DNA of 64,000 nt from Spirochaetota bacterium (GTDB lineage: Bacteria > Spirochaetota > UBA4802 > UBA5550): contig JAGNKX010000016.1 in assembly GCA_017999915.1 (NCBI GenBank), positions 1-64,000 of the forward strand. The letters run 5' to 3'. This document shows, piece after piece, positions 1 through 64,000 of the stretch. Both the position numbers and the translations under genes were made by a program. The number at the start of each line of letters is the position of its first letter. Position 1 is the stretch's first letter. The notes beneath the pieces are model-generated. The model was not told the DNA's origin. It was given only the letters and a program-made list of their open reading frames with translations, and made no database searches.

Positions 1-332
1 TATCATTCTAATTTTTTGATCCATAGGTTTCTCCATTCTCCAGGGCATGGTTTTCCTCCATGTCCCTAATATAATGTGTAACCTATGTGCCCGGTTTATT
101 CTGTTACCTATCTGTCCGGTTTATACACTTAATAACATCCATATCCAGATAAATTTATTAATTCGGAAGCCCTCTCCCCGTGGGAGAGGGCGCGCCGGAG
201 GCGGGGTGAGGGTAGGCGGCGCGCAGAACGCGGGTGAGGATCTCCGGATAAAAAAAAGTATGGACAGTTTCACCGAGACCTGCCACAAATGTCGTGTTTT
301 TATGACAGCGCAATGAAGGAAGGTTTTCCCGG
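1..332. other. Intergenic left edge with IS-end-like direct repeats and a dispersed repeat fragment
   Basis: No convincing gene is seen; the one forward reading frame here runs through repeat sequence and has no family resemblance. Positions 76-98 and 101-123 are imperfect direct copies, 25 bases apart, of a motif reading roughly ACCTATGTGCCCGGTTTA. From memory, such ACCTATGTGTCCGGT words are common at the ends of DDE-transposase insertion sequences, so this may be an IS terminus or scar; no transposase is in the window. Positions 163-212 carry a truncated copy of the CCCTCTCC/GGGAGAGGG dispersed repeat that is fuller at 28866 and 60091. Confidence 0.5.
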
Positions 333-998
333 ATGGAAATAAAAATCCTGAAAGACATACTTGAATTAAATAAAAATGCCGCAGCCGAGGTCAAGGACCT
401 CCTGAAACGGAAAAAGGTCTACATGATCGACATGATGAGCTCGCCGGGATCGGGCAAGACCACCCTGAACGACAAGCTCATCGGCGCCCTGAAAAAGAAA
501 TACCGCATCGCTGTCATCGAGGGCGACATCAAGACCACCAAGGACGCCGAGCGCCTCGCCGCCCACAACATTCCCATCTTCCAGATCGAGACGGACCGTT
601 TCGGCGGCGACTGCCACCTGGAGAGCACCTGGATCAAAAAATGCCTCGACCAGTTCGACCTGGACAACCTGGACCTGGTCATTATCGAGAACATAGGCAA
701 CCTGGTCTGTCCCGCCGAATTCCAGCTGGGCGACGACGAGCGGATCGTGGTCCTCAGCGTCACCGAGGGCGAGGACAAGCCGGCCAAGTATCCCCTCATG
801 TTCAACACCTCAGACACCATGGTGCTGAACAAGGTCGACCTGCTCCCCCATCTCGATTACAGCATGGACGAGCTGATGGACAACATCAAAAAGGTGAACC
901 CTACTATCAATATTTTCCAGGTCAGCGCCAAGACCGGGGCCGGCATGGAGCCGCTGCTGAAGCATATCAGCGACAATATCGAAAGGAAAATACGCTAA
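333..998 (+). CDS. hypB: Hydrogenase nickel incorporation GTPase HypB
   Basis: HypB is the SIMIBI-class GTPase that works with HypA to insert nickel into [NiFe]-hydrogenase precursors in the cytoplasm. The 221-residue protein has the P-loop SSPGSGKTT at about 36-44, the EGDIKTTKDAER switch region at 63-74, ENIGNLVCPAEF at 119-130 and the NKVD base-recognition motif at 166-169. The G-domain metal ligands are present as C94-H95 and C126. It lacks the N-terminal Cys motif and His-rich stretch found in some HypB proteins. An AAGGAAGG ribosome site nine bases ahead supports this ATG. No hypA or hydrogenase structural gene lies in the window, and the upstream DNA looks like an IS scar, so the rest of a hyp cluster may lie to the left. 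Confidence 0.95.
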   Translation: MEIKILKDILELNKNAAAEVKDLLKRKKVYMIDMMSSPGSGKTTLNDKLIGALKKKYRIAVIEGDIKTTKDAERLAAHNIPIFQIETDRFGGDCHLESTWIKKCLDQFDLDNLDLVIIENIGNLVCPAEFQLGDDERIVVLSVTEGEDKPAKYPLMFNTSDTMVLNKVDLLPHLDYSMDELMDNIKKVNPTINIFQVSAKTGAGMEPLLKHISDNIERKIR

Positions 999-1031
999 GC
1001 GCAGCCGCGAGGCCGCTTTGTTCGGACAGCC

Positions 1032-2468
1032 ATGGGATTTACCTCTATAATTTTCCTCTTCTATTTTCTTCCGCTGGTGCTGCTGCTGTTTTTTTCAGTG
1101 CCGGGAAAGCTCAAGTTCCCCCTCATCCTCGGGGTGAGCTACCTGTTTTACCTCTGGGGGTCCCCCACCGGGGTCGTGGTCCTGCTTTTAGCGACGGTCA
1201 TGGACTACCTCTTCGGAAATGCCATCCACGGCGCCGGCGACCAAAAGAGGAAAAAACTGCTCATAGCCGTCTCGGTGACTCTCAACATCCTGGTCCTGGT
1301 CTATTTCAAGTATACCAATTTCTTCATCGGCGAGATCAACCGCCTCCTGGGAAGCCTCGACATGGCGACCATCTCCTGGAAGGTCGTCATCTTTCCCGTG
1401 GGGATATCCTTTATCACCTTCCACAGGATAAGCTACCTGGTGGACATCTATTACGGCAAGGCGGCGCCGGCGAGGAATATTTTCGAATATGCCCTCTACC
1501 TGGTAATGTTCCCCAAGGTCACGATGGGCCCCATCGTCCCTTACCGCGACATCGCGGAACAGATAAAGAAGCCGCAGTTCACCTTCGAGGACATCTTCGA
1601 GGGAAGCATCCGCATCTGCATCGGCATCGCCAAGAAGGTGCTCCTGGCCGATCCGATGGGCAACGTGGTGAACGGGATCTTCAGCATGGACATTTCCTCC
1701 CTGACCGTGGGATACGCCTGGCTCGGCGTCGTATCCCACAGCTTCCAGATCTATTTCGATTTCGCAGGATACACGGACATAGCCATCGGCATCGGGCGCA
1801 TGATGGGGTTCACCCTCCCGGAAAACTTCTATCGGCCCTACTGCGTCGGCAATTTCACGGAGCACTGGAAGCGCTGGCACATCTCCATGGTCAAGTGGTT
1901 CAGGGAATACCTTTACATCTCCCTGGGGGGCAATCGCGTCAGCAAACTGAACACCTACCGCAACCTCTGGGCTGTGTTCATCCTCTCCGGTTTCTGGCAC
2001 GGCGCCAACTGGACATACCTGGCCTGGGGCATCTATAACGGCCTTTTTATTTTCCTCGAACGGATCTTTCTCCTGAAGATACTGAAGCGCCTCCCAATGC
2101 CGCTGCAGGTGCTGCAGTTCTACATGGTCCTCCTGGTCGGGCACGCGCTGTTCCGGTGCACCACCATCACCGAGGCCTTCAGGTACATACACCGCATGTT
2201 CGACGTGACGGCCATCGGCGCGATCAAGTCCCCGGTGCTGCTGACGAACCTTATCGGCAACAGGGAGCTCTTCGTCTTCTTCGTGTGCGTGGTCATCTGC
2301 TTCTTCCCGGAACGGTACCTTGACAAAATCCGCGAGCTGGTCGCGACTCGCCTGAGCGAGCGGAGCGTCACGGGCCTGAAGATCGCCGGCGCCTGCGTCC
2401 TGGTGGTGTTTTCCCTGATGGCGATGATAAACAACAGCTTCAGCCCATTTATATATTTCAGGTTCTAA
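1032..2468 (+). CDS. MBOAT family O-acyltransferase (AlgI-like)
   Basis: This is a polytopic membrane O-acyltransferase of 478 residues, the AlgI/DltB type that moves acetyl groups across the membrane onto polysaccharide acceptors. MBOAT hallmarks are clear: the HWKRWHISMVKWFREYLYI block around residues 277-296 and the catalytic His in SGFWHGANW at about residue 323, matching the AlgI position. Long hydrophobic segments run from the N-terminus to the C-terminus. The next gene starts two bases after its stop and encodes an AlgJ/AlgX-like partner, so the pair probably acetylates an exported glycan. The glycan is unknown; no alginate polymerase genes are present. The ribosome site ahead of this ATG is weak. 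Confidence 0.9.
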   Translation: MGFTSIIFLFYFLPLVLLLFFSVPGKLKFPLILGVSYLFYLWGSPTGVVVLLLATVMDYLFGNAIHGAGDQKRKKLLIAVSVTLNILVLVYFKYTNFFIGEINRLLGSLDMATISWKVVIFPVGISFITFHRISYLVDIYYGKAAPARNIFEYALYLVMFPKVTMGPIVPYRDIAEQIKKPQFTFEDIFEGSIRICIGIAKKVLLADPMGNVVNGIFSMDISSLTVGYAWLGVVSHSFQIYFDFAGYTDIAIGIGRMMGFTLPENFYRPYCVGNFTEHWKRWHISMVKWFREYLYISLGGNRVSKLNTYRNLWAVFILSGFWHGANWTYLAWGIYNGLFIFLERIFLLKILKRLPMPLQVLQFYMVLLVGHALFRCTTITEAFRYIHRMFDVTAIGAIKSPVLLTNLIGNRELFVFFVCVVICFFPERYLDKIRELVATRLSERSVTGLKIAGACVLVVFSLMAMINNSFSPFIYFRF

Positions 2469-2470
2469 CG

Positions 2471-3619
2471 ATGAACGGAAAAAAAGCATTCATAATCGCC
2501 GCCAACCTCGTCATCGCGATCTTCGTGATCCAGACGCACCTGAAACCGTTCCCCGACATGGTCCTGAAGGGCGCGGAGCAGAAGATCCCGCTCCAGATGC
2601 CGACGGGAGCGGACCTCTTCAGCGGAAAATTCCAGGCCGCGGTGGACCAGTGGCTCAAGCAGCATGTCGGCTTCAGGGGATTCTTCATAAAGTGTGACAA
2701 CCAGGTCAACTACTCGCTCTTCAGCGAATTCTCGCGGAACAACCCCCGCAAGGTCGTCCTCGGAAAGGACAAGTACCTCTACGAGCAGCCTTACATTGAC
2801 TATTACAACCGCATCAACCAGGCCAAGCCGGAGGCCCTGGAGGCGAAAGCCGTATCGCTGAAGCTTTTACAGGAAAAGCTCCTGAAAAAAAACGTCAGGC
2901 TCCTGCTGCTGATCACCTCCAGCAAGACGAGCATCTATCCGGAATTCCTGCCGGACCGGTTCATCCTGCGCGACAACCTGGGTAAAAACGATGAGTATCA
3001 GAATTTCCTGCCGGTCCTGAGAAAACACGGCATCAACCATATCGACGGACGGGAACTGCTGCTTCAAAAGAAAGCCGCCTCTGAGCCGAACCTCTACCCC
3101 ACCAGCGGCTCCCACTGGAGCCTCTACGGCAGCTACTTCTTCACCACTGCGCTCGTCGATCGGATCGAACGGCTTCTCGGAAAAAGGGTGACCCATATCG
3201 GCTGCAAAAAGGTCGCGCGGACCCGGGAGCCGTTGGAGCTTGACAGCGACATAGCCCGCCTCGGCAACATCCTGTTCACGCGGAGCCTCTTTACCGAATA
3301 CCTCTATCCCGAGACCTACCCCGTCGGCGGCGCCGGTTCATACAAGCCCAGCATGCTGATGGTGGGCACCAGCTTCTGCTGGAATATCATACCACATCTT
3401 GAGAAGAACGGCTTCTTCTCGCGCCTCAATTTCTATTACTATTTCAACACCGACCATTCATTCCCCGCCGGGCGGCACGACCCGATCGACAAAGCCCGGG
3501 TCGACTGGAAGGGAGACATCTTCAAGCGGGACATCATCCTCATTGAGATCAACGAGATCGCCTTCAATGAAACAGGCTTCGGCTTCATAGAAGAAGCCCT
3601 GCGTGAACTGGACAAATAG
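2471..3619 (+). CDS. AlgJ/AlgX-like SGNH-hydrolase-fold acetyltransferase partner
   Basis: A 382-residue membrane-anchored protein: an uncleaved-looking hydrophobic helix at residues 5-22 leads into an extracytoplasmic SGNH-like domain. Two motifs typical of the AlgJ/AlgX/DltD-related acetyltransferase group are seen: TSGSHWSLYGSYF (His of the catalytic pair) near 215-227 and MLMVGTSFCW (candidate Ser nucleophile in a GTSF block) near 297-306. The gene follows the MBOAT gene by two bases, so the proteins are probably made together: the MBOAT protein delivers acetyl groups and this protein transfers them to a polysaccharide. The acceptor cannot be told from sequence. Confidence 0.8.
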   Translation: MNGKKAFIIAANLVIAIFVIQTHLKPFPDMVLKGAEQKIPLQMPTGADLFSGKFQAAVDQWLKQHVGFRGFFIKCDNQVNYSLFSEFSRNNPRKVVLGKDKYLYEQPYIDYYNRINQAKPEALEAKAVSLKLLQEKLLKKNVRLLLLITSSKTSIYPEFLPDRFILRDNLGKNDEYQNFLPVLRKHGINHIDGRELLLQKKAASEPNLYPTSGSHWSLYGSYFFTTALVDRIERLLGKRVTHIGCKKVARTREPLELDSDIARLGNILFTRSLFTEYLYPETYPVGGAGSYKPSMLMVGTSFCWNIIPHLEKNGFFSRLNFYYYFNTDHSFPAGRHDPIDKARVDWKGDIFKRDIILIEINEIAFNETGFGFIEEALRELDK

Positions 3620-3681
3620 CGGATTCCGTAACATTCCTCATCCGTGCCGCCGGACAAAAATCAGCCCAAAATAAAAAATGA

Positions 3682-3695
3682 ACTGGCATGTCAGT
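3682..3695. promoter_or_regulatory. Probable TetR operator upstream of fadD-like gene
   Basis: ACTGGCATGTCAGT differs at one base from the perfect palindrome ACTGACATGTCAGT found beside the TetR gene near 20.6-20.7 kb. It lies about 97 bases upstream of the acyl-CoA synthetase start. Shared sequence and shared fatty-acid function suggest the same TetR protein acts here; this is inference. Confidence 0.65.
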
Positions 3696-3791
3696 TTTTT
3701 CTTGCATTTTTATGTGACAAATCTACGATTGTCAGACTGGCTGGACGGATTATTTTACTACTTTTTACCACATATATAAATGGGAGGTTCC

Positions 3792-5621
3792 ATGAGCACG
3801 CTGAATCTTAAAAACACTACGGTACCGGTAGCATTCCGGGAACAGGTCGCGAAATACGGCGACCGGGCCTGCGTCGCCTACCGTGACGCAAAGCTCGGCA
3901 AGTATATCGACATATCCTGGAACGAGATGAACACGAGGGTACGGCAGCTCGGCTGCTACCTGATATCCGCCGGCGTCAAAAAAGGCGACCGCGTCGCCCT
4001 CTTTTCGCACAACAGGCCCGAATGGTGGATATCCGACCTGGCGATCCTGTCCGTGGGAGCGGTCAATGTTCCGATCTACGGAACCAACTCGGCCAAGGAA
4101 TCCCGCTATATATTGAGCAATTCCGGCGCGAAGATATGCATAGCCGGATCCAGGGACCACATGGAAAAGATACTGGAGGCGAAGAAAAAAGTCCCCGGGT
4201 TCAAAACGACCATCGTCATCAATAACATTAAAGCGCCCAACAGCTCCGTCATTACCTTCGAAGACGCGCTGAAAAAAGGGGCCGCCTTCAAGAACCAGGG
4301 CGAGATTGACAAGAGAATGAAAGCCATCAAGCCGCAGGACCTTGCGACCATCATATACACCTCGGGCACCACGGGCGATCCAAAGGGGGTCATGCTCACC
4401 CACGACAACTTCGTGTCCGACGCGCGCCAGATCAACAACGACTTCAGCGAGTACATCAACGACACCCACGTGCTTCTTTCCTTCCTGCCGCTGTCGCACT
4501 CGCTGGAGCGGACGGCCGGGTATTACTTCCCTCTCTTCGCCGGATGCACGGTCGCCTTCGCCGAGGACTTCGGCAAGGTGGTGGACAACATGAAGGAGGT
4601 CCGGCCCACCTTCATCATCAGCGTGCCGCGGCTGTACGAAAAGATTCACTCGGTCATTCTTTCCCGCCTCCCCGAGGCGCCGAAGGCCAAGCAGTTCCTC
4701 TTCAAGCTGGCGGTGGCCACCGCGAAGGAAAACCTCCCCTACGTGTGCTCCGACAAGCCCCTTCCCTTCTTCCTGGGTCTCAGGGTCAAGCTCTTCGACA
4801 AGCTGGTGTTCGCCAAGTTCCGCGAGGGCCTCGGCATGGACCGCATGGAGTTCGCCGTGTCCGGCGGCGCGCCCCTCTCGATATCCGACGCCGAGTTCTT
4901 CATCGGCATGAAGATCAAGATCCTGGAAGGGTTCGGCCTCACCGAAACCACGCCGGTGACGAACGTCAATCCGCCCTGGAAGATCAAGCCCGGCACCGTC
5001 GGACCGGCCCTTTCCGAGACCAAGGTCAAGATCTCCGACGAGGGCGAGCTCCTCATCAAGGGGCCCCAGGTCATGAAGGGATACTACAAGAACCCCAGGG
5101 CGACGAAGGAGGTCTTCACCAGGGACGGATGGTTCAGGACCGGCGATCTGGCGAAGATCGACAATGAAGGCTACGTCTCCATCACCGGCCGCATCAAGGA
5201 CATCATCGTCACCGCCGGCGGAAAGAACATCTCGCCGCAGAACATCGAGGGGAGCCTCAAGGCCTCGAAGTTCATCGAGCAGGTGGCCATCATCGGCGAC
5301 CGCCGCAAGTACCTGTCGGCGCTCATCATCCCCTCCTTCGAGAACGTGCAGAAATGGGCCAAGACCAAGGGCCTCACCTTCTCGAGCAATAGCGACATGG
5401 TGAACAGCAAGGAGGTCTATGACCTGATCCAGGGCGAGATCACGCGGGAGATGAAGAGCTATGCCCGGGTCGAGCAGATCCGGAAGTTCACCCTCCTCGA
5501 CGCCGAATGGACCCAGGACACCGGCGAGATCACACCGTCCCTCAAGGTGAAGCGCAAGGTCGTTGAGGAAAAATACAAGAACGATATTGAAAAGATGTAT
5601 CCCGCCGGGGGAAACGACTGA
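3792..5621 (+). CDS. Long-chain fatty acid--CoA ligase (AMP-binding, FadD15-like)
   Basis: A 609-residue adenylate-forming enzyme that activates fatty acids with ATP and CoA, the entry step to beta-oxidation or lipid synthesis. The ANL motifs are complete: TIIYTSGTTGDPKGVML near 186-202, GFGLTETTPVTN near 380-391, GWFRTGDLAKID near 443-454 and GRIKDIIVTAGGKNISPQN near 463-481, the last in the form typical of the long-chain FadD15/bubblegum group. The ATG at 3792 is chosen over the one at 3780 because GGGAGG sits just ahead of it. A palindromic TetR operator-like site lies upstream (3682-3695) and a good terminator follows, so it is a single-gene unit likely co-regulated with the beta-oxidation operon at 21-26 kb. 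Confidence 0.93.
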   Translation: MSTLNLKNTTVPVAFREQVAKYGDRACVAYRDAKLGKYIDISWNEMNTRVRQLGCYLISAGVKKGDRVALFSHNRPEWWISDLAILSVGAVNVPIYGTNSAKESRYILSNSGAKICIAGSRDHMEKILEAKKKVPGFKTTIVINNIKAPNSSVITFEDALKKGAAFKNQGEIDKRMKAIKPQDLATIIYTSGTTGDPKGVMLTHDNFVSDARQINNDFSEYINDTHVLLSFLPLSHSLERTAGYYFPLFAGCTVAFAEDFGKVVDNMKEVRPTFIISVPRLYEKIHSVILSRLPEAPKAKQFLFKLAVATAKENLPYVCSDKPLPFFLGLRVKLFDKLVFAKFREGLGMDRMEFAVSGGAPLSISDAEFFIGMKIKILEGFGLTETTPVTNVNPPWKIKPGTVGPALSETKVKISDEGELLIKGPQVMKGYYKNPRATKEVFTRDGWFRTGDLAKIDNEGYVSITGRIKDIIVTAGGKNISPQNIEGSLKASKFIEQVAIIGDRRKYLSALIIPSFENVQKWAKTKGLTFSSNSDMVNSKEVYDLIQGEITREMKSYARVEQIRKFTLLDAEWTQDTGEITPSLKVKRKVVEEKYKNDIEKMYPAGGND

Positions 5622-5630
5622 TAGTTAGCG

Positions 5631-5663
5631 ACGGCGCGGTTTACACCGCGCCGTTCTTGTTTT
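5631..5663 (+). terminator. Rho-independent terminator after fadD-like gene
   Basis: A nine-base perfect stem (ACGGCGCGG / CCGCGCCGT, six-base loop) is followed by TCTTGTTTT, directly downstream of the acyl-CoA synthetase stop codon. Confidence 0.8.
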
Positions 5664-5798
5664 CATGACACTATTTTCTACTCCCCCCCCGCGTCTCCGC
5701 GAGAACATAAATTGGCTTGCAATCATATCCCGAGCATAGTATCCATGCTGAGAGGGCCCTTGTTTGGCCTGACACAATCGGCAAGGAACAGTCGGATA

Positions 5799-6395
5799 AT
5801 GAAAAAAGAATATGAAGACATTATTAAAAAAAGATTCCCTTTTGAAGATGGGGATCTGAATAAATTACTGGGCATCATAACGATACGGAATGTCCCTGCC
5901 GGGACGATCCTGCTCCGCGAAGGGGAAATCGCGTCCATACTTCACCTGGTTATCAAGGGCTGTCTCCGCACCTATTTCGTAAAAGACACGGGCGCTGAAG
6001 TAACGTCGCAATTCTTCATAGAATCACAGGTGGTGGCTTCCTTCGAGAGCGCGGTTACCCGGACACCCGGCAATCAATACATCGAGGCCATTGAGGATTC
6101 CACCATAGCATTCATCCCCATGGAGGAACTTGAAAAACTTTTCATGAACAACGCCACGGCCATAGCCGGCTTCAACAGGTTCATCATGAACAGGCTGATC
6201 TACTACATGAACCAGCACGCGTCGTTCATTCTCGATTCCCCGGAACAAAGGTATCTCAAGCTCCTGAAAGAATTCCCCGGGCTGGCATCAAGGCTGCCCC
6301 AGCAGTACATCGCCTCATTTCTCGGCATCACCCCCGTCTCGCTGTCCCGGATCCGTGCCAGGCTTAAAAGAAGCGGGGTGTTATTGCAAAAATAG
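5799..6395 (+). CDS. Crp/Fnr family transcriptional regulator
   Basis: A 198-residue regulator. Residues about 15-125 form a cyclic-nucleotide-binding-type beta-barrel (VPAGTILLREGEIASILHLV), followed by the dimer helix and a winged helix-turn-helix with recognition region QYIASFLGITPVSLSRIRARL near 168-188. No Cys cluster for an Fnr iron-sulphur site is seen, and the canonical cAMP-binding Arg/Ser pair is not obvious, so the ligand is unknown. The start at 5799 gives the normal Crp length and has AAGGAA about 11 bases ahead; an upstream in-frame ATG at 5712 would add 29 residues without family resemblance. The downstream genes for a DUF4405-type protein and a methyltransferase are possible targets. 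Confidence 0.88.
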   Translation: MKKEYEDIIKKRFPFEDGDLNKLLGIITIRNVPAGTILLREGEIASILHLVIKGCLRTYFVKDTGAEVTSQFFIESQVVASFESAVTRTPGNQYIEAIEDSTIAFIPMEELEKLFMNNATAIAGFNRFIMNRLIYYMNQHASFILDSPEQRYLKLLKEFPGLASRLPQQYIASFLGITPVSLSRIRARLKRSGVLLQK

Positions 6396-6548
6396 AATTT
6401 ACTGTCCTCTTAACAAAGGATAATTGCGCGGACCCATTCCCGTGATATATTTTAACCATAGCCGCCGGTCACAGGCATCCCCGGGTTATTGCTGATGACG
6501 GGTGAAGCCCTTTTCACCGGAACCGATCCAATAGATGAGGATGGAACC

Positions 6549-7115
6549 ATGAACAAATCTGACACGATTCACAGTGCTGCGAAAAAACAGTTCTATCTGA
6601 ATCTTTTTAACCTGGCACTTTTTTTACTCCTCGCTATCACCGGCCTCCTGCTCCAGGTCAATTACCACATGCACCATCTCCCCAATGGCCGCGAGGTCCT
6701 GGGATTAAACAGGCACGGGTGGCTCCTGCTGCACAAGCTGTCGGCCGTCATGTCCCTGGCCGGCATAACCGCCCACTGCCTGCTGCACCGGAGATACATT
6801 GCGACAACCACCAGGAGAATAATAGCCCGAAGGTCCCTCGCGAAGGTGCCGTCATCATATTACACGGTTGTTTTATACGTGCTGGCATCTCTCACGGCCC
6901 TGATACCGTGGATTTTTTTCGGCCAGGGCCACGGCCATGGTGGCGGGAGGCGCTTCGTGGAGATACACGACAAGCTGACATTGCTGCTGATCATTGTCAC
7001 CGCCGCGCATATCATATCGAGGGCCGGCCGGATGTGGAACACGGCCATGAAAATGGCATACAGGAATGCGAATTCACCGAAGCTTGATCCTCTCGGAGAA
7101 CAAGAAGTAGAATGA
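6549..7115 (+). CDS. DUF4405-like four-helix membrane protein (possible b-type cytochrome)
   Basis: A 188-residue integral membrane protein with about four hydrophobic helices (near 14-35, 55-78, 97-118 and 141-160). Histidines sit at helix positions in HKLSAVMSLAGITAHCLLH and HDKLTLLLIIVTAAHI, a pattern seen in DUF4405 and formate-dehydrogenase-gamma-like haem b proteins. A Gly/His-rich loop (GQGHGHGGGRR) precedes the last helix. The ATG at 6549 has GAGGATGGAACC ahead of it and removes a poor N-terminus. Its stop overlaps the start of the next gene in ATGA, so it is translationally coupled to a UbiG-like methyltransferase; a role in quinone-linked electron transfer would fit but is not proven. 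Confidence 0.7.
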   Translation: MNKSDTIHSAAKKQFYLNLFNLALFLLLAITGLLLQVNYHMHHLPNGREVLGLNRHGWLLLHKLSAVMSLAGITAHCLLHRRYIATTTRRIIARRSLAKVPSSYYTVVLYVLASLTALIPWIFFGQGHGHGGGRRFVEIHDKLTLLLIIVTAAHIISRAGRMWNTAMKMAYRNANSPKLDPLGEQEVE

Positions 7116-7897
7116 AAACCATAAATAACGACTACGATTCCATCGCCCATCTCTGGTGGTCAGAGGAGGAGGGATCGACCGCCACCATCAGGTATTTCAT
7201 CAACCCGGTGCGTTTCAATTATTTCAAAAAGATACTGGATGCCCGATTTCCCTCAGGATATTCCGGGATGAAAGCCCTTGACCTCGGCTGCGGCGGAGGG
7301 ATTCTCTCAGAGGATCTCTCGCGGATAGGGCTGCGCGTCACCGGCGTGGACCCCTCCGGGGAATCGCTGGCTGTCGCCCGGGAACACGCCGCCCGGGGCG
7401 GCCTCTCCATCGATTACCTGACCTCATCCGGGGAAAAGCTCCCCTTTGGGGACGGCTCCTTCGACATGGTGTTCTGCTGCGATGTCCTTGAGCATGTCAG
7501 CGATCTCGGTAAAGTCATATCGGAAATATCCCGGGTCATCAAAACCGGGGGCGTCTTCTTTTTCGACACCATCAACCGGACCCTGATAAGCAGGGTCGCC
7601 ATCATCTACTTCATGCAGGAATGCGGCCTCACGGCCTTCGGCAGGGGCGATGACCACCTCTGGTCCATGTTCATCAGGCCCGGGGAGCTGAGAGAGCTGA
7701 TGTCGCGTCATTCCATGGCCCTGGCCGATTTGAAAGGGATAGAGCCGCGGCGCATGGGTCCGTCGATTCTCCTGAATTTATACAGGGCCTCTCGAAAGAA
7801 GATCTCCTACAGGGAGCTGGGCAAGCGCATGGATTTCACCGAGACCGATCACCTCGACTGCTCCTACATGGGCTACGGGACAAAGTCCGGCGATTGA
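7112..7897 (+). CDS. UbiG-like class I SAM-dependent O-methyltransferase
   Basis: A 261-residue Rossmann methyltransferase resembling UbiG, which methylates hydroxyl groups on ubiquinone precursors. The SAM-binding motif I is ALDLGCGGGILSEDLSRIG near 54-72, the acidic strand end is GVDPS near 77-81, and FDMVFCCDVLEHV near 115-127 is the post-I/II block. The N-terminal YDSIAHLWWSEEEG and INPVRFNYF segments match the UbiG family. The start overlaps the preceding membrane protein stop. No other quinone-biosynthesis genes are nearby, so the true substrate could be another hydroxylated polyprenyl ring. Confidence 0.8.
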   Translation: MKTINNDYDSIAHLWWSEEEGSTATIRYFINPVRFNYFKKILDARFPSGYSGMKALDLGCGGGILSEDLSRIGLRVTGVDPSGESLAVAREHAARGGLSIDYLTSSGEKLPFGDGSFDMVFCCDVLEHVSDLGKVISEISRVIKTGGVFFFDTINRTLISRVAIIYFMQECGLTAFGRGDDHLWSMFIRPGELRELMSRHSMALADLKGIEPRRMGPSILLNLYRASRKKISYRELGKRMDFTETDHLDCSYMGYGTKSGD

Positions 7898-7940
7898 CAA
7901 TTCCTCCACCTCCTCAGACAACTCTATTGAAAAAATTTTT

Positions 7941-7958
7941 GTTGAAATGAATTTCAAC
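7941..7958. promoter_or_regulatory. Palindrome upstream of histidine phosphatase gene
   Basis: GTTGAAAT-GA-ATTTCAAC is a perfect eight-base inverted repeat 15 bases before the predicted start. It is followed by TACTAAT, which could serve as a -10 element. It could be an operator; the binding protein is unknown. Confidence 0.4.
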
Positions 7959-7973
7959 ATCCTGTACTAATCC

Positions 7974-8669
7974 ATGGCGGCCATGTCATCATCACAGATC
8001 CATGCCGACACCAAGGAACAGGCGGAGAACAATATCACCGTGACAACGATACTGGCCGTCAGGCACGGCGAAACTGAATGGAACAGGATCGGCAAGCAGC
8101 AGGGCCATCTGGACAGCAATCTCACCGCGCTGGGATTGGAGCAGGCCCGGAGGACCGGGGACCAACTGGCACGGCTTTCCTGTGATGTCATCTACTGCAG
8201 CGCCCTGGGCAGAGCCATACGAACGGCTGAGATAATCGCCCGGCGGACCGGCCTGGAAATCGCGCGCGACAGCGGATTGAATGAAAGAAACCTGGGAATA
8301 GTACAGGGCCATACGCTTAAGGAATTCGCCGCCGCATACCCGGACGAATATGAGCGCTACATCTCCAACGATCCGGATTATATTATCCCCGGCGGAGAAA
8401 GCGTACGACAGCGCTATGAAAGAACCATGAACGCCGTGAAGAATATAACGGGCCGCAACGCCGGCAAGACTTTGATCCTGGTCATGCACGGGGGAAACCT
8501 GGACAGCCTCTTCAGATACGTGCTGGACATACCGCTTCAGAACCCGCGAAACTTTTCCCTGGTCAACGGGAGCATCAACACCTTTTCCGTGGAAAACGAT
8601 GCATGGAAAGTGGCATCCTGGGGAGAGGTGTCCCATCTGCTGGACATAGGGGCGCTGGACGATTTTTAA
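7974..8669 (+). CDS. Histidine phosphatase family protein (phosphoglycerate mutase-like)
   Basis: A 231-residue member of the histidine phosphatase superfamily. The phospho-accepting RHGET motif is near residues 30-34 (LAVRHGETEWN), the second catalytic His is in VMHGGNLDSLF near 165-175, and the NLTALGLEQAR and CSALGRAIRTAEII blocks follow the family order. It may be a broad phosphatase or a cobalamin/phosphoglycerate-type phosphatase; sequence alone does not decide. The first ATG is used, but an in-frame ATG at 7983 is equally possible because neither has a strong ribosome site. The short palindrome at 7941 may control it. Confidence 0.85.
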   Translation: MAAMSSSQIHADTKEQAENNITVTTILAVRHGETEWNRIGKQQGHLDSNLTALGLEQARRTGDQLARLSCDVIYCSALGRAIRTAEIIARRTGLEIARDSGLNERNLGIVQGHTLKEFAAAYPDEYERYISNDPDYIIPGGESVRQRYERTMNAVKNITGRNAGKTLILVMHGGNLDSLFRYVLDIPLQNPRNFSLVNGSINTFSVENDAWKVASWGEVSHLLDIGALDDF

Positions 8670-8743
8670 TATTTGCGCGACGGATTTTTGGACATGATTA
8701 ACGGCGGCATGCCGAAAGGCATGCCCCGGCAGGAACGAAAGCC

Positions 8744-10171
8744 ATGAAACATTCCGGTACCATAGTCAATCTTCTCTTCGCTCTTTTCATACTTTTCTAC
8801 GAGTTCTTCTTTAACGCCCTCTACTCGCGGGTCACGGGCGGGACATTGCAGGAAGCCACCCGTGAAGTGATTTACGGCGGGAGGACGGATCCGGTCCTGG
8901 GCGCGGTCATTGTGGCGGCCGTCGCGGCGGAGTTCATCGGCATCCTGCTGAAGAAGCGGGCCGCCGCCGGGTCCTTAAAGGGGGGGTTCGGATTTTTCCT
9001 CTGGACCCTCCATACCGCGGTGACGACCATCATGGTGATGACCGCCTCCAAGGCCTTCGGGGCGGACCTTGACAACATGGGCTTCGCCGCCGGGGCCGCC
9101 CTCTTCGCCAACATCATCAAGGAGCTGGCCCTCCTGGGAATCCTCTGGTACGAAACGCCGTCGCGCCTTTCCATGGGGCAGAACATCGCCGCCGACGCAT
9201 GCATCCTCTTTTTCTACTGCACCGGTTTTTCCACGGGATGGAACGTGATCAGCTTAACGCCGGGAAGCAACCTCCACCAGCACCTGTCGAATATCCCGAT
9301 CCTCATCCTGTACACCATCCTGGCAATGATCTTATTTTTAGTAATGTACCTTCCGCTCCGCATCGGTTATTACTTGACGGAGAGGATTGAGACCAACCGC
9401 GACTTTTACAAGTTATCCCTCTCCATAGCAACGGTCACCATCGCCGCCATGATCCCCCTGTTCCGGCCCCTCGATCCCGCGGCCCTGAAGCGCTACTGGC
9501 CTGCGGAATACGAGAAGCTGAATCAGCCGAAGCGCGCCGCCGTCTCAGAGGACGAGATACCAGCCGGGGTCCGCGGCCTGTGGCCGCTGAAACAGGCCCT
9601 TCTCGACCGGCGGATCAAGTTCGTGCAGCTGCAGAACCAGAACATCAGGTCCATTGATCCGATAATCGGGAAGCTCACGACCATTCAATCGCTGAACCTC
9701 AATGACAATAAAATCAACGGCCTTCCCCCGGAATTCACGAATCTCGCAAGCCTGGCGTCTCTATACCTGGCCCGCAACGGTCTGATGGAAATACCGCCCC
9801 AGATCTTTTCCCTGAAAAGGCTCATGAGCCTTGACCTCTCGGGCAACAGGATAGCAAGGGTCCCCGAAGAAATCAGGAACCTCCAGCGCCTTGCCATCCT
9901 TGACTTCTCCAATAATCGCTTATCGGAATTTCCCGCATCCATCCTTTCTCTGACAGGCCTCTACTCGCTCGACCTGTCAGGTAACGGAATTGCATCCATC
10001 CCGGCCGGCATATCCCGACTCGAGAACTGCGCGAAGCTCGATATATCCCACAATCGCCTTACGCGATTCCCGGCCGAGGTGCTGAAGATGAAAAAGCTGA
10101 AGGAGCTCGATATCACCGGGAACCCCATTCTTGACGTGCCGTCAGGCCTGCCCTTCACCGTGAAGAAATAA
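8744..10171 (+). CDS. Multi-pass membrane protein with C-terminal leucine-rich repeats
   Basis: A 475-residue two-part protein. The first 250 residues hold about six hydrophobic helices, with no family recognised. After a linker (about 255-290), residues 295-475 form seven or so leucine-rich repeats of 23 residues, each of the LxxLxLxxNxLxxIPxxI type (for example LNLNDNKINGLPPEF and LDLSGNRIARVPEEI). Such LRRs bind proteins. The arrangement suggests a membrane anchor displaying a binding surface, but the side of the membrane and the partner are unknown. The spacer ahead carries a GGCATGCC-GAAA-GGCATGCC hairpin at 8706-8725. The ribosome site is weak. Confidence 0.75.
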   Translation: MKHSGTIVNLLFALFILFYEFFFNALYSRVTGGTLQEATREVIYGGRTDPVLGAVIVAAVAAEFIGILLKKRAAAGSLKGGFGFFLWTLHTAVTTIMVMTASKAFGADLDNMGFAAGAALFANIIKELALLGILWYETPSRLSMGQNIAADACILFFYCTGFSTGWNVISLTPGSNLHQHLSNIPILILYTILAMILFLVMYLPLRIGYYLTERIETNRDFYKLSLSIATVTIAAMIPLFRPLDPAALKRYWPAEYEKLNQPKRAAVSEDEIPAGVRGLWPLKQALLDRRIKFVQLQNQNIRSIDPIIGKLTTIQSLNLNDNKINGLPPEFTNLASLASLYLARNGLMEIPPQIFSLKRLMSLDLSGNRIARVPEEIRNLQRLAILDFSNNRLSEFPASILSLTGLYSLDLSGNGIASIPAGISRLENCAKLDISHNRLTRFPAEVLKMKKLKELDITGNPILDVPSGLPFTVKK

Positions 10172-10210
10172 AGCCGCCGGCAAGGTCCCGTAAAATATCC
10201 TAAATATTAT

Positions 10211-10238
10211 TTGACAGGCGCCCGCATAGCGTTATCCT
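10211..10238 (+). promoter_or_regulatory. Promoter candidate for the DUF2207 gene pair
   Basis: TTGACA at 10211-10216 and TATCCT at 10233-10238 are 16 bases apart, just upstream of the GGAGG ribosome site of the first DUF2207 gene. The leader would be very short. Confidence 0.4.
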
Positions 10239-10257
10239 CCCCGTGGAGGTACGGCAC

Positions 10258-13185
10258 ATGAACCAGATCACCCGCTCAATCAGCACAATCACGACAGTAT
10301 TATTTTTTCTGATACTGATAGGCGACGCGGCGATCACGCTTCACGACGCCCTGGGCCGGGCCGGCCGCGGCGGAAGCTACCGCTCGTCAAGCTCAAGCTC
10401 CAGCTCGAGCTCCAGCTCCGGCTCATCCTGGCGGTCCAGCAGCTCCCGCGGCTCGTCGTCATATTACCGCAGCTCGTCATCGACGAGCTCATCGTCAACA
10501 TCATCAAGCACATCAACATCGTCATCCTCGTCATCAACCTCATCCAGCTCGGGGTCGTATACGCCGACTCCGAAGGTAGTCAAAGAATACGACAATTACT
10601 ACAGCTTTAACGCCTGGTCCGCGGTCCTCACTGTTAACCGCGACGGCTCTGTCGACGTGACCGAGACCTTTGACGTGACCCTGACGGAATACCAGTATGG
10701 CCTCCTCCGTACCCTGGACCCGGTATTCCAGAACGAAGGCAAACAGTACAACACACTGATGGTAACCGACCCGAAGTGCACCCAGGGATACGCGGAATAC
10801 AAGGACGGCGTCATCCAGTTCGGATATAAAGACAAACTGGTGAAAGGGAGGCAGAATTTTACTCTGAATTACCGCGTCACCGGCATGATAGTGCCGGCAG
10901 GGAAAGGGGCCCGGCTCCAGTGGCGACCGCTTTTAAATTGGTTCGTAAAGGGGGCCACCGTCAAAATCATCCTCCCCGACGACACAGCGCCGCTGCGGAC
11001 AAAACTGCGTGAGATCAAGTGGAGGCTTTCATCGATGTATCGCCGCCTGGAAATGCCCGGCGAGGAGAAGGAGCTGCCCTGCACCGTCGCGGGAAACGTG
11101 ATATCCTTTCCTTATTCCTATAATTATGACTATACCTGGGAACACTTCCTGGACCTCACCGTTGACCTGCCCGCGGGCGTGATCGACACAGCCGCGACCG
11201 TGGCGGGCCTTGAAAAGGCGCTGAAAGATAAACAGCTTCCCTCGGTGCGGGAATACCGGGCCGATATTGCTATAAACGAAGACCGGACCGTTGACAGGAA
11301 GGAAACATATTCAGTGGCCCCGGAAAGCACAACCGACAAGACCATCATGAGGAGCCGTCCACGGTTCTATTCCGTATTGAACCGGGAAGCGAAACCGGGC
11401 ACCGATCCGTGGGTACTGGCGACGGGGGACCAGTATTTCTACGGCTTTGACAAGGGATCGTGCAGCGGCGACGACTACGGGCGGGACCTGGTGTGCGTCC
11501 CGATGGAAAAAGGCGGCACAACCCGTTACAACTACTCGACACTGGGGAACAACAACGCCAAAGATCCCTTCTTCTTCGAGCTGCGCATACCCTCGGCGCA
11601 CGTAAAAAGGGCGGACCGCGTCACCTTCGATATCGCCCTTCCCCCCTTCGTGAAAAAGGAGGAGACGCAGGTAAAGCTCTACCTCATCAGCGGCTTTTTC
11701 AGCGGCGCCAACACCTACGGGGTATGGCGCGATTACAGCGACAAAACCAGGGACGAGATACTGCTTCATGAAGCGGATTTTACGAGCAGGTGGGACGGCA
11801 ACAGGCTGGTCTGCGAATATCCGGCCGGACTCATTGACGAGCAGTTCCTGATCGCCCGGGTGTTCCTTCCCCCGGTGGGCTTCAGGGACGTCGGCGGTTT
11901 TAAAAGCGCGCGGATCAGCCTTTCGAACGCCTGGCATTTCAAGAAGAAAAAATTCCTCATCGTATCCTTCATTATGTCCTGCATCCTGGCTGGCGTCATC
12001 ATCCTCGTTGTCAGAAAGAAAACAAAGGATTCCGGTACGGCCGCAACATCAAAACCGCCCTCACCATCCGAATCCGAGAAATTCATCGCCGAGGTGCGGA
12101 CCGAGGACCCGGCCTTTTCGCCCGAGGCCTTCCTTGAACGATGCGGCACCATCGCGGGAAGAATCCAGGAGGCCTGGTCCGGCGGGAACATGGCGCCGGT
12201 GCGCAACCTGGTTTCCCAGGGCGTGTACAACCGCTTCAGGCTCCAGCTTAAGCTCATGGGGGAGCAGGAAAAGGTCCGGAACCTGATGGGAGACTTCGGG
12301 GTGGACAGCCTCTCCATCATCGGCACCTCTCTTTCCCATTCCTACCAGACTATCCACGTGCGGATGGACGCGCATGCGCGGGACGTCACGGTACCGGTTT
12401 CCATGGCGGAGGAGGAGAAAAAGAACGCCCTCGCAAAGGCGGAAAAGACCTCCTTCACCGAGATATACTCTTTCACGAGAAAGCGCGGCGCGAAGACCGA
12501 TGCCGCGAAGAACATCCTCGCCGGCCAGTGCCCCAACTGCGGCAACATCGCGGACGCGGCAGGCGAATCCAACAAGTGCAAGACCTGCGGCACCATCTAC
12601 AACTCCGGGGAGTTCGACTGGGTCCTTTCGGAGATAACCCAGGACATCGAGTGGAAGGCCGGCTCCGCTGCGGAAATCCCCGGCCTTAACGAGCTCGAGA
12701 CGAAAAACCTCTCGGTCAACCGCCAGGTGATCGAGGACCGCGCGTCATACCTCTTCTGGCGCTGGATCGACAGCCAGGCACAGGGAAGCGCCGCGCCCCT
12801 GGCCCGGGACGCAACGGAGAAGCTGATCGATAAAATCAAGTCCGATAACCAGAGCTCGTGCGAATTCTTTCAGACTGCCGTCGGCTCGGTCGATCTTCTG
12901 AAAGTAACAGACGAAGACAAGGATTTCCGCGCCGTGGTGCTGGTGCTCTGGAGCGCCGCCTACAGCGCGGAAAAGGAGCCAGAGCACTTCGAGCATGAAC
13001 TGAAGCTTCTCCTGTCCAAGCAGATAAAGAACCCTTACGGCTTCGCGGACCACGGCTGCGACACCTGCGGCGCGCCCCTGCCGGAGAGCGACGCTGCTAC
13101 CTGCGCCTACTGCGGCAGCGCGCTGCAGAAGACGAACAGCGACTGGCTCCTCGACGTGGTCGTGAAGCACAGGGAGGGCTCCTGA
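10258..13185 (+). CDS. DUF2207 membrane protein with Ser-rich stretch, Tim44-like domain and zinc ribbons
   Basis: A 975-residue exported membrane protein. A signal or anchor helix (5-24) is followed by a low-complexity Ser-rich stretch (about 37-100) and a large extracytoplasmic DUF2207-like region (about 105-550). A second helix lies near 565-585 (FLIVSFIMSCILAGVIILVV), then a cytoplasmic tail with a Tim44/TIM-like domain (608-717, FSPEAFLERCGTIAGRIQEAW) and two Cys4 zinc ribbons at 757-775 (CPNCG..CKTCG) and 934-960 (CDTCG..CAYCG). Start 10258 is chosen because GGAGG lies eight bases ahead; an in-frame GTG at 10243 would overlap that site. The next gene is a paralogue of the N-terminal half. 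Function unknown. Confidence 0.8.
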   Translation: MNQITRSISTITTVLFFLILIGDAAITLHDALGRAGRGGSYRSSSSSSSSSSSSGSSWRSSSSRGSSSYYRSSSSTSSSSTSSSTSTSSSSSSTSSSSGSYTPTPKVVKEYDNYYSFNAWSAVLTVNRDGSVDVTETFDVTLTEYQYGLLRTLDPVFQNEGKQYNTLMVTDPKCTQGYAEYKDGVIQFGYKDKLVKGRQNFTLNYRVTGMIVPAGKGARLQWRPLLNWFVKGATVKIILPDDTAPLRTKLREIKWRLSSMYRRLEMPGEEKELPCTVAGNVISFPYSYNYDYTWEHFLDLTVDLPAGVIDTAATVAGLEKALKDKQLPSVREYRADIAINEDRTVDRKETYSVAPESTTDKTIMRSRPRFYSVLNREAKPGTDPWVLATGDQYFYGFDKGSCSGDDYGRDLVCVPMEKGGTTRYNYSTLGNNNAKDPFFFELRIPSAHVKRADRVTFDIALPPFVKKEETQVKLYLISGFFSGANTYGVWRDYSDKTRDEILLHEADFTSRWDGNRLVCEYPAGLIDEQFLIARVFLPPVGFRDVGGFKSARISLSNAWHFKKKKFLIVSFIMSCILAGVIILVVRKKTKDSGTAATSKPPSPSESEKFIAEVRTEDPAFSPEAFLERCGTIAGRIQEAWSGGNMAPVRNLVSQGVYNRFRLQLKLMGEQEKVRNLMGDFGVDSLSIIGTSLSHSYQTIHVRMDAHARDVTVPVSMAEEEKKNALAKAEKTSFTEIYSFTRKRGAKTDAAKNILAGQCPNCGNIADAAGESNKCKTCGTIYNSGEFDWVLSEITQDIEWKAGSAAEIPGLNELETKNLSVNRQVIEDRASYLFWRWIDSQAQGSAAPLARDATEKLIDKIKSDNQSSCEFFQTAVGSVDLLKVTDEDKDFRAVVLVLWSAAYSAEKEPEHFEHELKLLLSKQIKNPYGFADHGCDTCGAPLPESDAATCAYCGSALQKTNSDWLLDVVVKHREGS

Positions 13186-13275
13186 GACTATTGTACATAA
13201 AAGAAGGCACGAACATAAAACATGCAGGATGGGTCACGTGACCTGCCTGCAACGATTTCTCCCGGAGGCACAAAC

Positions 13276-14916
13276 ATGATACTGTTTCCCCGCTCCATCC
13301 GCTCCCTTACCGCGGCGATATTCTTCCTGGTGCTGATGGGCGACGCTGTCACCACACATCATGACGCCCTGGGCCGCGCCGGGCGAGGCGACAGCTATCG
13401 GTCGTCCAGCTCAAGTTCCAGTTCCGGCTCAAGCTCGGGCTCGTCGCGTGATTATTATGACCGGTCCGGGCGCCTCACCCCCTCCTACAGGTCCACGGCC
13501 CCCAGCGGCTCCGGATCATCGGCTCCGCTGGTGCAGTATCCCAAGGAGTATGATGTCAATTACGACATCAACTCCTACTCAGCGGTCCTGAAGGTGAACG
13601 GCAACGGAACCGTCAGCGTCACCGAGACATTTGACGTGACCATCAACAAGGAACAGCAGGGCATAGCCCGGCCGATGCACAAGAGATACCTTTACAATGA
13701 GCTTGCCATATCGGACGTCTCGTCTTCCCAGGGATTCGCGTATTATATGCCGGCCGACTACGGTTCAGGCTACTTCGCCTTCGGGTATAAGGATAAAAAG
13801 GTAACGGGGCGCCACGTCTTCACCCTGAGCTACACGACCACCGGCATGGTGCTCCCCCGCGGGTCCGGGTCCAGGCTGCTCTGGCGGTCCTATATCGGGA
13901 AAGAAGCGAAGATAGAAAGCGTGAAAGTGAACATCGCCGGCGGAGTGGCGCCGGTCAGGGCTTTGGCGACCCTGATCCCTCTCAGGGGAGGAACTGCCCA
14001 GGGTGCCGGTGACCTTCAATGCGTCATCACCGGGAACCAGGTGACGGTCCCCGTCAACCGGAAGGAGGAAGCCATACTGGACATCACGGTGCACCTGCCA
14101 CAGGGCGCGGTTGATTCCGCGGCGATGCGGGCCGGGTTGAAGAAGCTACTTGATGAAAACAAACGGAACCCGGCCATCAGGGAATTCCGGAGCACCATGA
14201 CAATCAACGACAACCTGTCAGTCGACATCGAAGACTCCTACGAATACGCCCCGGACAGCCCCCGTATCCAGATGAAAATGTGGTACCTGGACTACCTGCT
14301 TATGTATACGACGGACAAAAAAAACCCGAACAAGGCGCCGGGGTGGGTGCAAAACAAGCTGTGCCTGTACGGCTTCGACAAGAAATCGTGCGACATGGAC
14401 GATTACAACTTCGACGGGGTGTGCATTCCCACGCCGGAAGCCGGCCAGAATAAAACCGGACTGCGCTATTCAATGCACGGCAACTTCAACCCGGAAGAGC
14501 CCTTCTTCCTTGAATTCAAGCTGCCTCCCACGACGGTCAAGATGGCGGACCGCGTCCACTTCGAGGTCGCCTTACCTTCCTTTGTGAAAAAGGATAAGGT
14601 CCTACCATTGCTTCATCTGTATACCGGCGGCTTTGACAGCGAGGCCATGCTGGGCGAGGCCGATTTCAAAAGCCGCTGGGAGGGGAGCAGGCTGATCGGC
14701 GATTACGACGACGGCCTCTACGACGAGCAGTACCTTAAACTGCGGATAGTGCTTCCCCGGGACGGATTCAAGTCGTCGGGACCGGGCCTCATGGCGCGCA
14801 TCTCCCGTCACTGGTACTTCAACCGGTGGATTTTCCTCGGCGTGGTCATGGGTATCGTGGTGCTGGCAGTCGGCGGGCCGCTCGCATTCTGGTTCATGAA
14901 AAGAAGAAAGGCTTAG
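13276..14916 (+). CDS. DUF2207-like membrane protein (short paralogue)
   Basis: A 546-residue paralogue of the preceding protein that lacks the Tim44-like and zinc-ribbon tail. Shared features are the N-terminal helix with the same FFLVLMGDAVTTHHDALGRA motif, a shorter Ser-rich stretch (about 37-65), the extracytoplasmic DUF2207-like region with KEYDVNYDINSYSAVL and VTETFDVT blocks, and a C-terminal helix (about 518-540, IFLGVVMGIVVLAVGGPLAFW) ending in KRRKA. The pair arose by tandem duplication. ATG 13276 has CCCGGAGG ahead of it; an upstream in-frame ATG at 13222 lacks the signal-like start. Function unknown. Confidence 0.78.
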   Translation: MILFPRSIRSLTAAIFFLVLMGDAVTTHHDALGRAGRGDSYRSSSSSSSSGSSSGSSRDYYDRSGRLTPSYRSTAPSGSGSSAPLVQYPKEYDVNYDINSYSAVLKVNGNGTVSVTETFDVTINKEQQGIARPMHKRYLYNELAISDVSSSQGFAYYMPADYGSGYFAFGYKDKKVTGRHVFTLSYTTTGMVLPRGSGSRLLWRSYIGKEAKIESVKVNIAGGVAPVRALATLIPLRGGTAQGAGDLQCVITGNQVTVPVNRKEEAILDITVHLPQGAVDSAAMRAGLKKLLDENKRNPAIREFRSTMTINDNLSVDIEDSYEYAPDSPRIQMKMWYLDYLLMYTTDKKNPNKAPGWVQNKLCLYGFDKKSCDMDDYNFDGVCIPTPEAGQNKTGLRYSMHGNFNPEEPFFLEFKLPPTTVKMADRVHFEVALPSFVKKDKVLPLLHLYTGGFDSEAMLGEADFKSRWEGSRLIGDYDDGLYDEQYLKLRIVLPRDGFKSSGPGLMARISRHWYFNRWIFLGVVMGIVVLAVGGPLAFWFMKRRKA

Positions 14917-14918
14917 GC

Positions 14919-15134
14919 ATGGGACAGACTGACGGGACCGCCCGATCCGGAATAAAGCCCGGCATGAAGGTCGCCATCGTCCTGAAGCAGGACCAGCGCA
15001 CCGGGAAGCTCACGGAGGGGATCGTGAAGGATATCCTCACCAGTTCGCCGTCCCATCCCCACGGCATCAAGGTGCGGCTGCAGAGCGGGGCCGTGGGCAG
15101 GGTGAAGAAAATAGTAAGGGAGGATGAGAAATGA
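14919..15134 (+). CDS. YwbE family protein
   Basis: A 71-residue protein matching the YwbE/DUF2196 family almost end to end: GIKPGMKVAIVLKQDQRTGK, then LTEGIVKDILTSSPSHPHGI and KVRLQSGAVGRVKKI. The family is small, conserved and of unknown function, with an SH3-like beta fold suggested by composition. A longer frame exists upstream, but ATG 14919 gives the family length and starts two bases after the previous stop. Its own stop overlaps the start of the following lipoprotein gene (ATGA), so the two are translated together. Confidence 0.9.
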   Translation: MGQTDGTARSGIKPGMKVAIVLKQDQRTGKLTEGIVKDILTSSPSHPHGIKVRLQSGAVGRVKKIVREDEK

Positions 15135-15775
15135 CAAAACCATGCATAAAGACCGCAACAATGATCCTGACAGTCATCATGGTCCTGCCGCTGTCATTCT
15201 GCGCCATTACGCGCATGTCTTCGTGGTCGGACCCGGCCTACCGGGGAGGACCGATGAAAAAATTCGCCGTTTACGGCCTTTATAAAAAGGTCGAGTTCCG
15301 CACAAGGTTCGAACGATCCTTGGCCGGTTATCTGAAAAAACAGGGGATACAGGCCGTCGCCTCCGTTGATTTCATGCCGGCCCTGCTGGTCCCTTCCGAC
15401 CGTGACAGGGAAATCGAACGGGTAACCCACGCCATAGGGGCGGAGGGCATCCTGATTTTCCGCGTCTCGTCGATCAAGAAGGAAGCATCCTTCCTTCCCG
15501 GCGATCCCCACAACTACTTCAGCTACTACTGGAGCTCCTGGGACGAGCTCCATGCACAGAAGGAAGAAAGCAGGATAACCGAGGTGACCCTGGACATGCG
15601 CCTTTACTCAAACTCGACGAATCGCCTCGTCTGGTCGGGCCGATCGGAAACGTTCTATCCTGAATCGATAGATGAGGCCGTCGTCTCCATAGGCGGAAAA
15701 CTCGTAAAAAGCTTCAGGGAGAAAGGCCTTGTCGCGGAGAAATCCGCCCATAAACAACAGCCACATAAGAAATAA
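15131..15775 (+). CDS. Putative lipoprotein of unknown function
   Basis: A 214-residue exported protein. The N-terminus is a signal sequence ending in a lipobox-like LSFC at about residues 21-24, so it is probably lipid-anchored. The mature part holds mixed alpha/beta sequence (IGAEGILIFRVSSIKKEASF, EVTLDMRLYSNSTNRLVWSG). The last segment resembles small outer-membrane-associated lipoproteins whose core describes a 'variable set / ratio of copies' pattern (TNRLVWSGRSETF), but no family is firmly recognised. It is translationally coupled to ywbE. A second in-frame Met at residue 11 could also start the signal peptide. Confidence 0.65.
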   Translation: MTKPCIKTATMILTVIMVLPLSFCAITRMSSWSDPAYRGGPMKKFAVYGLYKKVEFRTRFERSLAGYLKKQGIQAVASVDFMPALLVPSDRDREIERVTHAIGAEGILIFRVSSIKKEASFLPGDPHNYFSYYWSSWDELHAQKEESRITEVTLDMRLYSNSTNRLVWSGRSETFYPESIDEAVVSIGGKLVKSFREKGLVAEKSAHKQQPHKK

Positions 15776-15779
15776 AGCA

Positions 15780-15804
15780 GGGGGACGCCATTGCCGCGTC
15801 CCCC
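15780..15804. terminator. Bidirectional terminator-like hairpin between convergent genes
   Basis: A nine-base perfect stem GGGGGACGC / GCGTCCCCC with a seven-base loop sits between the convergent lipoprotein gene and the chalcone-isomerase-like gene. On the minus strand it is followed by TGCTTTATTT. Confidence 0.6.
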
Positions 15805-15834
15805 GCTCATCAAAGCTTTCATTTCTATGAACGC

Positions 15835-16395
15835 TTACATTCCCAGCATTCCCTTGCTCAGGTCAGCCTGTATAGAATTGCCGCCGATCCAGATGCCGAA
15901 AAGGACCTTCTTGAAAGCCAGGCCTTCGACCAGCGACCTGGCCGCGCCGTTCTTATAGACCTGGGTCCCCTTGCCGGGCTGGTACACGAGATCGTAATAA
16001 TCGCCGACCTTGATGCCGTCCTTGAAGGTATTGATGAATTTCTCCATGCCGGCCTTGTAGGGACCCACGTTCCCGCCGCTTGACTTTTTAAAGCCTTCCC
16101 GCGTGTTCTCCGCCATGCGTTCCGGCGTTACCAGGCCGGACACGATTTGAAGCCGCACCGACATCGGCTCGTCGGCGCCGCAGATCCTGGCGGCGTTGGA
16201 ATCCTTCGCCTTCAGGTAGAGGGCACCGATATATATATTCATCCCGAACTTCGTCCGCATGCCGGTCCCGTTCAGCACCAGCGCGGTCCCGCCGGCCTTG
16301 AAGCTGTCGGGGATCGTAATGCCCTTCACCGTTTTCGCGCCGGCGGCGCAGAGTCCCATAACGACCATGAGCATGACTGCAAACAATTTCTTCAT
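15835..16395 (-). CDS. Chalcone isomerase-like secreted protein
   Basis: A 186-residue exported protein with a signal peptide (MKKLFAVMLMVVMGLCAAGA). The mature part fits the bacterial chalcone isomerase-like family: GITIPDSFKAGGTALVLNG, GTGMRTKFGMNIYIGALYLK, and the C-terminal FGIWIGGNSIQADLSKGMLG. Plant relatives bind fatty acids or isomerise chalcones; bacterial periplasmic members are of uncertain role and may bind lipids, which would suit the neighbouring lipid genes. ATG 16395 is used because it opens a clean signal peptide; the longer frame runs through repeat-like DNA. Confidence 0.85.
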   Translation of the reverse strand: MKKLFAVMLMVVMGLCAAGAKTVKGITIPDSFKAGGTALVLNGTGMRTKFGMNIYIGALYLKAKDSNAARICGADEPMSVRLQIVSGLVTPERMAENTREGFKKSSGGNVGPYKAGMEKFINTFKDGIKVGDYYDLVYQPGKGTQVYKNGAARSLVEGLAFKKVLFGIWIGGNSIQADLSKGMLGM

Positions 16396-16696
16396 ATGAT
16401 TGAACCTCTCGTGTGAGTTATCCCCCTCCCTCGATGGGAGGCCAGTGCTTTCGGCACATCCTGTGCCTGTGCTGGCATCAACCTCATCCTGAGAACGCGG
16501 TCCAGGGGAAGGTGATTGATTTTTTTCAACCAACCTGCAATCTGCCGGACAGGATGTTCCAATGCCGCGGAGGCCACGGATGGCCGGGAGCGGCCCCCAT
16601 CAAGGGGGAGGGGTTCAGCTTCAGACTGATTCCCAGAACAATGACGACGCGAGGGATGTCCCCCGCGCCGCCATCTTCGCGCATGTGTGATACGGT
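16396..16696. other. Spacer with decayed dispersed repeats
   Basis: No gene is supported. It holds fragments related to the CCCTC/GAGGG dispersed repeats (16424-16441 and the matching GGGGGAGGGG at 16604-16614) and CATCCTGTGCC / GGACAGGATGTTCC palindrome pieces that reappear at 46114-46171. The forward frame through it overlaps the thiolase gene antisense and is rejected. Confidence 0.5.
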
Positions 16697-17875
16697 CTAT
16701 TTTACTTTCTCGACAAGGAGCGCGGCCGCGTTGCCGAAGGCGCCGCAGAGGGACGCAAGGCCGTACTTCTCGTTGGGGAAATCCGTCTTCAGGACGTTCA
16801 GCAGCGTGACGATGATGCGTGCGCCTGACTGTCCCAGCGGATGTCCGAGGGCCAGGGCGCCGCCCCACACGTTCACGCGCTTGAAAGGCGCGTTCTCGTT
16901 ATCCAGCTTCAGCTCGCGGATGCAGGCCAGGGCCTGGCTCGCGAATGCCTCGTTCAGCTCGACTGGACCGATATCCGCCGCCGACAGGCCGGTCTTCTGG
17001 AAGAGCTTCTGGCAGGCCGGCACGGGGCCGATGCCCATGACCGTCGGGTCGCATCCGGCAAGGACGCCGTAATTGAACTTGTAGTGGTACTCGAAGCCGA
17101 GCTGGTCGGCTTTCTTCCGGCTCATGAGCAGGAGGGCCGCCGCTCCCTGGGTGAGGGGCGACGATGTCGCGGCGGTCACCACGCCGTTCGGCCTGAAGGA
17201 AGAGGTCATAGCCTTCATCTTTTCCGGCTCGGACTTCGACCGGACCCACTGGTCCTTGTCCACCAGCATCTCGGCGCCGCTGTCGTCGACGCCCTTGACC
17301 GGGATGATCTCGTTCTTGAACTTGCCGGCCTGCTGGGCCTCGTACGCTTTCTGGTTCGACCAGATCGCCATGTTTTCCATGTCTTCCCGGGCGACCTTGT
17401 ACACCTCGGCCACCTTCTCGGCCGTGGGCCCCATGGGGAGATCGGCGCCGTTGTAGTACTTGAGGAGGCGCGGCGGGAAATTCATGTTCGCGGCCATGGG
17501 GACCTTTTCCATGTCCTCGACGCCGGCGGCGAGCATGATGTCGGCCTGGCCGGTCATGATGGCGCGAGCCGCGTGCATGGTGGCCGACATGCCGGAGGGG
17601 CACTGGTTCGTTATCGTGTTAGTCCCCACCGTCACCGGCAGCCCGGAAGCAAGCCATCCCAGCCGTCCGATATCGTTCTGCATGCCGGATATATTCGCGC
17701 ATCCCACCAATACTCCGTCAAGATCCTCGGGTTTGACTTTCTTGTTCCTTTCAAAAATGCCCTGGTATACATAGGTAAGCAGTTCATCGGGCCTTAGATT
17801 CCTGAACCAGCCCTTATCCTTGTGCGCCCTGCCGTTGGGGGTGCGCACGCCGTCGATAAATACAGCTTCTTCCAT
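16697..17875 (-). CDS. Acetyl-CoA acyltransferase (thiolase)
   Basis: A 392-residue thiolase catalysing the last beta-oxidation step, CoA-dependent cleavage of 3-ketoacyl-CoA. The nucleophilic Cys is in [15 protein letters not shown] near 87-101, the catalytic His is in [17 protein letters not shown] near 340-356 and the second Cys in [12 protein letters not shown] near 374-385. The start 17875 has AGGAG ahead and opens with the typical [15 protein letters not shown]; an in-frame extension to 17920 overlaps the upstream gene. It lies 34 bases behind the acyl-CoA synthetase gene on the same strand, so the two form an operon. Confidence 0.93.
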
Positions 17876-17909
17876 AATACATTCTCCTGTGATTAAAAAG
17901 TGCTTGCCA

Positions 17910-19796
17910 TTACTCGGCATTCGCCATGGAAACCGCGTCCTTCTTCGCCATTTCCCGGAGGAGCTTCTTGTTGACCTTGTGGACCTCCGTCAGCGGCATG
18001 CTGTCGATTATCATGACCACCCGGGGCACCGCGTATTTCGCCACCTTCTGCTTCAGGTAGTCGATTATCTCCTGCTCTGTGATGTCCTTCCTGTATTTTT
18101 CCCTCGGCTGGATGTACACCGCGACGCGCTCGCTCCCCTCGCGCTCCGGATCGGGGACGCCGACGGTCGCCGCCATCTCGACCTTGGGGTGCTGGTACAG
18201 TATATCGTCCACTTCGCGGGAATAGACCTTGTAGCCGGACACGATTATCATGTCCTTGGTGCGGTCGACGATGTAGAAGAACCCGTTCTCGTCGATCCTG
18301 ACCACGTCGCTGGTATGGATGTACCCCTCCTCGTCGATGCCGGTGCCGAAGTCGGGCCAGTACCCCATCATGCGGTTCGGTCCCCGCAGGAGCATCTCGC
18401 CCCTCTCGCCCTTCATCATATCCTCGATTGTAACTTCCTTCCCCGTTTCAACGGAGAGGAACTTCACCTCCACGTCCGGATAGGGGATGCCGATGGTGCC
18501 GCGCTTCTCAGCTGATCCGGCGGCCTTCTTTTCCCCGGCACCGGATTTCTTGCTGGTCAGCTTCGCCATCAGCGCGAAGGCCTTGGTTATCATGAAACCG
18601 ACATTGCGGGCGCCGATCAATCGCAGCATAAAATTGACAAGGGCCAGGTTGCCCGGCATGCTCAGGATCATGGTGTTGATCTTCATTGAGGTGCGCCCCC
18701 CGAAGAGGCGCACCAGGAAGGAGGTGTTGAGGTGCGTCGTCGGGGACATCTCGGAGAGGCCGTACCCCTCCATGATCCCGCCCCCGGCCTTGCTCTCGAA
18801 CTTGTCCTGGACGTTGGTCGGCAGCGCCGCCGACCCGGACACGCCCAGCATCGCGTAGCCGTCCAGCTCCTCCGAGAGCTTCATGAACTGCGTCGGCACG
18901 CCGAACTGCATCAGCGGGCAGTGCTCCTTGATCATCCTGATCATGCCGTCGGTGTCCCGCGGATCCGGCACCAGTATCTGGTTGAACCCCAGGAGCGTCA
19001 TGTTGTGCATGACCGAGTGCCCGTAGGTGTGAAAGAACGGCAGGCCCATGAGGACCGTTATGGCCCCCTTCAGTAAGACGGCCTGGAGCCCGAAGGCGTA
19101 CATTCCCTGCATGCTGTTGGCATAGATATTCCGGTGCGTCAGCATGCACCCCTTGGCCAGGCCCGTCGTGCCCCCGGTGAACATGAGGGTCTCGATGTCG
19201 TTCTCGACATCAAAGGAAATATCGGGCGGCGACGGCGGCGTCTTGTCGATGAGATCGGTCATCCACAACGCGTCGGCGGGAATAGCGCCCCCCCTGGCCG
19301 CGGCACTGTGGCCCGCGCCTCTTGAAAAATCGTCGAGATCGCATAATATCAGGAATTCTATTTTGCATTTTTTCATTACCTGCGCGGCCACATCGGCATG
19401 CTCGGTCAGGGTGACCAGGGCCCGCGGCTTCCCCTCTTTGAATTTGTGCTCCAGGGAATCAACAGAGTCAAGGGAGCTGCTGGGGATATGGACCAGGCCC
19501 GCCCGCGATATGGCGTAATCGGTCAGCACGAACTGGATCGATGTGGGAAGTATGGCGGCGACACGGTCCCCTTTTTTCAGTCCCAGATTGAAAAGGGCTG
19601 TCGCAAGGCGGTCGACCTTGTCCTTCAGCTCCGGGTATGTGAGTTTATGATTATATTGTATGAGTCCGTTTTTTTTATATTTTTTTGCTGTGGCATAGAG
19701 GAGTTCGTAGACCGGCTTGTCAGGATACGGTTTCAACGTCACCGGTATTCCCGTTACCGCGTATTCCTTGTGCCAGGGCAATGATTGGTTCTTCAT
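17910..19796 (-). CDS. AMP-binding acyl-CoA synthetase with internal insertion
   Basis: A 628-residue ANL-superfamily ligase that should activate a carboxylic acid to its CoA ester. Motifs seen are MFTGGTTGLAKGCMLTHRN near 209-227, GYGLSEMSPTTHLN near 342-355, GYIHTSDVVRIDENGFFYIV near 488-507 and VDRTKDMIIVSGYKVYSRE near 508-526. Between the second and third motifs, about residues 360-428 form an extra, partly hydrophobic segment ending in a Lys/Ala-rich linker (KKSGAGEKKAAGSAEK) that ordinary members lack. The acidic residue of the GWxxTGD motif is kept (HTSD). The ATG at 19796 has GGAGGGAG ahead. It is first in an operon with thiolase. Confidence 0.9.
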   Translation of the reverse strand: MKNQSLPWHKEYAVTGIPVTLKPYPDKPVYELLYATAKKYKKNGLIQYNHKLTYPELKDKVDRLATALFNLGLKKGDRVAAILPTSIQFVLTDYAISRAGLVHIPSSSLDSVDSLEHKFKEGKPRALVTLTEHADVAAQVMKKCKIEFLILCDLDDFSRGAGHSAAARGGAIPADALWMTDLIDKTPPSPPDISFDVENDIETLMFTGGTTGLAKGCMLTHRNIYANSMQGMYAFGLQAVLLKGAITVLMGLPFFHTYGHSVMHNMTLLGFNQILVPDPRDTDGMIRMIKEHCPLMQFGVPTQFMKLSEELDGYAMLGVSGSAALPTNVQDKFESKAGGGIMEGYGLSEMSPTTHLNTSFLVRLFGGRTSMKINTMILSMPGNLALVNFMLRLIGARNVGFMITKAFALMAKLTSKKSGAGEKKAAGSAEKRGTIGIPYPDVEVKFLSVETGKEVTIEDMMKGERGEMLLRGPNRMMGYWPDFGTGIDEEGYIHTSDVVRIDENGFFYIVDRTKDMIIVSGYKVYSREVDDILYQHPKVEMAATVGVPDPEREGSERVAVYIQPREKYRKDITEQEIIDYLKQKVAKYAVPRVVMIIDSMPLTEVHKVNKKLLREMAKKDAVSMANAE

Positions 19797-19861
19797 GGTG
19801 CTCCCTCCGATCCGTGAATAAAAATAGAAAATTATCAGGGGTATCATTCGCCTCCACAATT

Positions 19862-19879
19862 AAACCGGCCCTCCGGTTT
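19862..19879. terminator. Weak hairpin downstream of SCP2 gene
   Basis: A seven-base perfect stem AAACCGG / CCGGTTT with a four-base loop lies between the SCP2 gene and the acyl-CoA synthetase gene. Only a short T-run follows on either strand, so termination is uncertain. Confidence 0.35.
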
Positions 19880-19983
19880 TATTATGCAAGCTCCTGATCC
19901 CCCGATAACTATCAGACTTAAACCGTGTATCTGGAAATGGTCAGTGCCCGGCCGCGCTCCGCTGTGGCGCGGAATATCCGGTA

Positions 19984-20556
19984 TTAGCTGAACAGCGGTT
20001 GCGTTCCCATCGCGAAGGCCATGTCGCCTTCGATCTTCATGGCCCCGGACATGAACAGGTTGACCGGGTTCGTTTCTTTTCTCATGAGGGCGCTGGTGTC
20101 CTTGGCGCTCATCTTGAAAACGGAGCTCGGATCATTGGCGCCGTTCAGGATCGCCTGGAGCTTGACGATGCTGCCGTCATCGTTGGTGATCTCGGCCACG
20201 AAGCTGCCTTTGAGCGAATTCAGCGCGTTGTACTTGGCCTTGTTCAGGTCGTTCTGGATCCCGAGAATCATGTCAAGGTTCTGGGTCTTGATCATCTTCT
20301 CGATGTCGTCCTTGCTCACTTTCAGCCTGAGCTTCGGGTTGGCTATGTCGCCCTTCTTGAACTCTACGTTGGCGCCGTTCTTCAGGGTGTAGCTGTACTG
20401 TTCGCCGGACACGTCAACGACCATGGTGATCTCGGTTCCGGCGAGATCGGTGGCCGCGTTCGAGCTTGCCAGCATGTCCTTTGATACGCTCGGCATTATC
20501 TCTGCAAAAAGTTTTTCAACGCTGGTGTCAGCAGGTATAGTGGGTATTGAAGCCAT
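19984..20556 (-). CDS. SCP2 sterol-binding domain protein
   Basis: A 190-residue cytoplasmic protein of the SCP2 family, which carry fatty acyl-CoA or other lipids in a hydrophobic pocket. The family core is visible: ITMVVDVSGEQYSYTLKNG, DIANPKLRLKVSKDDIEKMI and the C-terminal LFMSGAMKIEGDMAFAM. An AAGGAGG ribosome site seven bases ahead fixes the start. The gene diverges from tetR and has a perfect TetR-type operator in its leader, so it is probably repressed by that protein and induced with the beta-oxidation genes. Confidence 0.9.
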   Translation of the reverse strand: MASIPTIPADTSVEKLFAEIMPSVSKDMLASSNAATDLAGTEITMVVDVSGEQYSYTLKNGANVEFKKGDIANPKLRLKVSKDDIEKMIKTQNLDMILGIQNDLNKAKYNALNSLKGSFVAEITNDDGSIVKLQAILNGANDPSSVFKMSAKDTSALMRKETNPVNLFMSGAMKIEGDMAFAMGTQPLFS

Positions 20557-20591
20557 AGGGCATCCTCCTTGGGGTGTGTGATAAAATTTTT

Positions 20592-20613
20592 TAAAACTGA
20601 CATGTCAGTTTTA
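20592..20613. promoter_or_regulatory. TetR operator, perfect 22-bp palindrome
   Basis: A perfect palindrome with core ACTGACATGTCAGT flanked by AAA/TTT, 36 bases upstream of the SCP2 start codon and inside the divergent SCP2/tetR region. It is the best of four copies in the window. Confidence 0.8.
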
Positions 20614-20671
20614 CCATGCGGTAAAATACGTCAATTATTTTTTTGACACGCGCCAAAAAAAATAAATTCCA

Positions 20672-20700
20672 TTGACAAAAAACGGCCTTTATTTTATTTT
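20672..20700 (+). promoter_or_regulatory. Promoter of tetR
   Basis: TTGACA at 20672-20677 and TATTTT at 20695-20700 are separated by 17 bases. The operator at 20703-20716 begins immediately downstream, where a bound repressor would block initiation. Confidence 0.6.
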
Positions 20701-20702
20701 AG

Positions 20703-20716
20703 ACTGACATGTCAGT
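20703..20716. promoter_or_regulatory. TetR operator at the tetR promoter
   Basis: A perfect 14-base palindrome ACTGACATGTCAGT just after the tetR -10 element, pointing to autorepression. Confidence 0.78.
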
Positions 20717-20842
20717 TTTATCAATGCCGCGAATATTGTCAATACTAATTTACGGCGGCGACATAAAATATGACATATCGAACGCGGTGTCGGGATTTCC
20801 GACGAAACCGAGCGCCGCAAACAATGGAGACCGCCATACGCC

Positions 20843-21451
20843 ATGAAAGCCATTGAACGGAAGCAATTGATCCTTGACCGGGCGAAACACCTGTTTTCCC
20901 AGAAAGGGTATTACAACACCCAGATCTCGGATATCGTCGACGACGCCAAGATAGCCAGGGGCACCGTATACCAGTATTTCAAGAACAAGGATGACATTTT
21001 CATCACGCTGATAAAGAATTATTACAACGACTGGGAAAAATACGTCTCCCTCGAAATGCACAAGGTGGACCTGGCGGCCATCTCGCCCGTCGACTACCTG
21101 ACCTTCCGCGTCAAGCATACGCTCCAGTTCCTGGCTAATGACGCGGACCTCTGCAATATCGTCCTCCGGATGGGGATCGGACTGAGCGGCGAGCTTGAAA
21201 CGAGCATCAAGCGCTTTGAGAAAAAGATCAAAAACCTCATCGTGGGCGACCTTGAGCTCGGCATGCGCAATAACCATGTCCGGGAAGACATAGACATTGA
21301 AATGACCGGGAACCTGATAACCGGGGCGCTCCTCCGTGTCGCCCTCAACCACTTCGGCAACAAGAAAAACAAGCGTGACAATGAAGAAATAGAAAAAATG
21401 ACCCGAGAGATCGTCGCTGTCTTCGCCCCGGCGATTTTTATCAAAAAATGA
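20843..21451 (+). CDS. TetR family regulator of fatty-acid degradation
   Basis: A 202-residue repressor-type protein. Residues about 9-53 are the TetR helix-turn-helix (AKHLFSQKGYYNTQISDIV, then AKIARGTVYQYFKNKDD), a close match to the family consensus; the rest is the helical ligand-binding and dimer domain. It stands between the SCP2 gene and the acyl-CoA dehydrogenase operon, and palindromic sites flank both, as well as its own promoter. By analogy with FadR/PsrA-type TetR proteins the inducer is probably a long-chain acyl-CoA; this is inference. The ATG at 20843 gives the usual N-terminus, though GGAGA lies rather far ahead. Confidence 0.9.
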   Translation: MKAIERKQLILDRAKHLFSQKGYYNTQISDIVDDAKIARGTVYQYFKNKDDIFITLIKNYYNDWEKYVSLEMHKVDLAAISPVDYLTFRVKHTLQFLANDADLCNIVLRMGIGLSGELETSIKRFEKKIKNLIVGDLELGMRNNHVREDIDIEMTGNLITGALLRVALNHFGNKKNKRDNEEIEKMTREIVAVFAPAIFIKK

Positions 21452-21563
21452 CAAAGTGTTCATAATGCAGGACCTGATCGGGGGGATTCGGCCTCTTTTC
21501 ATGTAGAACCTCACCCCGGTATTAAATAAAAACATTGTTTTATGACGCTCGTTAAAAAAATAG

Positions 21564-21607
21564 TTGACTGGCGCGAGGATTGCCGCTAATTGAACTGACC
21601 TGTCAGT
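21564..21607 (+). promoter_or_regulatory. Promoter and TetR operator of the beta-oxidation operon
   Basis: TTGACT at 21564-21569 and TAATTG at 21587-21592 are 17 bases apart. ACTGACCTGTCAGT at 21594-21607, one base off the perfect operator, follows directly, 33 bases before the first start codon. Confidence 0.65.
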
Positions 21608-21639
21608 CTAATTTTGATCCACATGCGAGGAGAACATTT

Positions 21640-22746
21640 ATGGAAGAAAGAGATTTCAGTTTTGGGATGTGCGAGGAACAGCGCACGATGAAGGAGACCA
21701 TCGCGCGGCTGGTGAAGGGCGTCGTCATTGACAGCGCCCATGACATGGACGAGAAAAAGGCTATCCCCGCGGAATTCATCCAGAAGGTATGGGAGCTGGG
21801 GGCGACGATATCGCCGATACCGGAGGAGTACGGCGGATACGGCATGGAGTACTCGCCCATCATGAACACGATCATCCTGGAAGAGCTCGCGGCCGGCGAC
21901 ATGGCCCTTGCCATAGCGGCGACCCTGCCCTCTTCATTCCTCTATCCGATCCTGGAAATGGGAACGGATGATCAGAAGAAAAAGTACATAACACCCTATT
22001 GTGACGCGGCCTACAGGCCGTGCACGGTCGCGATCAATGAGCCGCGCTTCAAGTTCGACGCCGTGTCCCTGGAAACGAAGGCCGAGAAGAAGGCAGGCTC
22101 CTATGTCATCAACGGGAAGAAATGCTTTGTTCCGCTGGCGAAGGACGCGGGACACATGCTGGTCGCCGCCGGCCTGGACGGCAAGGGACAGCTCTTTATC
22201 GTCTCGAAGGATAATCCCGGCATGAAGATCGGCGACCGGGAAAAGAACCTGGGGCTCTACGCCCTGGAGACGTACCCTGTGACCTTCGAAAATTGTGAGG
22301 TCCCGGAAGCCGACCGGCTGGGCGGTTCACAGGGCTGCAACTATGGTAAGTTTCTGCAGAAATCCCGCATAGCCCTCGCAGCCATCGGCACCGGCGTTTC
22401 CCGGGCTTCCTTCGAATACGCCAGGGACTACTCCCGGGACCGCGTGCAGTTCGGCGAGCCCATCGCGAGCAGGCAGTCCATCGCCTTCATGATCGCCGAG
22501 ATGGCCTACGAGGTCGACGGCATGAGGCTTCTCGCCTGGAAGGCGGCCTCTGTCCTCGAGGCGGGAAAAGACGCGAAACGCGAATCGTACCTGGCGAAGA
22601 TCTTCGCCGGCGACGCCGCCATGAAGATAACCGACTACGGTGTCCAGATCCTGGGCGGACACGGGTTTATCAGGGACCATCCCGTGGAGCGGTATTACCG
22701 CAACGGCCGGGGCATAGCCATTCTCGAAGGCATGGCGACGGTATAA
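21640..22746 (+). CDS. Acyl-CoA dehydrogenase
   Basis: A 368-residue FAD flavoenzyme that introduces the alpha-beta double bond into acyl-CoA and passes electrons to electron-transfer flavoprotein. Family blocks include EEYGGYGMEYSPIMNTIILEE near 63-83, RDRVQFGEPIASRQSIAFM near 267-285 and GGHGFIRDHPVERYYRNGRG near 339-358. The catalytic Glu is in ILEGMATV at the very C-terminus, so the usual helix after this Glu is missing, a short form compared with typical 380-residue members. ATG 21640 has GCGAGGAG ahead and begins the first gene of the operon. No ETF genes are in the window. Confidence 0.92.
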   Translation: MEERDFSFGMCEEQRTMKETIARLVKGVVIDSAHDMDEKKAIPAEFIQKVWELGATISPIPEEYGGYGMEYSPIMNTIILEELAAGDMALAIAATLPSSFLYPILEMGTDDQKKKYITPYCDAAYRPCTVAINEPRFKFDAVSLETKAEKKAGSYVINGKKCFVPLAKDAGHMLVAAGLDGKGQLFIVSKDNPGMKIGDREKNLGLYALETYPVTFENCEVPEADRLGGSQGCNYGKFLQKSRIALAAIGTGVSRASFEYARDYSRDRVQFGEPIASRQSIAFMIAEMAYEVDGMRLLAWKAASVLEAGKDAKRESYLAKIFAGDAAMKITDYGVQILGGHGFIRDHPVERYYRNGRGIAILEGMATV

Positions 22747-22774
22747 CTTTTTTCAGATATATGGAGGAACGACA

Positions 22775-23977
22775 ATGATCAATATTGAACCAAACCAGAA
22801 AATGATAGAAGTGCGCAACAGCATCAACAACCTGGCCAAGGGCGTGCTCCGGCCGATCGCGCGCAAGTACGACGTGAACGAGCACGAGTTCCCGAAAGAG
22901 CTCGAAATGTTCCGCTCCATCAAGATCATGGGCGGATCCAAAAAGAAAAAGAAAGAGGGCGAAGAGCCGAAGAAGGACGACAAGCCGGTTACCAAGAAGC
23001 TGGGCACCAACCTGTCCACGGTAATCAGCATAGAAGAAATGTGCTGGGGCGACGCGGGCCTGCTCCTGTCGCTGCCGAACGCGGGCCTGGGCAACGCGGC
23101 CATAGCCGCCGTAGCCACGGACGAGCAGATGGAGCGGTTCGGCAACAAGTGGGCCGCCATGGCCATCACCGAGCCGGGATCGGGATCCGACTCGGGATCG
23201 ATCACGGCCACCGCGAGGCTCGACGGCGACGAGTGGGTGCTGAACGGCGAGAAGATCTTCGTCACCTGCGCGGACCGGTGCGACGTGGTGGTCGTGTGGG
23301 CCACGGTCGACAAGAAGGCGGGCAAGTCGGGCATCAAGTCCTTCGTCGTCGAGAAGGACCGCCCCGGCTTCAAGCTGGAGAAGCTTGAGCATAAGCTCGG
23401 CATCCGCGCCTCCGACACCGGCACCTTCGTGCTCACGGACTGCCGCATCCCCCGGACCAACCTCCTGGGAAGCGAGGAGGTGAAGACCGCCACCGAGGGA
23501 TTCAAGGGCGTCATGAAAACCTTCGACAACACCAGGCCCCTGGTCGCGTCCATGGCCCTGGGCATCACCCGGGCCTCCCTCGATTTCACCCGTGAAAGGA
23601 TCGAGGAGAGCGGCATCGCCCTCGATTACGAAAAGAACCTGAACAACGTCAGCAGCCTCGAGAAGGATTATTACCTGATGGAGGCGAACCTCGAGGCGAT
23701 GCGGCTTCTCACCTGGCGCGCTGCCTGGATGGCCGACAACGGCGAGTACAATAACCTGGAGGCATCCATGTCAAAGGCCAAGGCCGGGCGGTGGGGCACC
23801 CTGATAACGCAGAAATGCTGCGACCTCCTGGGGCCCCTCGGCTACACTCAGGATAACCTCGCGGAAAAATGGATGCGCGACAGCAAGATCATGGACATCT
23901 TCGAGGGCACCGGCCAGATACAGCACCTGATCGTGGCGCGGAACATCCTGGAGTATTCCAGCAAACAGCTCAGGTAA
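22775..23977 (+). CDS. Acyl-CoA dehydrogenase with lysine-rich insert
   Basis: A 400-residue acyl-CoA dehydrogenase, 28 bases behind the first. It keeps the middle-domain signature AITEPGSGSDSGSITATARL near 129-148, the ITRASLDFTRERI helix near 266-278 and the catalytic Glu in DIFEGTGQIQHLIVARNIL near 374-392. Unlike usual members, the segment where the N-terminal EYGG loop normally lies is replaced by a charged stretch (GGSKKKKKEGEEPKKDD, about 53-69). The two dehydrogenases may differ in chain length or form a heteromer; neither can be told from sequence. Confidence 0.9.
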   Translation: MINIEPNQKMIEVRNSINNLAKGVLRPIARKYDVNEHEFPKELEMFRSIKIMGGSKKKKKEGEEPKKDDKPVTKKLGTNLSTVISIEEMCWGDAGLLLSLPNAGLGNAAIAAVATDEQMERFGNKWAAMAITEPGSGSDSGSITATARLDGDEWVLNGEKIFVTCADRCDVVVVWATVDKKAGKSGIKSFVVEKDRPGFKLEKLEHKLGIRASDTGTFVLTDCRIPRTNLLGSEEVKTATEGFKGVMKTFDNTRPLVASMALGITRASLDFTRERIEESGIALDYEKNLNNVSSLEKDYYLMEANLEAMRLLTWRAAWMADNGEYNNLEASMSKAKAGRWGTLITQKCCDLLGPLGYTQDNLAEKWMRDSKIMDIFEGTGQIQHLIVARNILEYSSKQLR

Positions 23978-23985
23978 CATTATTC

Positions 23986-24018
23986 CGATCCCGCGCCGCC
24001 TTCGGCGGCGCGGGATCG
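23986..24018. other. 15-bp perfect stem-loop between operon genes
   Basis: CGATCCCGCGCCGCC and its exact complement flank a TTC loop between the second acyl-CoA dehydrogenase and the hydroxyacyl-CoA dehydrogenase genes. There is no T-run, so it is more likely an mRNA-processing or stability element than a full terminator. Confidence 0.6.
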
Positions 24019-24055
24019 ATGTTAAATACCATAAAAAAATACAAGGAGCAACAGA

Positions 24056-25219
24056 ATGAACATCAACGATGTAAAAAAAATCGCCGTTCTCGGGTCCGGC
24101 GCCATGGGGCACGGCATAGCCCAGGTATGCATCCAGGCCGGCATGGCCGTCGTCATGCGCGACATCAAGCAGGAATTCCTGGATAACGGCGTGGCGAAGA
24201 TCAAAAAAAGCCTTGATTTCCTCGTCAGCAAGGGGAAGATGTCGGCCGACGACATGAACAAGGCCATGTCGCTGCTGACAACCACCCTCGACACGAAGGA
24301 AGCCGTCGCCGACGTACAGGTCGTCATCGAGGCGGTTCCCGAGATCATGGACCTCAAGAAAACCGTTTTCAAGGAAGTGTCCGACGCTTGCAAGGCCGAC
24401 GCCATCCTGGCGACAAACACCTCCACCATGAGCATCTCCGAGATCGGCAGCGTGGTGAAGAACCCCGAGCGCTTCGTGGGCCTGCACTTCTTCAATCCCG
24501 TCAACCGGATGAAGCTCGTCGAGGTCATCTACGGCAACAAGACCAGCGACGCCACCGCGGACCTGATGTGCGAAATATCGAAAAAAATCGAAAAGATCCC
24601 GGTCAAGGTCCTGAAAGACCGTCCCGGCTTCATCGTCAACCGGATCAGCGCGCCGAACCAGGCGCTCCTCTCCGCCATCCTCGACGAAGGCAAGACCAAG
24701 CCCCAGGAGCTCGACGCGACAATGAAAAAGATGGGAGCCAAAATGGCGCCTTTCGAGACCACCGATTTTGTAGGCCTCGACGTATTCTGCCATACCCTGG
24801 ATTACTACGCCAAGACCCTTTCCCCGCAGTACAAGCCGGGCAAGTACCTGACCGAAAAAATCGCGAAAAAAGAGCTTGGCATGAAGTCGGGAAAGGGCAT
24901 TTACGAGTGGAAGGACGGCAAAGCGGTCATCGACACATCAAAGACATCGGAAGACATAACCCCGATACACCTCCTGGCAGTGCAGATCAACGAGGCCGTC
25001 AAGGTGTGGAAGGAAGGCCTGGCCAAATCGATACAGGACATCGATGACGGCGTCAAGTACGGCATGAACGCCTTCGCGGGCCCCTTTACCCTGGCGGCGG
25101 GCATGCAGCCCCAGCAGCTCACGGACGCCCTGAACATGCTCAGCCAGCGGTTCAATCTGGACATACTGAAACCGGAGCCCGAGATCATCGACGGCTCGTT
25201 CAAAACAATAGGCAGATAA
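24056..25219 (+). CDS. 3-hydroxyacyl-CoA dehydrogenase
   Basis: A 387-residue NAD-dependent enzyme oxidising 3-hydroxyacyl-CoA to 3-ketoacyl-CoA. The Rossmann motif is AVLGSGAMGHGIAQ near 10-23. The catalytic region GLHFFNPVNRMKLVEVI near 142-158 carries the His, and DRPGFIVNRI near 187-196 begins the first C-terminal domain. A second C-terminal 3HCDH-type domain follows (about 300-385), making it longer than the 280-residue single-domain form. AAGGAG lies ahead of the start. It has no fused hydratase, which is supplied by the next gene. Confidence 0.95.
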   Translation: MNINDVKKIAVLGSGAMGHGIAQVCIQAGMAVVMRDIKQEFLDNGVAKIKKSLDFLVSKGKMSADDMNKAMSLLTTTLDTKEAVADVQVVIEAVPEIMDLKKTVFKEVSDACKADAILATNTSTMSISEIGSVVKNPERFVGLHFFNPVNRMKLVEVIYGNKTSDATADLMCEISKKIEKIPVKVLKDRPGFIVNRISAPNQALLSAILDEGKTKPQELDATMKKMGAKMAPFETTDFVGLDVFCHTLDYYAKTLSPQYKPGKYLTEKIAKKELGMKSGKGIYEWKDGKAVIDTSKTSEDITPIHLLAVQINEAVKVWKEGLAKSIQDIDDGVKYGMNAFAGPFTLAAGMQPQQLTDALNMLSQRFNLDILKPEPEIIDGSFKTIGR

Positions 25220-25234
25220 AAAGAAAGCGCTATC

Positions 25235-25264
25235 CGGGCGTATCCGGCTTGACGGATACGCCCG
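25235..25264. other. 11-bp perfect stem-loop between operon genes
   Basis: CGGGCGTATCC / GGATACGCCCG with an eight-base loop lies in the spacer before the enoyl-CoA hydratase gene. No T-run follows. Confidence 0.55.
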
Positions 25265-25288
25265 TGTATACTATAAAGGAGGCACACA

Positions 25289-26059
25289 ATGGCAGACGTA
25301 GTATTACTCGAACAGAGAGACAGAGTCGCTCTATTAACGATAAACAAGCCGAAGGCGAACCAGCTGAGCGGAGAGGTTTTCGAATCTATCCGCCGGTACC
25401 TTGACCCCATCGAGATGGACAAGAACACCCTGGCGGTGGTCATCACCGGCTCGGGCGACAAGATATTCAGCGCCGGCGCGGATCTTTCCAGCGGCTTCGG
25501 CGATTTCAACGCGGTGGATTTTCTCAAGCGCGAGCAGGACGTGTGGAACAAGGTCGAATTTTTTCCGAAACCAGTCATAGCGGCGCTTAATGGCCATGCC
25601 CTCGGCGGAGGATTTGAGCTCGCCCTGGCCTGCCACTTCCGGTTTTTGAAGAAGGGCGCCCGCGTCGGCCTCACCGAGACCAACCTGGGCATCATGCCGG
25701 GCTACGGCGGCTCCCTCAGGCTTCCGCGCATGGTGGGCAAGTCCAAGGCGCTGGAAATGATGTTCCTGGGCAAGCAGGTTGAGGCCGAGGAGGCCCTGGC
25801 CCTCGGTCTCGTCGACCGCCTCTGCGAGGAAGGGAAGACCCTCGACGACGCCATCGCCTTCGCCAACGAGCTGGCCAAGCGGCCGCCGCTGTCCGTCAGG
25901 TCTATCCTGAAGGTCACGGCCCTGAGCCCGTACGTGTCGCCGGAAATGCACCTGAAGGTGGAGCGCGAGGAACTGGCGAAGCTCTTCACCACCAAGGACA
26001 TGATGGAAGGCATGACCGCTTTCGCGCAGAAGCGTGAACCGCAATTCAAAGGAGAATAA
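25289..26059 (+). CDS. Enoyl-CoA hydratase/isomerase family protein
   Basis: A 256-residue crotonase-fold enzyme hydrating trans-2-enoyl-CoA. The oxyanion-hole and first Glu block ALNGHALGGGFELALACHF lies near 97-115 and the second Glu is in GLTETNLGIMPGYGGSLRLPR near 128-148. Both catalytic glutamates of true hydratases are therefore kept, so hydratase activity is likelier than a bare isomerase role. AAGGAGG lies ahead of the start. It is the last metabolic gene of the operon; the phosphatase gene that follows may be co-transcribed. Confidence 0.93.
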   Translation: MADVVLLEQRDRVALLTINKPKANQLSGEVFESIRRYLDPIEMDKNTLAVVITGSGDKIFSAGADLSSGFGDFNAVDFLKREQDVWNKVEFFPKPVIAALNGHALGGGFELALACHFRFLKKGARVGLTETNLGIMPGYGGSLRLPRMVGKSKALEMMFLGKQVEAEEALALGLVDRLCEEGKTLDDAIAFANELAKRPPLSVRSILKVTALSPYVSPEMHLKVEREELAKLFTTKDMMEGMTAFAQKREPQFKGE

Positions 26060-26067
26060 CGGAGATG

Positions 26068-26092
26068 CCGTCCCGCGCGGAGCGCGGGACGG
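26068..26092. other. 11-bp perfect stem-loop before the SpoIIE-type gene
   Basis: CCGTCCCGCGC / GCGCGGGACGG with a GGA loop lies between the hydratase gene and the likely start of the 7TMR-DISM protein. Its intergenic style argues that translation begins after it, at 26101. Confidence 0.55.
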
Positions 26093-26100
26093 CCAAACCC

Positions 26101-28173
26101 ATGAAGAAAATTCTTTTCGGAATCATCGCGCTGTTACTAATAGTGGCAGCGCCGCTCAGCGCCGCCCCCCTTACACTGGGTACGGGGGACTCCTACGCGG
26201 TTCCCGCCGAAATCATGCGCGATGAAAAAGGCTCTCTCACCTTTGAAGACATCAGGAATTCGGCGTCATTCGTAAAAACGACGAAAAACGCCCTCGGTTT
26301 CATCAACGACGTCATCTGGGCGCGCTTCACCGTTGTGGTTCCCGAGGGAAATGAGACCGAATGGTTTCTCGAGATCGGGTACCCGCTGCTGAACAGCATC
26401 GACATCTATATCCCCGACGCGAACCATGATTACACGAAGAGACATTTCGGGAACAAGATTCCCTTCGACAAGAGGGACATCAATCATCACAATTTCCTGA
26501 TCCGGCTGAGCCGGGACCCCGGCACCTATACCTATTATGTCCGGTTCCAGTCGGAAAGCTCCATGAACATACCGATGACCATTCATTCATTGAAGAACGT
26601 CATCTCGGACATCAATATCCAGAAAACGATCTTCGGCCTCTTCTACGGCGCCCTGCTGATCATACTGGTCTACAACCTGCTCCTTGCCATCTCGATGAAA
26701 GACATCACCTACCTTTCCTACGCGGTCTTTATCGCCGCGCTGGTGCTGGTCTCCCTGGAGCTCAACGGCTACGGGTTCCAGTATATCTGGAAGAACACCA
26801 TGCTGATAAATGACCTGGTGCCGTTCTTCCTGTTCATGACGAATTTAACCCTGACGATTTTTTCAATTTTGTATATCGACTATCGGCTGCTGCCTAAATA
26901 TTTCAGGATCACGATGATGGCATATATCGTCACCATCGGCACGAGCCTGATACTGTCCCTCATCCTTCCCTACCACATAAGCATCATGGCAGGGGCGGCC
27001 GCCTACCTGCCCGGCATAGCGCTGGTAACGGTGATCGCGATAACGCTGATAATAAAAAAAAGGCGCGAGGCGAACTGGTATGCCATAGCATGGTCGTTCC
27101 TCTTCGCCGGCGTCATATTGACCGTGGGGAACCGCTTCGGCGTTCTGCCGAACTCGTTCCTCACGCTGTGGGGCTTCCAGATAGGGACGGTATTCTCCAT
27201 CGCCCTGTTCTCCCTCGGCCTTGCCGACCGGGTGAACACCCTGAAGAACAACCTTGAGGAGATGAACGTCAACCTGGAAAAAAAGGTCGAGGAGCGCACC
27301 AGGGAGCTCTCCCAGGCGAAGACCGAGACCGAGGCGACCATGGAGGAGCTCGAAGCCATCAACGACCAGCTGATCCATTCCAACCGCGACCTCGAGGACT
27401 CCCAGATGGTGTACCGGAAGGACATGAACATGGCCGCCTATCTCCAGTCATCACTCCTTCCGAAGAAGCCGCCTCACTCCGATATGTACGATTTCGCCCT
27501 CCTGTTTCTCCCCAAGGCGGGCGTATCGGGCGATTTCTATGACTTCTACATGGACGGGGACAGGGTCGTCGGCGTGGGGATCTTCGACGTGTCGGGCCAC
27601 GGCATCGCCCCGGGACTCCTTACCCTCATGGCGAAATCGATCATTTCCGTGAACTTCATGGAGCACAGGAACGCAAGCCTTGCCACCGTGGTGGAGAACA
27701 TCAACAGCAAGCTCATAACGGAGATCAAGGACGTGGACAATTACCTGACGGGCGTGATGCTCCGCTTCGACGGCGACCGGATCGAGTACATCAACTGCGC
27801 GCACCCGGACGTTATCTGCAAAAAGACCGATATCGACAGGACCGGCAAGGTCCTCGACAAGACGGGAAAGCGCGTCAGCGGGCCTATCCTCGGCATAGAT
27901 TCACAGGGGGCGATAGACAAGGTGGGATTCGATGAGATTTCCTTCAAGCTGAAACAGGGCGACAGCCTTCTGCTCTATACCGATTCAATGATCGAATCGA
28001 CTAACTCGGAAGGAAAGGCCTACGGCGAAACCATGATCATGAAATCGCTTCAGAACGCCGGGGGAGAGACAGCCCAGGAAATACTGAACAGCATCATCGG
28101 CGATTTTTTCAATTACATCGCCCCCCGCGAGATCACCGACGACCTGACGGTCATCCTCATCAGGAAAAAATAG
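26101..28173 (+). CDS. 7TMR-DISM membrane receptor with SpoIIE/PP2C phosphatase domain
   Basis: A 690-residue signalling protein. A signal peptide (MKKILFGIIALLLIVAAPLSA) precedes an extracytoplasmic 7TMR-DISM extracellular domain (about 25-165). Seven transmembrane helices follow (about 172-380), then a coiled coil (about 385-440), then a PP2C-type phosphatase (about 455-690) with the metal-binding motifs SGDFYDFYMDGD, FDVSGHGIAPGLLTLM and LLYTDSMIES. Such proteins sense an outside ligand and dephosphorylate an anti-sigma-factor antagonist; the STAS protein at 53.3 kb is a conceivable but unlinked partner. An upstream in-frame ATG at 26065 has the better ribosome site (AAAGGAG) but would put a perfect hairpin inside the gene. 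Confidence 0.88.
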   Translation: MKKILFGIIALLLIVAAPLSAAPLTLGTGDSYAVPAEIMRDEKGSLTFEDIRNSASFVKTTKNALGFINDVIWARFTVVVPEGNETEWFLEIGYPLLNSIDIYIPDANHDYTKRHFGNKIPFDKRDINHHNFLIRLSRDPGTYTYYVRFQSESSMNIPMTIHSLKNVISDINIQKTIFGLFYGALLIILVYNLLLAISMKDITYLSYAVFIAALVLVSLELNGYGFQYIWKNTMLINDLVPFFLFMTNLTLTIFSILYIDYRLLPKYFRITMMAYIVTIGTSLILSLILPYHISIMAGAAAYLPGIALVTVIAITLIIKKRREANWYAIAWSFLFAGVILTVGNRFGVLPNSFLTLWGFQIGTVFSIALFSLGLADRVNTLKNNLEEMNVNLEKKVEERTRELSQAKTETEATMEELEAINDQLIHSNRDLEDSQMVYRKDMNMAAYLQSSLLPKKPPHSDMYDFALLFLPKAGVSGDFYDFYMDGDRVVGVGIFDVSGHGIAPGLLTLMAKSIISVNFMEHRNASLATVVENINSKLITEIKDVDNYLTGVMLRFDGDRIEYINCAHPDVICKKTDIDRTGKVLDKTGKRVSGPILGIDSQGAIDKVGFDEISFKLKQGDSLLLYTDSMIESTNSEGKAYGETMIMKSLQNAGGETAQEILNSIIGDFFNYIAPREITDDLTVILIRKK

Positions 28174-28177
28174 AGGC

Positions 28178-28759
28178 TTACCCCTTGCCCGCGGCCCCGA
28201 TCGTCTCCCGGAGCTTGGCCATGGCCGGGCCATCCTCCCTCCACACGTAGCAGGTGTTGATCAGGGTTTTCATGAAAAATTCGGCCCTCGCCGGGTCAGC
28301 CATAAATGAAGCCATTTCCATCGGCTTCTGGGCTCGGCTTGAAAAAATGCCCTGGAGCGCCGCCGGGCCCATGGCGATGACAAGGGTCATCAGGTGGGTG
28401 CAGCTCCTGGTTCCTCCCAGGAGCGATTTTATCCTTGCGGAAAAGCCCTTCGTGATCCTCTCGCCCTTGATGACATCGAGGCTCCCCCGCACCGCCGAGC
28501 ACTCGTCGCGGGGAATGGCGACAAGCTCCAATTCGACGTCCTCAATGGTCAGGCTTGTAATCTCGACCAGGAGGCGCACGATCATGTGATGAATATCGCC
28601 GGCGGGTTTCTTCTCCCCCGTGGCGAGATAGTAATCCTTGAGGCGGCGGTCGACAAGGCGTCCCTCCACGACAACCCTGGTGTCGCCGGCGGGATAGGTC
28701 GCCATGGTAATCGTCCGTTCGTGGGCCTTTTCACCGGCCAATGCCATGAGTTTGCTCAT
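28178..28759 (-). CDS. DUF2889 domain protein
   Basis: A 193-residue cytoplasmic protein of the uncharacterised DUF2889 family. The family pattern is visible: ATYPAGDTRVVVEGRLVDRR, GDIHHMIVRLLVEITSLTIED, a Cys in PRDECSAVRGSL, ITKGFSARIKSLLGGTRSCTHLMTL and GPAALQGIF. The conserved His and Cys residues could form a metal site, but no function is known. ATG 28759 has GAGGTGACCCA ahead. It converges on the 7TMR-DISM gene with a four-base gap. Confidence 0.85.
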   Translation of the reverse strand: MSKLMALAGEKAHERTITMATYPAGDTRVVVEGRLVDRRLKDYYLATGEKKPAGDIHHMIVRLLVEITSLTIEDVELELVAIPRDECSAVRGSLDVIKGERITKGFSARIKSLLGGTRSCTHLMTLVIAMGPAALQGIFSSRAQKPMEMASFMADPARAEFFMKTLINTCYVWREDGPAMAKLRETIGAAGKG

Positions 28760-28784
28760 TGGGTCACCTCTGTTTATTGATCTT

Positions 28785-28818
28785 GTCATTACGAGGAGCG
28801 CAGCGACGAAGTAATCTT
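28785..28818. repeat. Dispersed palindromic repeat of the ATTACGAGGAGCG...GAAGTAATC type
   Basis: The sequence CATTACGAGGAGCGCAGCG followed by ACGAAGTAATC is a near-palindrome. From memory this type is scattered in intergenic DNA of many bacteria. It lies just upstream of the DUF2889 gene. Confidence 0.6.
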
Positions 28819-28865
28819 GTTATTCTTATATTAGACTTGGTGCATAACTCAATAATCTGTTATAT

Positions 28866-28986
28866 TCCCTCACCCCCCGGCCCCTCTCCCATTGAGAATT
28901 AAAGAAAGGAGAGGGGTGCATACAGAGAAGCCCTCTCCTTTTTCCCAAGCTTAATGGGAGAGGGCACGCCTAAGGCGGGGTGAGGG
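28866..28986. repeat. MITE-like CCCTCACCCC...GGGGTGAGGG repeat, full copy
   Basis: Outer ends CCCTCACCCC and GGGGTGAGGG are inverted. Inside are CCCTCTCCCATTGAGAATTA and AAGCTTAATGGGAGAGGG arms. The same structure occurs at 60091-60236 and a shortened one at 163-212. Confidence 0.65.
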
Positions 28987-28997
28987 CTCCCAGACAT

Positions 28998-29951
28998 TCA
29001 TAGTATCTCCTTCAGCGGTGCGTATTTTTTCTCTGAGAGATCGAACTCGAAGTGCCGCCGCTCCCCCTCCTCGTCTATAAAGGAGACGCGAAAGGTGTCC
29101 GATATGAAGGCGTTTTTTCCCAGCTCGATGATGCCGTAATCGCGCAGCTGCGTCAGGTAGGTCCGGATGATGCCGAAGGCCATCTTTTGAATGTCCAGGT
29201 CGCGATGGTGCTCATGGTCATAGAGGCCCAGGTTCACGTCAGCCACGCGGTACTCTCCCATGCAGGTATCGACGTTGATGCCGGTCTCCACGCCGTAGCG
29301 CTGCCAGAAATGCACCGAGTTGAAAAATGCCAGGGTTCCCGCGGCCTCGCCGGACAGGGGATAATGAAAGTCGGTAATCCTCTTCAGATCGGGGTGGTCG
29401 ATGACCGACATGAGGGGCTGAGCCACGAATTTCTTGATCCGGCCGAGCTCGCGCCAGAAGCTGGCCCGCGCGAAATCATGGCCCCTGAGGAGGGCTCCGC
29501 CCAGGGCCAGGACGAAATGCGATCCGAAATAGTTCGGCACCACGTCGGCGTCAAGGAAAACCAGGGCTACCTCCCGGGGATCAAGGCCCTTTGCGGCGGT
29601 GCCGCTTATGTGATAGACGGCGCGGCGCATATCGGCCCCCTTCCCCATTTCATCGCCCATGTCGGGGACCCTGCAATCGTTGCAGATCAGGATCTCCGAG
29701 CCGTCCCAGGCCTCCCGTGCCTTTCGCTCCGTCTCTTCCTCGGTATTCCCTGAGCGGCGGTGCGATACCAGTATCCCGTCGATAAAATCGCTAAGTTCAG
29801 ACCTGAGGAGACGTATCTTGTCGTAAATAAGCCGGGCCTCCCGCTCGCCGAAGGTGGAAAAAACAACGATGATCTTCCTATTCCCCTTCAGTTTAAGGAG
29901 GTCTTCTTTCCTGAATTCGGAGCATTCATATTGTGTTATGGTCTTCATCAT
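28998..29951 (-). CDS. GpgS-like GT-A glycosyltransferase
   Basis: A 317-residue GT-A fold enzyme resembling glucosyl-3-phosphoglycerate synthases. The metal-binding motif is FLDADVV near 132-138 (D134 and D136). GKGADMRRAVY near 103-113 matches the GKGEAMW segment of GpgS, YPLSGEAAGT matches its PLSGE acceptor-loop motif, and HEHHRDLDIQKMA matches the C-terminal metal His region. GpgS proteins make compatible-solute or polymethylated-glycan precursors; no phosphatase partner is next to it, so the substrate is open. The first Met is used; a second Met one codon later is equally likely. Confidence 0.75.
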   Translation of the reverse strand: MMKTITQYECSEFRKEDLLKLKGNRKIIVVFSTFGEREARLIYDKIRLLRSELSDFIDGILVSHRRSGNTEEETERKAREAWDGSEILICNDCRVPDMGDEMGKGADMRRAVYHISGTAAKGLDPREVALVFLDADVVPNYFGSHFVLALGGALLRGHDFARASFWRELGRIKKFVAQPLMSVIDHPDLKRITDFHYPLSGEAAGTLAFFNSVHFWQRYGVETGINVDTCMGEYRVADVNLGLYDHEHHRDLDIQKMAFGIIRTYLTQLRDYGIIELGKNAFISDTFRVSFIDEEGERRHFEFDLSEKKYAPLKEIL

Positions 29952-30243
29952 TTCAACGCCTGAGGTTAAACCTCTATTTCATTTTACCGATATTGTCAAG
30001 CCCATTCTATTTTAGTCATTTTATAATATATGTTCAATATTTTTCCGCTAAAACTTCTATGAAGCAATCAGATCCACAAAGATATTATTATTTAATGTAT
30101 TAATACCACTAAAATAACCGATTAATAGTAGTGGAGAGAATCGAGTATCGCAGGGGATGCCACTCTCTCCATTCCAGGGCCCTGCAACACGACCTTCTGC
30201 TTCAAGAGAGGGTTTTAGCATTATCGGAAAAGGACATCAGCGT

Positions 30244-32073
30244 ATGAAAACCATCAATGCAGCAGCACTATCGCTCATCTTCATAATTGCCGCTTCCTGC
30301 AGCAACACCACGACCGGGAAGGGATCCTCAAGCGAGCCGCTGTTCCTATCTCTTCTCTTAAGCGGCTCATCCGGAACCGGTTCGATCAGGGTCGCTTCAA
30401 TGGTACCGGCCAACTCATCGACCAGCATAGCCTATGACACGACGGTCACGGCCGTTTTCAACGACGAGGTGAAGTGCTCCACCGTAACGACCCAAACCTT
30501 TACCCTGGCGGACGGCACGGCGCCGGTCGCCGGCACGGTATACTGCACCGGTCTCACCGCCATTTTCACGCCATCGACGGCCCTTTCCGCAAACACGCAG
30601 TACACGGCGACACTGGCCGGCACCGTGGAGAACCTGAAGGGCGAGGTTATGGGAGAAACCCAGTCCTGGACCTTCACGACCGAGCCGGGCGGGCCGTCGG
30701 TAAGCGCCACCACCCCTTCCGCAGGGGCGACGGGTGTTTCCCGGAACGCCGTCATCACGGCCACCTTCAGCGAAGAGGTGAAATGCTCCACGGTCACCTC
30801 CTCGAGCTTTACCCTGTCGGACGGCGCCGCCACCGTGGCCGGCACCGTGGCGTGCACCGGCCTCACCGCGATATTCATGCCCGGGACGAGCCTGGCGGCG
30901 GGCTCATCCTATACCGCCACCATCACAACGGCCGTGCAGAACCTGGCCGGAAATCCCATAGCCGCGGACCATGCCTGGACCTTCACCACGGGATCGGCGC
31001 CGACCCTGGAACAGAAGATGCGCGGCCTGTGGATAATCGGCGGGACCGCGGACCTCACCGGGACATCAGTAATACCGGAGATCGACATGTATGACCCGAT
31101 GACCGATACATGGTACCCGGACGTTGCCGCCGGGGCATCGGGCACCTATGTGCCGACCGCCTTCAATTCGGCCGCAAGCATGAACGGAAAAATATACGTG
31201 ATGGGGGGCGCCGTGAATTCAGGGGCGGCCACCTTTGCCGTGGTTGAATACGACATTGCGGCAAACACATGGACGACAAGAACGAACATACAGAATAGCG
31301 GAGTGAACACCGCGCTGATGGCCTCCACGGCATACACCTATGCGAACAATATATATCTCATGGGAGGATCAACCACGACCACCACGGCCGGCGTTGCCGC
31401 CTATCATCTCAGGTACAATCCCGCGGCCGGCGCATACGGCACCTGGTACAATACGCCCCCCGCCGCGTATACGACGGCGCGGTCCGGCATGGGCTCAGCC
31501 TGCATCGGCGGCATAACGTATTACTTTGGCGGAAGGATAGCGGCGGGAACCGGCGTGACGACAAACACGGCTTATACGATAGCGACCAATGCGTATTCCG
31601 CGGCATTGACCGCGATAACCGCCCGGGGCGGCATGGCCTATGCGTCCAATTCAGGAACGAACGGCACCTATGTATTCATAGTCGGCGGAGCAACGGCATT
31701 TTCAGTCGCCACGGCCTATTTCAGCGCAAATCCCACCTACGTGGCCCAGGCCAACAGCTTCCAGATATTCACTCCCGGGGGCGGCGGCGCCGGCACGGTA
31801 ACGAACGGCAGATATCACCCCGCCTTCGATGGAGGCACGACAACCGGCATCGTGCACGCCGGCGCGGCAGTGTCCCCCTATAACGGAATTAACGCCGGTG
31901 ACCCGACCCTTTACGTGTTCGGCGGCCTGCAAAATCAGTCGATCGTGACCAACGAAGTATGGTCGATTACGGCCAACGATACCCTTGGCGGATATCCCAC
32001 CGCGACCTGGTACGCGAAAACAGCTATGCCCCGCCCACGATTCGGCCATAGCGTCGTCGCTGCGGAACAGTGA
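30244..32073 (+). CDS. Lipoprotein with two SbsA-type Ig-like domains and Kelch repeats
   Basis: A 609-residue lipoprotein: signal peptide with lipobox IIAASC (Cys about residue 20), then two tandem Ig-like domains of the SbsA/Big_5 type (about 42-145 and 147-253). Both contain the paired segments VKCSTVT and CTGLTAIF and end in SWTFTT or AWTFTT. A Kelch beta-propeller follows (about 258-605), with GG-containing blades such as YVMGGAVNSGAATF, YLMGGSTTT and YVFGGLQNQ. The domains suggest surface binding to protein or carbohydrate. AAAGGA ahead supports this Met over an upstream in-frame ATG at 30157. The 290-base AT-rich region before it contains no other gene. Confidence 0.85.
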   Translation: MKTINAAALSLIFIIAASCSNTTTGKGSSSEPLFLSLLLSGSSGTGSIRVASMVPANSSTSIAYDTTVTAVFNDEVKCSTVTTQTFTLADGTAPVAGTVYCTGLTAIFTPSTALSANTQYTATLAGTVENLKGEVMGETQSWTFTTEPGGPSVSATTPSAGATGVSRNAVITATFSEEVKCSTVTSSSFTLSDGAATVAGTVACTGLTAIFMPGTSLAAGSSYTATITTAVQNLAGNPIAADHAWTFTTGSAPTLEQKMRGLWIIGGTADLTGTSVIPEIDMYDPMTDTWYPDVAAGASGTYVPTAFNSAASMNGKIYVMGGAVNSGAATFAVVEYDIAANTWTTRTNIQNSGVNTALMASTAYTYANNIYLMGGSTTTTTAGVAAYHLRYNPAAGAYGTWYNTPPAAYTTARSGMGSACIGGITYYFGGRIAAGTGVTTNTAYTIATNAYSAALTAITARGGMAYASNSGTNGTYVFIVGGATAFSVATAYFSANPTYVAQANSFQIFTPGGGGAGTVTNGRYHPAFDGGTTTGIVHAGAAVSPYNGINAGDPTLYVFGGLQNQSIVTNEVWSITANDTLGGYPTATWYAKTAMPRPRFGHSVVAAEQ

Positions 32074-32126
32074 CGGCACACGAACGGGTGCAGCGCGAAA
32101 GGAGTCGGGGAAAAGGGAAGGATTGG

Positions 32127-33275
32127 CTAACGCCTGTTAGTCTTTATGATGTCAATTACATTCTCGATGACGTAATCGATCTCGGTGTCGGTCATGGCGG
32201 GGAATATCGGCAGAGAGAAGGTCCGCTCAAAGACCCAGCGGCTGTTGTCGTAGCCCTCTCCGGTTAAACCGAGGCCGCGGTAGTACGTGAATTCGTACAG
32301 GGGGATGAAATGCACGCTCAGGCCTATCCCCCGGTCGCGCATCATCTCGATGAACCGGTCCCTGGTGATGGAAAGCGACTCGATGTTCAAATCAACTGGA
32401 TATAGGTACCATGAGGTTTCCCGGTCCGGCTTCACGGTGTAGAGGATGAGCCCGTCCAGTCCCCGGAAAGCCTCTGTGTAGCGCCGCGCGACCCGCTTCC
32501 TCATTTCCCAGATCTTTTCCGCCTTCCTGAGCTGCTCGATGCCGATGGCGGAGGCGATGTCCGTGGTGTTGTACTTGAACCCGGCCTCTATCACATCATA
32601 TTGCCAGAAGCTCTTCGAGTTGGCCCTCTGCCACGCGTCGCGATTGATGCCGTGGAGGCGGAGCAGGCGCGCCTTCTTTGCCCAATCGTCATGGTCTGTG
32701 CAGAGCATCCCGCCCTCGCCGGTGGTGATGGTCTTGGTGGCGTAAAAGCTGAAGCAGGTGGCGTCGCCGAGGGAGCCGACGGCCCTGCCATGGTACCAGG
32801 CGGGCAGGCAGTGCGCCGCGTCCTCGATGACCGCGAGGCCGCGGCTCCGCGCGATTTCCATGATCTCGTCCATGTCGCAGGGCTGTCCCGCGTAATGCAC
32901 CGGCATGACGGCCCTGGTGCGGTCGGTTATCTTTTCCTCTATTTTATTGACGTCGATCAGGTGGGTCTCCCGCTCGATATCGACCATGACCGGCCGGGCG
33001 TTGAAGTAGCGGACCACCTCGGCCGTGGCGGTGAAGGTTATGGCGGGGACCAGCACCTCGTCGCCCTCCCCGAGGCCCATGCAGGCCAGGGCGAGGTGCA
33101 TCGCGGCGGTGGCGGAATTGACCGATACCGCGTGGCCGCACCCCACGTACTTCTTGAAATCATCCTCGAAGGCCGCGGTCTTGACGCCGGCCGTGAGCCA
33201 TCCGGCGCGCATCATCTCGGTGACTGCGGCTATTTCATCTTCGGTGATATACGGTTTATGAAAGGGAACATTCAT
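32127..33275 (-). CDS. DegT/DnrJ/EryC1/StrS sugar aminotransferase
   Basis: A 382-residue PLP enzyme that adds an amino group to a nucleotide-linked keto-sugar, as ArnB or PseC do. The PLP Lys is in FSFYATKTITTGEGGML near 177-193. GQPCDMDEIMEIARSRG and VIEDAAHCLPAWYHG carry the cofactor Asp and His neighbourhood, and SVNSATAAMHLAL binds the phosphate. The downstream gene starts 66 bases away and codes for a nucleotide-sugar epimerase on the same strand, so the pair likely makes an amino-sugar for lipopolysaccharide or glycan. The start ATG has only a weak ribosome site. Confidence 0.9.
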   Translation of the reverse strand: MNVPFHKPYITEDEIAAVTEMMRAGWLTAGVKTAAFEDDFKKYVGCGHAVSVNSATAAMHLALACMGLGEGDEVLVPAITFTATAEVVRYFNARPVMVDIERETHLIDVNKIEEKITDRTRAVMPVHYAGQPCDMDEIMEIARSRGLAVIEDAAHCLPAWYHGRAVGSLGDATCFSFYATKTITTGEGGMLCTDHDDWAKKARLLRLHGINRDAWQRANSKSFWQYDVIEAGFKYNTTDIASAIGIEQLRKAEKIWEMRKRVARRYTEAFRGLDGLILYTVKPDRETSWYLYPVDLNIESLSITRDRFIEMMRDRGIGLSVHFIPLYEFTYYRGLGLTGEGYDNSRWVFERTFSLPIFPAMTDTEIDYVIENVIDIIKTNRR

Positions 33276-33341
33276 ACTTATCTATCGGCAGGGGAGAAGT
33301 CTTTGATCTGCAAAATTCGGGACCGTCCTCGAAAATCGGCG

Positions 33342-34394
33342 TCAACGGCCGTAGTAATCCAGGTACCACGCGACAAAGCGCCCGATCCCGTCGTCAAGGG
33401 TCGTTGAAGGGGCATAGCCCATGTCTTTAATGAGATCGGAGACATCGGCATAGGTGGCCACGACATCGCCCGGCTGCATGGGCATCATTTTCATGATCGC
33501 CTTTTTCCCCAGCTTCCGCTCGATGGTGTTGATAAAATCAAGGAGCTTTACCGGCGCGCTGTTACCGATATTGTAGATCCGGTAGGGGGCCCTGGAGCCG
33601 GCAGGGTCGGGATCGGCGCCATTCCACGAGGGATTCTCCTTCGGCGGACGATCGATCACCCTGACAACGCCCTCCACGATGTCGTCGATATAGGTAAAAT
33701 CCCTCTGCATGTCGCCGTTGTTGAAGACCTGGATCTCCTTGCCTTCCATGATGGTTTTCGTGAAAAGAATGGGCGCCATGTCCGGCCTGCCCCAGGGACC
33801 GTACACGGTGAAAAAACGGAGACCGGTGACGGGGATGCCGAAGAGGCAGCTGTAGGAATGGGCCATCAGCTCGTTCGATTTTTTCGTCGCCCCGTAAAAG
33901 CTCACCGGGTGGTCCACGTTGTCGGCCGTGCTGAAGGGCATCTTTTCATTCAGGCCGTACACGGAGGAGCTGCTGGCGAAGGCCAGGTGCTTCACCGCGT
34001 GGTGGCGGCACATTTCAAGGATGTTGAGAAAGCCGGTTATGTTCGAATCGACATAGGCGTAGGGGTTCTGGAGCGAATACCGGACGCCGGCCTGGGCCGC
34101 CAGGTGGCACACCGCGTCGAAACCCTCCCGCTCGAAGAGCGCCCCAAGGCCGTCGCGGTCAAGAAGGTCCATCAGGATAAAGCGGTACCCCGGCCAGGAT
34201 TTACTGAGAGCCTCGGAGCCGCGGCGCACGTCCTCTTTGCCGATGCCGGAGGCGGCGAGCCTGCCGTATTTCAGTCCGGTGTCATAGTAATCGTTGATAT
34301 TGTCGATGCCGACGACTACATCGCCGCGTGCCGCCAGCTTCCCGGCGACATGGAAACCGATAAATCCGGCCGAACCGGTCACGAGAATCTTCAA
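33342..34394 (-). CDS. NAD-dependent nucleotide-sugar epimerase (UDP-glucuronate 4-epimerase-like)
   Basis: A 350-residue extended short-chain dehydrogenase. The glycine motif is [11 protein letters not shown] near 5-15, the Ser and YxxxK catalytic block is SSSVYGL and [17 protein letters not shown] near 121-165, and the product resembles UDP-glucuronate 4-epimerases. The start is taken as TTG at 34394 because AAGGACAGGG stands ahead and the protein then opens with KILVTG; the ATG at 34472 would add 26 residues unlike the family. It probably works with the neighbouring aminotransferase in nucleotide-sugar supply. Confidence 0.87.
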
Positions 34395-34520
34395 GGCCCT
34401 GTCCTTATTACGAGTGCGTCCCAGGTATTGGCGCGCACCCTGACTTTGTTTCAGCGACCATAGGGAGGGCATGGTGCCGTGTCAAGAGAAAAAAGCCGCG
34501 CCCCTTCGCGCAGGCGGGTC

Positions 34521-35576
34521 CTATATCTCCACCCGGCTAACGCGCCGCTCGCCCACCATGACGGCCCGGTCGGTCTTCATCACCGGATCATCCGCCGAAC
34601 AGCCGAGGAGCGGGACGCCGTCCCGCATGAGGCCGATCACCGAGAATCTATTCTCCAGGCCCCACAGCACGAGCTCCCGGTATTTCCAATCCTTCATCTT
34701 CCTGATGTCAACGAAATAGATCTGGCTCCCCTCGCGGTTGCTCATGAGATCCTCGAGGATGTTCTTCAGGCCCGGGTCCTGGAGCTCCTGTATGATGAGG
34801 TTGGCGGCGAACTGCGAGACGCAGATGACGCTGTTGCACCCCGCCAGCTCGAACTGCCGTATCTTCTGCGGATCGAGGACCTCCGCGATGGTGAATATAT
34901 CGGGATTGAGCTTTTCGATGACCAGCGTGGTGACCAGGTTCTGGTCGTCGGAATGGGGATCGCTCCGATCCCTGGAAAGGATGATGGCGTTGCTGGCCTT
35001 CTCCAGATTGGCCTGCCTGAGCGTCGCCTCTTCGGTGGGATTGCCCCTGACGAAATGGACCCCCTCCTCATGGAGGCGCTGGGGAATCGTTTCAAGCTTT
35101 TCATCGATGAGGCATATCTCCTTTTCCCTGGTGGAGGGATCGAGCCTGAGCTCCTCGATGATGTTCATGATCTCATCAAGCCTGCTGAAGTTAACGATGA
35201 TGACGTGGTTGTTGGATTTTACGGTGAGCATGCCCTGGAGCCTCCTCGATTGTGATTCTATGAGATTGGACGCGACCTCGGATATGATAAACCCGAGGAA
35301 GCCGATGCCGAAGACCATGGTCGGGACGCCGACCAGGTACCGCCCGCCGGCGGAGACGGGAAAATAATCGCCGTAACCGACCGTGGCCATGGTGACCAGC
35401 GTCCACCAGAGGGCGTCAAGCCATCCCAGGTCAGGCTTTTTCGGCAATTCGAAGAAGAGGTATCCCGACGTGGAATACCATATAAGGCAGAGGAATATCA
35501 GCGCCACCTTTCCCTTGTTCCCCAGGGTCGTGGAGATGCCTCTTTTCCTGAAGAGAAGCCACAGCACTCTGAACAT
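34521..35576 (-). CDS. Potassium channel with RCK (TrkA-N) domains
   Basis: A 351-residue channel of the MthK/Kch type. Two helices (about 22-42 and 75-100) flank the pore with selectivity filter TVGYGD at 65-70. A cytoplasmic RCK domain follows (about 117-240) with a Rossmann start NHVIIVNFSRLDEI, and a second regulatory half (about 240-351). It gates K+ flow, probably under ligand control. The start ATG shares its A with the TGA stop of the upstream nuclease-like gene, and GGAGG lies seven bases ahead, so the two proteins are made together. Confidence 0.9.
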   Translation of the reverse strand: MFRVLWLLFRKRGISTTLGNKGKVALIFLCLIWYSTSGYLFFELPKKPDLGWLDALWWTLVTMATVGYGDYFPVSAGGRYLVGVPTMVFGIGFLGFIISEVASNLIESQSRRLQGMLTVKSNNHVIIVNFSRLDEIMNIIEELRLDPSTREKEICLIDEKLETIPQRLHEEGVHFVRGNPTEEATLRQANLEKASNAIILSRDRSDPHSDDQNLVTTLVIEKLNPDIFTIAEVLDPQKIRQFELAGCNSVICVSQFAANLIIQELQDPGLKNILEDLMSNREGSQIYFVDIRKMKDWKYRELVLWGLENRFSVIGLMRDGVPLLGCSADDPVMKTDRAVMVGERRVSRVEI

Positions 35577-36175
35577 CACTTAACCTCCTTCTTCCGGCGA
35601 TTGTGATCCCAGACCTTTTTCAATACCCGGGACCTAATCACGATACCGGTGTCGCCCCAGAGCCCGGCCTTCCCCCGTTCCGCTGCTGATTCCGCCGCGA
35701 GATACGCATCCATCCTCGGGAAGGGATATTTCGAATACACGAGGCATATTCCCTTTGAAACCATCTCATATCCGACATCGGCGCTGTTCATCTGCACAAA
35801 GGCAAGGACCCTCCTGTTCTCATCCTGCCGGAACTTGTCAAACTGCAGCTCGACCTCCCTGTTGAGCACCGTATTCTCCAGGTAGTTCATCGCCGCCCTT
35901 CCCTGGCCCTGGGTCAGGGTATCATTGGCGGTGGCGTCGAAGGACCATATGCCGAGGATACGCACGATGAACCGGGCCTCCCCCATGTTCACCGAGATCT
36001 CGTCGCCGTCGATGATGGCGGCGACCGTCACCTTACGGCCCGAAGGGAACTCGGCCGGTCCCCCGGGATCGCTGAGCCTGTTCTTGAAGGTGATCACATT
36101 GACCGTAAAAAACACAGAGGTGCCGATAAACACCAGGGTTACCAGCCAGAATACACCGCTCAGGGATGGTCGCAT
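35576..36175 (-). CDS. Membrane-anchored SNase-like protein, probably inactive
   Basis: A 199-residue protein with an N-terminal helix (about 7-28) and a staphylococcal-nuclease-like OB domain (about 48-190). Fold motifs are seen in KVTVAAIIDGDEISVNMG, FIVRILGIWSF, REVELQFDK and RRVLAFVQM. The usual IGIDTPE block that supplies the catalytic Glu is replaced by LGIWSFD, so nuclease activity is doubtful, though one catalytic-type Arg (in RRVLAF) is kept. It is translationally coupled to the K+ channel gene, a pairing that suggests a membrane or binding role rather than DNA cleavage. Confidence 0.75.
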   Translation of the reverse strand: MRPSLSGVFWLVTLVFIGTSVFFTVNVITFKNRLSDPGGPAEFPSGRKVTVAAIIDGDEISVNMGEARFIVRILGIWSFDATANDTLTQGQGRAAMNYLENTVLNREVELQFDKFRQDENRRVLAFVQMNSADVGYEMVSKGICLVYSKYPFPRMDAYLAAESAAERGKAGLWGDTGIVIRSRVLKKVWDHNRRKKEVK

Positions 36176-36275
36176 AATTATACTCCTTGCGCTGCTTTAA
36201 TCCGCATTATGACGGTCCTTGTAATGAGGCGCGGCCTGCGCAAGCATATGCCTGTCGGACCCTCACTCTGACACC

Positions 36276-37031
36276 TTAAAAAATATCGATGGGCCCCTCG
36301 ATATCCCCATCTATGAACTGCCGCGCATACGAATCAGTCCTTGAAAAAAAAGCCGTGCCGTCTCCCTCGACAACGATCTTTCCGTTGTAAAGGAGGACGA
36401 TGGAATCGGCCACCTTCCGGGCCACCGTGGCGTCGTGGGTGACGATAATGGACGTCGTGTTCAGGGCGCTCTTTATTTCCAGGATCAGGTCGGCGATGGA
36501 ATCCGAGAGTATCGGGTCAAGGCCGGCGGTGGGGTCGTCGAAAAAGATGATGTTGGGATCGAGGCAGATGGCCCGTGCCAGGCCCACGCGCTTCTGCATC
36601 CCGCCGGAGAGCTCTGAGATGAGCTTCCCTTCGCTTCCCCTCAGGCCGACCCGCGCCAGGGAGTTCACCACCAGTGTCCGGATCGAATCTTCGCCGACGT
36701 GCATCCTCCGGAGCCCGAAGGCCACGTTATCAAAGACGTTCATCGAATCGAAGAGCCCGCCCTTCTGGAACACGTAAGCGATGCGGAACCTCCGGGTTTC
36801 ACCGGTAATGCTCTGGAAACGGTCGCGGTACAGCTCGCGGATATCGGTCCCGTTTATTTCCACGGTGCCAGAGTAATCGATCAGGCCGGAGAGGGCCTTC
36901 AGAATCACCGACTTGCCGCAGCCGTTCTTTCCCATCAGGACCAGCGTCGCCCCTTCAGGGACGAAAAAATCGATCCCGTCAATAATGGTTTTGCCGTCGA
37001 AGACGATGCGAAGGTCCTTTACTCTGATCAT
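36276..37031 (-). CDS. ABC transporter ATP-binding protein (MlaF-like)
   Basis: A 251-residue ATPase subunit resembling MlaF, which powers phospholipid movement between membranes. Walker A is GKNGCGKS near 34-41, the signature is ELSGGMQKRVGLARA near 139-153 and the D-loop is TAGLDP. In Walker B, IIFFDDPTAGLDP has Asp where the catalytic Glu normally stands, which usually slows ATP hydrolysis. No MlaE permease, MlaD or other subunit lies next to it; it follows rsgA by one base. A GGTGTCAGAGT word lies in the adjoining spacer on the same strand. Confidence 0.87.
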   Translation of the reverse strand: MIRVKDLRIVFDGKTIIDGIDFFVPEGATLVLMGKNGCGKSVILKALSGLIDYSGTVEINGTDIRELYRDRFQSITGETRRFRIAYVFQKGGLFDSMNVFDNVAFGLRRMHVGEDSIRTLVVNSLARVGLRGSEGKLISELSGGMQKRVGLARAICLDPNIIFFDDPTAGLDPILSDSIADLILEIKSALNTTSIIVTHDATVARKVADSIVLLYNGKIVVEGDGTAFFSRTDSYARQFIDGDIEGPIDIF

Positions 37032-37032
37032 G

Positions 37033-37953
37033 TCATCGATACCTGTTCGCGTAATACTCCTTCAGGGTCGCGAGGATATTGAGGTAGGATATATAGCGAT
37101 CCTCGCTGATTTTTCCCTTTTCCACCCGCTTCTTGACCTCACAGCCCGGCTCATGCTCATGGGTGCAGGGGCTGAAACCGCACTTGCGCGCATACTTGCC
37201 GAATTCCATGAAATATATCCCCAGCTCGTTTGGCTCGATATCCATGAGCCCGAACTCCCTCAGGCCCGGCGTATCGATGATCCGCGTGTCCCCTTCAAGG
37301 CGGAACATCTCCACGTTGGTGGTGGTATGGCGTCCCTTGCCGGTGTGCTCTGACACCTCCGTCGTTCGCAGATCAAGGCCCGGATAGATACCGTTAAGAA
37401 TGCTGGTCTTCCCCACCCCGGAATTACCGATAAGTATGGAAAGCCTGCCTGTAAGGGCGGATTTAAGGTCATCAAGGCCCTTACCGGTCACTGCGCTCGT
37501 CAAAATCAGCGGCAGTTTATAACCCTGGTAATATTCTTCAATTATTTCTGTCTCATCATCGGCAAGATCCAATTTGTTTACACAGAGCAAAACCGGTATC
37601 CCCTCCTTGATTCCCCTCACCAGGAGACGGTCCACAAAACGCAGGTTGAGGCGCGGCTTTCCGAAACTCTGGATCACCACGATCTGGTCAATGTTGGCTG
37701 CGATAAGGTCATCACGGTCGCTATCCTTGTATTTCCTTGTAAAAACATTTCTTCGGTCATGAACATGTTCGATGGCCCCGCTGCCGTCATTATCCATTTT
37801 AAAATCAACGAGATCCCCTACGGAGACTGCCTCAGAGTATTTTTCAAGGCGTTTATCCTTCCTCAACCTGCCCCGAAGCGTGCTGTTTATCCTTTGTCCG
37901 TTATATTCTACAGTATAAAACCTGCCGAAGATCTTAATTACTGTTCCAGTCAA
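37033..37953 (-). CDS. rsgA: Ribosome small-subunit GTPase RsgA
   Basis: A 306-residue circularly permuted GTPase that helps late 30S subunit assembly. An N-terminal OB fold is followed by the G4 motif NKLDL near 126-130, the P-loop GNSGVGKTS near 179-187, and DTPG with the GLREFGL segment near 231-241. The C-terminal zinc site is CGFSPCTHEHEPGC near 267-280. The start is uncertain: a TTG at 37953 with AGGGGG just ahead opens with the usual TGTVIKIFGRFYTV, while a TTG at 37974 would add seven residues but has no ribosome site. The MlaF-like gene follows. Confidence 0.92.
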   Translation of the reverse strand: MTGTVIKIFGRFYTVEYNGQRINSTLRGRLRKDKRLEKYSEAVSVGDLVDFKMDNDGSGAIEHVHDRRNVFTRKYKDSDRDDLIAANIDQIVVIQSFGKPRLNLRFVDRLLVRGIKEGIPVLLCVNKLDLADDETEIIEEYYQGYKLPLILTSAVTGKGLDDLKSALTGRLSILIGNSGVGKTSILNGIYPGLDLRTTEVSEHTGKGRHTTTNVEMFRLEGDTRIIDTPGLREFGLMDIEPNELGIYFMEFGKYARKCGFSPCTHEHEPGCEVKKRVEKGKISEDRYISYLNILATLKEYYANRYR

Positions 37954-38103
37954 AAGAGCCCCCTGATAGTACAAATTGCATATATTGACAATTATTTTTT
38001 TTTGTATATTTTAATATGAATTATCTTCATGGGAATTTCTCATTTTAGATCAATAATAATATCAGATGCATCAAATCAGGTCAACGAAGAAATATTTAGA
38101 GGC

Positions 38104-38157
38104 AAGGTGTCAGAGTACAAGAGAATAGAAGATTTTTATGAGGGTGTCAGAGTAAAA
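38104..38157 (+). repeat. Two AAGGTGTCAGAGTA repeat words
   Basis: AAGGTGTCAGAGTAC at 38104 and GGGTGTCAGAGTAAAA at 38142 share a core found again at 39021, loosely at 39061 and 39112, on the minus strand at 36262-36275, and five times at 63263-63477. Confidence 0.6.
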
Positions 38158-38226
38158 TAATCCGCAAAATAAACCCTCCTTGGTAAGATTATAATATTAG
38201 GATTATTAAGATAGATCTAACAGTTT

Positions 38227-38374
38227 CCTGAAAAACTCCCTCCCTGGAGTTTTTCAGGGTCGGTTTTACGAAGTGAATTCGTAAAACCTCACATTTTTCT
38301 CGGCTAATACCTCGAAAAATGACGATACATCCATATATCGTTTAGCAGTTTGCTGTTTTTCAGCAAACTGCTAA
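38227..38374. repeat. Array of five consecutive perfect hairpins
   Basis: Five inverted repeats stand back to back: 38227-38258 (13-bp arms, CCTGAAAAACTCC), 38262-38288 (11-bp arms, GGTTTTACGAA), 38292-38321 (8-bp arms, CATTTTTC), 38322-38341 (6-bp arms, ACGATA) and 38342-38374 (14-bp arms, TTAGCAGTTTGCTG, T5 loop). Gaps between them are zero to three bases. All listed arms match exactly. The function is unknown; a structured RNA or a mobile palindromic element is possible. Confidence 0.75.
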
Positions 38375-38546
38375 TCAGAAAAAATATTATTATAAAAAAA
38401 ATGTTAAAGGTTTAGATGATTAATGCCGAAGAAATAAATACAAGTTGATATATGGTAATTCCCTCCCGATTTTGCCATATTGTAGACTTGGCACTGCGTT
38501 TTAGGAGAAGGCAGGATAGCCGCCCAGCTATTCTGCTTTCTCTTTT

Positions 38547-38951
38547 TTACTCCTTAACATTTTCAGGTACTTTTTCCAGAACTACCGGCTTAAAACCTTT
38601 CAGTTCCCCGATTATCTGGCCAAGATTTCCAACATTCTGGATAACAAATGTAACATAATATTCCATACCCTCATGCAGATTCAGCATATCAGATGCTATG
38701 CGCTTTTTTAAAAACCGGTCAGATATATCAAACTCGATATCATGATTTTTTTTATCGTAAAATGTAATTTTTTCAAAAATCTTATCTAAATGTTTCAATT
38801 TCAGGTGAAGCGTAATAGTTTTCGATTTGTAATTATGAATATTTTTAGCAATCACGCTTAGCAGATTGTTTTTTTCATCGGTTTCATTTATATTTTGGGG
38901 AAAACCATTAATCGAAAAAAACAACAATAGAATCAGGACAATTCTTTTCAT
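38547..38951 (-). CDS. Small exported protein of unknown function
   Basis: A 134-residue predicted secreted protein: signal peptide MKRIVLILLLFFSINGFPQ, then a Lys/Ile/Asn-rich mature part with a predicted beta-rich fold (TITLHLKLKHLDKIFEKITF, GMEYYVTFVIQNVGN). No family is recognised. Its base composition and codon use are more AT-rich than neighbouring genes, and it lies in an island of hairpins and repeats, so recent transfer is plausible. AGGA precedes the ATG at 38951 by about 11 bases. Confidence 0.6.
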   Translation of the reverse strand: MKRIVLILLLFFSINGFPQNINETDEKNNLLSVIAKNIHNYKSKTITLHLKLKHLDKIFEKITFYDKKNHDIEFDISDRFLKKRIASDMLNLHEGMEYYVTFVIQNVGNLGQIIGELKGFKPVVLEKVPENVKE

Positions 38952-39020
38952 ATACGGCATCCTAATATTTAATATAAGATGATTTATCTGCATCTTAAAT
39001 ATTACGAAATCATTATCAAC

Positions 39021-39124
39021 AAGGTGTCAGAGTAAATTCATTCTTTTCATTTTTTATCAATGTATCAGAATAGTAATTAAAATCAATAGAAATTTCCATA
39101 TGAAAAGAAAATGGCGTCAGAGAA
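39021..39124 (+). repeat. Further TCAGAGTAA words upstream of ilvD
   Basis: AAGGTGTCAGAGTAAA at 39021-39036 is a good copy; TGTATCAGAATAGTAA at 39061 and TGGCGTCAGAGAAA at 39112 are looser ones. They stand between the small exported protein and ilvD. Confidence 0.45.
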
Positions 39125-39201
39125 AAAAATATTTATTAACTCTTGACATGCAAAACCTCCCTCAAATCATTATCATCCAACAAAACAATAGGGGAAAAAC
39201 A

Positions 39202-41043
39202 ATGTCGCAGCCACTACGCAGTTCCTTCAGCACTCAGGGCAGAAAAATGGCCGGCGCCAGGAGCCTCTGGCGCGCCAATGGCATGAAAGAATCGCACTTC
39301 GGGAAACCGATCATCGCCATCGCGAACTCATTCACGCAGTTCGTACCGGGCCACGTGCACCTTCACGAGATCGGACAAAAGATGAAAGCGCTCATCGAGC
39401 AGAAAGGCTGTTTCGCCGCTGAATTCAACACCATCGCCATCGACGACGGCATAGCCATGGGACATTCCGGCATGCTCTATTCCCTGCCGTCCCGGGACCT
39501 CATCGCGGACAGCGTCGAATACATGTGCAACGCCCACATGGCCGACGCCCTGGTCTGCATCTGCAACTGCGACAAGATCATCCCCGGCATGCTGATGGCT
39601 TCAATGCGCCTCGATATACCGACCATTGTCGTGTCCGGCGGCCCCATGGAATCGGGTCAGTTCAAGGGGAAAAAAGTCGACCTCATCGACGCCATGGTGA
39701 TGGCCGCGGACCCCACGGTCCCAGATGGAGATATTGAAGAGCTGGAACAGCTCGCCTGCCCCACCTGCGGGTCCTGCTCCGGCATGTTCACCGCCAACTC
39801 GATGAACTGCCTTACGGAGGCCCTGGGTCTGGCCCTGCCGGGCAACGGCACCGTCCTGGCAACCCATGTAAATAGAATGAAAATGTTCGAACGCGCGGCG
39901 GCGCGCATCGTCGAAATGGCGGACCGGTATTACAACAACGGTGACGATTCGGTTCTCCCCCGATCCATCGCCACCCGCGCTGCCTTCATGAACGCCATGT
40001 CCCTGGACATCGCCATGGGCGGCTCCACCAACACCGTGCTGCACCTCCTGGCGATCGCCGAAGCGGCGGGGGTCGACTTCACCATGAAGGATATCGACCT
40101 GCTTTCCCGCAAGGTCCCCAATCTCTGCAAGGTCGCCCCCAGCTCCGCCTACCACGTGGAGGACGTGAACCGCGCCGGCGGCATCATGTCCATCATGGGA
40201 GAACTGGACCGGGCCGGCCTCATCGATACGTCGGTAAAGCGCGTCGACGCGAAAAATCTCGGCGAGACACTGACCACCCATGACATCATGCGCGAAACCG
40301 TAACCGGGGAAGCCGTCGGCCTCTACTCGAGCGCACCGGCCCACAGGGGACGGAACCTGGTGATGGGGTCGCAGGACACAAAATACGGTGAGCTCGACAG
40401 AGACCGCGCCGGCGGCTGCATCCGCGACATCGACCACTGCTATAACAAGGACGGAGGCCTGGCGGTCCTCCATGGCAACATCGCCCGTGACGGCGCCATC
40501 GTTAAGACCGCCGGAGTGGATCCGGGCATTTTCACCTTCAGCGGCCCCGCGAAGGTATTCTACTCGCAGGAAGAGGCCTGCGACGGCATCCTCGGCGGTA
40601 AAGTGAAGGCCGGCGATGTCGTCGTAATACGCTATGAGGGGCCCCGGGGCGGCCCCGGCATGCAGGAGATGCTCTATCCCACTTCATACCTCAAGTCCAT
40701 GAACCTGGGAAAATCGTGCGCCCTCATCACGGACGGCCGCTTCTCCGGCGGAACCGCCGGACTATCCATTGGCCACGTGTCTCCGGAAGCCGCGGCCGGA
40801 GGGGCCATAGCCCTGGTCCGCGACGGGGACATCATCGAGATCGATATCCCCGGCAGGAAATTGAATGTTAAGCTTTCCGATAGCGAGCTGGCTCAGCGCG
40901 ATAGCGAGGAAAAAAAGAAGGAGGGGGACGCTTTCAAGCCAGTTAGCCGCGACAGGAAGATTACCGGCGCCCTCAGGACCTATGCGCTCCACGTATCGTC
41001 GGCCGACCGGGGCGCCGTGCGCCTTGTCCCCGGTGACAAGTGA
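39202..41043 (+). CDS. ilvD: Dihydroxy-acid dehydratase
   Basis: A 613-residue IlvD that dehydrates dihydroxy acids in valine, leucine and isoleucine synthesis. Iron-sulphur and metal ligands are in [10 protein letters not shown] near 120-129 and [11 protein letters not shown] near 186-196, and the conserved [18 protein letters not shown]-type region is seen as [22 protein letters not shown] 39202 has AGGGGAAAA ahead; the longer frame from 39100 runs through the repeat-rich spacer. A promoter candidate TTGACA (39143-39148) with CATTAT (39168-39173) precedes it. It converges with the GtrA gene at a six-base gap. No other ilv gene is present. Confidence 0.95.
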
Positions 41044-41049
41044 TAGCCG

Positions 41050-41457
41050 TCAATCGAGCTTCCAGTCGCGAAACACGAAGCGCTTGTCCAGGTTGTACTT
41101 GGTGATATAACCGATGGTCAATCCCACCACGGCGCCCAGGTACTTCGCCTCGGGGAACGTGAAGAGATGATTGAACAACAGCTCCGACCCCCAGAAGATG
41201 GCGGTGGTGAAGACCCCCATGAACGTGTACACGAGGAACTTGAACAGGTCGTCCCTGGCGCCGTCCGTCTGATGATAAAAGATGAACCTCTTGTCGAGGA
41301 TATACTTTATCACGAGCCCCACCATTGTTCCCGCCGCCATGGCGGCATAGAGGCTGAAGGGCCCGGTGTATGCGTGCATGGTCAGGTACTGGGTCCCGAT
41401 ATTAGCGACCGTGGCGATCCCGGCAAAGATGGCGTATTTAACGGCAAGGTAGATCAT
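41050..41457 (-). CDS. GtrA family membrane protein
   Basis: A 135-residue four-helix membrane protein of the GtrA family, which move polyprenyl-linked sugars across the membrane or assist in doing so. The family ending is clear: KYILDKRFIFYH after helix two and GYITKYNLDKRFVF after helix four. Start 41457 overlaps the TGA of the UbiA gene (ATGA). Last gene of the six-gene minus-strand operon. Confidence 0.87.
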   Translation of the reverse strand: MIYLAVKYAIFAGIATVANIGTQYLTMHAYTGPFSLYAAMAAGTMVGLVIKYILDKRFIFYHQTDGARDDLFKFLVYTFMGVFTTAIFWGSELLFNHLFTFPEAKYLGAVVGLTIGYITKYNLDKRFVFRDWKLD

Positions 41458-42320
41458 AGGTATATCAGCACCCAGAATGATATTATCCAGCCGACGATAA
41501 CCAGCTGGAGAAAATGGTCCTTTAAAAGCGTCTTCGTCGGGGAGCCCGTGCTGTTGAACACCATCGTCTGCTGCAGATAGCGCAGCACGCCCAGGATCAC
41601 CCATATGACCGTCAGGTATATCTTGTCGCCGTGGTTCCGGCTCAGGATCACCGGCGATATGGTATACATGATGTAGGATATGACGATCACGGCGCTCATG
41701 ATTATCATGGAGACATTGAGGAACTCCATGTTATATCCGTCGATCACCTTGCGGGCCTTTTCCCCCTTTTCCAGATAGAGCAAGACGTCTTCACGGCGCT
41801 TGGCGAAGGCGAGGAACAGCGCGAGAAGGAAGGTCATAATGATGATCCACATGGACAGCTGCACTCCCGAGGCAGCGGACCCGATAAAAAGCCGGAGAAC
41901 GAAACCGATGGCGATGACCATGACATCGATAATGGCCACATGCTTCAGCGCCACCGTGTAGAGAATGTTCACGACGATGTAGACAAGGACAATGGCCAGG
42001 ATAGCCGGGTCGACCGCAAAGGAGCCGGCGAGACCGGCTGCGGCGAGGAAGCCCGTCAGTACCAGGGCCGTTTTCTTGGAAACAGCGCCCGATGCCAGGG
42101 GGCGGTCCTTTTTTACCGGGTGCTTCCGGTCGTCCTCGCAGTCAAAATAATCGTTGAAGATATACACGGCGCTGGCCGTGAGGCAGAAGGCCAGGAAGGC
42201 GGCCGCGGTTTTTAAAAGAATCGGAAGATTCGTGATCTGCAGCCCGAAAAAGACCGGGAGAAAGATAAAGAGATTCTTCACATACTGATGGATTCTCAGG
42301 AGAGAAACATAGTGTTTCAT
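41454..42320 (-). CDS. UbiA family prenyltransferase (DPPR synthase-like)
   Basis: A 288-residue polytopic prenyltransferase. The first Asp-rich motif is NDYFDCEDDRKHPVKKDRPL near 56-75, in the form typical of decaprenyl-phosphate phosphoribosyltransferases, and the second polar cluster lies near AKRREDVLLY. Such enzymes place phosphoribose on a polyprenyl phosphate. The gene overlaps the HAD phosphatase gene upstream and GtrA downstream, a grouping seen in lipid-linked arabinose or ribose pathways, where the HAD enzyme removes the 5-phosphate. A quinone-type substrate is less likely in this context. Confidence 0.88.
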   Translation of the reverse strand: MKHYVSLLRIHQYVKNLFIFLPVFFGLQITNLPILLKTAAAFLAFCLTASAVYIFNDYFDCEDDRKHPVKKDRPLASGAVSKKTALVLTGFLAAAGLAGSFAVDPAILAIVLVYIVVNILYTVALKHVAIIDVMVIAIGFVLRLFIGSAASGVQLSMWIIIMTFLLALFLAFAKRREDVLLYLEKGEKARKVIDGYNMEFLNVSMIIMSAVIVISYIMYTISPVILSRNHGDKIYLTVIWVILGVLRYLQQTMVFNSTGSPTKTLLKDHFLQLVIVGWIISFWVLIYL

Positions 42321-42913
42321 CCGGCAACCTTCACCCAGTTATAGTATTGTTCATGTGCCAGGGAAAGCATATCGGCGTCGCCCCGGGTGTTGCCGTAGGC
42401 GTAAATATATTCATATTCGTCCAGGTTGACCGCCTCGCGAATGCGCCGCACCTTCTCCGGCCCCTGGCAGTTGGCCCCGTCGATCCGTCCCGTTAGCTTC
42501 CCCTGCGCGGATTCCAGGCGGGTGGCGATGATCCCGATGCCGTAACGCCCGCACCATTCCCTCATCCAGGTCTCCACCGAGGCGGATACAACGATGATGC
42601 GGTGTCCGCCGGTCCTGTGCCATTCGATACGCTCGCGGGCCTGTCCCATGATGATATGGTCGAGCCGCTCCCGGGAATAGCGCTCTCCCACCTTTTCGAA
42701 TCTCTCGATGCTCCACCCCTTGAAGAAATGACGGAACACCGCCTCCTTCGCCTTACAGTTGGGTATCTTTTTCAGAACATAGAGAACAAGAACCGGGCCC
42801 AGGACAATCAGGCCGGCGGCGCACCGCGCGGCGCCGAACGTGAAGAGAAGAAAATCGAACAGGCTGTCCCGCGTCGTTATGGTGCCGTCAAAGTCAAAGA
42901 GGGCGAGGCGCAT
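42317..42913 (-). CDS. HAD-IB family phosphatase
   Basis: A 198-residue HAD hydrolase. Motif I is FDFDGTITTRDS near 6-17 with nucleophile and acid Asp, motif II is VVSAS near 108-112, the motif III Lys is probably in EKVRRI, and motif IV is YGNTRGDADML near 173-183 (GNTxGD instead of the usual GDSxxD). A hydrophobic stretch near 29-50 suggests membrane contact. In some bacteria an equivalent HAD domain is fused to the N-terminus of the UbiA protein; here the two overlap by four bases as separate genes. A phosphoribosyl-lipid phosphatase role is inferred. Confidence 0.85.
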   Translation of the reverse strand: MRLALFDFDGTITTRDSLFDFLLFTFGAARCAAGLIVLGPVLVLYVLKKIPNCKAKEAVFRHFFKGWSIERFEKVGERYSRERLDHIIMGQARERIEWHRTGGHRIIVVSASVETWMREWCGRYGIGIIATRLESAQGKLTGRIDGANCQGPEKVRRIREAVNLDEYEYIYAYGNTRGDADMLSLAHEQYYNWVKVAG

Positions 42914-42914
42914 C

Positions 42915-43997
42915 TCAGTAACTCTCCCAGAGCCTTCCCCAGGGACTTTCCTTCTTCCAGGTTTCGAGGACCTTTTTTCCCTTCAGGTTCCACCATATCC
43001 GGTCATGGTAAAAGGCCGACGCGAATATAAACAGGTACACCAGGGGCGTGTGGAACATCAGCTTCTGGAGCGCCTTGAGGGGCCCGAACCAGAAGAGGTC
43101 GCCGAAGGTGCTGGCGAAGTTGTCGCCCACGGAAAAATTCAGATTCACCTTCGAGATGTCCTCGCCCACGATCTCGATGTCGCGGGGATTGCCGTTGCCG
43201 AGGCCCTCCTCGACGGCCAGGCGGATGAAGTCGAGCTTCATCGGGTCAAAGCCCATGATCTTTGCGGCCACCGCGTCGATGGCCACCTGGTCGCCCGATG
43301 CGAGGATGTAATCGGCCTGGACCGGCTGAAGAGTCCGGGGGCCCGGGCCGTTGCCGGCGGAAGTCCCGTCCATGACTGCGAAAATGCCCGGGTGGATCTC
43401 CTTCTGTATCTTGAGCAGATCGACCAGCGTTTCATGGATCCACGAGTGGGTGTAATGGCGCTTCGTGCTCAGGAGGCCGCCGAAGGCGTTCTTCATGGAG
43501 CCGGTCGTCGTGGTGTAGATATGGCACTTCATCGTGGGCAGGTGGATGATGTTCTTGCCGATGAAATAATCCGGTATCATGACGCCCTCGGGATATATCT
43601 TCGGGAGAACCCGCAGCTTCGCCTTGGGGTTGTACACGATCCATTTCATATCGGCCGGATTGAAGTTATACCTGATGGGAATGCCATACTTGTCGAAGAC
43701 CACGTCGAACTTATTGAGCTTCTCGCCGTGCTTCGGCTTGGTGACGACGGTCTTGTTCTCCACGGCCACGATGTCTTTAAAGCCCATGTTCTTCAGGGCC
43801 TTGATGGTGCCCTCGAGCTGCCAGGGTGTGGAATTGGCGCTCGGCATCGGCAGGTGCCATGAAATATTATCTTTAAGAATGACAGGCGTGTTCTTCTGCA
43901 GTATTTTCTGCGCGTCCGCCAGCTTCAATGCCTTCTCGTAGTCGGCAAGGACCTTTTCCGGTTTTGTTTTGATTATAACGACTTTTGACTTTTTCAT
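42915..43997 (-). CDS. DUF362 domain protein
   Basis: A 360-residue protein of the DUF362 family: KVVIIKTKPEKVLADYEKAL, ILKDNISWHLPMPSAN, HLPTMKCHIYTTTTGSMKNA with conserved His/Lys/Cys, and TLQPVQADYILASGDQVAIDAVA. The family is uncharacterised and often stands beside iron-sulphur proteins; no ferredoxin Cys motif is seen here. Its HLPTMKCH and GG(L/F)S segments could bind a metal or nucleotide. It sits between the SMR-like transporter and the HAD phosphatase, with a one-base gap to the latter. Confidence 0.85.
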   Translation of the reverse strand: MKKSKVVIIKTKPEKVLADYEKALKLADAQKILQKNTPVILKDNISWHLPMPSANSTPWQLEGTIKALKNMGFKDIVAVENKTVVTKPKHGEKLNKFDVVFDKYGIPIRYNFNPADMKWIVYNPKAKLRVLPKIYPEGVMIPDYFIGKNIIHLPTMKCHIYTTTTGSMKNAFGGLLSTKRHYTHSWIHETLVDLLKIQKEIHPGIFAVMDGTSAGNGPGPRTLQPVQADYILASGDQVAIDAVAAKIMGFDPMKLDFIRLAVEEGLGNGNPRDIEIVGEDISKVNLNFSVGDNFASTFGDLFWFGPLKALQKLMFHTPLVYLFIFASAFYHDRIWWNLKGKKVLETWKKESPWGRLWESY

Positions 43998-44009
43998 ATA
44001 TTCCTCGAA

Positions 44010-44363
44010 TCAACCATTCTTTGTCATATTCAATACCACTATGCCCGCCACGGTGAGCAAAATCCCTATCCACCTCATCATGGTGACCTTCTCCCCGAGA
44101 ACGAGCACCGCCAGGACCGCCGTGACCACGTATCCGAGACCCACCATGGGCCGGGCGTAGCTGAGGTCGAATTTCGTCAGGATCCGGAGCCAGATCAGGA
44201 AGCTCAGGCCGTAGGAGATGAATCCGAGCCATAGGTTGTAATTCATCGCCAGGGCCAGGTAAAAATCAATCATCTGCACCCGGTCCCTTACGCTGTCCGT
44301 GGCCAGCTTGAAAAAGAGCTGCCCCAGGGCGCCTAAGAATATGGATAATAAAAGCCAGAACAT
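44010..44363 (-). CDS. Small EamA/SMR-like membrane transporter (ArnE/F-like)
   Basis: A 117-residue four-helix protein resembling SMR and ArnE/ArnF subunits, small flippases for polyprenyl-linked sugars. Motifs include LLSIFLGALGQLFFKLA in helix one and ARPMVGLGYVVTAVLAVLVLGEKVTMMRWIGILLTVAGIVVL at the end. With UbiA and GtrA in the same operon, movement of a lipid-linked sugar is the likely role. ATG 44363 is preferred to a GTG four codons upstream because GGGTG stands at good distance. Confidence 0.78.
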   Translation of the reverse strand: MFWLLLSIFLGALGQLFFKLATDSVRDRVQMIDFYLALAMNYNLWLGFISYGLSFLIWLRILTKFDLSYARPMVGLGYVVTAVLAVLVLGEKVTMMRWIGILLTVAGIVVLNMTKNG

Positions 44364-44393
44364 GTTACAGAACACCCGTTATTGCGATCATTT

Positions 44394-45200
44394 TTACGGC
44401 CAGGGATCCCAGTCGCCCCAGTTTGCCAGGTACTCCTTCAGGGCCGGTATCCGCTCCTGGTTTTCTTCCAGGAAATATTTTGTCTGTCTGACGATCTCCT
44501 GCTCCCGCACGATGGTGATCTCCCCCAGGAGCACCCGGGTCCGCAGGAAGACGAAATAGGTGTCCAGGACATCATGGGTGCAGTAGTTGTTGATGTCACG
44601 GAGCCGGCCTTCCAGGAACATGGAATAGACCTCGTTCCCCTTCGTCTGCATCTTTCCGGGCTTGCCGATCACCTTGGCGAGGAGATTCAGGCCGCCGTTC
44701 ATCCGGATGGCGTTGTAGTTGGAAAGCCAGTCCTGAAGATCGATGTGCTTGGTGCTGTAGCGGTTGCGCGCCGCGAACTTATCCTTGAAATGGCGCTTCG
44801 GGCCGTACCCGTAACGGTAGGCCATGAGCTCCATGAGGGGGATGTCGAACCCCCTCCCGTTATAGGTGACCAGCGAGGCCCCGTCATACACGTCCTCGAC
44901 GCCGAGCCAGAACAGGCGCGCCATCTCGTCGGGACGGAATTCCGGATCGTCGAGGGATACGATGTCGATAAGCCTGAAATCCTTGTCAACCTTCGCGATG
45001 CACACCGCCACCGGATACTGGAAGGTGACAGGAATGAAATCGGACACGCCGCCCGAGGCATCCAGCAGCTCCTGCTGGTACCTCCGCACCGCCTCGCGGG
45101 GATCGATCTCCTCGCCGGGATAGCGGACCATGGCAATGAGCCTCGGGTCCGGAACGGACTCAATGTCAAATACAAGATACTTTATCACATCGTCTTTCAA
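44394..45200 (-). CDS. 3'-5' exonuclease of the DNA polymerase B exo2 (DEDDy) type
   Basis: A 268-residue stand-alone proofreading-like exonuclease. The DEDD residues are in YLVFDIESVPD near 8-18 (Asp and Glu), LVTYNGRGFDIPLMELM near 109-125 (Asp) and NNYCTHDVLDTYFVFLR near 206-222 (Tyr/Asp end). It resembles PolB-like predicted exonucleases found in many bacteria, of unknown repair role. It is the first gene of the operon that continues into SMR, DUF362, HAD, UbiA and GtrA, with 30 bases to the next gene, so the function link may be only positional. Confidence 0.85.
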   Translation of the reverse strand: MKDDVIKYLVFDIESVPDPRLIAMVRYPGEEIDPREAVRRYQQELLDASGGVSDFIPVTFQYPVAVCIAKVDKDFRLIDIVSLDDPEFRPDEMARLFWLGVEDVYDGASLVTYNGRGFDIPLMELMAYRYGYGPKRHFKDKFAARNRYSTKHIDLQDWLSNYNAIRMNGGLNLLAKVIGKPGKMQTKGNEVYSMFLEGRLRDINNYCTHDVLDTYFVFLRTRVLLGEITIVREQEIVRQTKYFLEENQERIPALKEYLANWGDWDPWP

Positions 45201-45235
45201 CGGTTGCTCCTCGTTTTTAAGGCTCCCTTAAAATA

Positions 45236-45273
45236 AAAAGCATGTTGCCCGACTTGTAACGCAACATGCTTTT
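45236..45273 (-). terminator. Rho-independent terminator of HEAT-repeat gene
   Basis: The stem AAAAGCATGTTGC / GCAACATGCTTTT (13-bp arms, 12-base loop) is followed on the minus strand by further T-rich sequence (TATTTTAAG). It separates the HEAT gene from the exonuclease operon. Confidence 0.8.
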
Positions 45274-45388
45274 AAAGAGTGCGCTGCTATTTTGTGAGTG
45301 GAATTGTCTGATCACCATGTTCCCGGCCCCTTGATGCGAGCCAACAGGGCGGCTTCTTGTCTGGGACCAGGGCCGGAAATCCGCCCGG

Positions 45389-45859
45389 TTACTTCTTCGC
45401 CTTTGCTTCCAGCTTCACGAGGAGGTCCTGGATAAAGGGGTCCGAATCCTTCTCTTTCGCCTGCTTCAGCGGATCAAGGGACTTCTTCGATCCGATCCGG
45501 AGGACCGCCAGGATCGCCGCGTAGCGGACCTGGGCGCTCTCGTCATTGACAAGGACGTTGTTCAGGGCATCGGCGGCGCTCTCCTCGCCGATGAGGCCCA
45601 GGGATACGGCCGATTCCATCCGCACCATTTCCCGCTTGTCGGTCAGGAGATTGATAAGGCCCGGCACGGCGTCCTTTTCCTTTTTATCGCCGACAAACTG
45701 CGCCGCCTCGATGAGGGTCTTTTCGTCACCGCCGGATGACAGATCGGCTATATATTCTTTCGCTGTTTTTTCCGTTTTAGCTTCCTGTTTTGATTCCTGC
45801 GCCTGCACCATAACGCTCGCGGCGACTACGAACAGCATGATGGATATTAATCGTTTCAT
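45389..45859 (-). CDS. Secreted HEAT-repeat protein
   Basis: A 156-residue exported protein: signal peptide MKRLISIMLFVVAASVMVQAQ, then a Lys/Glu-rich linker and about three HEAT-type helical repeats (KDAVPGLINLLTDKREMVRM, ESAVSLGLIGEESAADALNN, QVRYAAILAVLRIGSKKSLD), ending in a Lys-rich tail. HEAT repeats bind partner proteins; the partner is unknown. ATG 45859 has CGGAGC ahead and opens the signal peptide. Confidence 0.8.
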   Translation of the reverse strand: MKRLISIMLFVVAASVMVQAQESKQEAKTEKTAKEYIADLSSGGDEKTLIEAAQFVGDKKEKDAVPGLINLLTDKREMVRMESAVSLGLIGEESAADALNNVLVNDESAQVRYAAILAVLRIGSKKSLDPLKQAKEKDSDPFIQDLLVKLEAKAKK

Positions 45860-46547
45860 GGCACGCTCCGTTAGTATTTTTGGATAATGGTGCATTATCG
45901 CCCTTTGAAAAATTATGTCAATAATTTTATACCGGGACAGGCCCGGTTTTTTAACCGCCTCGCCAGATCTTGCATCCCCTCTTCCCGCCTTACCAGCGTT
46001 CTGTGCAGGCTCTCTGTCGCCGCCACGCCCCGGCCCCTTCTCCGCTTGTATCCTCCCCCCCTATCCCCCCTCTCCGCAAAGCTTGCAATCCTCACCCCCG
46101 GCTGCCGAGCGCTCTTTGGACATCCTGTCCGCGTTGGGAGCGGTCAGGATGACCACCTGCAGACGCGGGACAGGATGTCCCGAATGCGTCTGCCACTGCG
46201 ACATCCTTTCGGGAGCCTCTCCATGAAATGGAGAGGGGAGAATAGAATAAATTCATTATCTCGGAAGCCCTCTCCTTTTCAAGGAGGCAGCAGCTTGTAC
46301 TTCCATGTACGCTGCTGCATGCGCGACATCCTGTCGCTTAGGGCGCACGGAGTGCCGGTGAGGTCATATATGGCCTGGGGGGGGGTGAATTGTATAAAAA
46401 TACCCGGATTTATACAAATTTTCTTTACAGGTTTTGACTGATAATTATAGGCTGTCAGAAAATCACCTTGCGCGGTTTGTTTCACCGTCACCTGAAAAAG
46501 GTCAAAGACACCGGGAACGCCGCCAGAGAAGGAAACGGCAGATTATC
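45860..46547. other. Spacer filled with decayed dispersed repeats
   Basis: No gene is supported. Positions 46114-46128 and 46155-46171 form an inverted pair of GGACATCCTGTCC-type words, which recur singly near 46197 and 46328. 46256-46282 is a fragment of the CCCTCTCC repeat, and 46219-46241 holds a CCTCTCCAT / ATGGAGAGG hairpin. Forward frames through this DNA are shadows. Confidence 0.5.
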
Positions 46548-47999
46548 ATGAGCAGATTAGACGACCATAGCGAAGACCTAAATAACGAAAACTTTGAGCA
46601 GATGCTTGAACAGTCCATGAACCGGAGGGACGACTTCGACATCGGCGCAAAGGTCGAGGGAAAAGTCGTTTTTATCACCGGCGAACTTGCCTTCATCGAC
46701 ATATCCGGCAAGAGCGAGGCCGTTATCGGCATTGAAGAATTCAGGAACGACGACGGGTCTCTCTCGGTCCAGGTCGGGGACACCCTCCAGGCCTACGTGG
46801 TGTCCCGGACCGGAGGTGAGATACATCTCACCAGCAGCCTCGGCAGGGGCGGCATCAACCCGGGCCTCATGCAGATGGCCTACCGGGAATCAATACCGGT
46901 ACACGGGACCGTCACAGACACCGTCAAGGGCGGGTACTCGGTATCGGTCGGCGGGATAAAATGCTTCTGCCCCGTATCGCAGATCGACACGAGGAACCCG
47001 TCGGACCCCAAGTCGATGGTCAACAGGGCCTTTCTTTTTAAAATAATCGAGTACAAGGAAAAGGGAAGGAACATAATCGTATCGCGCAGCGCCCTCCTGG
47101 AAGAGCAGCGGAAGGCGACCCAGGACAGCCTGAAGCAGACCCTGAAACCGGGGGACCGCATAACCGGGACCATATCCGGCGTCCGCGATTTCGGCGTCTT
47201 CGTCGACATCGGCGGCGTGGAAGCGCTGGTCCCCAAATCGGAGCTTACCTGGAGCCGGTATGCTGACACCTCCGCGTACCGGCCCGGCGTGAAGATCGAC
47301 GCCGTCGTCAAGTCGATCGACTGGGACAACAAGCGGCTGACCCTGAGCGTCAAGGACCTTTCCCCCGAGCCGTGGGAGCACATCGACAGGTATGAGACGG
47401 GACAGACCGTTTCCGGCGTCGTGGTCAACATCATCAAGAATGGCGCCTTCATGGAGCTCGAGCCGGGGCTGGACGGCTTCATACACGTATCGCGCATGAA
47501 CTTCCTGAAAAAGATAAATCGCCCGGACGAGGTGGTTTCCATAGGAGATCACGTGAATGCCCGGATCGTCAGCATCAACAACGGGGAGAAGAAGATTTCC
47601 CTTGAGCTGGTGCCCAACGAGCCGAACCCCTGGGAAGGGGACGGCAAGGACATCGCCGATTCCGTCCAGGAGGTCACGATTGAGGACGTCAAGCCCGCCG
47701 GTCTCAACGTGCGGCTGGCCAACGGAATGCTGGGATTCATTCCACGCGGCGAGCTGAACACGAAAATTGAATCCGAGATCCAGAAAAAATACGCCGAGGG
47801 CGGCACCCTGCAGGCGGCGGTGCTCCGCATCGAGCAGAACAACCGGAAGCTGATCCTGAGCGAACGGGAGGCCCTTAAGGCGGAAGAGCGCTCGGACTAC
47901 GAAAAATTCATCAAGAAGGATTCATCGCCCCAATCTACATCTCTCGGATCGCTGTTGAAAAACAAGTTTGACGATATACAGAAAAAGATGGACAAATAA
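46548..47999 (+). CDS. Ribosomal protein S1-like protein with five S1 domains
   Basis: A 483-residue RNA-binding protein made of five S1/OB domains: starts near 24 (GAKVEGKVVFITGELAFIDI), 111 (VHGTVTDTVKGGYSVSV), 198 (GDRITGTISGVRDFGVFVDI), 284 (GQTVSGVVVNIIKNGAFMEL) and a shorter fifth near 374 (VKPAGLNVRLANGMLGFIP). Classical S1 has six domains and about 557 residues, so this is a shorter version; it probably assists translation initiation or RNA binding. An AAGGAAA ribosome site is about 17 bases ahead of ATG 46548, which is far; an upstream in-frame ATG would add 38 residues of repeat-derived sequence. Confidence 0.88.
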   Translation: MSRLDDHSEDLNNENFEQMLEQSMNRRDDFDIGAKVEGKVVFITGELAFIDISGKSEAVIGIEEFRNDDGSLSVQVGDTLQAYVVSRTGGEIHLTSSLGRGGINPGLMQMAYRESIPVHGTVTDTVKGGYSVSVGGIKCFCPVSQIDTRNPSDPKSMVNRAFLFKIIEYKEKGRNIIVSRSALLEEQRKATQDSLKQTLKPGDRITGTISGVRDFGVFVDIGGVEALVPKSELTWSRYADTSAYRPGVKIDAVVKSIDWDNKRLTLSVKDLSPEPWEHIDRYETGQTVSGVVVNIIKNGAFMELEPGLDGFIHVSRMNFLKKINRPDEVVSIGDHVNARIVSINNGEKKISLELVPNEPNPWEGDGKDIADSVQEVTIEDVKPAGLNVRLANGMLGFIPRGELNTKIESEIQKKYAEGGTLQAAVLRIEQNNRKLILSEREALKAEERSDYEKFIKKDSSPQSTSLGSLLKNKFDDIQKKMDK

Positions 48000-48008
48000 C
48001 ACGCCGCG

Positions 48009-48037
48009 GGGACAGGCCGTGACGGTGTCCCCGCATC
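48009..48037 (+). terminator. Hairpin after S1-like gene
   Basis: A nine-base stem GCGGGGACA / TGTCCCCGC with an 11-base loop follows the S1 gene. No T-run is present, so termination is likely weak. Confidence 0.4.
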
Positions 48038-48053
48038 GTCATGCAGAATCCCG

Positions 48054-48401
48054 ATGATAAAACTCAAGAACGGACATGTTGTCACCTACCAGAAGGACTT
48101 TGACGCCTTCTTTCAGGACCTGCTGGAATCGATGGTCCGTGAGTCCCGCCGCGCGGCCGCCGGGCGGGGCAAGCCGGCCGACGACCAGGCGAAAAACGAG
48201 GTCTTTCTTAAAGAGCTCATGGACAACTGTATCTTCGTGACACACCAGCTTTTCGACCTGGCCAAGGATAAAGAGGAGTTTTCCCGTTTCATGGTGACCG
48301 GTTTCATTTTCAACAGCATCATCTGCAGCCTTCCGGTCCTGGAAAACGAGATCGCCGGGGAGCAGCCGCCGGAGGATGAGGGCGAGGGACAGGTGCACTA
48401 A
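48054..48401 (+). CDS. Hypothetical protein
   Basis: A 115-residue acidic protein, largely helical by composition, with no family recognised. Features: an N-terminal beta-like start (MIKLKNGHVVTYQKDF), a central basic patch (RESRRAAAGRGKP), a possible hydrophobic helix pair (FMVTGFIFNSIICSLPVLENE) and an acidic end (PEDEGEGQ). It follows the S1-like gene by 54 bases on the same strand and converges on the ParB-like gene. Confidence 0.6.
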   Translation: MIKLKNGHVVTYQKDFDAFFQDLLESMVRESRRAAAGRGKPADDQAKNEVFLKELMDNCIFVTHQLFDLAKDKEEFSRFMVTGFIFNSIICSLPVLENEIAGEQPPEDEGEGQVH

Positions 48402-48430
48402 CTGCGGGTTTAAACCCGGTGCTAATGCAG

Positions 48431-49369
48431 TTACAAAAGCTCCAGCAGATCCTTCAGCTTCGACAGATCCGCTTCATCAATTCTCTTCCGTACCGACGCC
48501 GGATCATCCTTTCTTTCAAGGCTTACGGTCACATCAATACGGTCCCCTTCAAAATAAGGCGGGTAATCGACGCCGATGCCGCGCGCCGCGAAATACCGGA
48601 CAACATCATCGGCCCGTTTTCGGGAGGAGGAATAGTCGGGATAGCGCGCCTCGCGGATGAGGCGGTACAGGTGATCCTCCCACTGTTTCCTGTCGATCGA
48701 TCCGTCAGGCCGGATCCCCTTTACGAAATCGATGTTACCGTCCCGCGTCATCATGTCGGTGAGCATATCCACGATGAACCTGAAGATGTTCACCCGCAGC
48801 GGCGCATAGGAGATCCAGTCCGCAAGCGCCCCCTGGGCTGCCCGGGGAAGCCGCGCCAGGTCCCGTATGATCCTGAACTGGATGTCCCGGCAGTCCAGGT
48901 AGTCCCCGAGGACCGCCGGGAGCTCCCCCACCGGTTCCGCGAGGGTGTTGTCACGGGTGAATTCATCGGGGAGGCGCAGGCCCTGTTTGGCAATGCGGTC
49001 AAGGCGCCCGGGATCCATTGCCATCCCTTTCAGGATGGCATGGGCCCGCAGCCTGCCGATGGGCCCAACCTCGTTACGGAGGCACTTGAGGAGGACGCGC
49101 CCGGCATACGGCTCCGGGTCGACGGCCGGCACCGCCATTACCTCCGCTGTTTCCGCACCGGCCTCCCGGAGCGCCCGGAGGCGGTTAAAACCGAAGACCA
49201 GTTTATAGGGACCATCACCATCAATGACCAGGGGCGGGTCCAGCACGCCGAATTCTCGGATCGATGAGCGCAGGGTGTCGTCGATCCGGTTCCTGCTGAT
49301 CCTGTAGTAACGGTCTTCGAAATCGATCGCTGCGAGGGAAATTTTTTTCAGTTTACCGTGTGTGTTCAT
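48431..49369 (-). CDS. ParB-like domain protein
   Basis: A 312-residue protein whose first 90 residues match a ParB/Spo0J N-terminal domain: EFGVLDPPLVIDGDGPYKLV and FGFNRLRALREAGAETAEV. The FGFNRLRA block replaces the GERRxRA motif of CTP-binding ParB, so CTP switching is uncertain. The rest is helical (LPDEFTRDNTLAEPVGELPA, RDIQFRIIRDLARLPRAAQG) with a helix-turn-helix-like middle, and a charged C-terminus. It follows the TPR-Mrr protein by 13 bases and no ParA lies next to it, so it is an orphan. A regulatory or DNA-tethering job for its partner is a guess. Confidence 0.8.
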   Translation of the reverse strand: MNTHGKLKKISLAAIDFEDRYYRISRNRIDDTLRSSIREFGVLDPPLVIDGDGPYKLVFGFNRLRALREAGAETAEVMAVPAVDPEPYAGRVLLKCLRNEVGPIGRLRAHAILKGMAMDPGRLDRIAKQGLRLPDEFTRDNTLAEPVGELPAVLGDYLDCRDIQFRIIRDLARLPRAAQGALADWISYAPLRVNIFRFIVDMLTDMMTRDGNIDFVKGIRPDGSIDRKQWEDHLYRLIREARYPDYSSSRKRADDVVRYFAARGIGVDYPPYFEGDRIDVTVSLERKDDPASVRKRIDEADLSKLKDLLELL

Positions 49370-49382
49370 AAAGAAAATCGCG

Positions 49383-50963
49383 TCACAGCAGTCCGTCCAG
49401 CAGGGTGCCCAATTCCTCGGGGAGCACGACCCTGACCTTGGGGAGGCGCTCCGTGGCGGTCACGCCCGCATTGGTGAGATCGCTGGTGGTGACGAAAATG
49501 CCCTGCTTGACCTTGGCGTCGTTCACGGCCTGGGCCAGGTTCCGGAGAGGAATCTCGCCGATCCGCAGATCCTTCCACCTTCTCACCCAGACAAGGGTCT
49601 TGTCCTTGGTCGCGAGGTTGATCGCCATGAAATCGACGCCGTCCGGCTCCCGGTAGGTGGGGAGTATCTCGTCCACCCGGAAGCCCATCCTCGCCACCGC
49701 CCTGTTCGCTATGATCCTGAAGCTCTCCACGTCCAGCTTTATGAAGGTGCTGATATTGTCAGCCGCCTCGCCCGATGCCTCGTCCCTGTCGAGCGGCTGC
49801 CCATCGTCACGGGCCGCATCGGCCCGCGCGGCGGAGGAGAGGACGCCGTCAAGGTCCACCACCAGCTCCGACTTGAGGCCGCATATCTTCCACAGAAAAT
49901 CAACCGGAAAGGCGTCGCGCAGCCAGTCGGCGGAATGATCGATGACCGAACCCTCCCCCTCGCCCGCTCCGGGCTTCGTGACGGCGTCCATCTCCCTGCG
50001 CAGCTTCGTGGTAAGGAACTGGACGTTCATGAAGCCCCGGTCAAGCTGGTAGAGCTGGTTCCAGTAATCATAGGCGAGCTCGGTCATCTCCGCGTGGAGC
50101 GCGGCAAAGCCGAGATCGTAGAGGATAATGGCCTCCTCGTCCTTCATGTCGTTGGCGCGGACATACTCCAGGAGCGATTCCAAAACCTTCACCGCCTCCG
50201 CCGGGCGCTTCGCCTGCACGCAGAGCAGCGCGTAGAGCCTCCTCGCCACCAGGAGGGCGCTTTCGTCCTTGCTGGTATCGATGATCATCTTGGCGTAATT
50301 CAGGGCCGTCTTGTAGTCGCGCTTTCTCTGCAGCGCGAAAGCCATGGCGAGATTTGCGATATCCGAATGGGGATCTATGGCGAGGGCTTCCTTGAAATAC
50401 TCTCCAGGCTCGCTTGTCTTCTGGCTCTGGTAGCTCGCGATGCCGGCGCCGAAGAATATCTCGAAGCTCTTCTTGTCTAATTTAACGAGGCGCTCGAAGA
50501 GGCGAAGCGCCTGCTCGAAATATTCCTGGCCGAGGAGAATGAACGCCGCGTGATAGAGCGCCTCCTCGTCTCCGGGATAATCCATCAGCACGTCGTAGAA
50601 GTTGGTGAAGGCCTTCAGCACGTCATCTCGGACAAGATACGACTCCGCGAGCTTGCGCTCGACGGCGGCCTTCGGCACCTGTGAATTGTACTTGCCTATC
50701 CTCCTGACCTCCTCGAGGTGAAGCACTCCCTCGTCGATATCGTTCCGGTCGAAATATATCTTCGCGAGGTTCCAGTGCACCAGGAAATCATTGGGGTCAT
50801 TGTCGAGGATCTTCCTGAACTCGACTATGGCCTCGTCCTTCATGTTCTGATTGAGGTAGCCCATTGCGCGGTTATAGGGATTCAGGCGGGGGGCCAGGAC
50901 ATAGATATACAGCAGGGTCAGGCCCAGTATGACCGCCATGGCTATCAATGCGGGTACCAGCAT
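49383..50963 (-). CDS. Membrane-anchored TPR protein with degenerate Mrr-like domain (paralogue B)
   Basis: A 526-residue protein: membrane helix (about 4-24), then tetratricopeptide repeats (about 32-330) such as AIVEFRKILDNDPNDFLVHW, a linker, and a restriction-endonuclease-like Mrr domain (about 415-526). The Mrr core is recognisable in ANRAVARMGFRVDEILPTYR, DGVDFMAINL and GIFVTTSDLTNAGV, but the QxK part of the nuclease motif is replaced by VWVRRW, so cleavage is doubtful. It is paralogous to the gene at 56674, sharing the start, TPR, a GKY motif and the Mrr tail. The ParB-like gene follows after 13 bases. Confidence 0.8.
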   Translation of the reverse strand: MLVPALIAMAVILGLTLLYIYVLAPRLNPYNRAMGYLNQNMKDEAIVEFRKILDNDPNDFLVHWNLAKIYFDRNDIDEGVLHLEEVRRIGKYNSQVPKAAVERKLAESYLVRDDVLKAFTNFYDVLMDYPGDEEALYHAAFILLGQEYFEQALRLFERLVKLDKKSFEIFFGAGIASYQSQKTSEPGEYFKEALAIDPHSDIANLAMAFALQRKRDYKTALNYAKMIIDTSKDESALLVARRLYALLCVQAKRPAEAVKVLESLLEYVRANDMKDEEAIILYDLGFAALHAEMTELAYDYWNQLYQLDRGFMNVQFLTTKLRREMDAVTKPGAGEGEGSVIDHSADWLRDAFPVDFLWKICGLKSELVVDLDGVLSSAARADAARDDGQPLDRDEASGEAADNISTFIKLDVESFRIIANRAVARMGFRVDEILPTYREPDGVDFMAINLATKDKTLVWVRRWKDLRIGEIPLRNLAQAVNDAKVKQGIFVTTSDLTNAGVTATERLPKVRVVLPEELGTLLDGLL

Positions 50964-51078
50964 ATCCTCTTCCTACGGGAATTCCCGCGCCGGGACATCG
51001 GGGCGGTAGGGAAATCGACCACGGCCGCATCAGTCCGGACGCGCTTTCGGGCACTGGCCGACGGGGACGCACAATGCC

Positions 51079-53304
51079 CTATTTACGTATAAATCGGACG
51101 ATTGAGGGCCAACCATTAATAATAAAGGAGGTATCCTCCTCGCGCTTCAGGATAAAATCGTCTTCCAGCTTGATTTTCGTCTTGCAGGGCAGGTTTATCA
51201 TTATATCCGGCGGAACGAACTTGGGCAGCTTGTCAAAATGGACCTGTATCTCATTGACCGTTGACACCATCCGGAGCGATACCGGGCCGAACCGCGACGG
51301 CATATCGTCAATGGCGATCTCGTTGCCCGGCTCGAACCATTCCGGCCGCGGCTGCGGGAACAGGTCAAGGCGCTCCTGGTAGTCCACGAAGAGGGTGTTG
51401 CGGATGGCGGCGTACATAAAGACGCTCGCGGCCATCGACGCCCCGTCCCCCCAGCTGGCCCGGCCGTTTGACGGATTCATGAAGTCCGGGAGGGCATAGG
51501 TCTTTGCCCGGCTGGCCATGAGGTTTCTTATAATATCATGGGAGGCGGCGTCCTTCATCTGGATCAGGTTGTTTGCGGCGACAAGGGAGGCCGTGACATC
51601 GACGCCGAGGGATTTCACGAAGAGGGGCATGGCGCTGAAACAGGCGCGCATCCGGCCAAGGAGGCCCCTGAGGCGCTCCTCGGTGACTCCTTCTATCCTG
51701 AAGGGATACCCGGCGAACAGGTTATAGAGCATGAATTCGTTCTCCGGGAGGCCGTTGTCCCTATCGAAGGCGGCCGCCGTCACGATGGAGGCGATGCGGT
51801 CCGATTCCTTCTTGAACTTCAGCTCGTCGCCGAAGATGCCGAGGCACCGGGCCAGGTACGAGTACTGGGCCAGGGCGTGGGCCAGCACGATAAGGTCGAT
51901 GGGATGGTCCTCGGCGATAAAGTAAAAGGCCAGCGAATTCCGTCCGATGGCGCCGAATTTTTTCAACCTGCGCGAATAATCGTACAGGATGAAGGCTTTC
52001 TTCTTTATGAAATCGAAACGCGCCTGCACGAAATCGGTGTCGCGGACATGGATAAAATAATCGGTTATGGCGTTGATCATCGACGCCGCGTCGATGACGG
52101 TCTCAAAGGCTATGTTCTTTTCATCCGCGGAAAAGCTCTTTATGCAGAAATCGATGCAGCGAAGCGACTCCTGGAAGTAACCCATCCGGTTGCACCCGAA
52201 TATGACGGTAAAGGCGGTCCGGTAATCCATCGAGCCGTCCGCCCTGACCAGGCTTTTAAGCGAAAAATTCAGGAGGGCGATCTTCGATCCATAGAACCAG
52301 TTCTGCGCCTGCCTGTCGGGAACGGCCAGGTTAGCGCCGGTCCGAATCCTGGCGGAGGTGAAGGCGGTGAAATCCTGCCTCACTTTTTCGTAATCATACT
52401 TGCCGCCTTTCAGCTCCGCCCGCGAATCGATGGCGATCCTGAAGACGAAACGGTTATCCCCTTTGTTAAGGGAATATCCCACGGCCAGAGTGGCCATGCC
52501 GTAGGGCGACGCGCTGCGGGTCTGCCGGGATTCGCTCCCGGGATCGATGTCCCGGCACTCCTCCCCGCCTCCGGCCAGGATGAGATCAGGCCTCGCGCCG
52601 AAGCAGACCGATTTCCTGCCGTTGATTTCCAGGCACTGGAGGTCCCGCAGGTATTCTACCGACTCGAGGCCGCCGAGAGCGCTCTGGTCGTAAGGACGTA
52701 TGACGAACAGCACGGAGGCGTTCCTGCGCTCCTTGAGGCTGCACTCGGTTTCGATGACGGCCTCATCGGCCGTGGCGCGGGCGCCGTAGACTGTCTGGCG
52801 CAGCCTGCATACGTCGTTGTCCCATGTCGAATGAATGACGGCGTTCTTCGTGTCGCGCTCCTGCTTCACACGGTCCCATTCCACTGAGGGACGGAACAGG
52901 GAGGCCCCCTCGATGATCCACGTCTCCAGCGACCAGCGATCATAGGAGGGAGACATCATTCCCGCGGGATCCATGTAGAGGCCGTCGTCGGAGAGAAAGT
53001 TCGTAAAATAGAGCGAGTCCCTCATGGAGCAATTGACGAGCATGCAGGGAACAAAGGACGATGTGCCTCGGGAGGGGTCCGTGGCCGCGTTGATCCACGC
53101 GGGCCAACGGAAATTGGAAAACTTCTGGAATAGAGTGTAATTATTGAGTCCGGCAAGGTACACATCCCTGGAAACCAGATACTTTTCGTAGTCTATCGTA
53201 ACCTTGCTGGCACCGGCGAATTCGAAATACTTTCTGTCGCTTCTATTCTTCTTGATTGTCTGCAGTGGTCTCACGAGGGACCACTGTACCTTCCATGGTT
53301 TCAT
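51079..53304 (-). CDS. Six-hairpin-glycosidase-like protein of unknown function
   Basis: A 741-residue cytoplasmic-looking protein. No signal peptide is seen. The N-terminal half is beta-rich (TVYGARATADEAVIETECSL, FVIRPYDQSALGG); the middle and C-terminal half is helical (WFYGSKIALLNFSLKSLVRA, VIDAASMINAITDYFIHV) with an ordered alternation like an alpha/alpha toroid, and a final beta segment. It resembles bacterial glucoamylase or trehalase-like proteins in layout, but no catalytic motif can be fixed. Its start overlaps the stop of the STAS gene (ATGA), so it is translationally coupled to a signalling protein. Confidence 0.55.
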   Translation of the reverse strand: MKPWKVQWSLVRPLQTIKKNRSDRKYFEFAGASKVTIDYEKYLVSRDVYLAGLNNYTLFQKFSNFRWPAWINAATDPSRGTSSFVPCMLVNCSMRDSLYFTNFLSDDGLYMDPAGMMSPSYDRWSLETWIIEGASLFRPSVEWDRVKQERDTKNAVIHSTWDNDVCRLRQTVYGARATADEAVIETECSLKERRNASVLFVIRPYDQSALGGLESVEYLRDLQCLEINGRKSVCFGARPDLILAGGGEECRDIDPGSESRQTRSASPYGMATLAVGYSLNKGDNRFVFRIAIDSRAELKGGKYDYEKVRQDFTAFTSARIRTGANLAVPDRQAQNWFYGSKIALLNFSLKSLVRADGSMDYRTAFTVIFGCNRMGYFQESLRCIDFCIKSFSADEKNIAFETVIDAASMINAITDYFIHVRDTDFVQARFDFIKKKAFILYDYSRRLKKFGAIGRNSLAFYFIAEDHPIDLIVLAHALAQYSYLARCLGIFGDELKFKKESDRIASIVTAAAFDRDNGLPENEFMLYNLFAGYPFRIEGVTEERLRGLLGRMRACFSAMPLFVKSLGVDVTASLVAANNLIQMKDAASHDIIRNLMASRAKTYALPDFMNPSNGRASWGDGASMAASVFMYAAIRNTLFVDYQERLDLFPQPRPEWFEPGNEIAIDDMPSRFGPVSLRMVSTVNEIQVHFDKLPKFVPPDIMINLPCKTKIKLEDDFILKREEDTSFIINGWPSIVRFIRK

Positions 53305-53639
53305 TTAAAGGACTTCAGGGCTTCTTCCTCGGTATCGTATATATCGAACATGTCCATCAGCTCAACTACTTCGAAAATCTTCTTTACGGCATTGTTCATG
53401 TTGCAGAGCTTCAGCATCCTCTTCTGCTCCTTGAGTATCCTCATGGTCGAGACGAAAATCCGCAGGCCGGAGCTGCTCATATATTCGACGCTTTGCAGGT
53501 TCATGAGCAGATGCATTTCAGGTTCATTCTGGATGATTTTATTTATCTCCTTTTCGATTTCAGCAGAGAGGTGTACATCCAGCCTGCTTGCCAGGTAAAC
53601 AACGACTACGTTATCAACCCTTTTAATGTTTAGATTCAT
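53301..53639 (-). CDS. STAS domain anti-anti-sigma-like protein
   Basis: A 112-residue single STAS domain, resembling SpoIIAA or RsbV, which bind an anti-sigma factor when dephosphorylated. The switch Ser lies in the SVEYMSSSGLRIFVSTMRIL segment near 53-72, where the typical motif is DSSGL. ATG 53639 has GGGGAG seven bases ahead and gives the family N-terminus NLNIKRVDNVVVVYLASRLD. No anti-sigma kinase lies next to it. It is coupled to the 741-residue glycosidase-like protein. The 7TMR-DISM/SpoIIE phosphatase at 26.1 kb could act on such a protein, but no link is shown. Confidence 0.88.
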   Translation of the reverse strand: MNLNIKRVDNVVVVYLASRLDVHLSAEIEKEINKIIQNEPEMHLLMNLQSVEYMSSSGLRIFVSTMRILKEQKRMLKLCNMNNAVKKIFEVVELMDMFDIYDTEEEALKSFK

Positions 53640-53830
53640 ATGCATCTCCCCATCTTTATGATATTGATTTGCAATTCTATATATCCATAATATATTAATC
53701 AATAAAAATTCTAGAATTATGCTTTATTTATTAATGGCCCGTTATTCGCAAAAGTATCCACCCTGTGCGCCGCCATAGGGTCCCCCTGCCCATCCAGAGA
53801 CTGATGATGGGCATCATGGCGCATTCCAGG

Positions 53831-54409
53831 TTATTCCCGCCCCTCCTTGGCCTGCTTCCGTGTGATGATGAGGCTTATCGCGGTAAGAACAAACAGAATT
53901 GTGAAAATGATCCCGAGGGTGGTCATGACCAGGTGCCCCACCTGCCATGACACTGCCCCCTTGCCCGAATCGGCCGCTATCTCTATATTGATCGACTTCT
54001 GTGAATGCAGGAACAGGAATATCGACACGGCCGCTATGAATGAATAGATTAGACCATTGTAATATATGAGTCCCCGGTACCGCAGCGGATCAAAGAGGGG
54101 CATCACCATGGCTATGCCGCTGATAAAGAGCAATGCCGCGAGGATCCGGAACACGTAATAGAGGGGGGATATGATCTCGTCGTTGACGATCTGCTTCAGC
54201 CAGTCATCGGAAGAGAGATCGGCGCCCTCATCGGTCTTTTCGCCGCCCACGGATTCGCCGGCAGCCTCGACCGTTTTAACGTCAGAGCTTGAGGAAAACA
54301 GCTTGAACACGCGGTAGGGGGAGATAAAAAACGAGGATCCCACGATGATGTAGACAATGCCTGTCAGCAGCACCACTCCCTGAAGCACGTTGGTCGTTTT
54401 GGATCTCAT
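53831..54409 (-). CDS. Four-helix membrane protein of unknown function
   Basis: A 192-residue membrane protein with about four helices (near 10-30, 83-104, 115-135 and 157-183) and a soluble loop (about 36-75) rich in Ser, Asp and Glu. No family is recognised. It stands alone between the STAS gene and the NTE-like gene, about 190 bases from the former; whether it shares a transcript is unclear. Confidence 0.6.
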   Translation of the reverse strand: MRSKTTNVLQGVVLLTGIVYIIVGSSFFISPYRVFKLFSSSSDVKTVEAAGESVGGEKTDEGADLSSDDWLKQIVNDEIISPLYYVFRILAALLFISGIAMVMPLFDPLRYRGLIYYNGLIYSFIAAVSIFLFLHSQKSINIEIAADSGKGAVSWQVGHLVMTTLGIIFTILFVLTAISLIITRKQAKEGRE

Positions 54410-54839
54410 TCAGACAACCTCTCATCCTTGCATAATTCTAACGGCGGAGACGGAACCGGCTCATGGCCGAGCAGAAATAATCCGCCGCGCCACTGGGATA
54501 TCAATGTAAAAAACAGGGAATTAATCAATACAAATTTGAAGGAGAGGCGTAAAAATATATGGTCATATAATATAATTTAGCATTAAGTGCTTATCTTAAC
54601 TCAATCATAACTTGTAAAAGGCGGAATGTGACTGTTTAGTGCGTTGTGGCATTGAATAGCATATATACAATCAACCCGAAATCGAGCAAAACAGGAGGTT
54701 TTGCGTGAAGCGAGGATGGTTCACGATGAACCTTCCGCAGCAAAACAACAAGCTTATTTTGCCTACAAGCGAACAGAGCAATAAACAGTCATGTTCCGCC
54801 TAACTCAAGCAAAATAATTATTGTAATTTGTTTCGTTGC
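54410..54839. other. Intergenic region with MITE-like or structured-RNA element
   Basis: No gene is supported. The element at 54619-54801 and its internal hairpins fill the middle; the rest is AT-rich. Confidence 0.5.
54619..54801. repeat. Inverted-repeat element with internal hairpins (MITE- or ncRNA-like)
   Basis: AGGCGGAATGTGACTGTTTA at 54619-54638 pairs with 54782-54801 at 18 of 20 positions as an inverted repeat, with looser pairing continuing inward. Inside are GCAAAAC-AGGAG-GTTTTGC (about 54687-54705), a GGTTCA-CGA-TGAACC hairpin (about 54718-54732) and a GCAAAA...TTTTGC pair (about 54740-54761). It could be a small non-autonomous mobile element or a structured RNA. No target-site duplication is obvious. 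Confidence 0.6.
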
Positions 54840-56660
54840 CTAACGGCCGAGACTTTTAATCAGCTTTTCGGATAATTCCTCGGCCGAGTCGAGGATCCGG
54901 TCGATGCGGACGTCCTTCTCCGACACCGCAATGACGAGGGACGCGTCGGAGAGGTTGCTCGCCCTGTCTTCCGCAGCCCTCCCCTCGACGCTGGCGAGAT
55001 AGCGGGCGAAGAAGCTGATCAGCTTCCCGTCCCGGTACCCCAGGGCGGAGCCGTTGTCCACGGACACCGAAACCACCTCGTCGACATCGATCCTGAACAG
55101 GTCTTCGACGCGGACCCTGCAGTCCGGGTAGCCGGAATTGCAGCGGCTGCCACTGATATCCACCTGCTCGAAGATCGGGTAAAGGCTGAAGGAGGCGGCG
55201 ACCATATCGCGGAGATAGCCGGTGCTGAAGATCCTCCGCTCATCCGTGCCGTCCAGGCGCGTCATTACCGCCGGAAGCTGGCTGAAGGTCTCGACGCGGC
55301 TCTCGCCGCAGATCTCGCCGGCCAGCTTCTGCACCGCGCCGCTCTTGAAGACGCAGTCGGTCGGGAAGGTAATGTCCAGGAGCTTGCTCAGGCGCTCCTC
55401 GGCGAAGAAGTGCTCGATCCTCTTGCGGAACTCGCTTTTTCCACCGCTCAGGAGGTGGAGCGCCAGGACGACATAGCCGTACGCGGACGTGTACATTATA
55501 TCGAATACCTTTCCGCTTTTAAGGAGGGCGCTCAGGAACCCACCGTAAAAGAGCGAGTCCAGGAGACCCGTTTCAAGGACCAGGGCGCTCCGTTTGTTCG
55601 TGATCAGGGAGACGATGGATGAACAATGGCCGGCGCACTTCCGCAGCCGCGCGTATTCGCCGTCGCCGCCGGCGGCCTCAAACTTGTTCAGCACCAGGCC
55701 GCCCGCGAAATCCCTCACCTCGCCGGCATACTGCTCGTTCATTATGTAATAGACCCTCTGTCCCTCCCGGACGGAACCGTCATACAAGCCGTGGAGGACC
55801 CGGATGTCCTTCCTGCTCTTCACCATGGTGAAGATGCGGTCCGACAGGCCGAAGACGCGGTCCCGCAGCTCTGCGTCTTCATCGCAGCAGTCGATCACGA
55901 TATAGCGGTATTCCTCCGACAGCATGAATAGCAAGGGCGACAGGATCTCGGGATTGACCTTAACCTTGGACCCGAAGGTCACGTTGAGGAGGTCAAGCTT
56001 ATCGTCGACGCGCTCGATCCGGTCATTGATCATCCGATCGAGGGCGGGGCTGTCCTCGGACCGGTGCGACAGCGGGGCGGCGGCCTTCTTCTCGAAAAAA
56101 TTAAAGACGCTGCTCCCGGAAAAGGAGAGGTCCAGGACCACCGTCCGGCCGCTTTCCTTCAGGGAGACCGCGGCCAGCGCCGCCATGAAGGACTTCCCCG
56201 ACTGCGGGAAGGGGCTGTACACCGTGACAATCCGGCTCGAGCAGCCGGAATACTTCCTGCCTATGTCCGATATTTCGAATCCCATCCGGCCTATGATGCC
56301 GAGATACCCCCGGAGGCACTTGTACGACATCAGCAAAAACCGGTAGAGCTCCTCGATGCCGAAGATCATGATGATCGAATCCACCAGGGCGCGCACTTTG
56401 CCGGTCAGGCGGTTTTCCGCGAAGGGGATCGTCCCGAAGAAAGAACCCGGCGCCATGTACACGACGTCGGTTTTTCCCACGGACTCGATCTCGAAGACGC
56501 CGCTCACCACCACGTAGAAGGAATTGACCTTCTTCATATCGAACCGGTGTCCCTGCTTGATGCCCGTCATTTTGCCGATGGCGCCGAGCCGGCGCGTCTC
56601 CTCGGCGGTGCAATGGCGGAATATCGGAATGTTCGCGAGAATGTTGCCGGTGTTGTTCAT
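54840..56660 (-). CDS. cNMP-binding, P-loop and degenerate patatin-like protein (NTE architecture)
   Basis: A 606-residue protein in three parts. Residues about 10-110 resemble a cyclic-nucleotide-binding domain (GHRFDMKKVNSFYVVVSGVF). Residues 140-320 form a Rossmann/ParA-like region with an intact P-loop PFPQSGKSF and a Walker B-like YIVIDCCDED. Residues 360-600 match patatin order: SALVLETGLLDSLFYGGFLS, YTSAYGYVVLALHLLSGG and FSTGYLRDMVAASFSLYPIF. In patatins these positions hold GGGGARG, GTSxG and a DG dyad; here the oxyanion glycines are gone and NSGYPD stands near the dyad, so lipase activity is doubtful. It starts 13 bases after the TPR-Mrr gene. Confidence 0.75.
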   Translation of the reverse strand: MNNTGNILANIPIFRHCTAEETRRLGAIGKMTGIKQGHRFDMKKVNSFYVVVSGVFEIESVGKTDVVYMAPGSFFGTIPFAENRLTGKVRALVDSIIMIFGIEELYRFLLMSYKCLRGYLGIIGRMGFEISDIGRKYSGCSSRIVTVYSPFPQSGKSFMAALAAVSLKESGRTVVLDLSFSGSSVFNFFEKKAAAPLSHRSEDSPALDRMINDRIERVDDKLDLLNVTFGSKVKVNPEILSPLLFMLSEEYRYIVIDCCDEDAELRDRVFGLSDRIFTMVKSRKDIRVLHGLYDGSVREGQRVYYIMNEQYAGEVRDFAGGLVLNKFEAAGGDGEYARLRKCAGHCSSIVSLITNKRSALVLETGLLDSLFYGGFLSALLKSGKVFDIMYTSAYGYVVLALHLLSGGKSEFRKRIEHFFAEERLSKLLDITFPTDCVFKSGAVQKLAGEICGESRVETFSQLPAVMTRLDGTDERRIFSTGYLRDMVAASFSLYPIFEQVDISGSRCNSGYPDCRVRVEDLFRIDVDEVVSVSVDNGSALGYRDGKLISFFARYLASVEGRAAEDRASNLSDASLVIAVSEKDVRIDRILDSAEELSEKLIKSLGR

Positions 56661-56673
56661 GAAGGACCGGCCG

Positions 56674-58026
56674 TCAGAATCTGCTCAGCATGTTTATAAG
56701 CTCGTTCTTTCCGTACAATTCGATGGGCCGCGTGTTGGCGAAATCTACGGCGGACTGGGCGAACTCGCCGGTGGTGATGACGATGATCCGGGTGGCGTTC
56801 TTCGCCTTCAAGTTCTCATGAAGCGCGCGGAGGTATTTTTCCTGTACCACGTCGGTGCTCCGCACGAGGCGGATTATCCGGTTCGTCGCCCGCGTGTTCC
56901 GCCATTTCCCCTCGCTCTCGGAGGCGATTATCTCGATCTCGGTGTCGCTGATGATAGTGATGTCGTTGATTGTGAAATTCATCGCCTCGACGATCTTGCG
57001 CGACATATGCTCGAACTGGGACAGGCCGGAAATGAGAAAATCCTTGATGCGGTCGTCCTGCCGGAACTCCGCGTAGTTCTTGAGCTTCGCCTGGACGTCC
57101 CGGAAATTCGGCTTCACCTCGATTATTTTCTCCCACTGGTAGATGGCGGAATGGAGGTCCCTGGTCTTCTCGCAGCACTCGGCCAGGTAATAGCGGAGCC
57201 CCAGCTCCGTATCGCTCCCCTTGCGCGCGAATTTCAGGCCCCTCTCGAATTCCTGCATGGCTTTCTGGATCATTCCCTTCTGCAAATGGCAGGACCCCTT
57301 GGCGAGAAAGCACTTGACCTTCAGGTCTTCGCTCTTCTGCGCGATCTCGAACTCCTTGATCGCCCACTCCATGTCCCCCATCTGGCGAAGGACCAGGCCG
57401 AGGAAATAATGGGCGCGGTAATTGGTCGGCTCGATCTTGATCGCCTCGATAAGGGCCTGCTTCGAATCCGGAAAGAGATTGTTCTGGTAGTAGATCTGGC
57501 CCAGGAAATAGTATGACTGCCCGTCCTGCTGGTTCAGCGCTATGCTCTTTTTGAAAAAGGTCGTGGCCCTGTCCAGGGCGTTGCCCCTGAAATAGATGGA
57601 GCCGAGCTCGAAGTAATTCTGGAAATTGTCCGGCTCGATCTTGGTAAGGAGCAGGTATTCGCCCTTGGCGTCCTCGATCTGGCCCTGATCCATGTAGAGC
57701 TTGGCGAGCTTCTTGCGAACGTCGCTCTCCTTAAACTGGTCGCCGTATTTCCCGTATTTGAAGACCTGGCGGTACTCGACGATGGCGAACTTGACATTGC
57801 CTTCCTTGAGGTAGGCCTCGGCCAGGAGATAGTGCGCGTAGGAATTGCGGTCGTCCTTTTCCAGTAAATCGGTAAGTTTTTTGATCGCCTGCCGTGTCTG
57901 GCCCGCCTCTATCATGCGGGCGATTTCCTCGATTTTCCGCGGGAGAACAAAGGAGTTGATAACGTACAGCATGATCCCCGCGAGGATTATAATGAAGAGA
58001 AAAACGATTACATAGGTCAGTATCAT
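56674..58026 (-). CDS. Membrane-anchored TPR protein with degenerate Mrr-like domain (paralogue A)
   Basis: A 450-residue protein: membrane helix (about 3-27), TPR repeats (about 35-325; for example AKGEYLLLTKIEPDNFQNYF and SYYFLGQIYYQNNLFPDSKQ), then a Mrr-like endonuclease domain (about 345-450). The Mrr fold is seen in ATRIIVITTGEFAQSAVDFA and NTRPIELYGKNELINML. The metal and QxK active-site segment reads IEIIASESEGK then IIRLVRS, which lacks the catalytic acid/Gln-X-Lys pattern, so it is probably a binding domain. It is a paralogue of the gene at 49383 and sits 13 bases ahead of the NTE-like gene. Confidence 0.82.
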   Translation of the reverse strand: MILTYVIVFLFIIILAGIMLYVINSFVLPRKIEEIARMIEAGQTRQAIKKLTDLLEKDDRNSYAHYLLAEAYLKEGNVKFAIVEYRQVFKYGKYGDQFKESDVRKKLAKLYMDQGQIEDAKGEYLLLTKIEPDNFQNYFELGSIYFRGNALDRATTFFKKSIALNQQDGQSYYFLGQIYYQNNLFPDSKQALIEAIKIEPTNYRAHYFLGLVLRQMGDMEWAIKEFEIAQKSEDLKVKCFLAKGSCHLQKGMIQKAMQEFERGLKFARKGSDTELGLRYYLAECCEKTRDLHSAIYQWEKIIEVKPNFRDVQAKLKNYAEFRQDDRIKDFLISGLSQFEHMSRKIVEAMNFTINDITIISDTEIEIIASESEGKWRNTRATNRIIRLVRSTDVVQEKYLRALHENLKAKNATRIIVITTGEFAQSAVDFANTRPIELYGKNELINMLSRF

Positions 58027-58282
58027 GAATACGCCAATCCGTAGAGTGACTTTTGTATATTGTAGTACCGGCTGGTCATTCTGTCAAGATTGTATTTTTC
58101 CATTGTTAATGGAAGACCCGGGCAATCCAGACAAAAATAACCTGACATTATTATCGGAGTATTGGGTCAGGATATGAATATCATTATATTACAATGAATA
58201 TATTCAACCATGGAGCGTCAGAAAAAACCTCAAGGCCTGAGGAACTCAAACAATAATAATTACTGAAGGTGAAAAAATAATA

Positions 58283-58311
58283 TTGACAAAAAAGGGCATT
58301 TCAAATAATTG
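58283..58311 (+). promoter_or_regulatory. Promoter of tRNA-Ala gene
   Basis: TTGACA at 58283-58288 and TAATTG at 58306-58311 are 17 bases apart, ending 13 bases before the tRNA. The element layout is like that of the beta-oxidation operon promoter. Confidence 0.5.
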
Positions 58312-58324
58312 AAAATTTCTGACC

Positions 58325-58397
<73 letters not shown>

Positions 58398-58405
58398 ATC
58401 TTCAC

Positions 58406-58429
58406 AGCCGGCAGTTGACCGGCTTTTTT
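58406..58429 (+). terminator. Rho-independent terminator after tRNA-Ala
   Basis: The stem AGCCGG / CCGGCT (seven-base loop) is followed by TTTTT, nine bases after the tRNA, between it and the convergent greA gene. Confidence 0.85.
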
Positions 58430-58433
58430 ATTG

Positions 58434-58934
58434 CTAACCCTTATATTTTTCTTCCAGAATATTTCCGTGGATGGTGACTATCTTTTCAACGTAGTACTTC
58501 CTGGTCCCCGCGGGGATCACGGCCTCGACCGTTTCACCGACCTTCTTGTTCTGCATGGCGTTGCCGATGGGCGAAGATAGCGATATCTTCCCCGCCGAGG
58601 GGTCCACCTCGTTGGGCGCAACGAAAATGAATTCCATCCGGTCATCGCTGTCCAGGTCGATAACGCTGACCGTGGCGCCGAAGCCGATCCGGTCGTCCGC
58701 TATATCGTCGGGGTTAAGGGCCTTCAGCTGGCCGAGCTGGGCGTTTAGCTGGGATATCAAAGCCTGGACAAAGGACTGCCGCTCCCGGGCCGCGTGATAC
58801 TCGGCATTTTCCTTCAGGTCGCCGTACGAGCGCGCCTCGGCTATCCTTTTGGGGATCTCCACCTTGAATTCATAATTCAGTTTATCCAATTCATCCCTGA
58901 TGGATTGCCGTTTTGCTTCAATATCGTTTGCCAT
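58434..58934 (-). CDS. greA: Transcription elongation factor GreA-like
   Basis: A 166-residue GreA-family protein that inserts its coiled coil into RNA polymerase to release arrested complexes. The coiled coil carries EARSYGDLKENAEYHAARERQ near 30-50 with the acidic DLKENAEY tip, and the C-terminal domain has FIFVAPNEVDPSAGKISLSS and a NAMQNKKVGETVEAVIP segment. ATG 58934 has AGGTGAG ahead; an in-frame extension to 58994 would include hairpin sequence. A 14-bp hairpin (58962-59001) stands before it. Confidence 0.92.
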   Translation of the reverse strand: MANDIEAKRQSIRDELDKLNYEFKVEIPKRIAEARSYGDLKENAEYHAARERQSFVQALISQLNAQLGQLKALNPDDIADDRIGFGATVSVIDLDSDDRMEFIFVAPNEVDPSAGKISLSSPIGNAMQNKKVGETVEAVIPAGTRKYYVEKIVTIHGNILEEKYKG

Positions 58935-58961
58935 CTCGCTCACCTGCTTTTCTGCGAAACA

Positions 58962-59001
58962 ATGCCCCGTGTCCCCCCCATCAGCGTGGGACACGGGGCA
59001 T
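58962..59001. other. 14-bp perfect stem-loop upstream of greA
   Basis: ATGCCCCGTGTCCC / GGGACACGGGGCAT with a 12-base loop separates the small ORF from greA. On the minus strand a short TGTTT follows, so it may attenuate or partly terminate. Confidence 0.55.
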
Positions 59002-59005
59002 GTCT

Positions 59006-59134
59006 CTAGTCATTATTCGACAACTTGATAAGTATCTTAACGTTCCTGTTGTCGTCTTTCTTTACTTCAAAACCGTTCTCTTTTAACGTTTTTTCAATCC
59101 GATAGGTCATTAAATCAATTACTTTTTTACTCAT
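59006..59134 (-). CDS. Small 42-residue protein, unknown
   Basis: A short minus-strand frame encodes MSKKVIDLMTYRIEKTLKEN, then GFEVKKDDNRNVKILIKLSN and ND. AAGGA stands eight bases before the ATG, an ideal ribosome site; another ATG three codons upstream overlaps that site. The composition (basic, amphipathic helix then a beta-strand) looks protein-like. No family is recognised. It precedes greA on the same strand with the 14-bp hairpin between them. Confidence 0.55.
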   Translation of the reverse strand: MSKKVIDLMTYRIEKTLKENGFEVKKDDNRNVKILIKLSNND

Positions 59135-59143
59135 GCGGTTCAT

Positions 59144-59621
59144 CCTTGAACTAATTTTCCATATTGAGGGCTTCGCCCTCAACCCTCCTGCCGCAGGAGA
59201 GACCCTGCGGGGCTTTTAAGGGGCTTCGCCCCTTTGACCCTGTAAATATTTAAACGAAATACATAAGAAATACGCATTAGCACTATACACGATCCGTAGT
59301 AAGGGCTACGCCCTCAACCCTCCTACAGCAGGGTAGACCCTGCGGGGCTTTTTAGGGGCTTCGCCCCTTTTACCCTATAAATATTTAAACGAAATATATA
59401 AAAAATAAGGATTAGCACTATACACGCTCCGTAGTGAGGGCTACGCCCTCAACCCTCCTGCCGCAGGGGAGACCCTGCGGGGCTTTTAAGGGGCTTCGCC
59501 CCTTTGACCCTGTAAATATTTAAACGAAATACATAAGAAATACGCATTAGCACTATACACGATCCGTGCTTCCGCGCGCGTCTCTATTAATGTCGGAATA
59601 TCGCCCTGCCGGATTAAGCTT
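59144..59621. other. Gene-free region dominated by tandem repeats
   Basis: This spacer between the small ORF and the RseC-like gene is almost filled by the three-unit tandem repeat at 59166-59568; no gene is supported. Confidence 0.6.
59166..59568. repeat. Tandem repeat of 135 bp, three copies
   Basis: Units begin at 59166, 59301 and 59436. Copies 1 and 3 are nearly identical; copy 2 has diverged. Each unit carries three hairpins in the same order: GAGGGC-TTC-GCCCTC (copy 1 at 59166-59180; copies 2 and 3 have TAC in the loop), CCGCAGG / CCTGCGG (59191-59210) and AAGGGGC-TTC-GCCCCTT (59218-59234), then an AT-rich tail with GTAAATATTTAAACGAAAT. Confidence 0.85.
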
Positions 59622-60071
59622 TCAACCGCAATTAATTGACCCGCCCCTCCGCGTTATGTCTACCATCCGGGGTTCGGCGACTTTTTTTTTCTTCATTAGG
59701 GCTGACGCGGCCAGCGAAAAGAGGACTGAAAGGATCAGCCCCGCCGCGCCTCCCCCTATCAGAGGGAGATCGCCCTTAAGTCCGAAGGTTGCTCCCGCTG
59801 ATGCCCCCAGTATGATGCCGCCAATGAGCATGGCAGCCGGGACAAGGTACACGACGACGGCGCTCATGACCACCGCCGCGCCGGCGATACGGAAGGCCAC
59901 CTCATCGCCGACCCTGGCGCCTCCGTCATTGTCCATCCAGAGGCGCCGCTTCGCTCCGTCCGAGCCGATGAGGCAGGAATGGCCGGCTGCGCAGCCCTCG
60001 CAACTGGAAGAGACTCCGGTCTCCACCAGGGCCATGCCGTCCCGTATTTCAATTACGATGCCCTGTTCCAT
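59622..60071 (-). CDS. RseC/MucC-like membrane protein
   Basis: A 149-residue protein of the RseC/SoxR-reducing family: N-terminal cytoplasmic part with Cys residues in SSSCEGCAAGHSC near 22-34, then a GDEVAF segment and two membrane helices (near 66-90 and 101-125), ending in a basic tail. RseC tunes envelope-stress signalling or supports electron transfer to SoxR; neither is testable here. The gene stands alone between tandem repeats and a MITE-like repeat. Confidence 0.82.
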   Translation of the reverse strand: MEQGIVIEIRDGMALVETGVSSSCEGCAAGHSCLIGSDGAKRRLWMDNDGGARVGDEVAFRIAGAAVVMSAVVVYLVPAAMLIGGIILGASAGATFGLKGDLPLIGGGAAGLILSVLFSLAASALMKKKKVAEPRMVDITRRGGSINCG

Positions 60072-60090
60072 GTTATTGCTTTCATCATTA

Positions 60091-60236
60091 TCCCCTCACC
60101 CCCTTGATCCCCCTCTCCCATTAAGAATTGAAGAAAGGCGAGGGGGGTTGGCATGATTAAATTTTATTTTTCAAAACCCTCTCCTTTTTTTCAAGCTTAA
60201 TGGGAGAGGGTGCCCCGGAGGGGCGGGTGAGGGGCA
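60091..60236. repeat. MITE-like CCCTCACCCC...GGGTGAGGGG repeat, full copy
   Basis: This has the same structure as 28866-28986: outer inverted CCCTCACCCC / GGGTGAGGGG, inner CCCTCTCCCATTAAGAATTG and CAAGCTTAATGGGAGAGGG arms, with an AT-rich centre. Confidence 0.65.
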
Positions 60237-60240
60237 GTAA

Positions 60241-61632
60241 TTATTTAATGATAACAACTTCCCCGAATTTTTTCAAGTCCGGAATCACCGATTCGTTTCC
60301 AACTACAACAGTGACAAGGCCGGTATCGAAGAGCATCCCCGCCTCCGCGAGGACATCTTGCGCCGCCACCGCGTTGATCCTGCCGATGTAACCGGTGAAA
60401 TAATCCTCCGGCAGGTTGTTGTAGGCGATATACATGTAATTGGAAAGAATATTCATCGGCGTATCGAACTGGAACACGAAGCTGTTGGTGGTCGATTTCC
60501 GCGCCCATTCCATCTCTTCACCGGAGATCTTCTCATGGGCGATCCTGTCTATGTTCTGGTTCAGGAGACCCAGGGCCTCGCCGAGGGTCTTGTTCTCCAC
60601 CTGGGCGAAGGCGAGGAAGACCCCGGTTTTATAGCGAAACTTCATGATGGACTGCACCGCGTAGGCGAGGCCGCGCTTGACCCTGATCTCGGTCATAAGG
60701 CGGGAGTTGAATGACCCCCCTCCCAGGATAAAGTTCATGATCTCGAGGGCGTATCCGCCTGCGTAAGACACATCGGGCGCCACGGTGCCCACGATGACCA
60801 TGGACTGGGGAATGTCCTTTTGATAGAAGAAAATCTTCCCACGGGAGGCCTTCACCCGGGCGAGGATGGCGGTCCGGTCCGCGTCGTAGGAACTCCCAAA
60901 GCCCGGCGCGACGGCGGAAAAATGCTCGCGGCAGAGGCTGTTCGCCTCGGCGCAATCCATCGACGACGATACGCCTATCATGATGTTGCGGCCGGCGCAA
61001 TAGGTCCCCCAGAGACGCTTCACGTCCTCCACGGTGTAGGCGCCGACCTTCTCCGCCGTCGGCATCGATCCGTATCCCTCACCCCCGAATATGATGTCCC
61101 TGACCCTTTCGAAGCCGATCTCCGCCGGGTCATCGTACTTCCGCCTGATCGAATCGGCTACAAGGCCCTTGGCAGTATCCAGGGAGCGCTGGTCGAAGGC
61201 GGGATTGGCCACGAGGTCCGCGACGATGGCGAAGGCTTCCTTCTTGAAGCGCTCCAGCACTTTCAGGGAAATTACCGTTCCCTCCCATGACGACGCCACG
61301 GACAGGCGCCCTCCCATGGAATCGACGGCTTCATGGAGGGCCGGACCCGGATAGTTCTTCGATCCGCCCAGGGAAATGGCCCTGGCGATCACATCGGAGA
61401 TCCCGGCGCTTTCCTTTTTTTCGTAGAGCTTGCCGAAGCCGATCGACGCGATCACCGTCACCTGGGGAAGCTCGTCCCTGATGCAGAAAACGCGGATGCC
61501 GTTTTTCAGGATGGACTTTTCCACCGGCGGGAGCTTGATCGCGTCAGGCGAAAACTGCGCCGAAGCGGGACGATCGGCGCCCCAGGACAGGACAAGCGCG
61601 AGCAGCACGGCTATCAATGGTATCCGTTTCAT
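60241..61632 (-). CDS. M16 peptidase-like protein, non-catalytic partner
   Basis: A 463-residue exported protein: signal peptide MKRIPLIAVLLALVLSWG...ASA, then an M16 (pitrilysin/insulinase) fold. The zinc-binding HxxEH is absent: the aligned place reads SAGISDVIARAISLGG. It keeps the second-domain hallmark RVKRGLAYAVQSIMKF near 310-325. Such inactive members pair with an active one to form a protease clam. The start overlaps the stop of the preceding active gene (ATGA), and GGAGG stands ahead, so the pair is translated together. Confidence 0.87.
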   Translation of the reverse strand: MKRIPLIAVLLALVLSWGADRPASAQFSPDAIKLPPVEKSILKNGIRVFCIRDELPQVTVIASIGFGKLYEKKESAGISDVIARAISLGGSKNYPGPALHEAVDSMGGRLSVASSWEGTVISLKVLERFKKEAFAIVADLVANPAFDQRSLDTAKGLVADSIRRKYDDPAEIGFERVRDIIFGGEGYGSMPTAEKVGAYTVEDVKRLWGTYCAGRNIMIGVSSSMDCAEANSLCREHFSAVAPGFGSSYDADRTAILARVKASRGKIFFYQKDIPQSMVIVGTVAPDVSYAGGYALEIMNFILGGGSFNSRLMTEIRVKRGLAYAVQSIMKFRYKTGVFLAFAQVENKTLGEALGLLNQNIDRIAHEKISGEEMEWARKSTTNSFVFQFDTPMNILSNYMYIAYNNLPEDYFTGYIGRINAVAAQDVLAEAGMLFDTGLVTVVVGNESVIPDLKKFGEVVIIK

Positions 61633-63143
61633 TTTTTACCTCCGGCGACGCGGCTGTCCACGAGTATGCCCACGGTCCTGTTTGATTCAGTAAAATACCT
61701 GTCCTTCATGGCTTTCACGTCCTTGATGGAGACTTTCTTTATCATGGCAAGATAATCGGCCGCGTATTTCCAGCTGCCGTATATGGTCTGGTAGTAGCTC
61801 AGGATGCCGGCGATACCCTTGTTCGTCTCGAGATCGAAGACGACCCCCGACTCGATGCCGTTGATCACCTTGCGCAGCTCCGCTTCCGAGACGTCCTCGA
61901 AGAAGCGGCCCATCTCGTCATAGATGGCCCGCTCGAGCTCCTCCGCCGTGTGGGGCTGCCGCGGCGTCGCGAAGATGGTGAAGAGATTGTCGTAGCGCGA
62001 CCCCGGGGCGCCGTTCCAGGCGCTCACCGACGAGGCGATCTTCTTCTCCAGCACCAGGGCCCGGTAGAGGCGGGACGATTTCCCACCGGTGAGCATCTCG
62101 CCGATGACCTCGCAGGCCAGGTCGTCGGTCGACGGGAACGCGGGCTTGTGCCAGCCGATGATGAGATAGGGGTTCGCCTCGAAGGCCATGGTGAAGCGCC
62201 GCTCACCGGTCTGCCTCGGCTCCTTCACGGTCACCGGGGCCGGGGCGGGGCGCTCCTCAATGGCGCCGAAATATTTTTCCAGCACCTCGACGGTGCGCGC
62301 CGTGTCCTGCATCCCCACGATGGTGATGGTCATGCGGGACGGGACGTAGTTGTCGCGGTAAAATTTCCGCACATCCTCGATCGACAGAAAGGGAATATTG
62401 GACCGCCATCCGATGATGGGGTGCCGGTACGGATGGGCGACGAGCGCCGTGGCCATGAATCTTTCATAGATAAGACCGGTGCCGATGGAGTCGTAATGCA
62501 TGAGCCGCTCCTGGAGCACGTTGTTTCGCTCCAGGTAGAATTCCCGCAGCACCGGGCTGATGAGGCGCTCCGATTCCATCTTCGCCCACATCTCCAGCTT
62601 CGACGCCGGCAGCTGGATATAATAACCGGTCTTGTCCTTGGAGGTCGAGGCGTTGAATCCGACTCCGCCGTTCTCCGCGTAGATGGCGTCGTAGGGCGTG
62701 CTCACGACCAGCGCCGCCTGTTCCTTCTGGAGGCGCTTCAGCTCGGATTCCAGGGCCGGCAGGCGCGCGTTCTTCGGGTCGGTGAGCTTCAGGCGGTCGA
62801 TGGTCTCCCCAACGGCCTCCATCCTTCCCTGGATGGCCCGCTCCCTGCCCCAGTCCCTGGTGCCGATGGTCTCGGTCCCCTTGAAGAGCATGTGCTCCAG
62901 CAGGTGGGCGGCGCCCATGGTGCGGTAGCTTTCCTCCACCGATCCGACGCGAAAGGAAATCTCGAAAGCCAGTACCGGCGCATACCCGCGGTTGAGGAGA
63001 ATCACGGTGATGCCGTTTGAGAGCTTTTTCGTCACCACGTTCTTTTTCAGGTATTCGCCGGCGTCCCGGATGGCGCCGTGGCCCGGGTCAGCGGCAATCA
63101 TTGCGGCAAGTATGAACGCCGGTATCAGCATGGTCCTTTTCAT
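61629..63143 (-). CDS. M16 family zinc metallopeptidase (active form)
   Basis: A 504-residue exported peptidase: signal peptide MKRTMLIPAFILAAMIAADP, then an M16 domain with the inverted zinc motif HLLEH in MGAAHLLEHMLFKGTETIGT near 73-92, and downstream Glu residues typical of the third ligand. The C-terminal half has the RLYRALVLEKKIASSVSAW block. It probably degrades peptides in the periplasm together with the following inactive partner. ATG 63143 has CAGGAG ahead; an in-frame extension lacks a signal start. Confidence 0.9.
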   Translation of the reverse strand: MKRTMLIPAFILAAMIAADPGHGAIRDAGEYLKKNVVTKKLSNGITVILLNRGYAPVLAFEISFRVGSVEESYRTMGAAHLLEHMLFKGTETIGTRDWGRERAIQGRMEAVGETIDRLKLTDPKNARLPALESELKRLQKEQAALVVSTPYDAIYAENGGVGFNASTSKDKTGYYIQLPASKLEMWAKMESERLISPVLREFYLERNNVLQERLMHYDSIGTGLIYERFMATALVAHPYRHPIIGWRSNIPFLSIEDVRKFYRDNYVPSRMTITIVGMQDTARTVEVLEKYFGAIEERPAPAPVTVKEPRQTGERRFTMAFEANPYLIIGWHKPAFPSTDDLACEVIGEMLTGGKSSRLYRALVLEKKIASSVSAWNGAPGSRYDNLFTIFATPRQPHTAEELERAIYDEMGRFFEDVSEAELRKVINGIESGVVFDLETNKGIAGILSYYQTIYGSWKYAADYLAMIKKVSIKDVKAMKDRYFTESNRTVGILVDSRVAGGKK

Positions 63144-63561
63144 GAAATACTCCTGGAGGGTATGATGAAACGAGTTCAATGGTGGCGGGATAGGGGAAGT
63201 TAAATCAAGAATAATTTTTCAGGGGATTGGATTGTAAAGCCGGATAGTTATCGGTGATCTGAGGGTGTCAGAGTAACGTCCAGGCCGGGCATCTCGGGGT
63301 CAGAGTAACGGCTAAACCTTATTTTCGGGGTCAGAGCAGTTTCAACGCCGATAGTTATCGGTAAACAAATGTTCAGATTTTCATGGGTCAGAGTAAATGA
63401 TAACTGGATAGTTATCGGTAATATCGGGGGCTGGGCCTCCAATACGATAGTTATCGGTTCTTTAGGGTGTCGGAGCAAAATGCAGCACCCTCGTTCAGGG
63501 GTTTTCACTCTCTGCGATAAAATACTGGACAGGTTCAGCATAATCAATTATACGCGGAAAC
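63144..63561. other. Gene-free region with interleaved short repeats
   Basis: This spacer between two divergent genes holds the two interleaved repeat families at 63243-63477; no other feature is supported. Confidence 0.55.
63243..63477. repeat. Interleaved GATAGTTATCGGT and GTCAGAGTAA repeat array
   Basis: GATAGTTATCGGT occurs exactly four times (63243, 63350, 63407, 63446). A GGGTGTCAGAGTAACG-like word occurs five times (63263, 63296, 63327, 63384, 63465), decaying to the right. They alternate in mixed order with spacings that are not constant. A GATAGTTATCGG copy also stands on the minus strand at 19902-19913. Confidence 0.75.
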
Positions 63562-64000
63562 ATGAAAACACGACATTCAACAACACGATATGCATCCATC
63601 TCTCTCTCCATCTTACTGCTGGTGATCGCGGGGAGCGGTGCCGTGCGGTCGAACGAAAAGAACGTGATACTGAAGCAATTTCCCACGAAGTACCACGTGA
63701 AAATGACCCTGAAGCTCGACAAAAACGCCTATGATTTCTCCGGGGCCGGGGACTTCAGGCTCTACCTGCTCAGCCCCGTGCCGACCACGAACCAGTACCA
63801 CGACGTGGGACTGGTGTCATTCAACAAGGGGAAGCTCATTCCCTTCGACAACGATAACCAGCGCATACTGGTAAACCAGGGAGTAAACAGCCTCCCCGAC
63901 GACATCCAGCTTGAATACGACATCACGGTGTACAGCGTCCATGTAGACTTCAATTCCATCGGCGAAATCTATCCCTACGATAAGACTACCGATGAATACA
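63562..64000 (+). CDS. Exported protein, N-terminal part (cut by window end)
   Basis: An open frame of 146 codons runs to the window end without a stop. It starts with a signal-like sequence (TRHSTTRYASISLSILLLVI then AGSGAVRS), followed by a beta-rich mature part: VKMTLKLDKNAYDFSGAGDF, RLYLLSPVPTTNQYHDVGLV and DDIQLEYDITVYSVHVDF. The layout is reminiscent of the N-terminal region of bacterial transglutaminase-like proteins, but the catalytic part is outside the window, so this is only a suggestion. The ribosome site is weak (GCGGAAAC). Confidence 0.6.
   Translation, partial: MKTRHSTTRYASISLSILLLVIAGSGAVRSNEKNVILKQFPTKYHVKMTLKLDKNAYDFSGAGDFRLYLLSPVPTTNQYHDVGLVSFNKGKLIPFDNDNQRILVNQGVNSLPDDIQLEYDITVYSVHVDFNSIGEIYPYDKTTDEY

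Follow-up and report, generated by a model that had tools for sequence, protein, structure and literature searches.

Insertion sequences (IS) of the IS5 family are reported to make YTAR target duplications upon insertion (PMC10359306). Bacterial MITEs are small, non-coding, multi-copy elements that have terminal inverted repeats and a target duplication in common with an IS, and REP/BIME palindromes are short palindromic intergenic repeats. The hairpin array described here was found in an uncultured Spirochaetota MAG (G000; 5.46 Mb, 29 contigs), on a stretch of 64,000 nucleotides that was analyzed as a whole and is called the window below. Like the IS of the IS5 family (the NCBIfam NF033581 group, with a YTAR target), it has terminal repeats of ~20 bp, an end-specific match to an intact IS (L137) and 4-bp YTAR-like duplications, but the element in the window lacks a transposase gene, is much shorter (150 bp against 1.35 kb) and has an unrelated interior. 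With bacterial MITEs it shares all of the properties listed above; it differs from them in that five covarying hairpins in a fixed order make up the whole interior, in the occurrence of a variant with ~56 further hairpin bases, and in that an autonomous partner of the window element was not found in the same genome. From REP/BIME palindromes, which are likewise short, palindromic and intergenic, it is set apart by the defined ends of a DDE transposon, with terminal inverted repeats and with target duplications. A MITE is an ordinary kind of element; the regular hairpin interior is unusual.

Inspection of the sequence at 38227-38374 showed five exact back-to-back hairpins with arms of 13, 11, 8, 6 and 14 bases, separated by gaps of 3, 3, 0 and 0 bases (Table 1). 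The calculated folding energy of the array was −69.9 kcal/mol for the plus strand and −77.4 kcal/mol for the minus strand (z = −10.2 and −10.6), and none of 200 shuffles equaled these values. When 148-base segments were compared over the 64-kb window in 37-base steps, the two with the most bases in perfect hairpins both overlapped the array. The next hairpin-densest stretch, at 59150-59560, is composed of near-tandem ~140-bp units rich in GC palindromes (GAGGGC..GCCCTC, GGGGCTTCGCCCC). The five hairpins reported in the earlier note are thus present where it had placed them, far above chance (folding z about −10). Its left edge had to be moved, as the repeat unit begins at 38217, 10 bases before the first arm. 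The window copy accordingly covers 38217-38374 and consists of a 150-bp element flanked on both sides by CTAA as a direct repeat. The ends of the element form a 19-nt inverted repeat with 89% identity. Stop codons occur in all six frames of the 150 bp, so the element has no transposase gene of its own. A search of the whole window against Rfam at the gathering threshold returned a single tRNA and no match for the array, in line with the earlier view that no known RNA family is involved.

Table 1. Coordinates of the hairpins and of the parts of the element, in window positions.
Feature	Position	Strand	Remarks
Left target-site duplication, CTAA, 4 bp	38217..38220		Flanking 4-mers equal in 24/37 copies
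MITE proper, 150 bp, non-coding	38221..38370	+	Boundaries set by aligning 16 standard G000 copies
Left terminal inverted repeat, CAGTTTCCTGAAAAACTC	38221..38238	+	Also found at the ends of IS5-type elements from related genomes and from other phyla
Hairpin 1	38227..38258	+	Arms of 13 (38227-38239/38246-38258); left arm inside left terminal repeat
Hairpin 2	38262..38288	+	Arms of 11 (38262-38272/38278-38288); 4 covarying pairs
Hairpin 3	38292..38321	+	Arms of 8 (38292-38299/38314-38321); consensus adds an inner GGC/GCC stem
Hairpin 4	38322..38341	+	Arms of 6 (38322-38327/38336-38341); CGGTAC/GTACCG in relatives
Hairpin 5	38342..38374	+	Arms of 14 (38342-38355/38361-38374); right terminal repeat doubled in inversion, CTAA included
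Right terminal inverted repeat (GCTGTTTTTCAGCAAACTG on the plus strand)	38352..38370	-	Matches right end of the intact L137 IS
Right target-site duplication, CTAA, 4 bp	38371..38374		4-mer comparison of copies

With positions 38200-38400 as the query, BLAST gave 39 matches in the same genome, spread over many contigs. The genome contains 16 standard full-length copies (158 bp with the flanking 4-mers) and five longer copies in which GC-rich hairpins add ~56 bases between hairpins 1 and 2. A further ten or so are truncated or minimal, the smallest (L031 and L035) being a bare end pair around a loop. Hairpins with an ATCCT loop (GCGCATCCTGCGC, GGACATCCTGTCC) were noted in the ~56-base extra part of the long variants, which were seen in two species (L025-L029, L205, L206, L208). 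Divergence from the consensus amounts to 1-6 changes in most standard copies and reaches 15 in outliers. Three congeners (G001, G003 and G004) carry the same array, mostly at 84-91% identity. A covariance model detected multi-copy diverged members in another genome of the family (G013) and in one of the order (G033), as well as one weak match each in G008, G016 and G026, and the five hairpins stay in register across genera. The BLASTN and covariance searches suggested in the earlier note thus yielded dozens of dispersed copies in the same genome and diverged members in related genomes; since other copies were found and the stems of the aligned copies covary, its core idea stands. No match to the element was found in plasmid and phage collections, and a literature search found no published report of this element family.

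The motif CAGTTTSCTGAAAAAC is present at both ends of the element in inverted orientation. The genome contains 53 occurrences of it (28+25), compared with 4 (2+2) for a reversed control. The same or a near-identical end borders IS transposase genes or their remnants in four related genomes (G002, G023, G031 and G039), and a truncated IS bearing both ends was found in G003. In a scan of 84,980 species genomes the exact 21-base end was found at 64 loci from many phyla, and most of the sequences read were elements of 100-330 bp with both ends. Public contigs with the terminal motif include those of 'Spirochaetes bacterium RBG_13_51_14', 'RBG_16_49_21' and 'Zod_Metabat.30'. L137 is an intact 1.35-kb IS with CTAG on both flanks. 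Its left end matches that of the window element on the left, and its right end that on the right; the stretch common to IS and MITE is confined to ~20 bp per end. The L137 transposase scored 250.8 bits on the NCBIfam IS5 model NF033581, which passes the cut-off of 140. An IS1182 parent had first been suggested by a transposase fragment from G002, which fits the IS1182 model about equally well (E 1.3e-39). The full-length L137 transposase, however, passes the IS5_4 cut-off and fails that of IS1182, and on the basis of this protein and of the 4-bp YTAR duplication the parent was assigned to IS5. Within the genus the IS5-type transposase occurs as broken fragments only. Searches of the G000 genome with PF13751, NF033581 and query proteins found no IS5-family transposase with these ends, which for a MAG is a weak negative. 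Multi-copy ISs frequently drop out of MAG assemblies, and the source IS of the window element may be extinct or lost from the genome; a MITE does not strictly need a partner in its own genome.

The same terminal repeat, together with YTAR duplications, was also encountered on further MITE families, each with an interior of its own (L168, L143, L160, L171, L159, L131, L136 and others), in Acidobacteria, Alphaproteobacteria, Nitrospira, Deltaproteobacteria and other groups. At positions 2377-3021 of locus L077 (G020) a fragment of an IS256-type transposase is followed immediately downstream by the same 21-base end, an arrangement that possibly represents a chimeric element.

Target duplication was examined by comparing the 4 bases outside CAG...CTG on the left with those on the right in a permutation test. 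The flanking 4-mers were equal in 24 of 37 genus-family copies, where about 16 would be expected, and in 20 of 37 elements from other phyla, where the expectation is 7; in both sets none of 20,000 permutations gave as high a number. Rare 4-mers agreed as well (CTAT/CTAT, CTAG/CTAG and TTAA/TTAA). The target is mainly CTAA in this group, and CTAG, CTAA, TTAG or TTAA elsewhere. Longer duplications (5-9 bp) were also looked for outside the element, with a negative result. None of the eight relatives checked carries the element beside rsgA; the intergenic DNA there is too diverged for a base-exact empty site. The neighborhood of rsgA, conserved block and small gene is kept in most of the eight, and ilvD was seen in the sole locus that was long enough.

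The many copies, the ends shared with IS5-type transposons and the 4-bp YTAR-like duplication lead us to conclude that the array is very probably one copy of an IS5-family MITE, a dispersed non-coding unit with IS5-type ends. The same three properties bear out the mobile palindrome family that the earlier note had offered as one of its readings. The element is probably moved by a borrowed IS5-type transposase: a DDE enzyme of this type, encoded elsewhere or once present, would recognize CAGTTTSCTGAAAAAC at both ends and would insert the element at intergenic CTAA-like sites.

The placement of the copies fits insertion into AT-rich intergenic DNA combined with purging of genic insertions. All 31 copies examined were intergenic by rough gene calls, often near the 5′ ends of genes, and by the same crude calls, of the 30 copies for which both neighbors were called, a single one lay between convergent genes. 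The calls were made with a simple codon-usage script that missed some genes (e.g. the one at 38547-38993), and the placement statistics are therefore indicative only. This intergenic but rarely convergent placement argues against a role in termination. A REP/BIME-like repeat or bidirectional terminator used by the host at gene ends would also be short, palindromic, intergenic and multi-copy, but there is no T-tract after hairpin 1 or hairpin 5 and the element has IS5-type ends with YTAR duplications, which makes such a function highly improbable. Even less can be said for integron recombination sites (attC), which the element resembles in hairpin shape only. The copies occur one at a time on many contigs, not as one array that alternates with cassettes, and IS5-type transposition accounts for both ends and duplications; we regard this possibility as negligible.

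The array had been described as lying in a gene-poor island, which is partly correct, but a conserved small gene and a small-RNA-like block adjoin it on the right. The gene (38547-38993, minus strand) encodes a protein of 148 aa with a signal-peptide-like start and lies between the small-RNA block and ilvD. It stays next to rsgA in the family, and its product has no match in Pfam or NCBIfam. The candidate small RNA beside the MITE spans window positions 38405-38548 (plus strand) including its promoter, with a single-copy block at ~38440-38548 (plus strand). Matches to this block were found in 41 of the 59 genomes searched (G000 included); the order is represented almost completely, and the 13 other genomes of the phylum gave no match. 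A sigma-28-like promoter, TAAAGGTTT-N11-GCCGAAGA (TAAAGNTTT, 11 bases, GCCGA), is recognizable in nearly all of 30 aligned loci. The block further has a near-invariant CCCUCCCG loop, and the hairpin of its intrinsic terminator is capped by a GCCGCCCAGC loop; the predicted product is ~110 nt long and has a CCCUCCC loop. No credible Rfam match was obtained. Its covariation shows the G-U excess typical of a genuine RNA. The block looks like an undescribed small RNA that, going by the promoter alone, is perhaps part of the flagellar regulon. This candidate is more novel than the MITE. A second dispersed short repeat, GGTGTCAGAGTAAA, occurs at window positions 38106, 38143, 39023, 63264 and 63296 and elsewhere; the genome has 47 such sites against 1 for a control, some of them direct pairs 32-37 bases apart.

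The stems of the MITE covary. An alignment of 29 copies contained 48 double-changed cells, compared to 10.8 in shuffles, and 16 covarying pairs, compared to 5.6, and slid partners gave at most 9 cells. Significant covariation, a very stable fold and the position of the examined copies between predicted genes, often near 5′ ends, would also suit a host-domesticated structured RNA or cis-acting mRNA element, with transcribed hairpins under RNA selection and copies that regulate neighboring genes. However, the MITE stems had 18 G-U pairs and 33 A-C mismatches on the plus strand, whereas the RNA-like block ~65 bases away showed G-U-tolerant covariation with 98 G-U against 13 A-C. Furthermore, the stems of the G000 copies had 0.0170 private changes per site and the loops had 0.0195 (Fisher p = 0.63), and the changes in stems mostly broke pairs. 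Together with the absence of the element from the same locus in relatives and the lack of an Rfam match, this makes a host RNA improbable. A deficit of private changes in stems was seen in G004 (odds ratio 0.61, p = 0.10) and in the pooled data (0.71, p = 0.12), both non-significant; this slight deficit may indicate weak selection on inserted copies. In all of these counts, 'private' changes may take in unsampled subfamilies. In G004 there were also five private compensated double changes, against 0.14 expected, and L019, a close copy in the G000 genome, has a private compensated double change in hairpin 1. The lack of a G-U excess, the decay of stems at about the loop rate and the compensated doubles of G004 argue against RNA selection by the host and favor DNA-level maintenance in the propagating lineage. 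The selection on the array considered in the earlier note receives only indirect support: the stems covary, but in individual copies they change almost at the loop rate, and there is no strand-specific sign of RNA.

For an IS5-family MITE whose body is made up of the five hairpins, no host function is needed to explain them. Pairing would persist in the propagating lineage by a DNA-level process, with single inserted copies decaying freely. Template switching could correct one arm against the other, or transposition itself could require foldback DNA. Template switching has been argued as a mechanism for hairpins in general (PMC8794818). Within the MITE reading, the stems could result from mutation only, with template switching rewriting the arms and the element gaining nothing. 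This is a serious possibility, though somewhat short of an even chance: the described mechanism, the excess of private compensated doubles in G004 and the double change in hairpin 1 of L019 point to it, but the numerous private pair-breaking changes imply that correction is slow, and the conserved register of the five hairpins across genera suggests that loss of a hairpin is also removed in the propagating lineage. More tentatively, we propose a transposon that consists, over its entire body, of chained DNA hairpins whose pairing is maintained either by templated correction of the arms or by foldback-dependent transposition.

The terminal repeat ties together IS5-type elements and MITEs across Spirochaetota, Nitrospira, Acidobacteria, Deltaproteobacteria, Alphaproteobacteria and other groups. 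If the proposal is true, a hairpin-chain transposon would be a natural system for the compensatory evolution of stems without RNA selection. Compensatory base-pair changes are usually taken to prove that an RNA is functional. The strong covariation of this family, which is most likely selfish DNA, calls for caution in covariation-based RNA discovery and provides a control for it.
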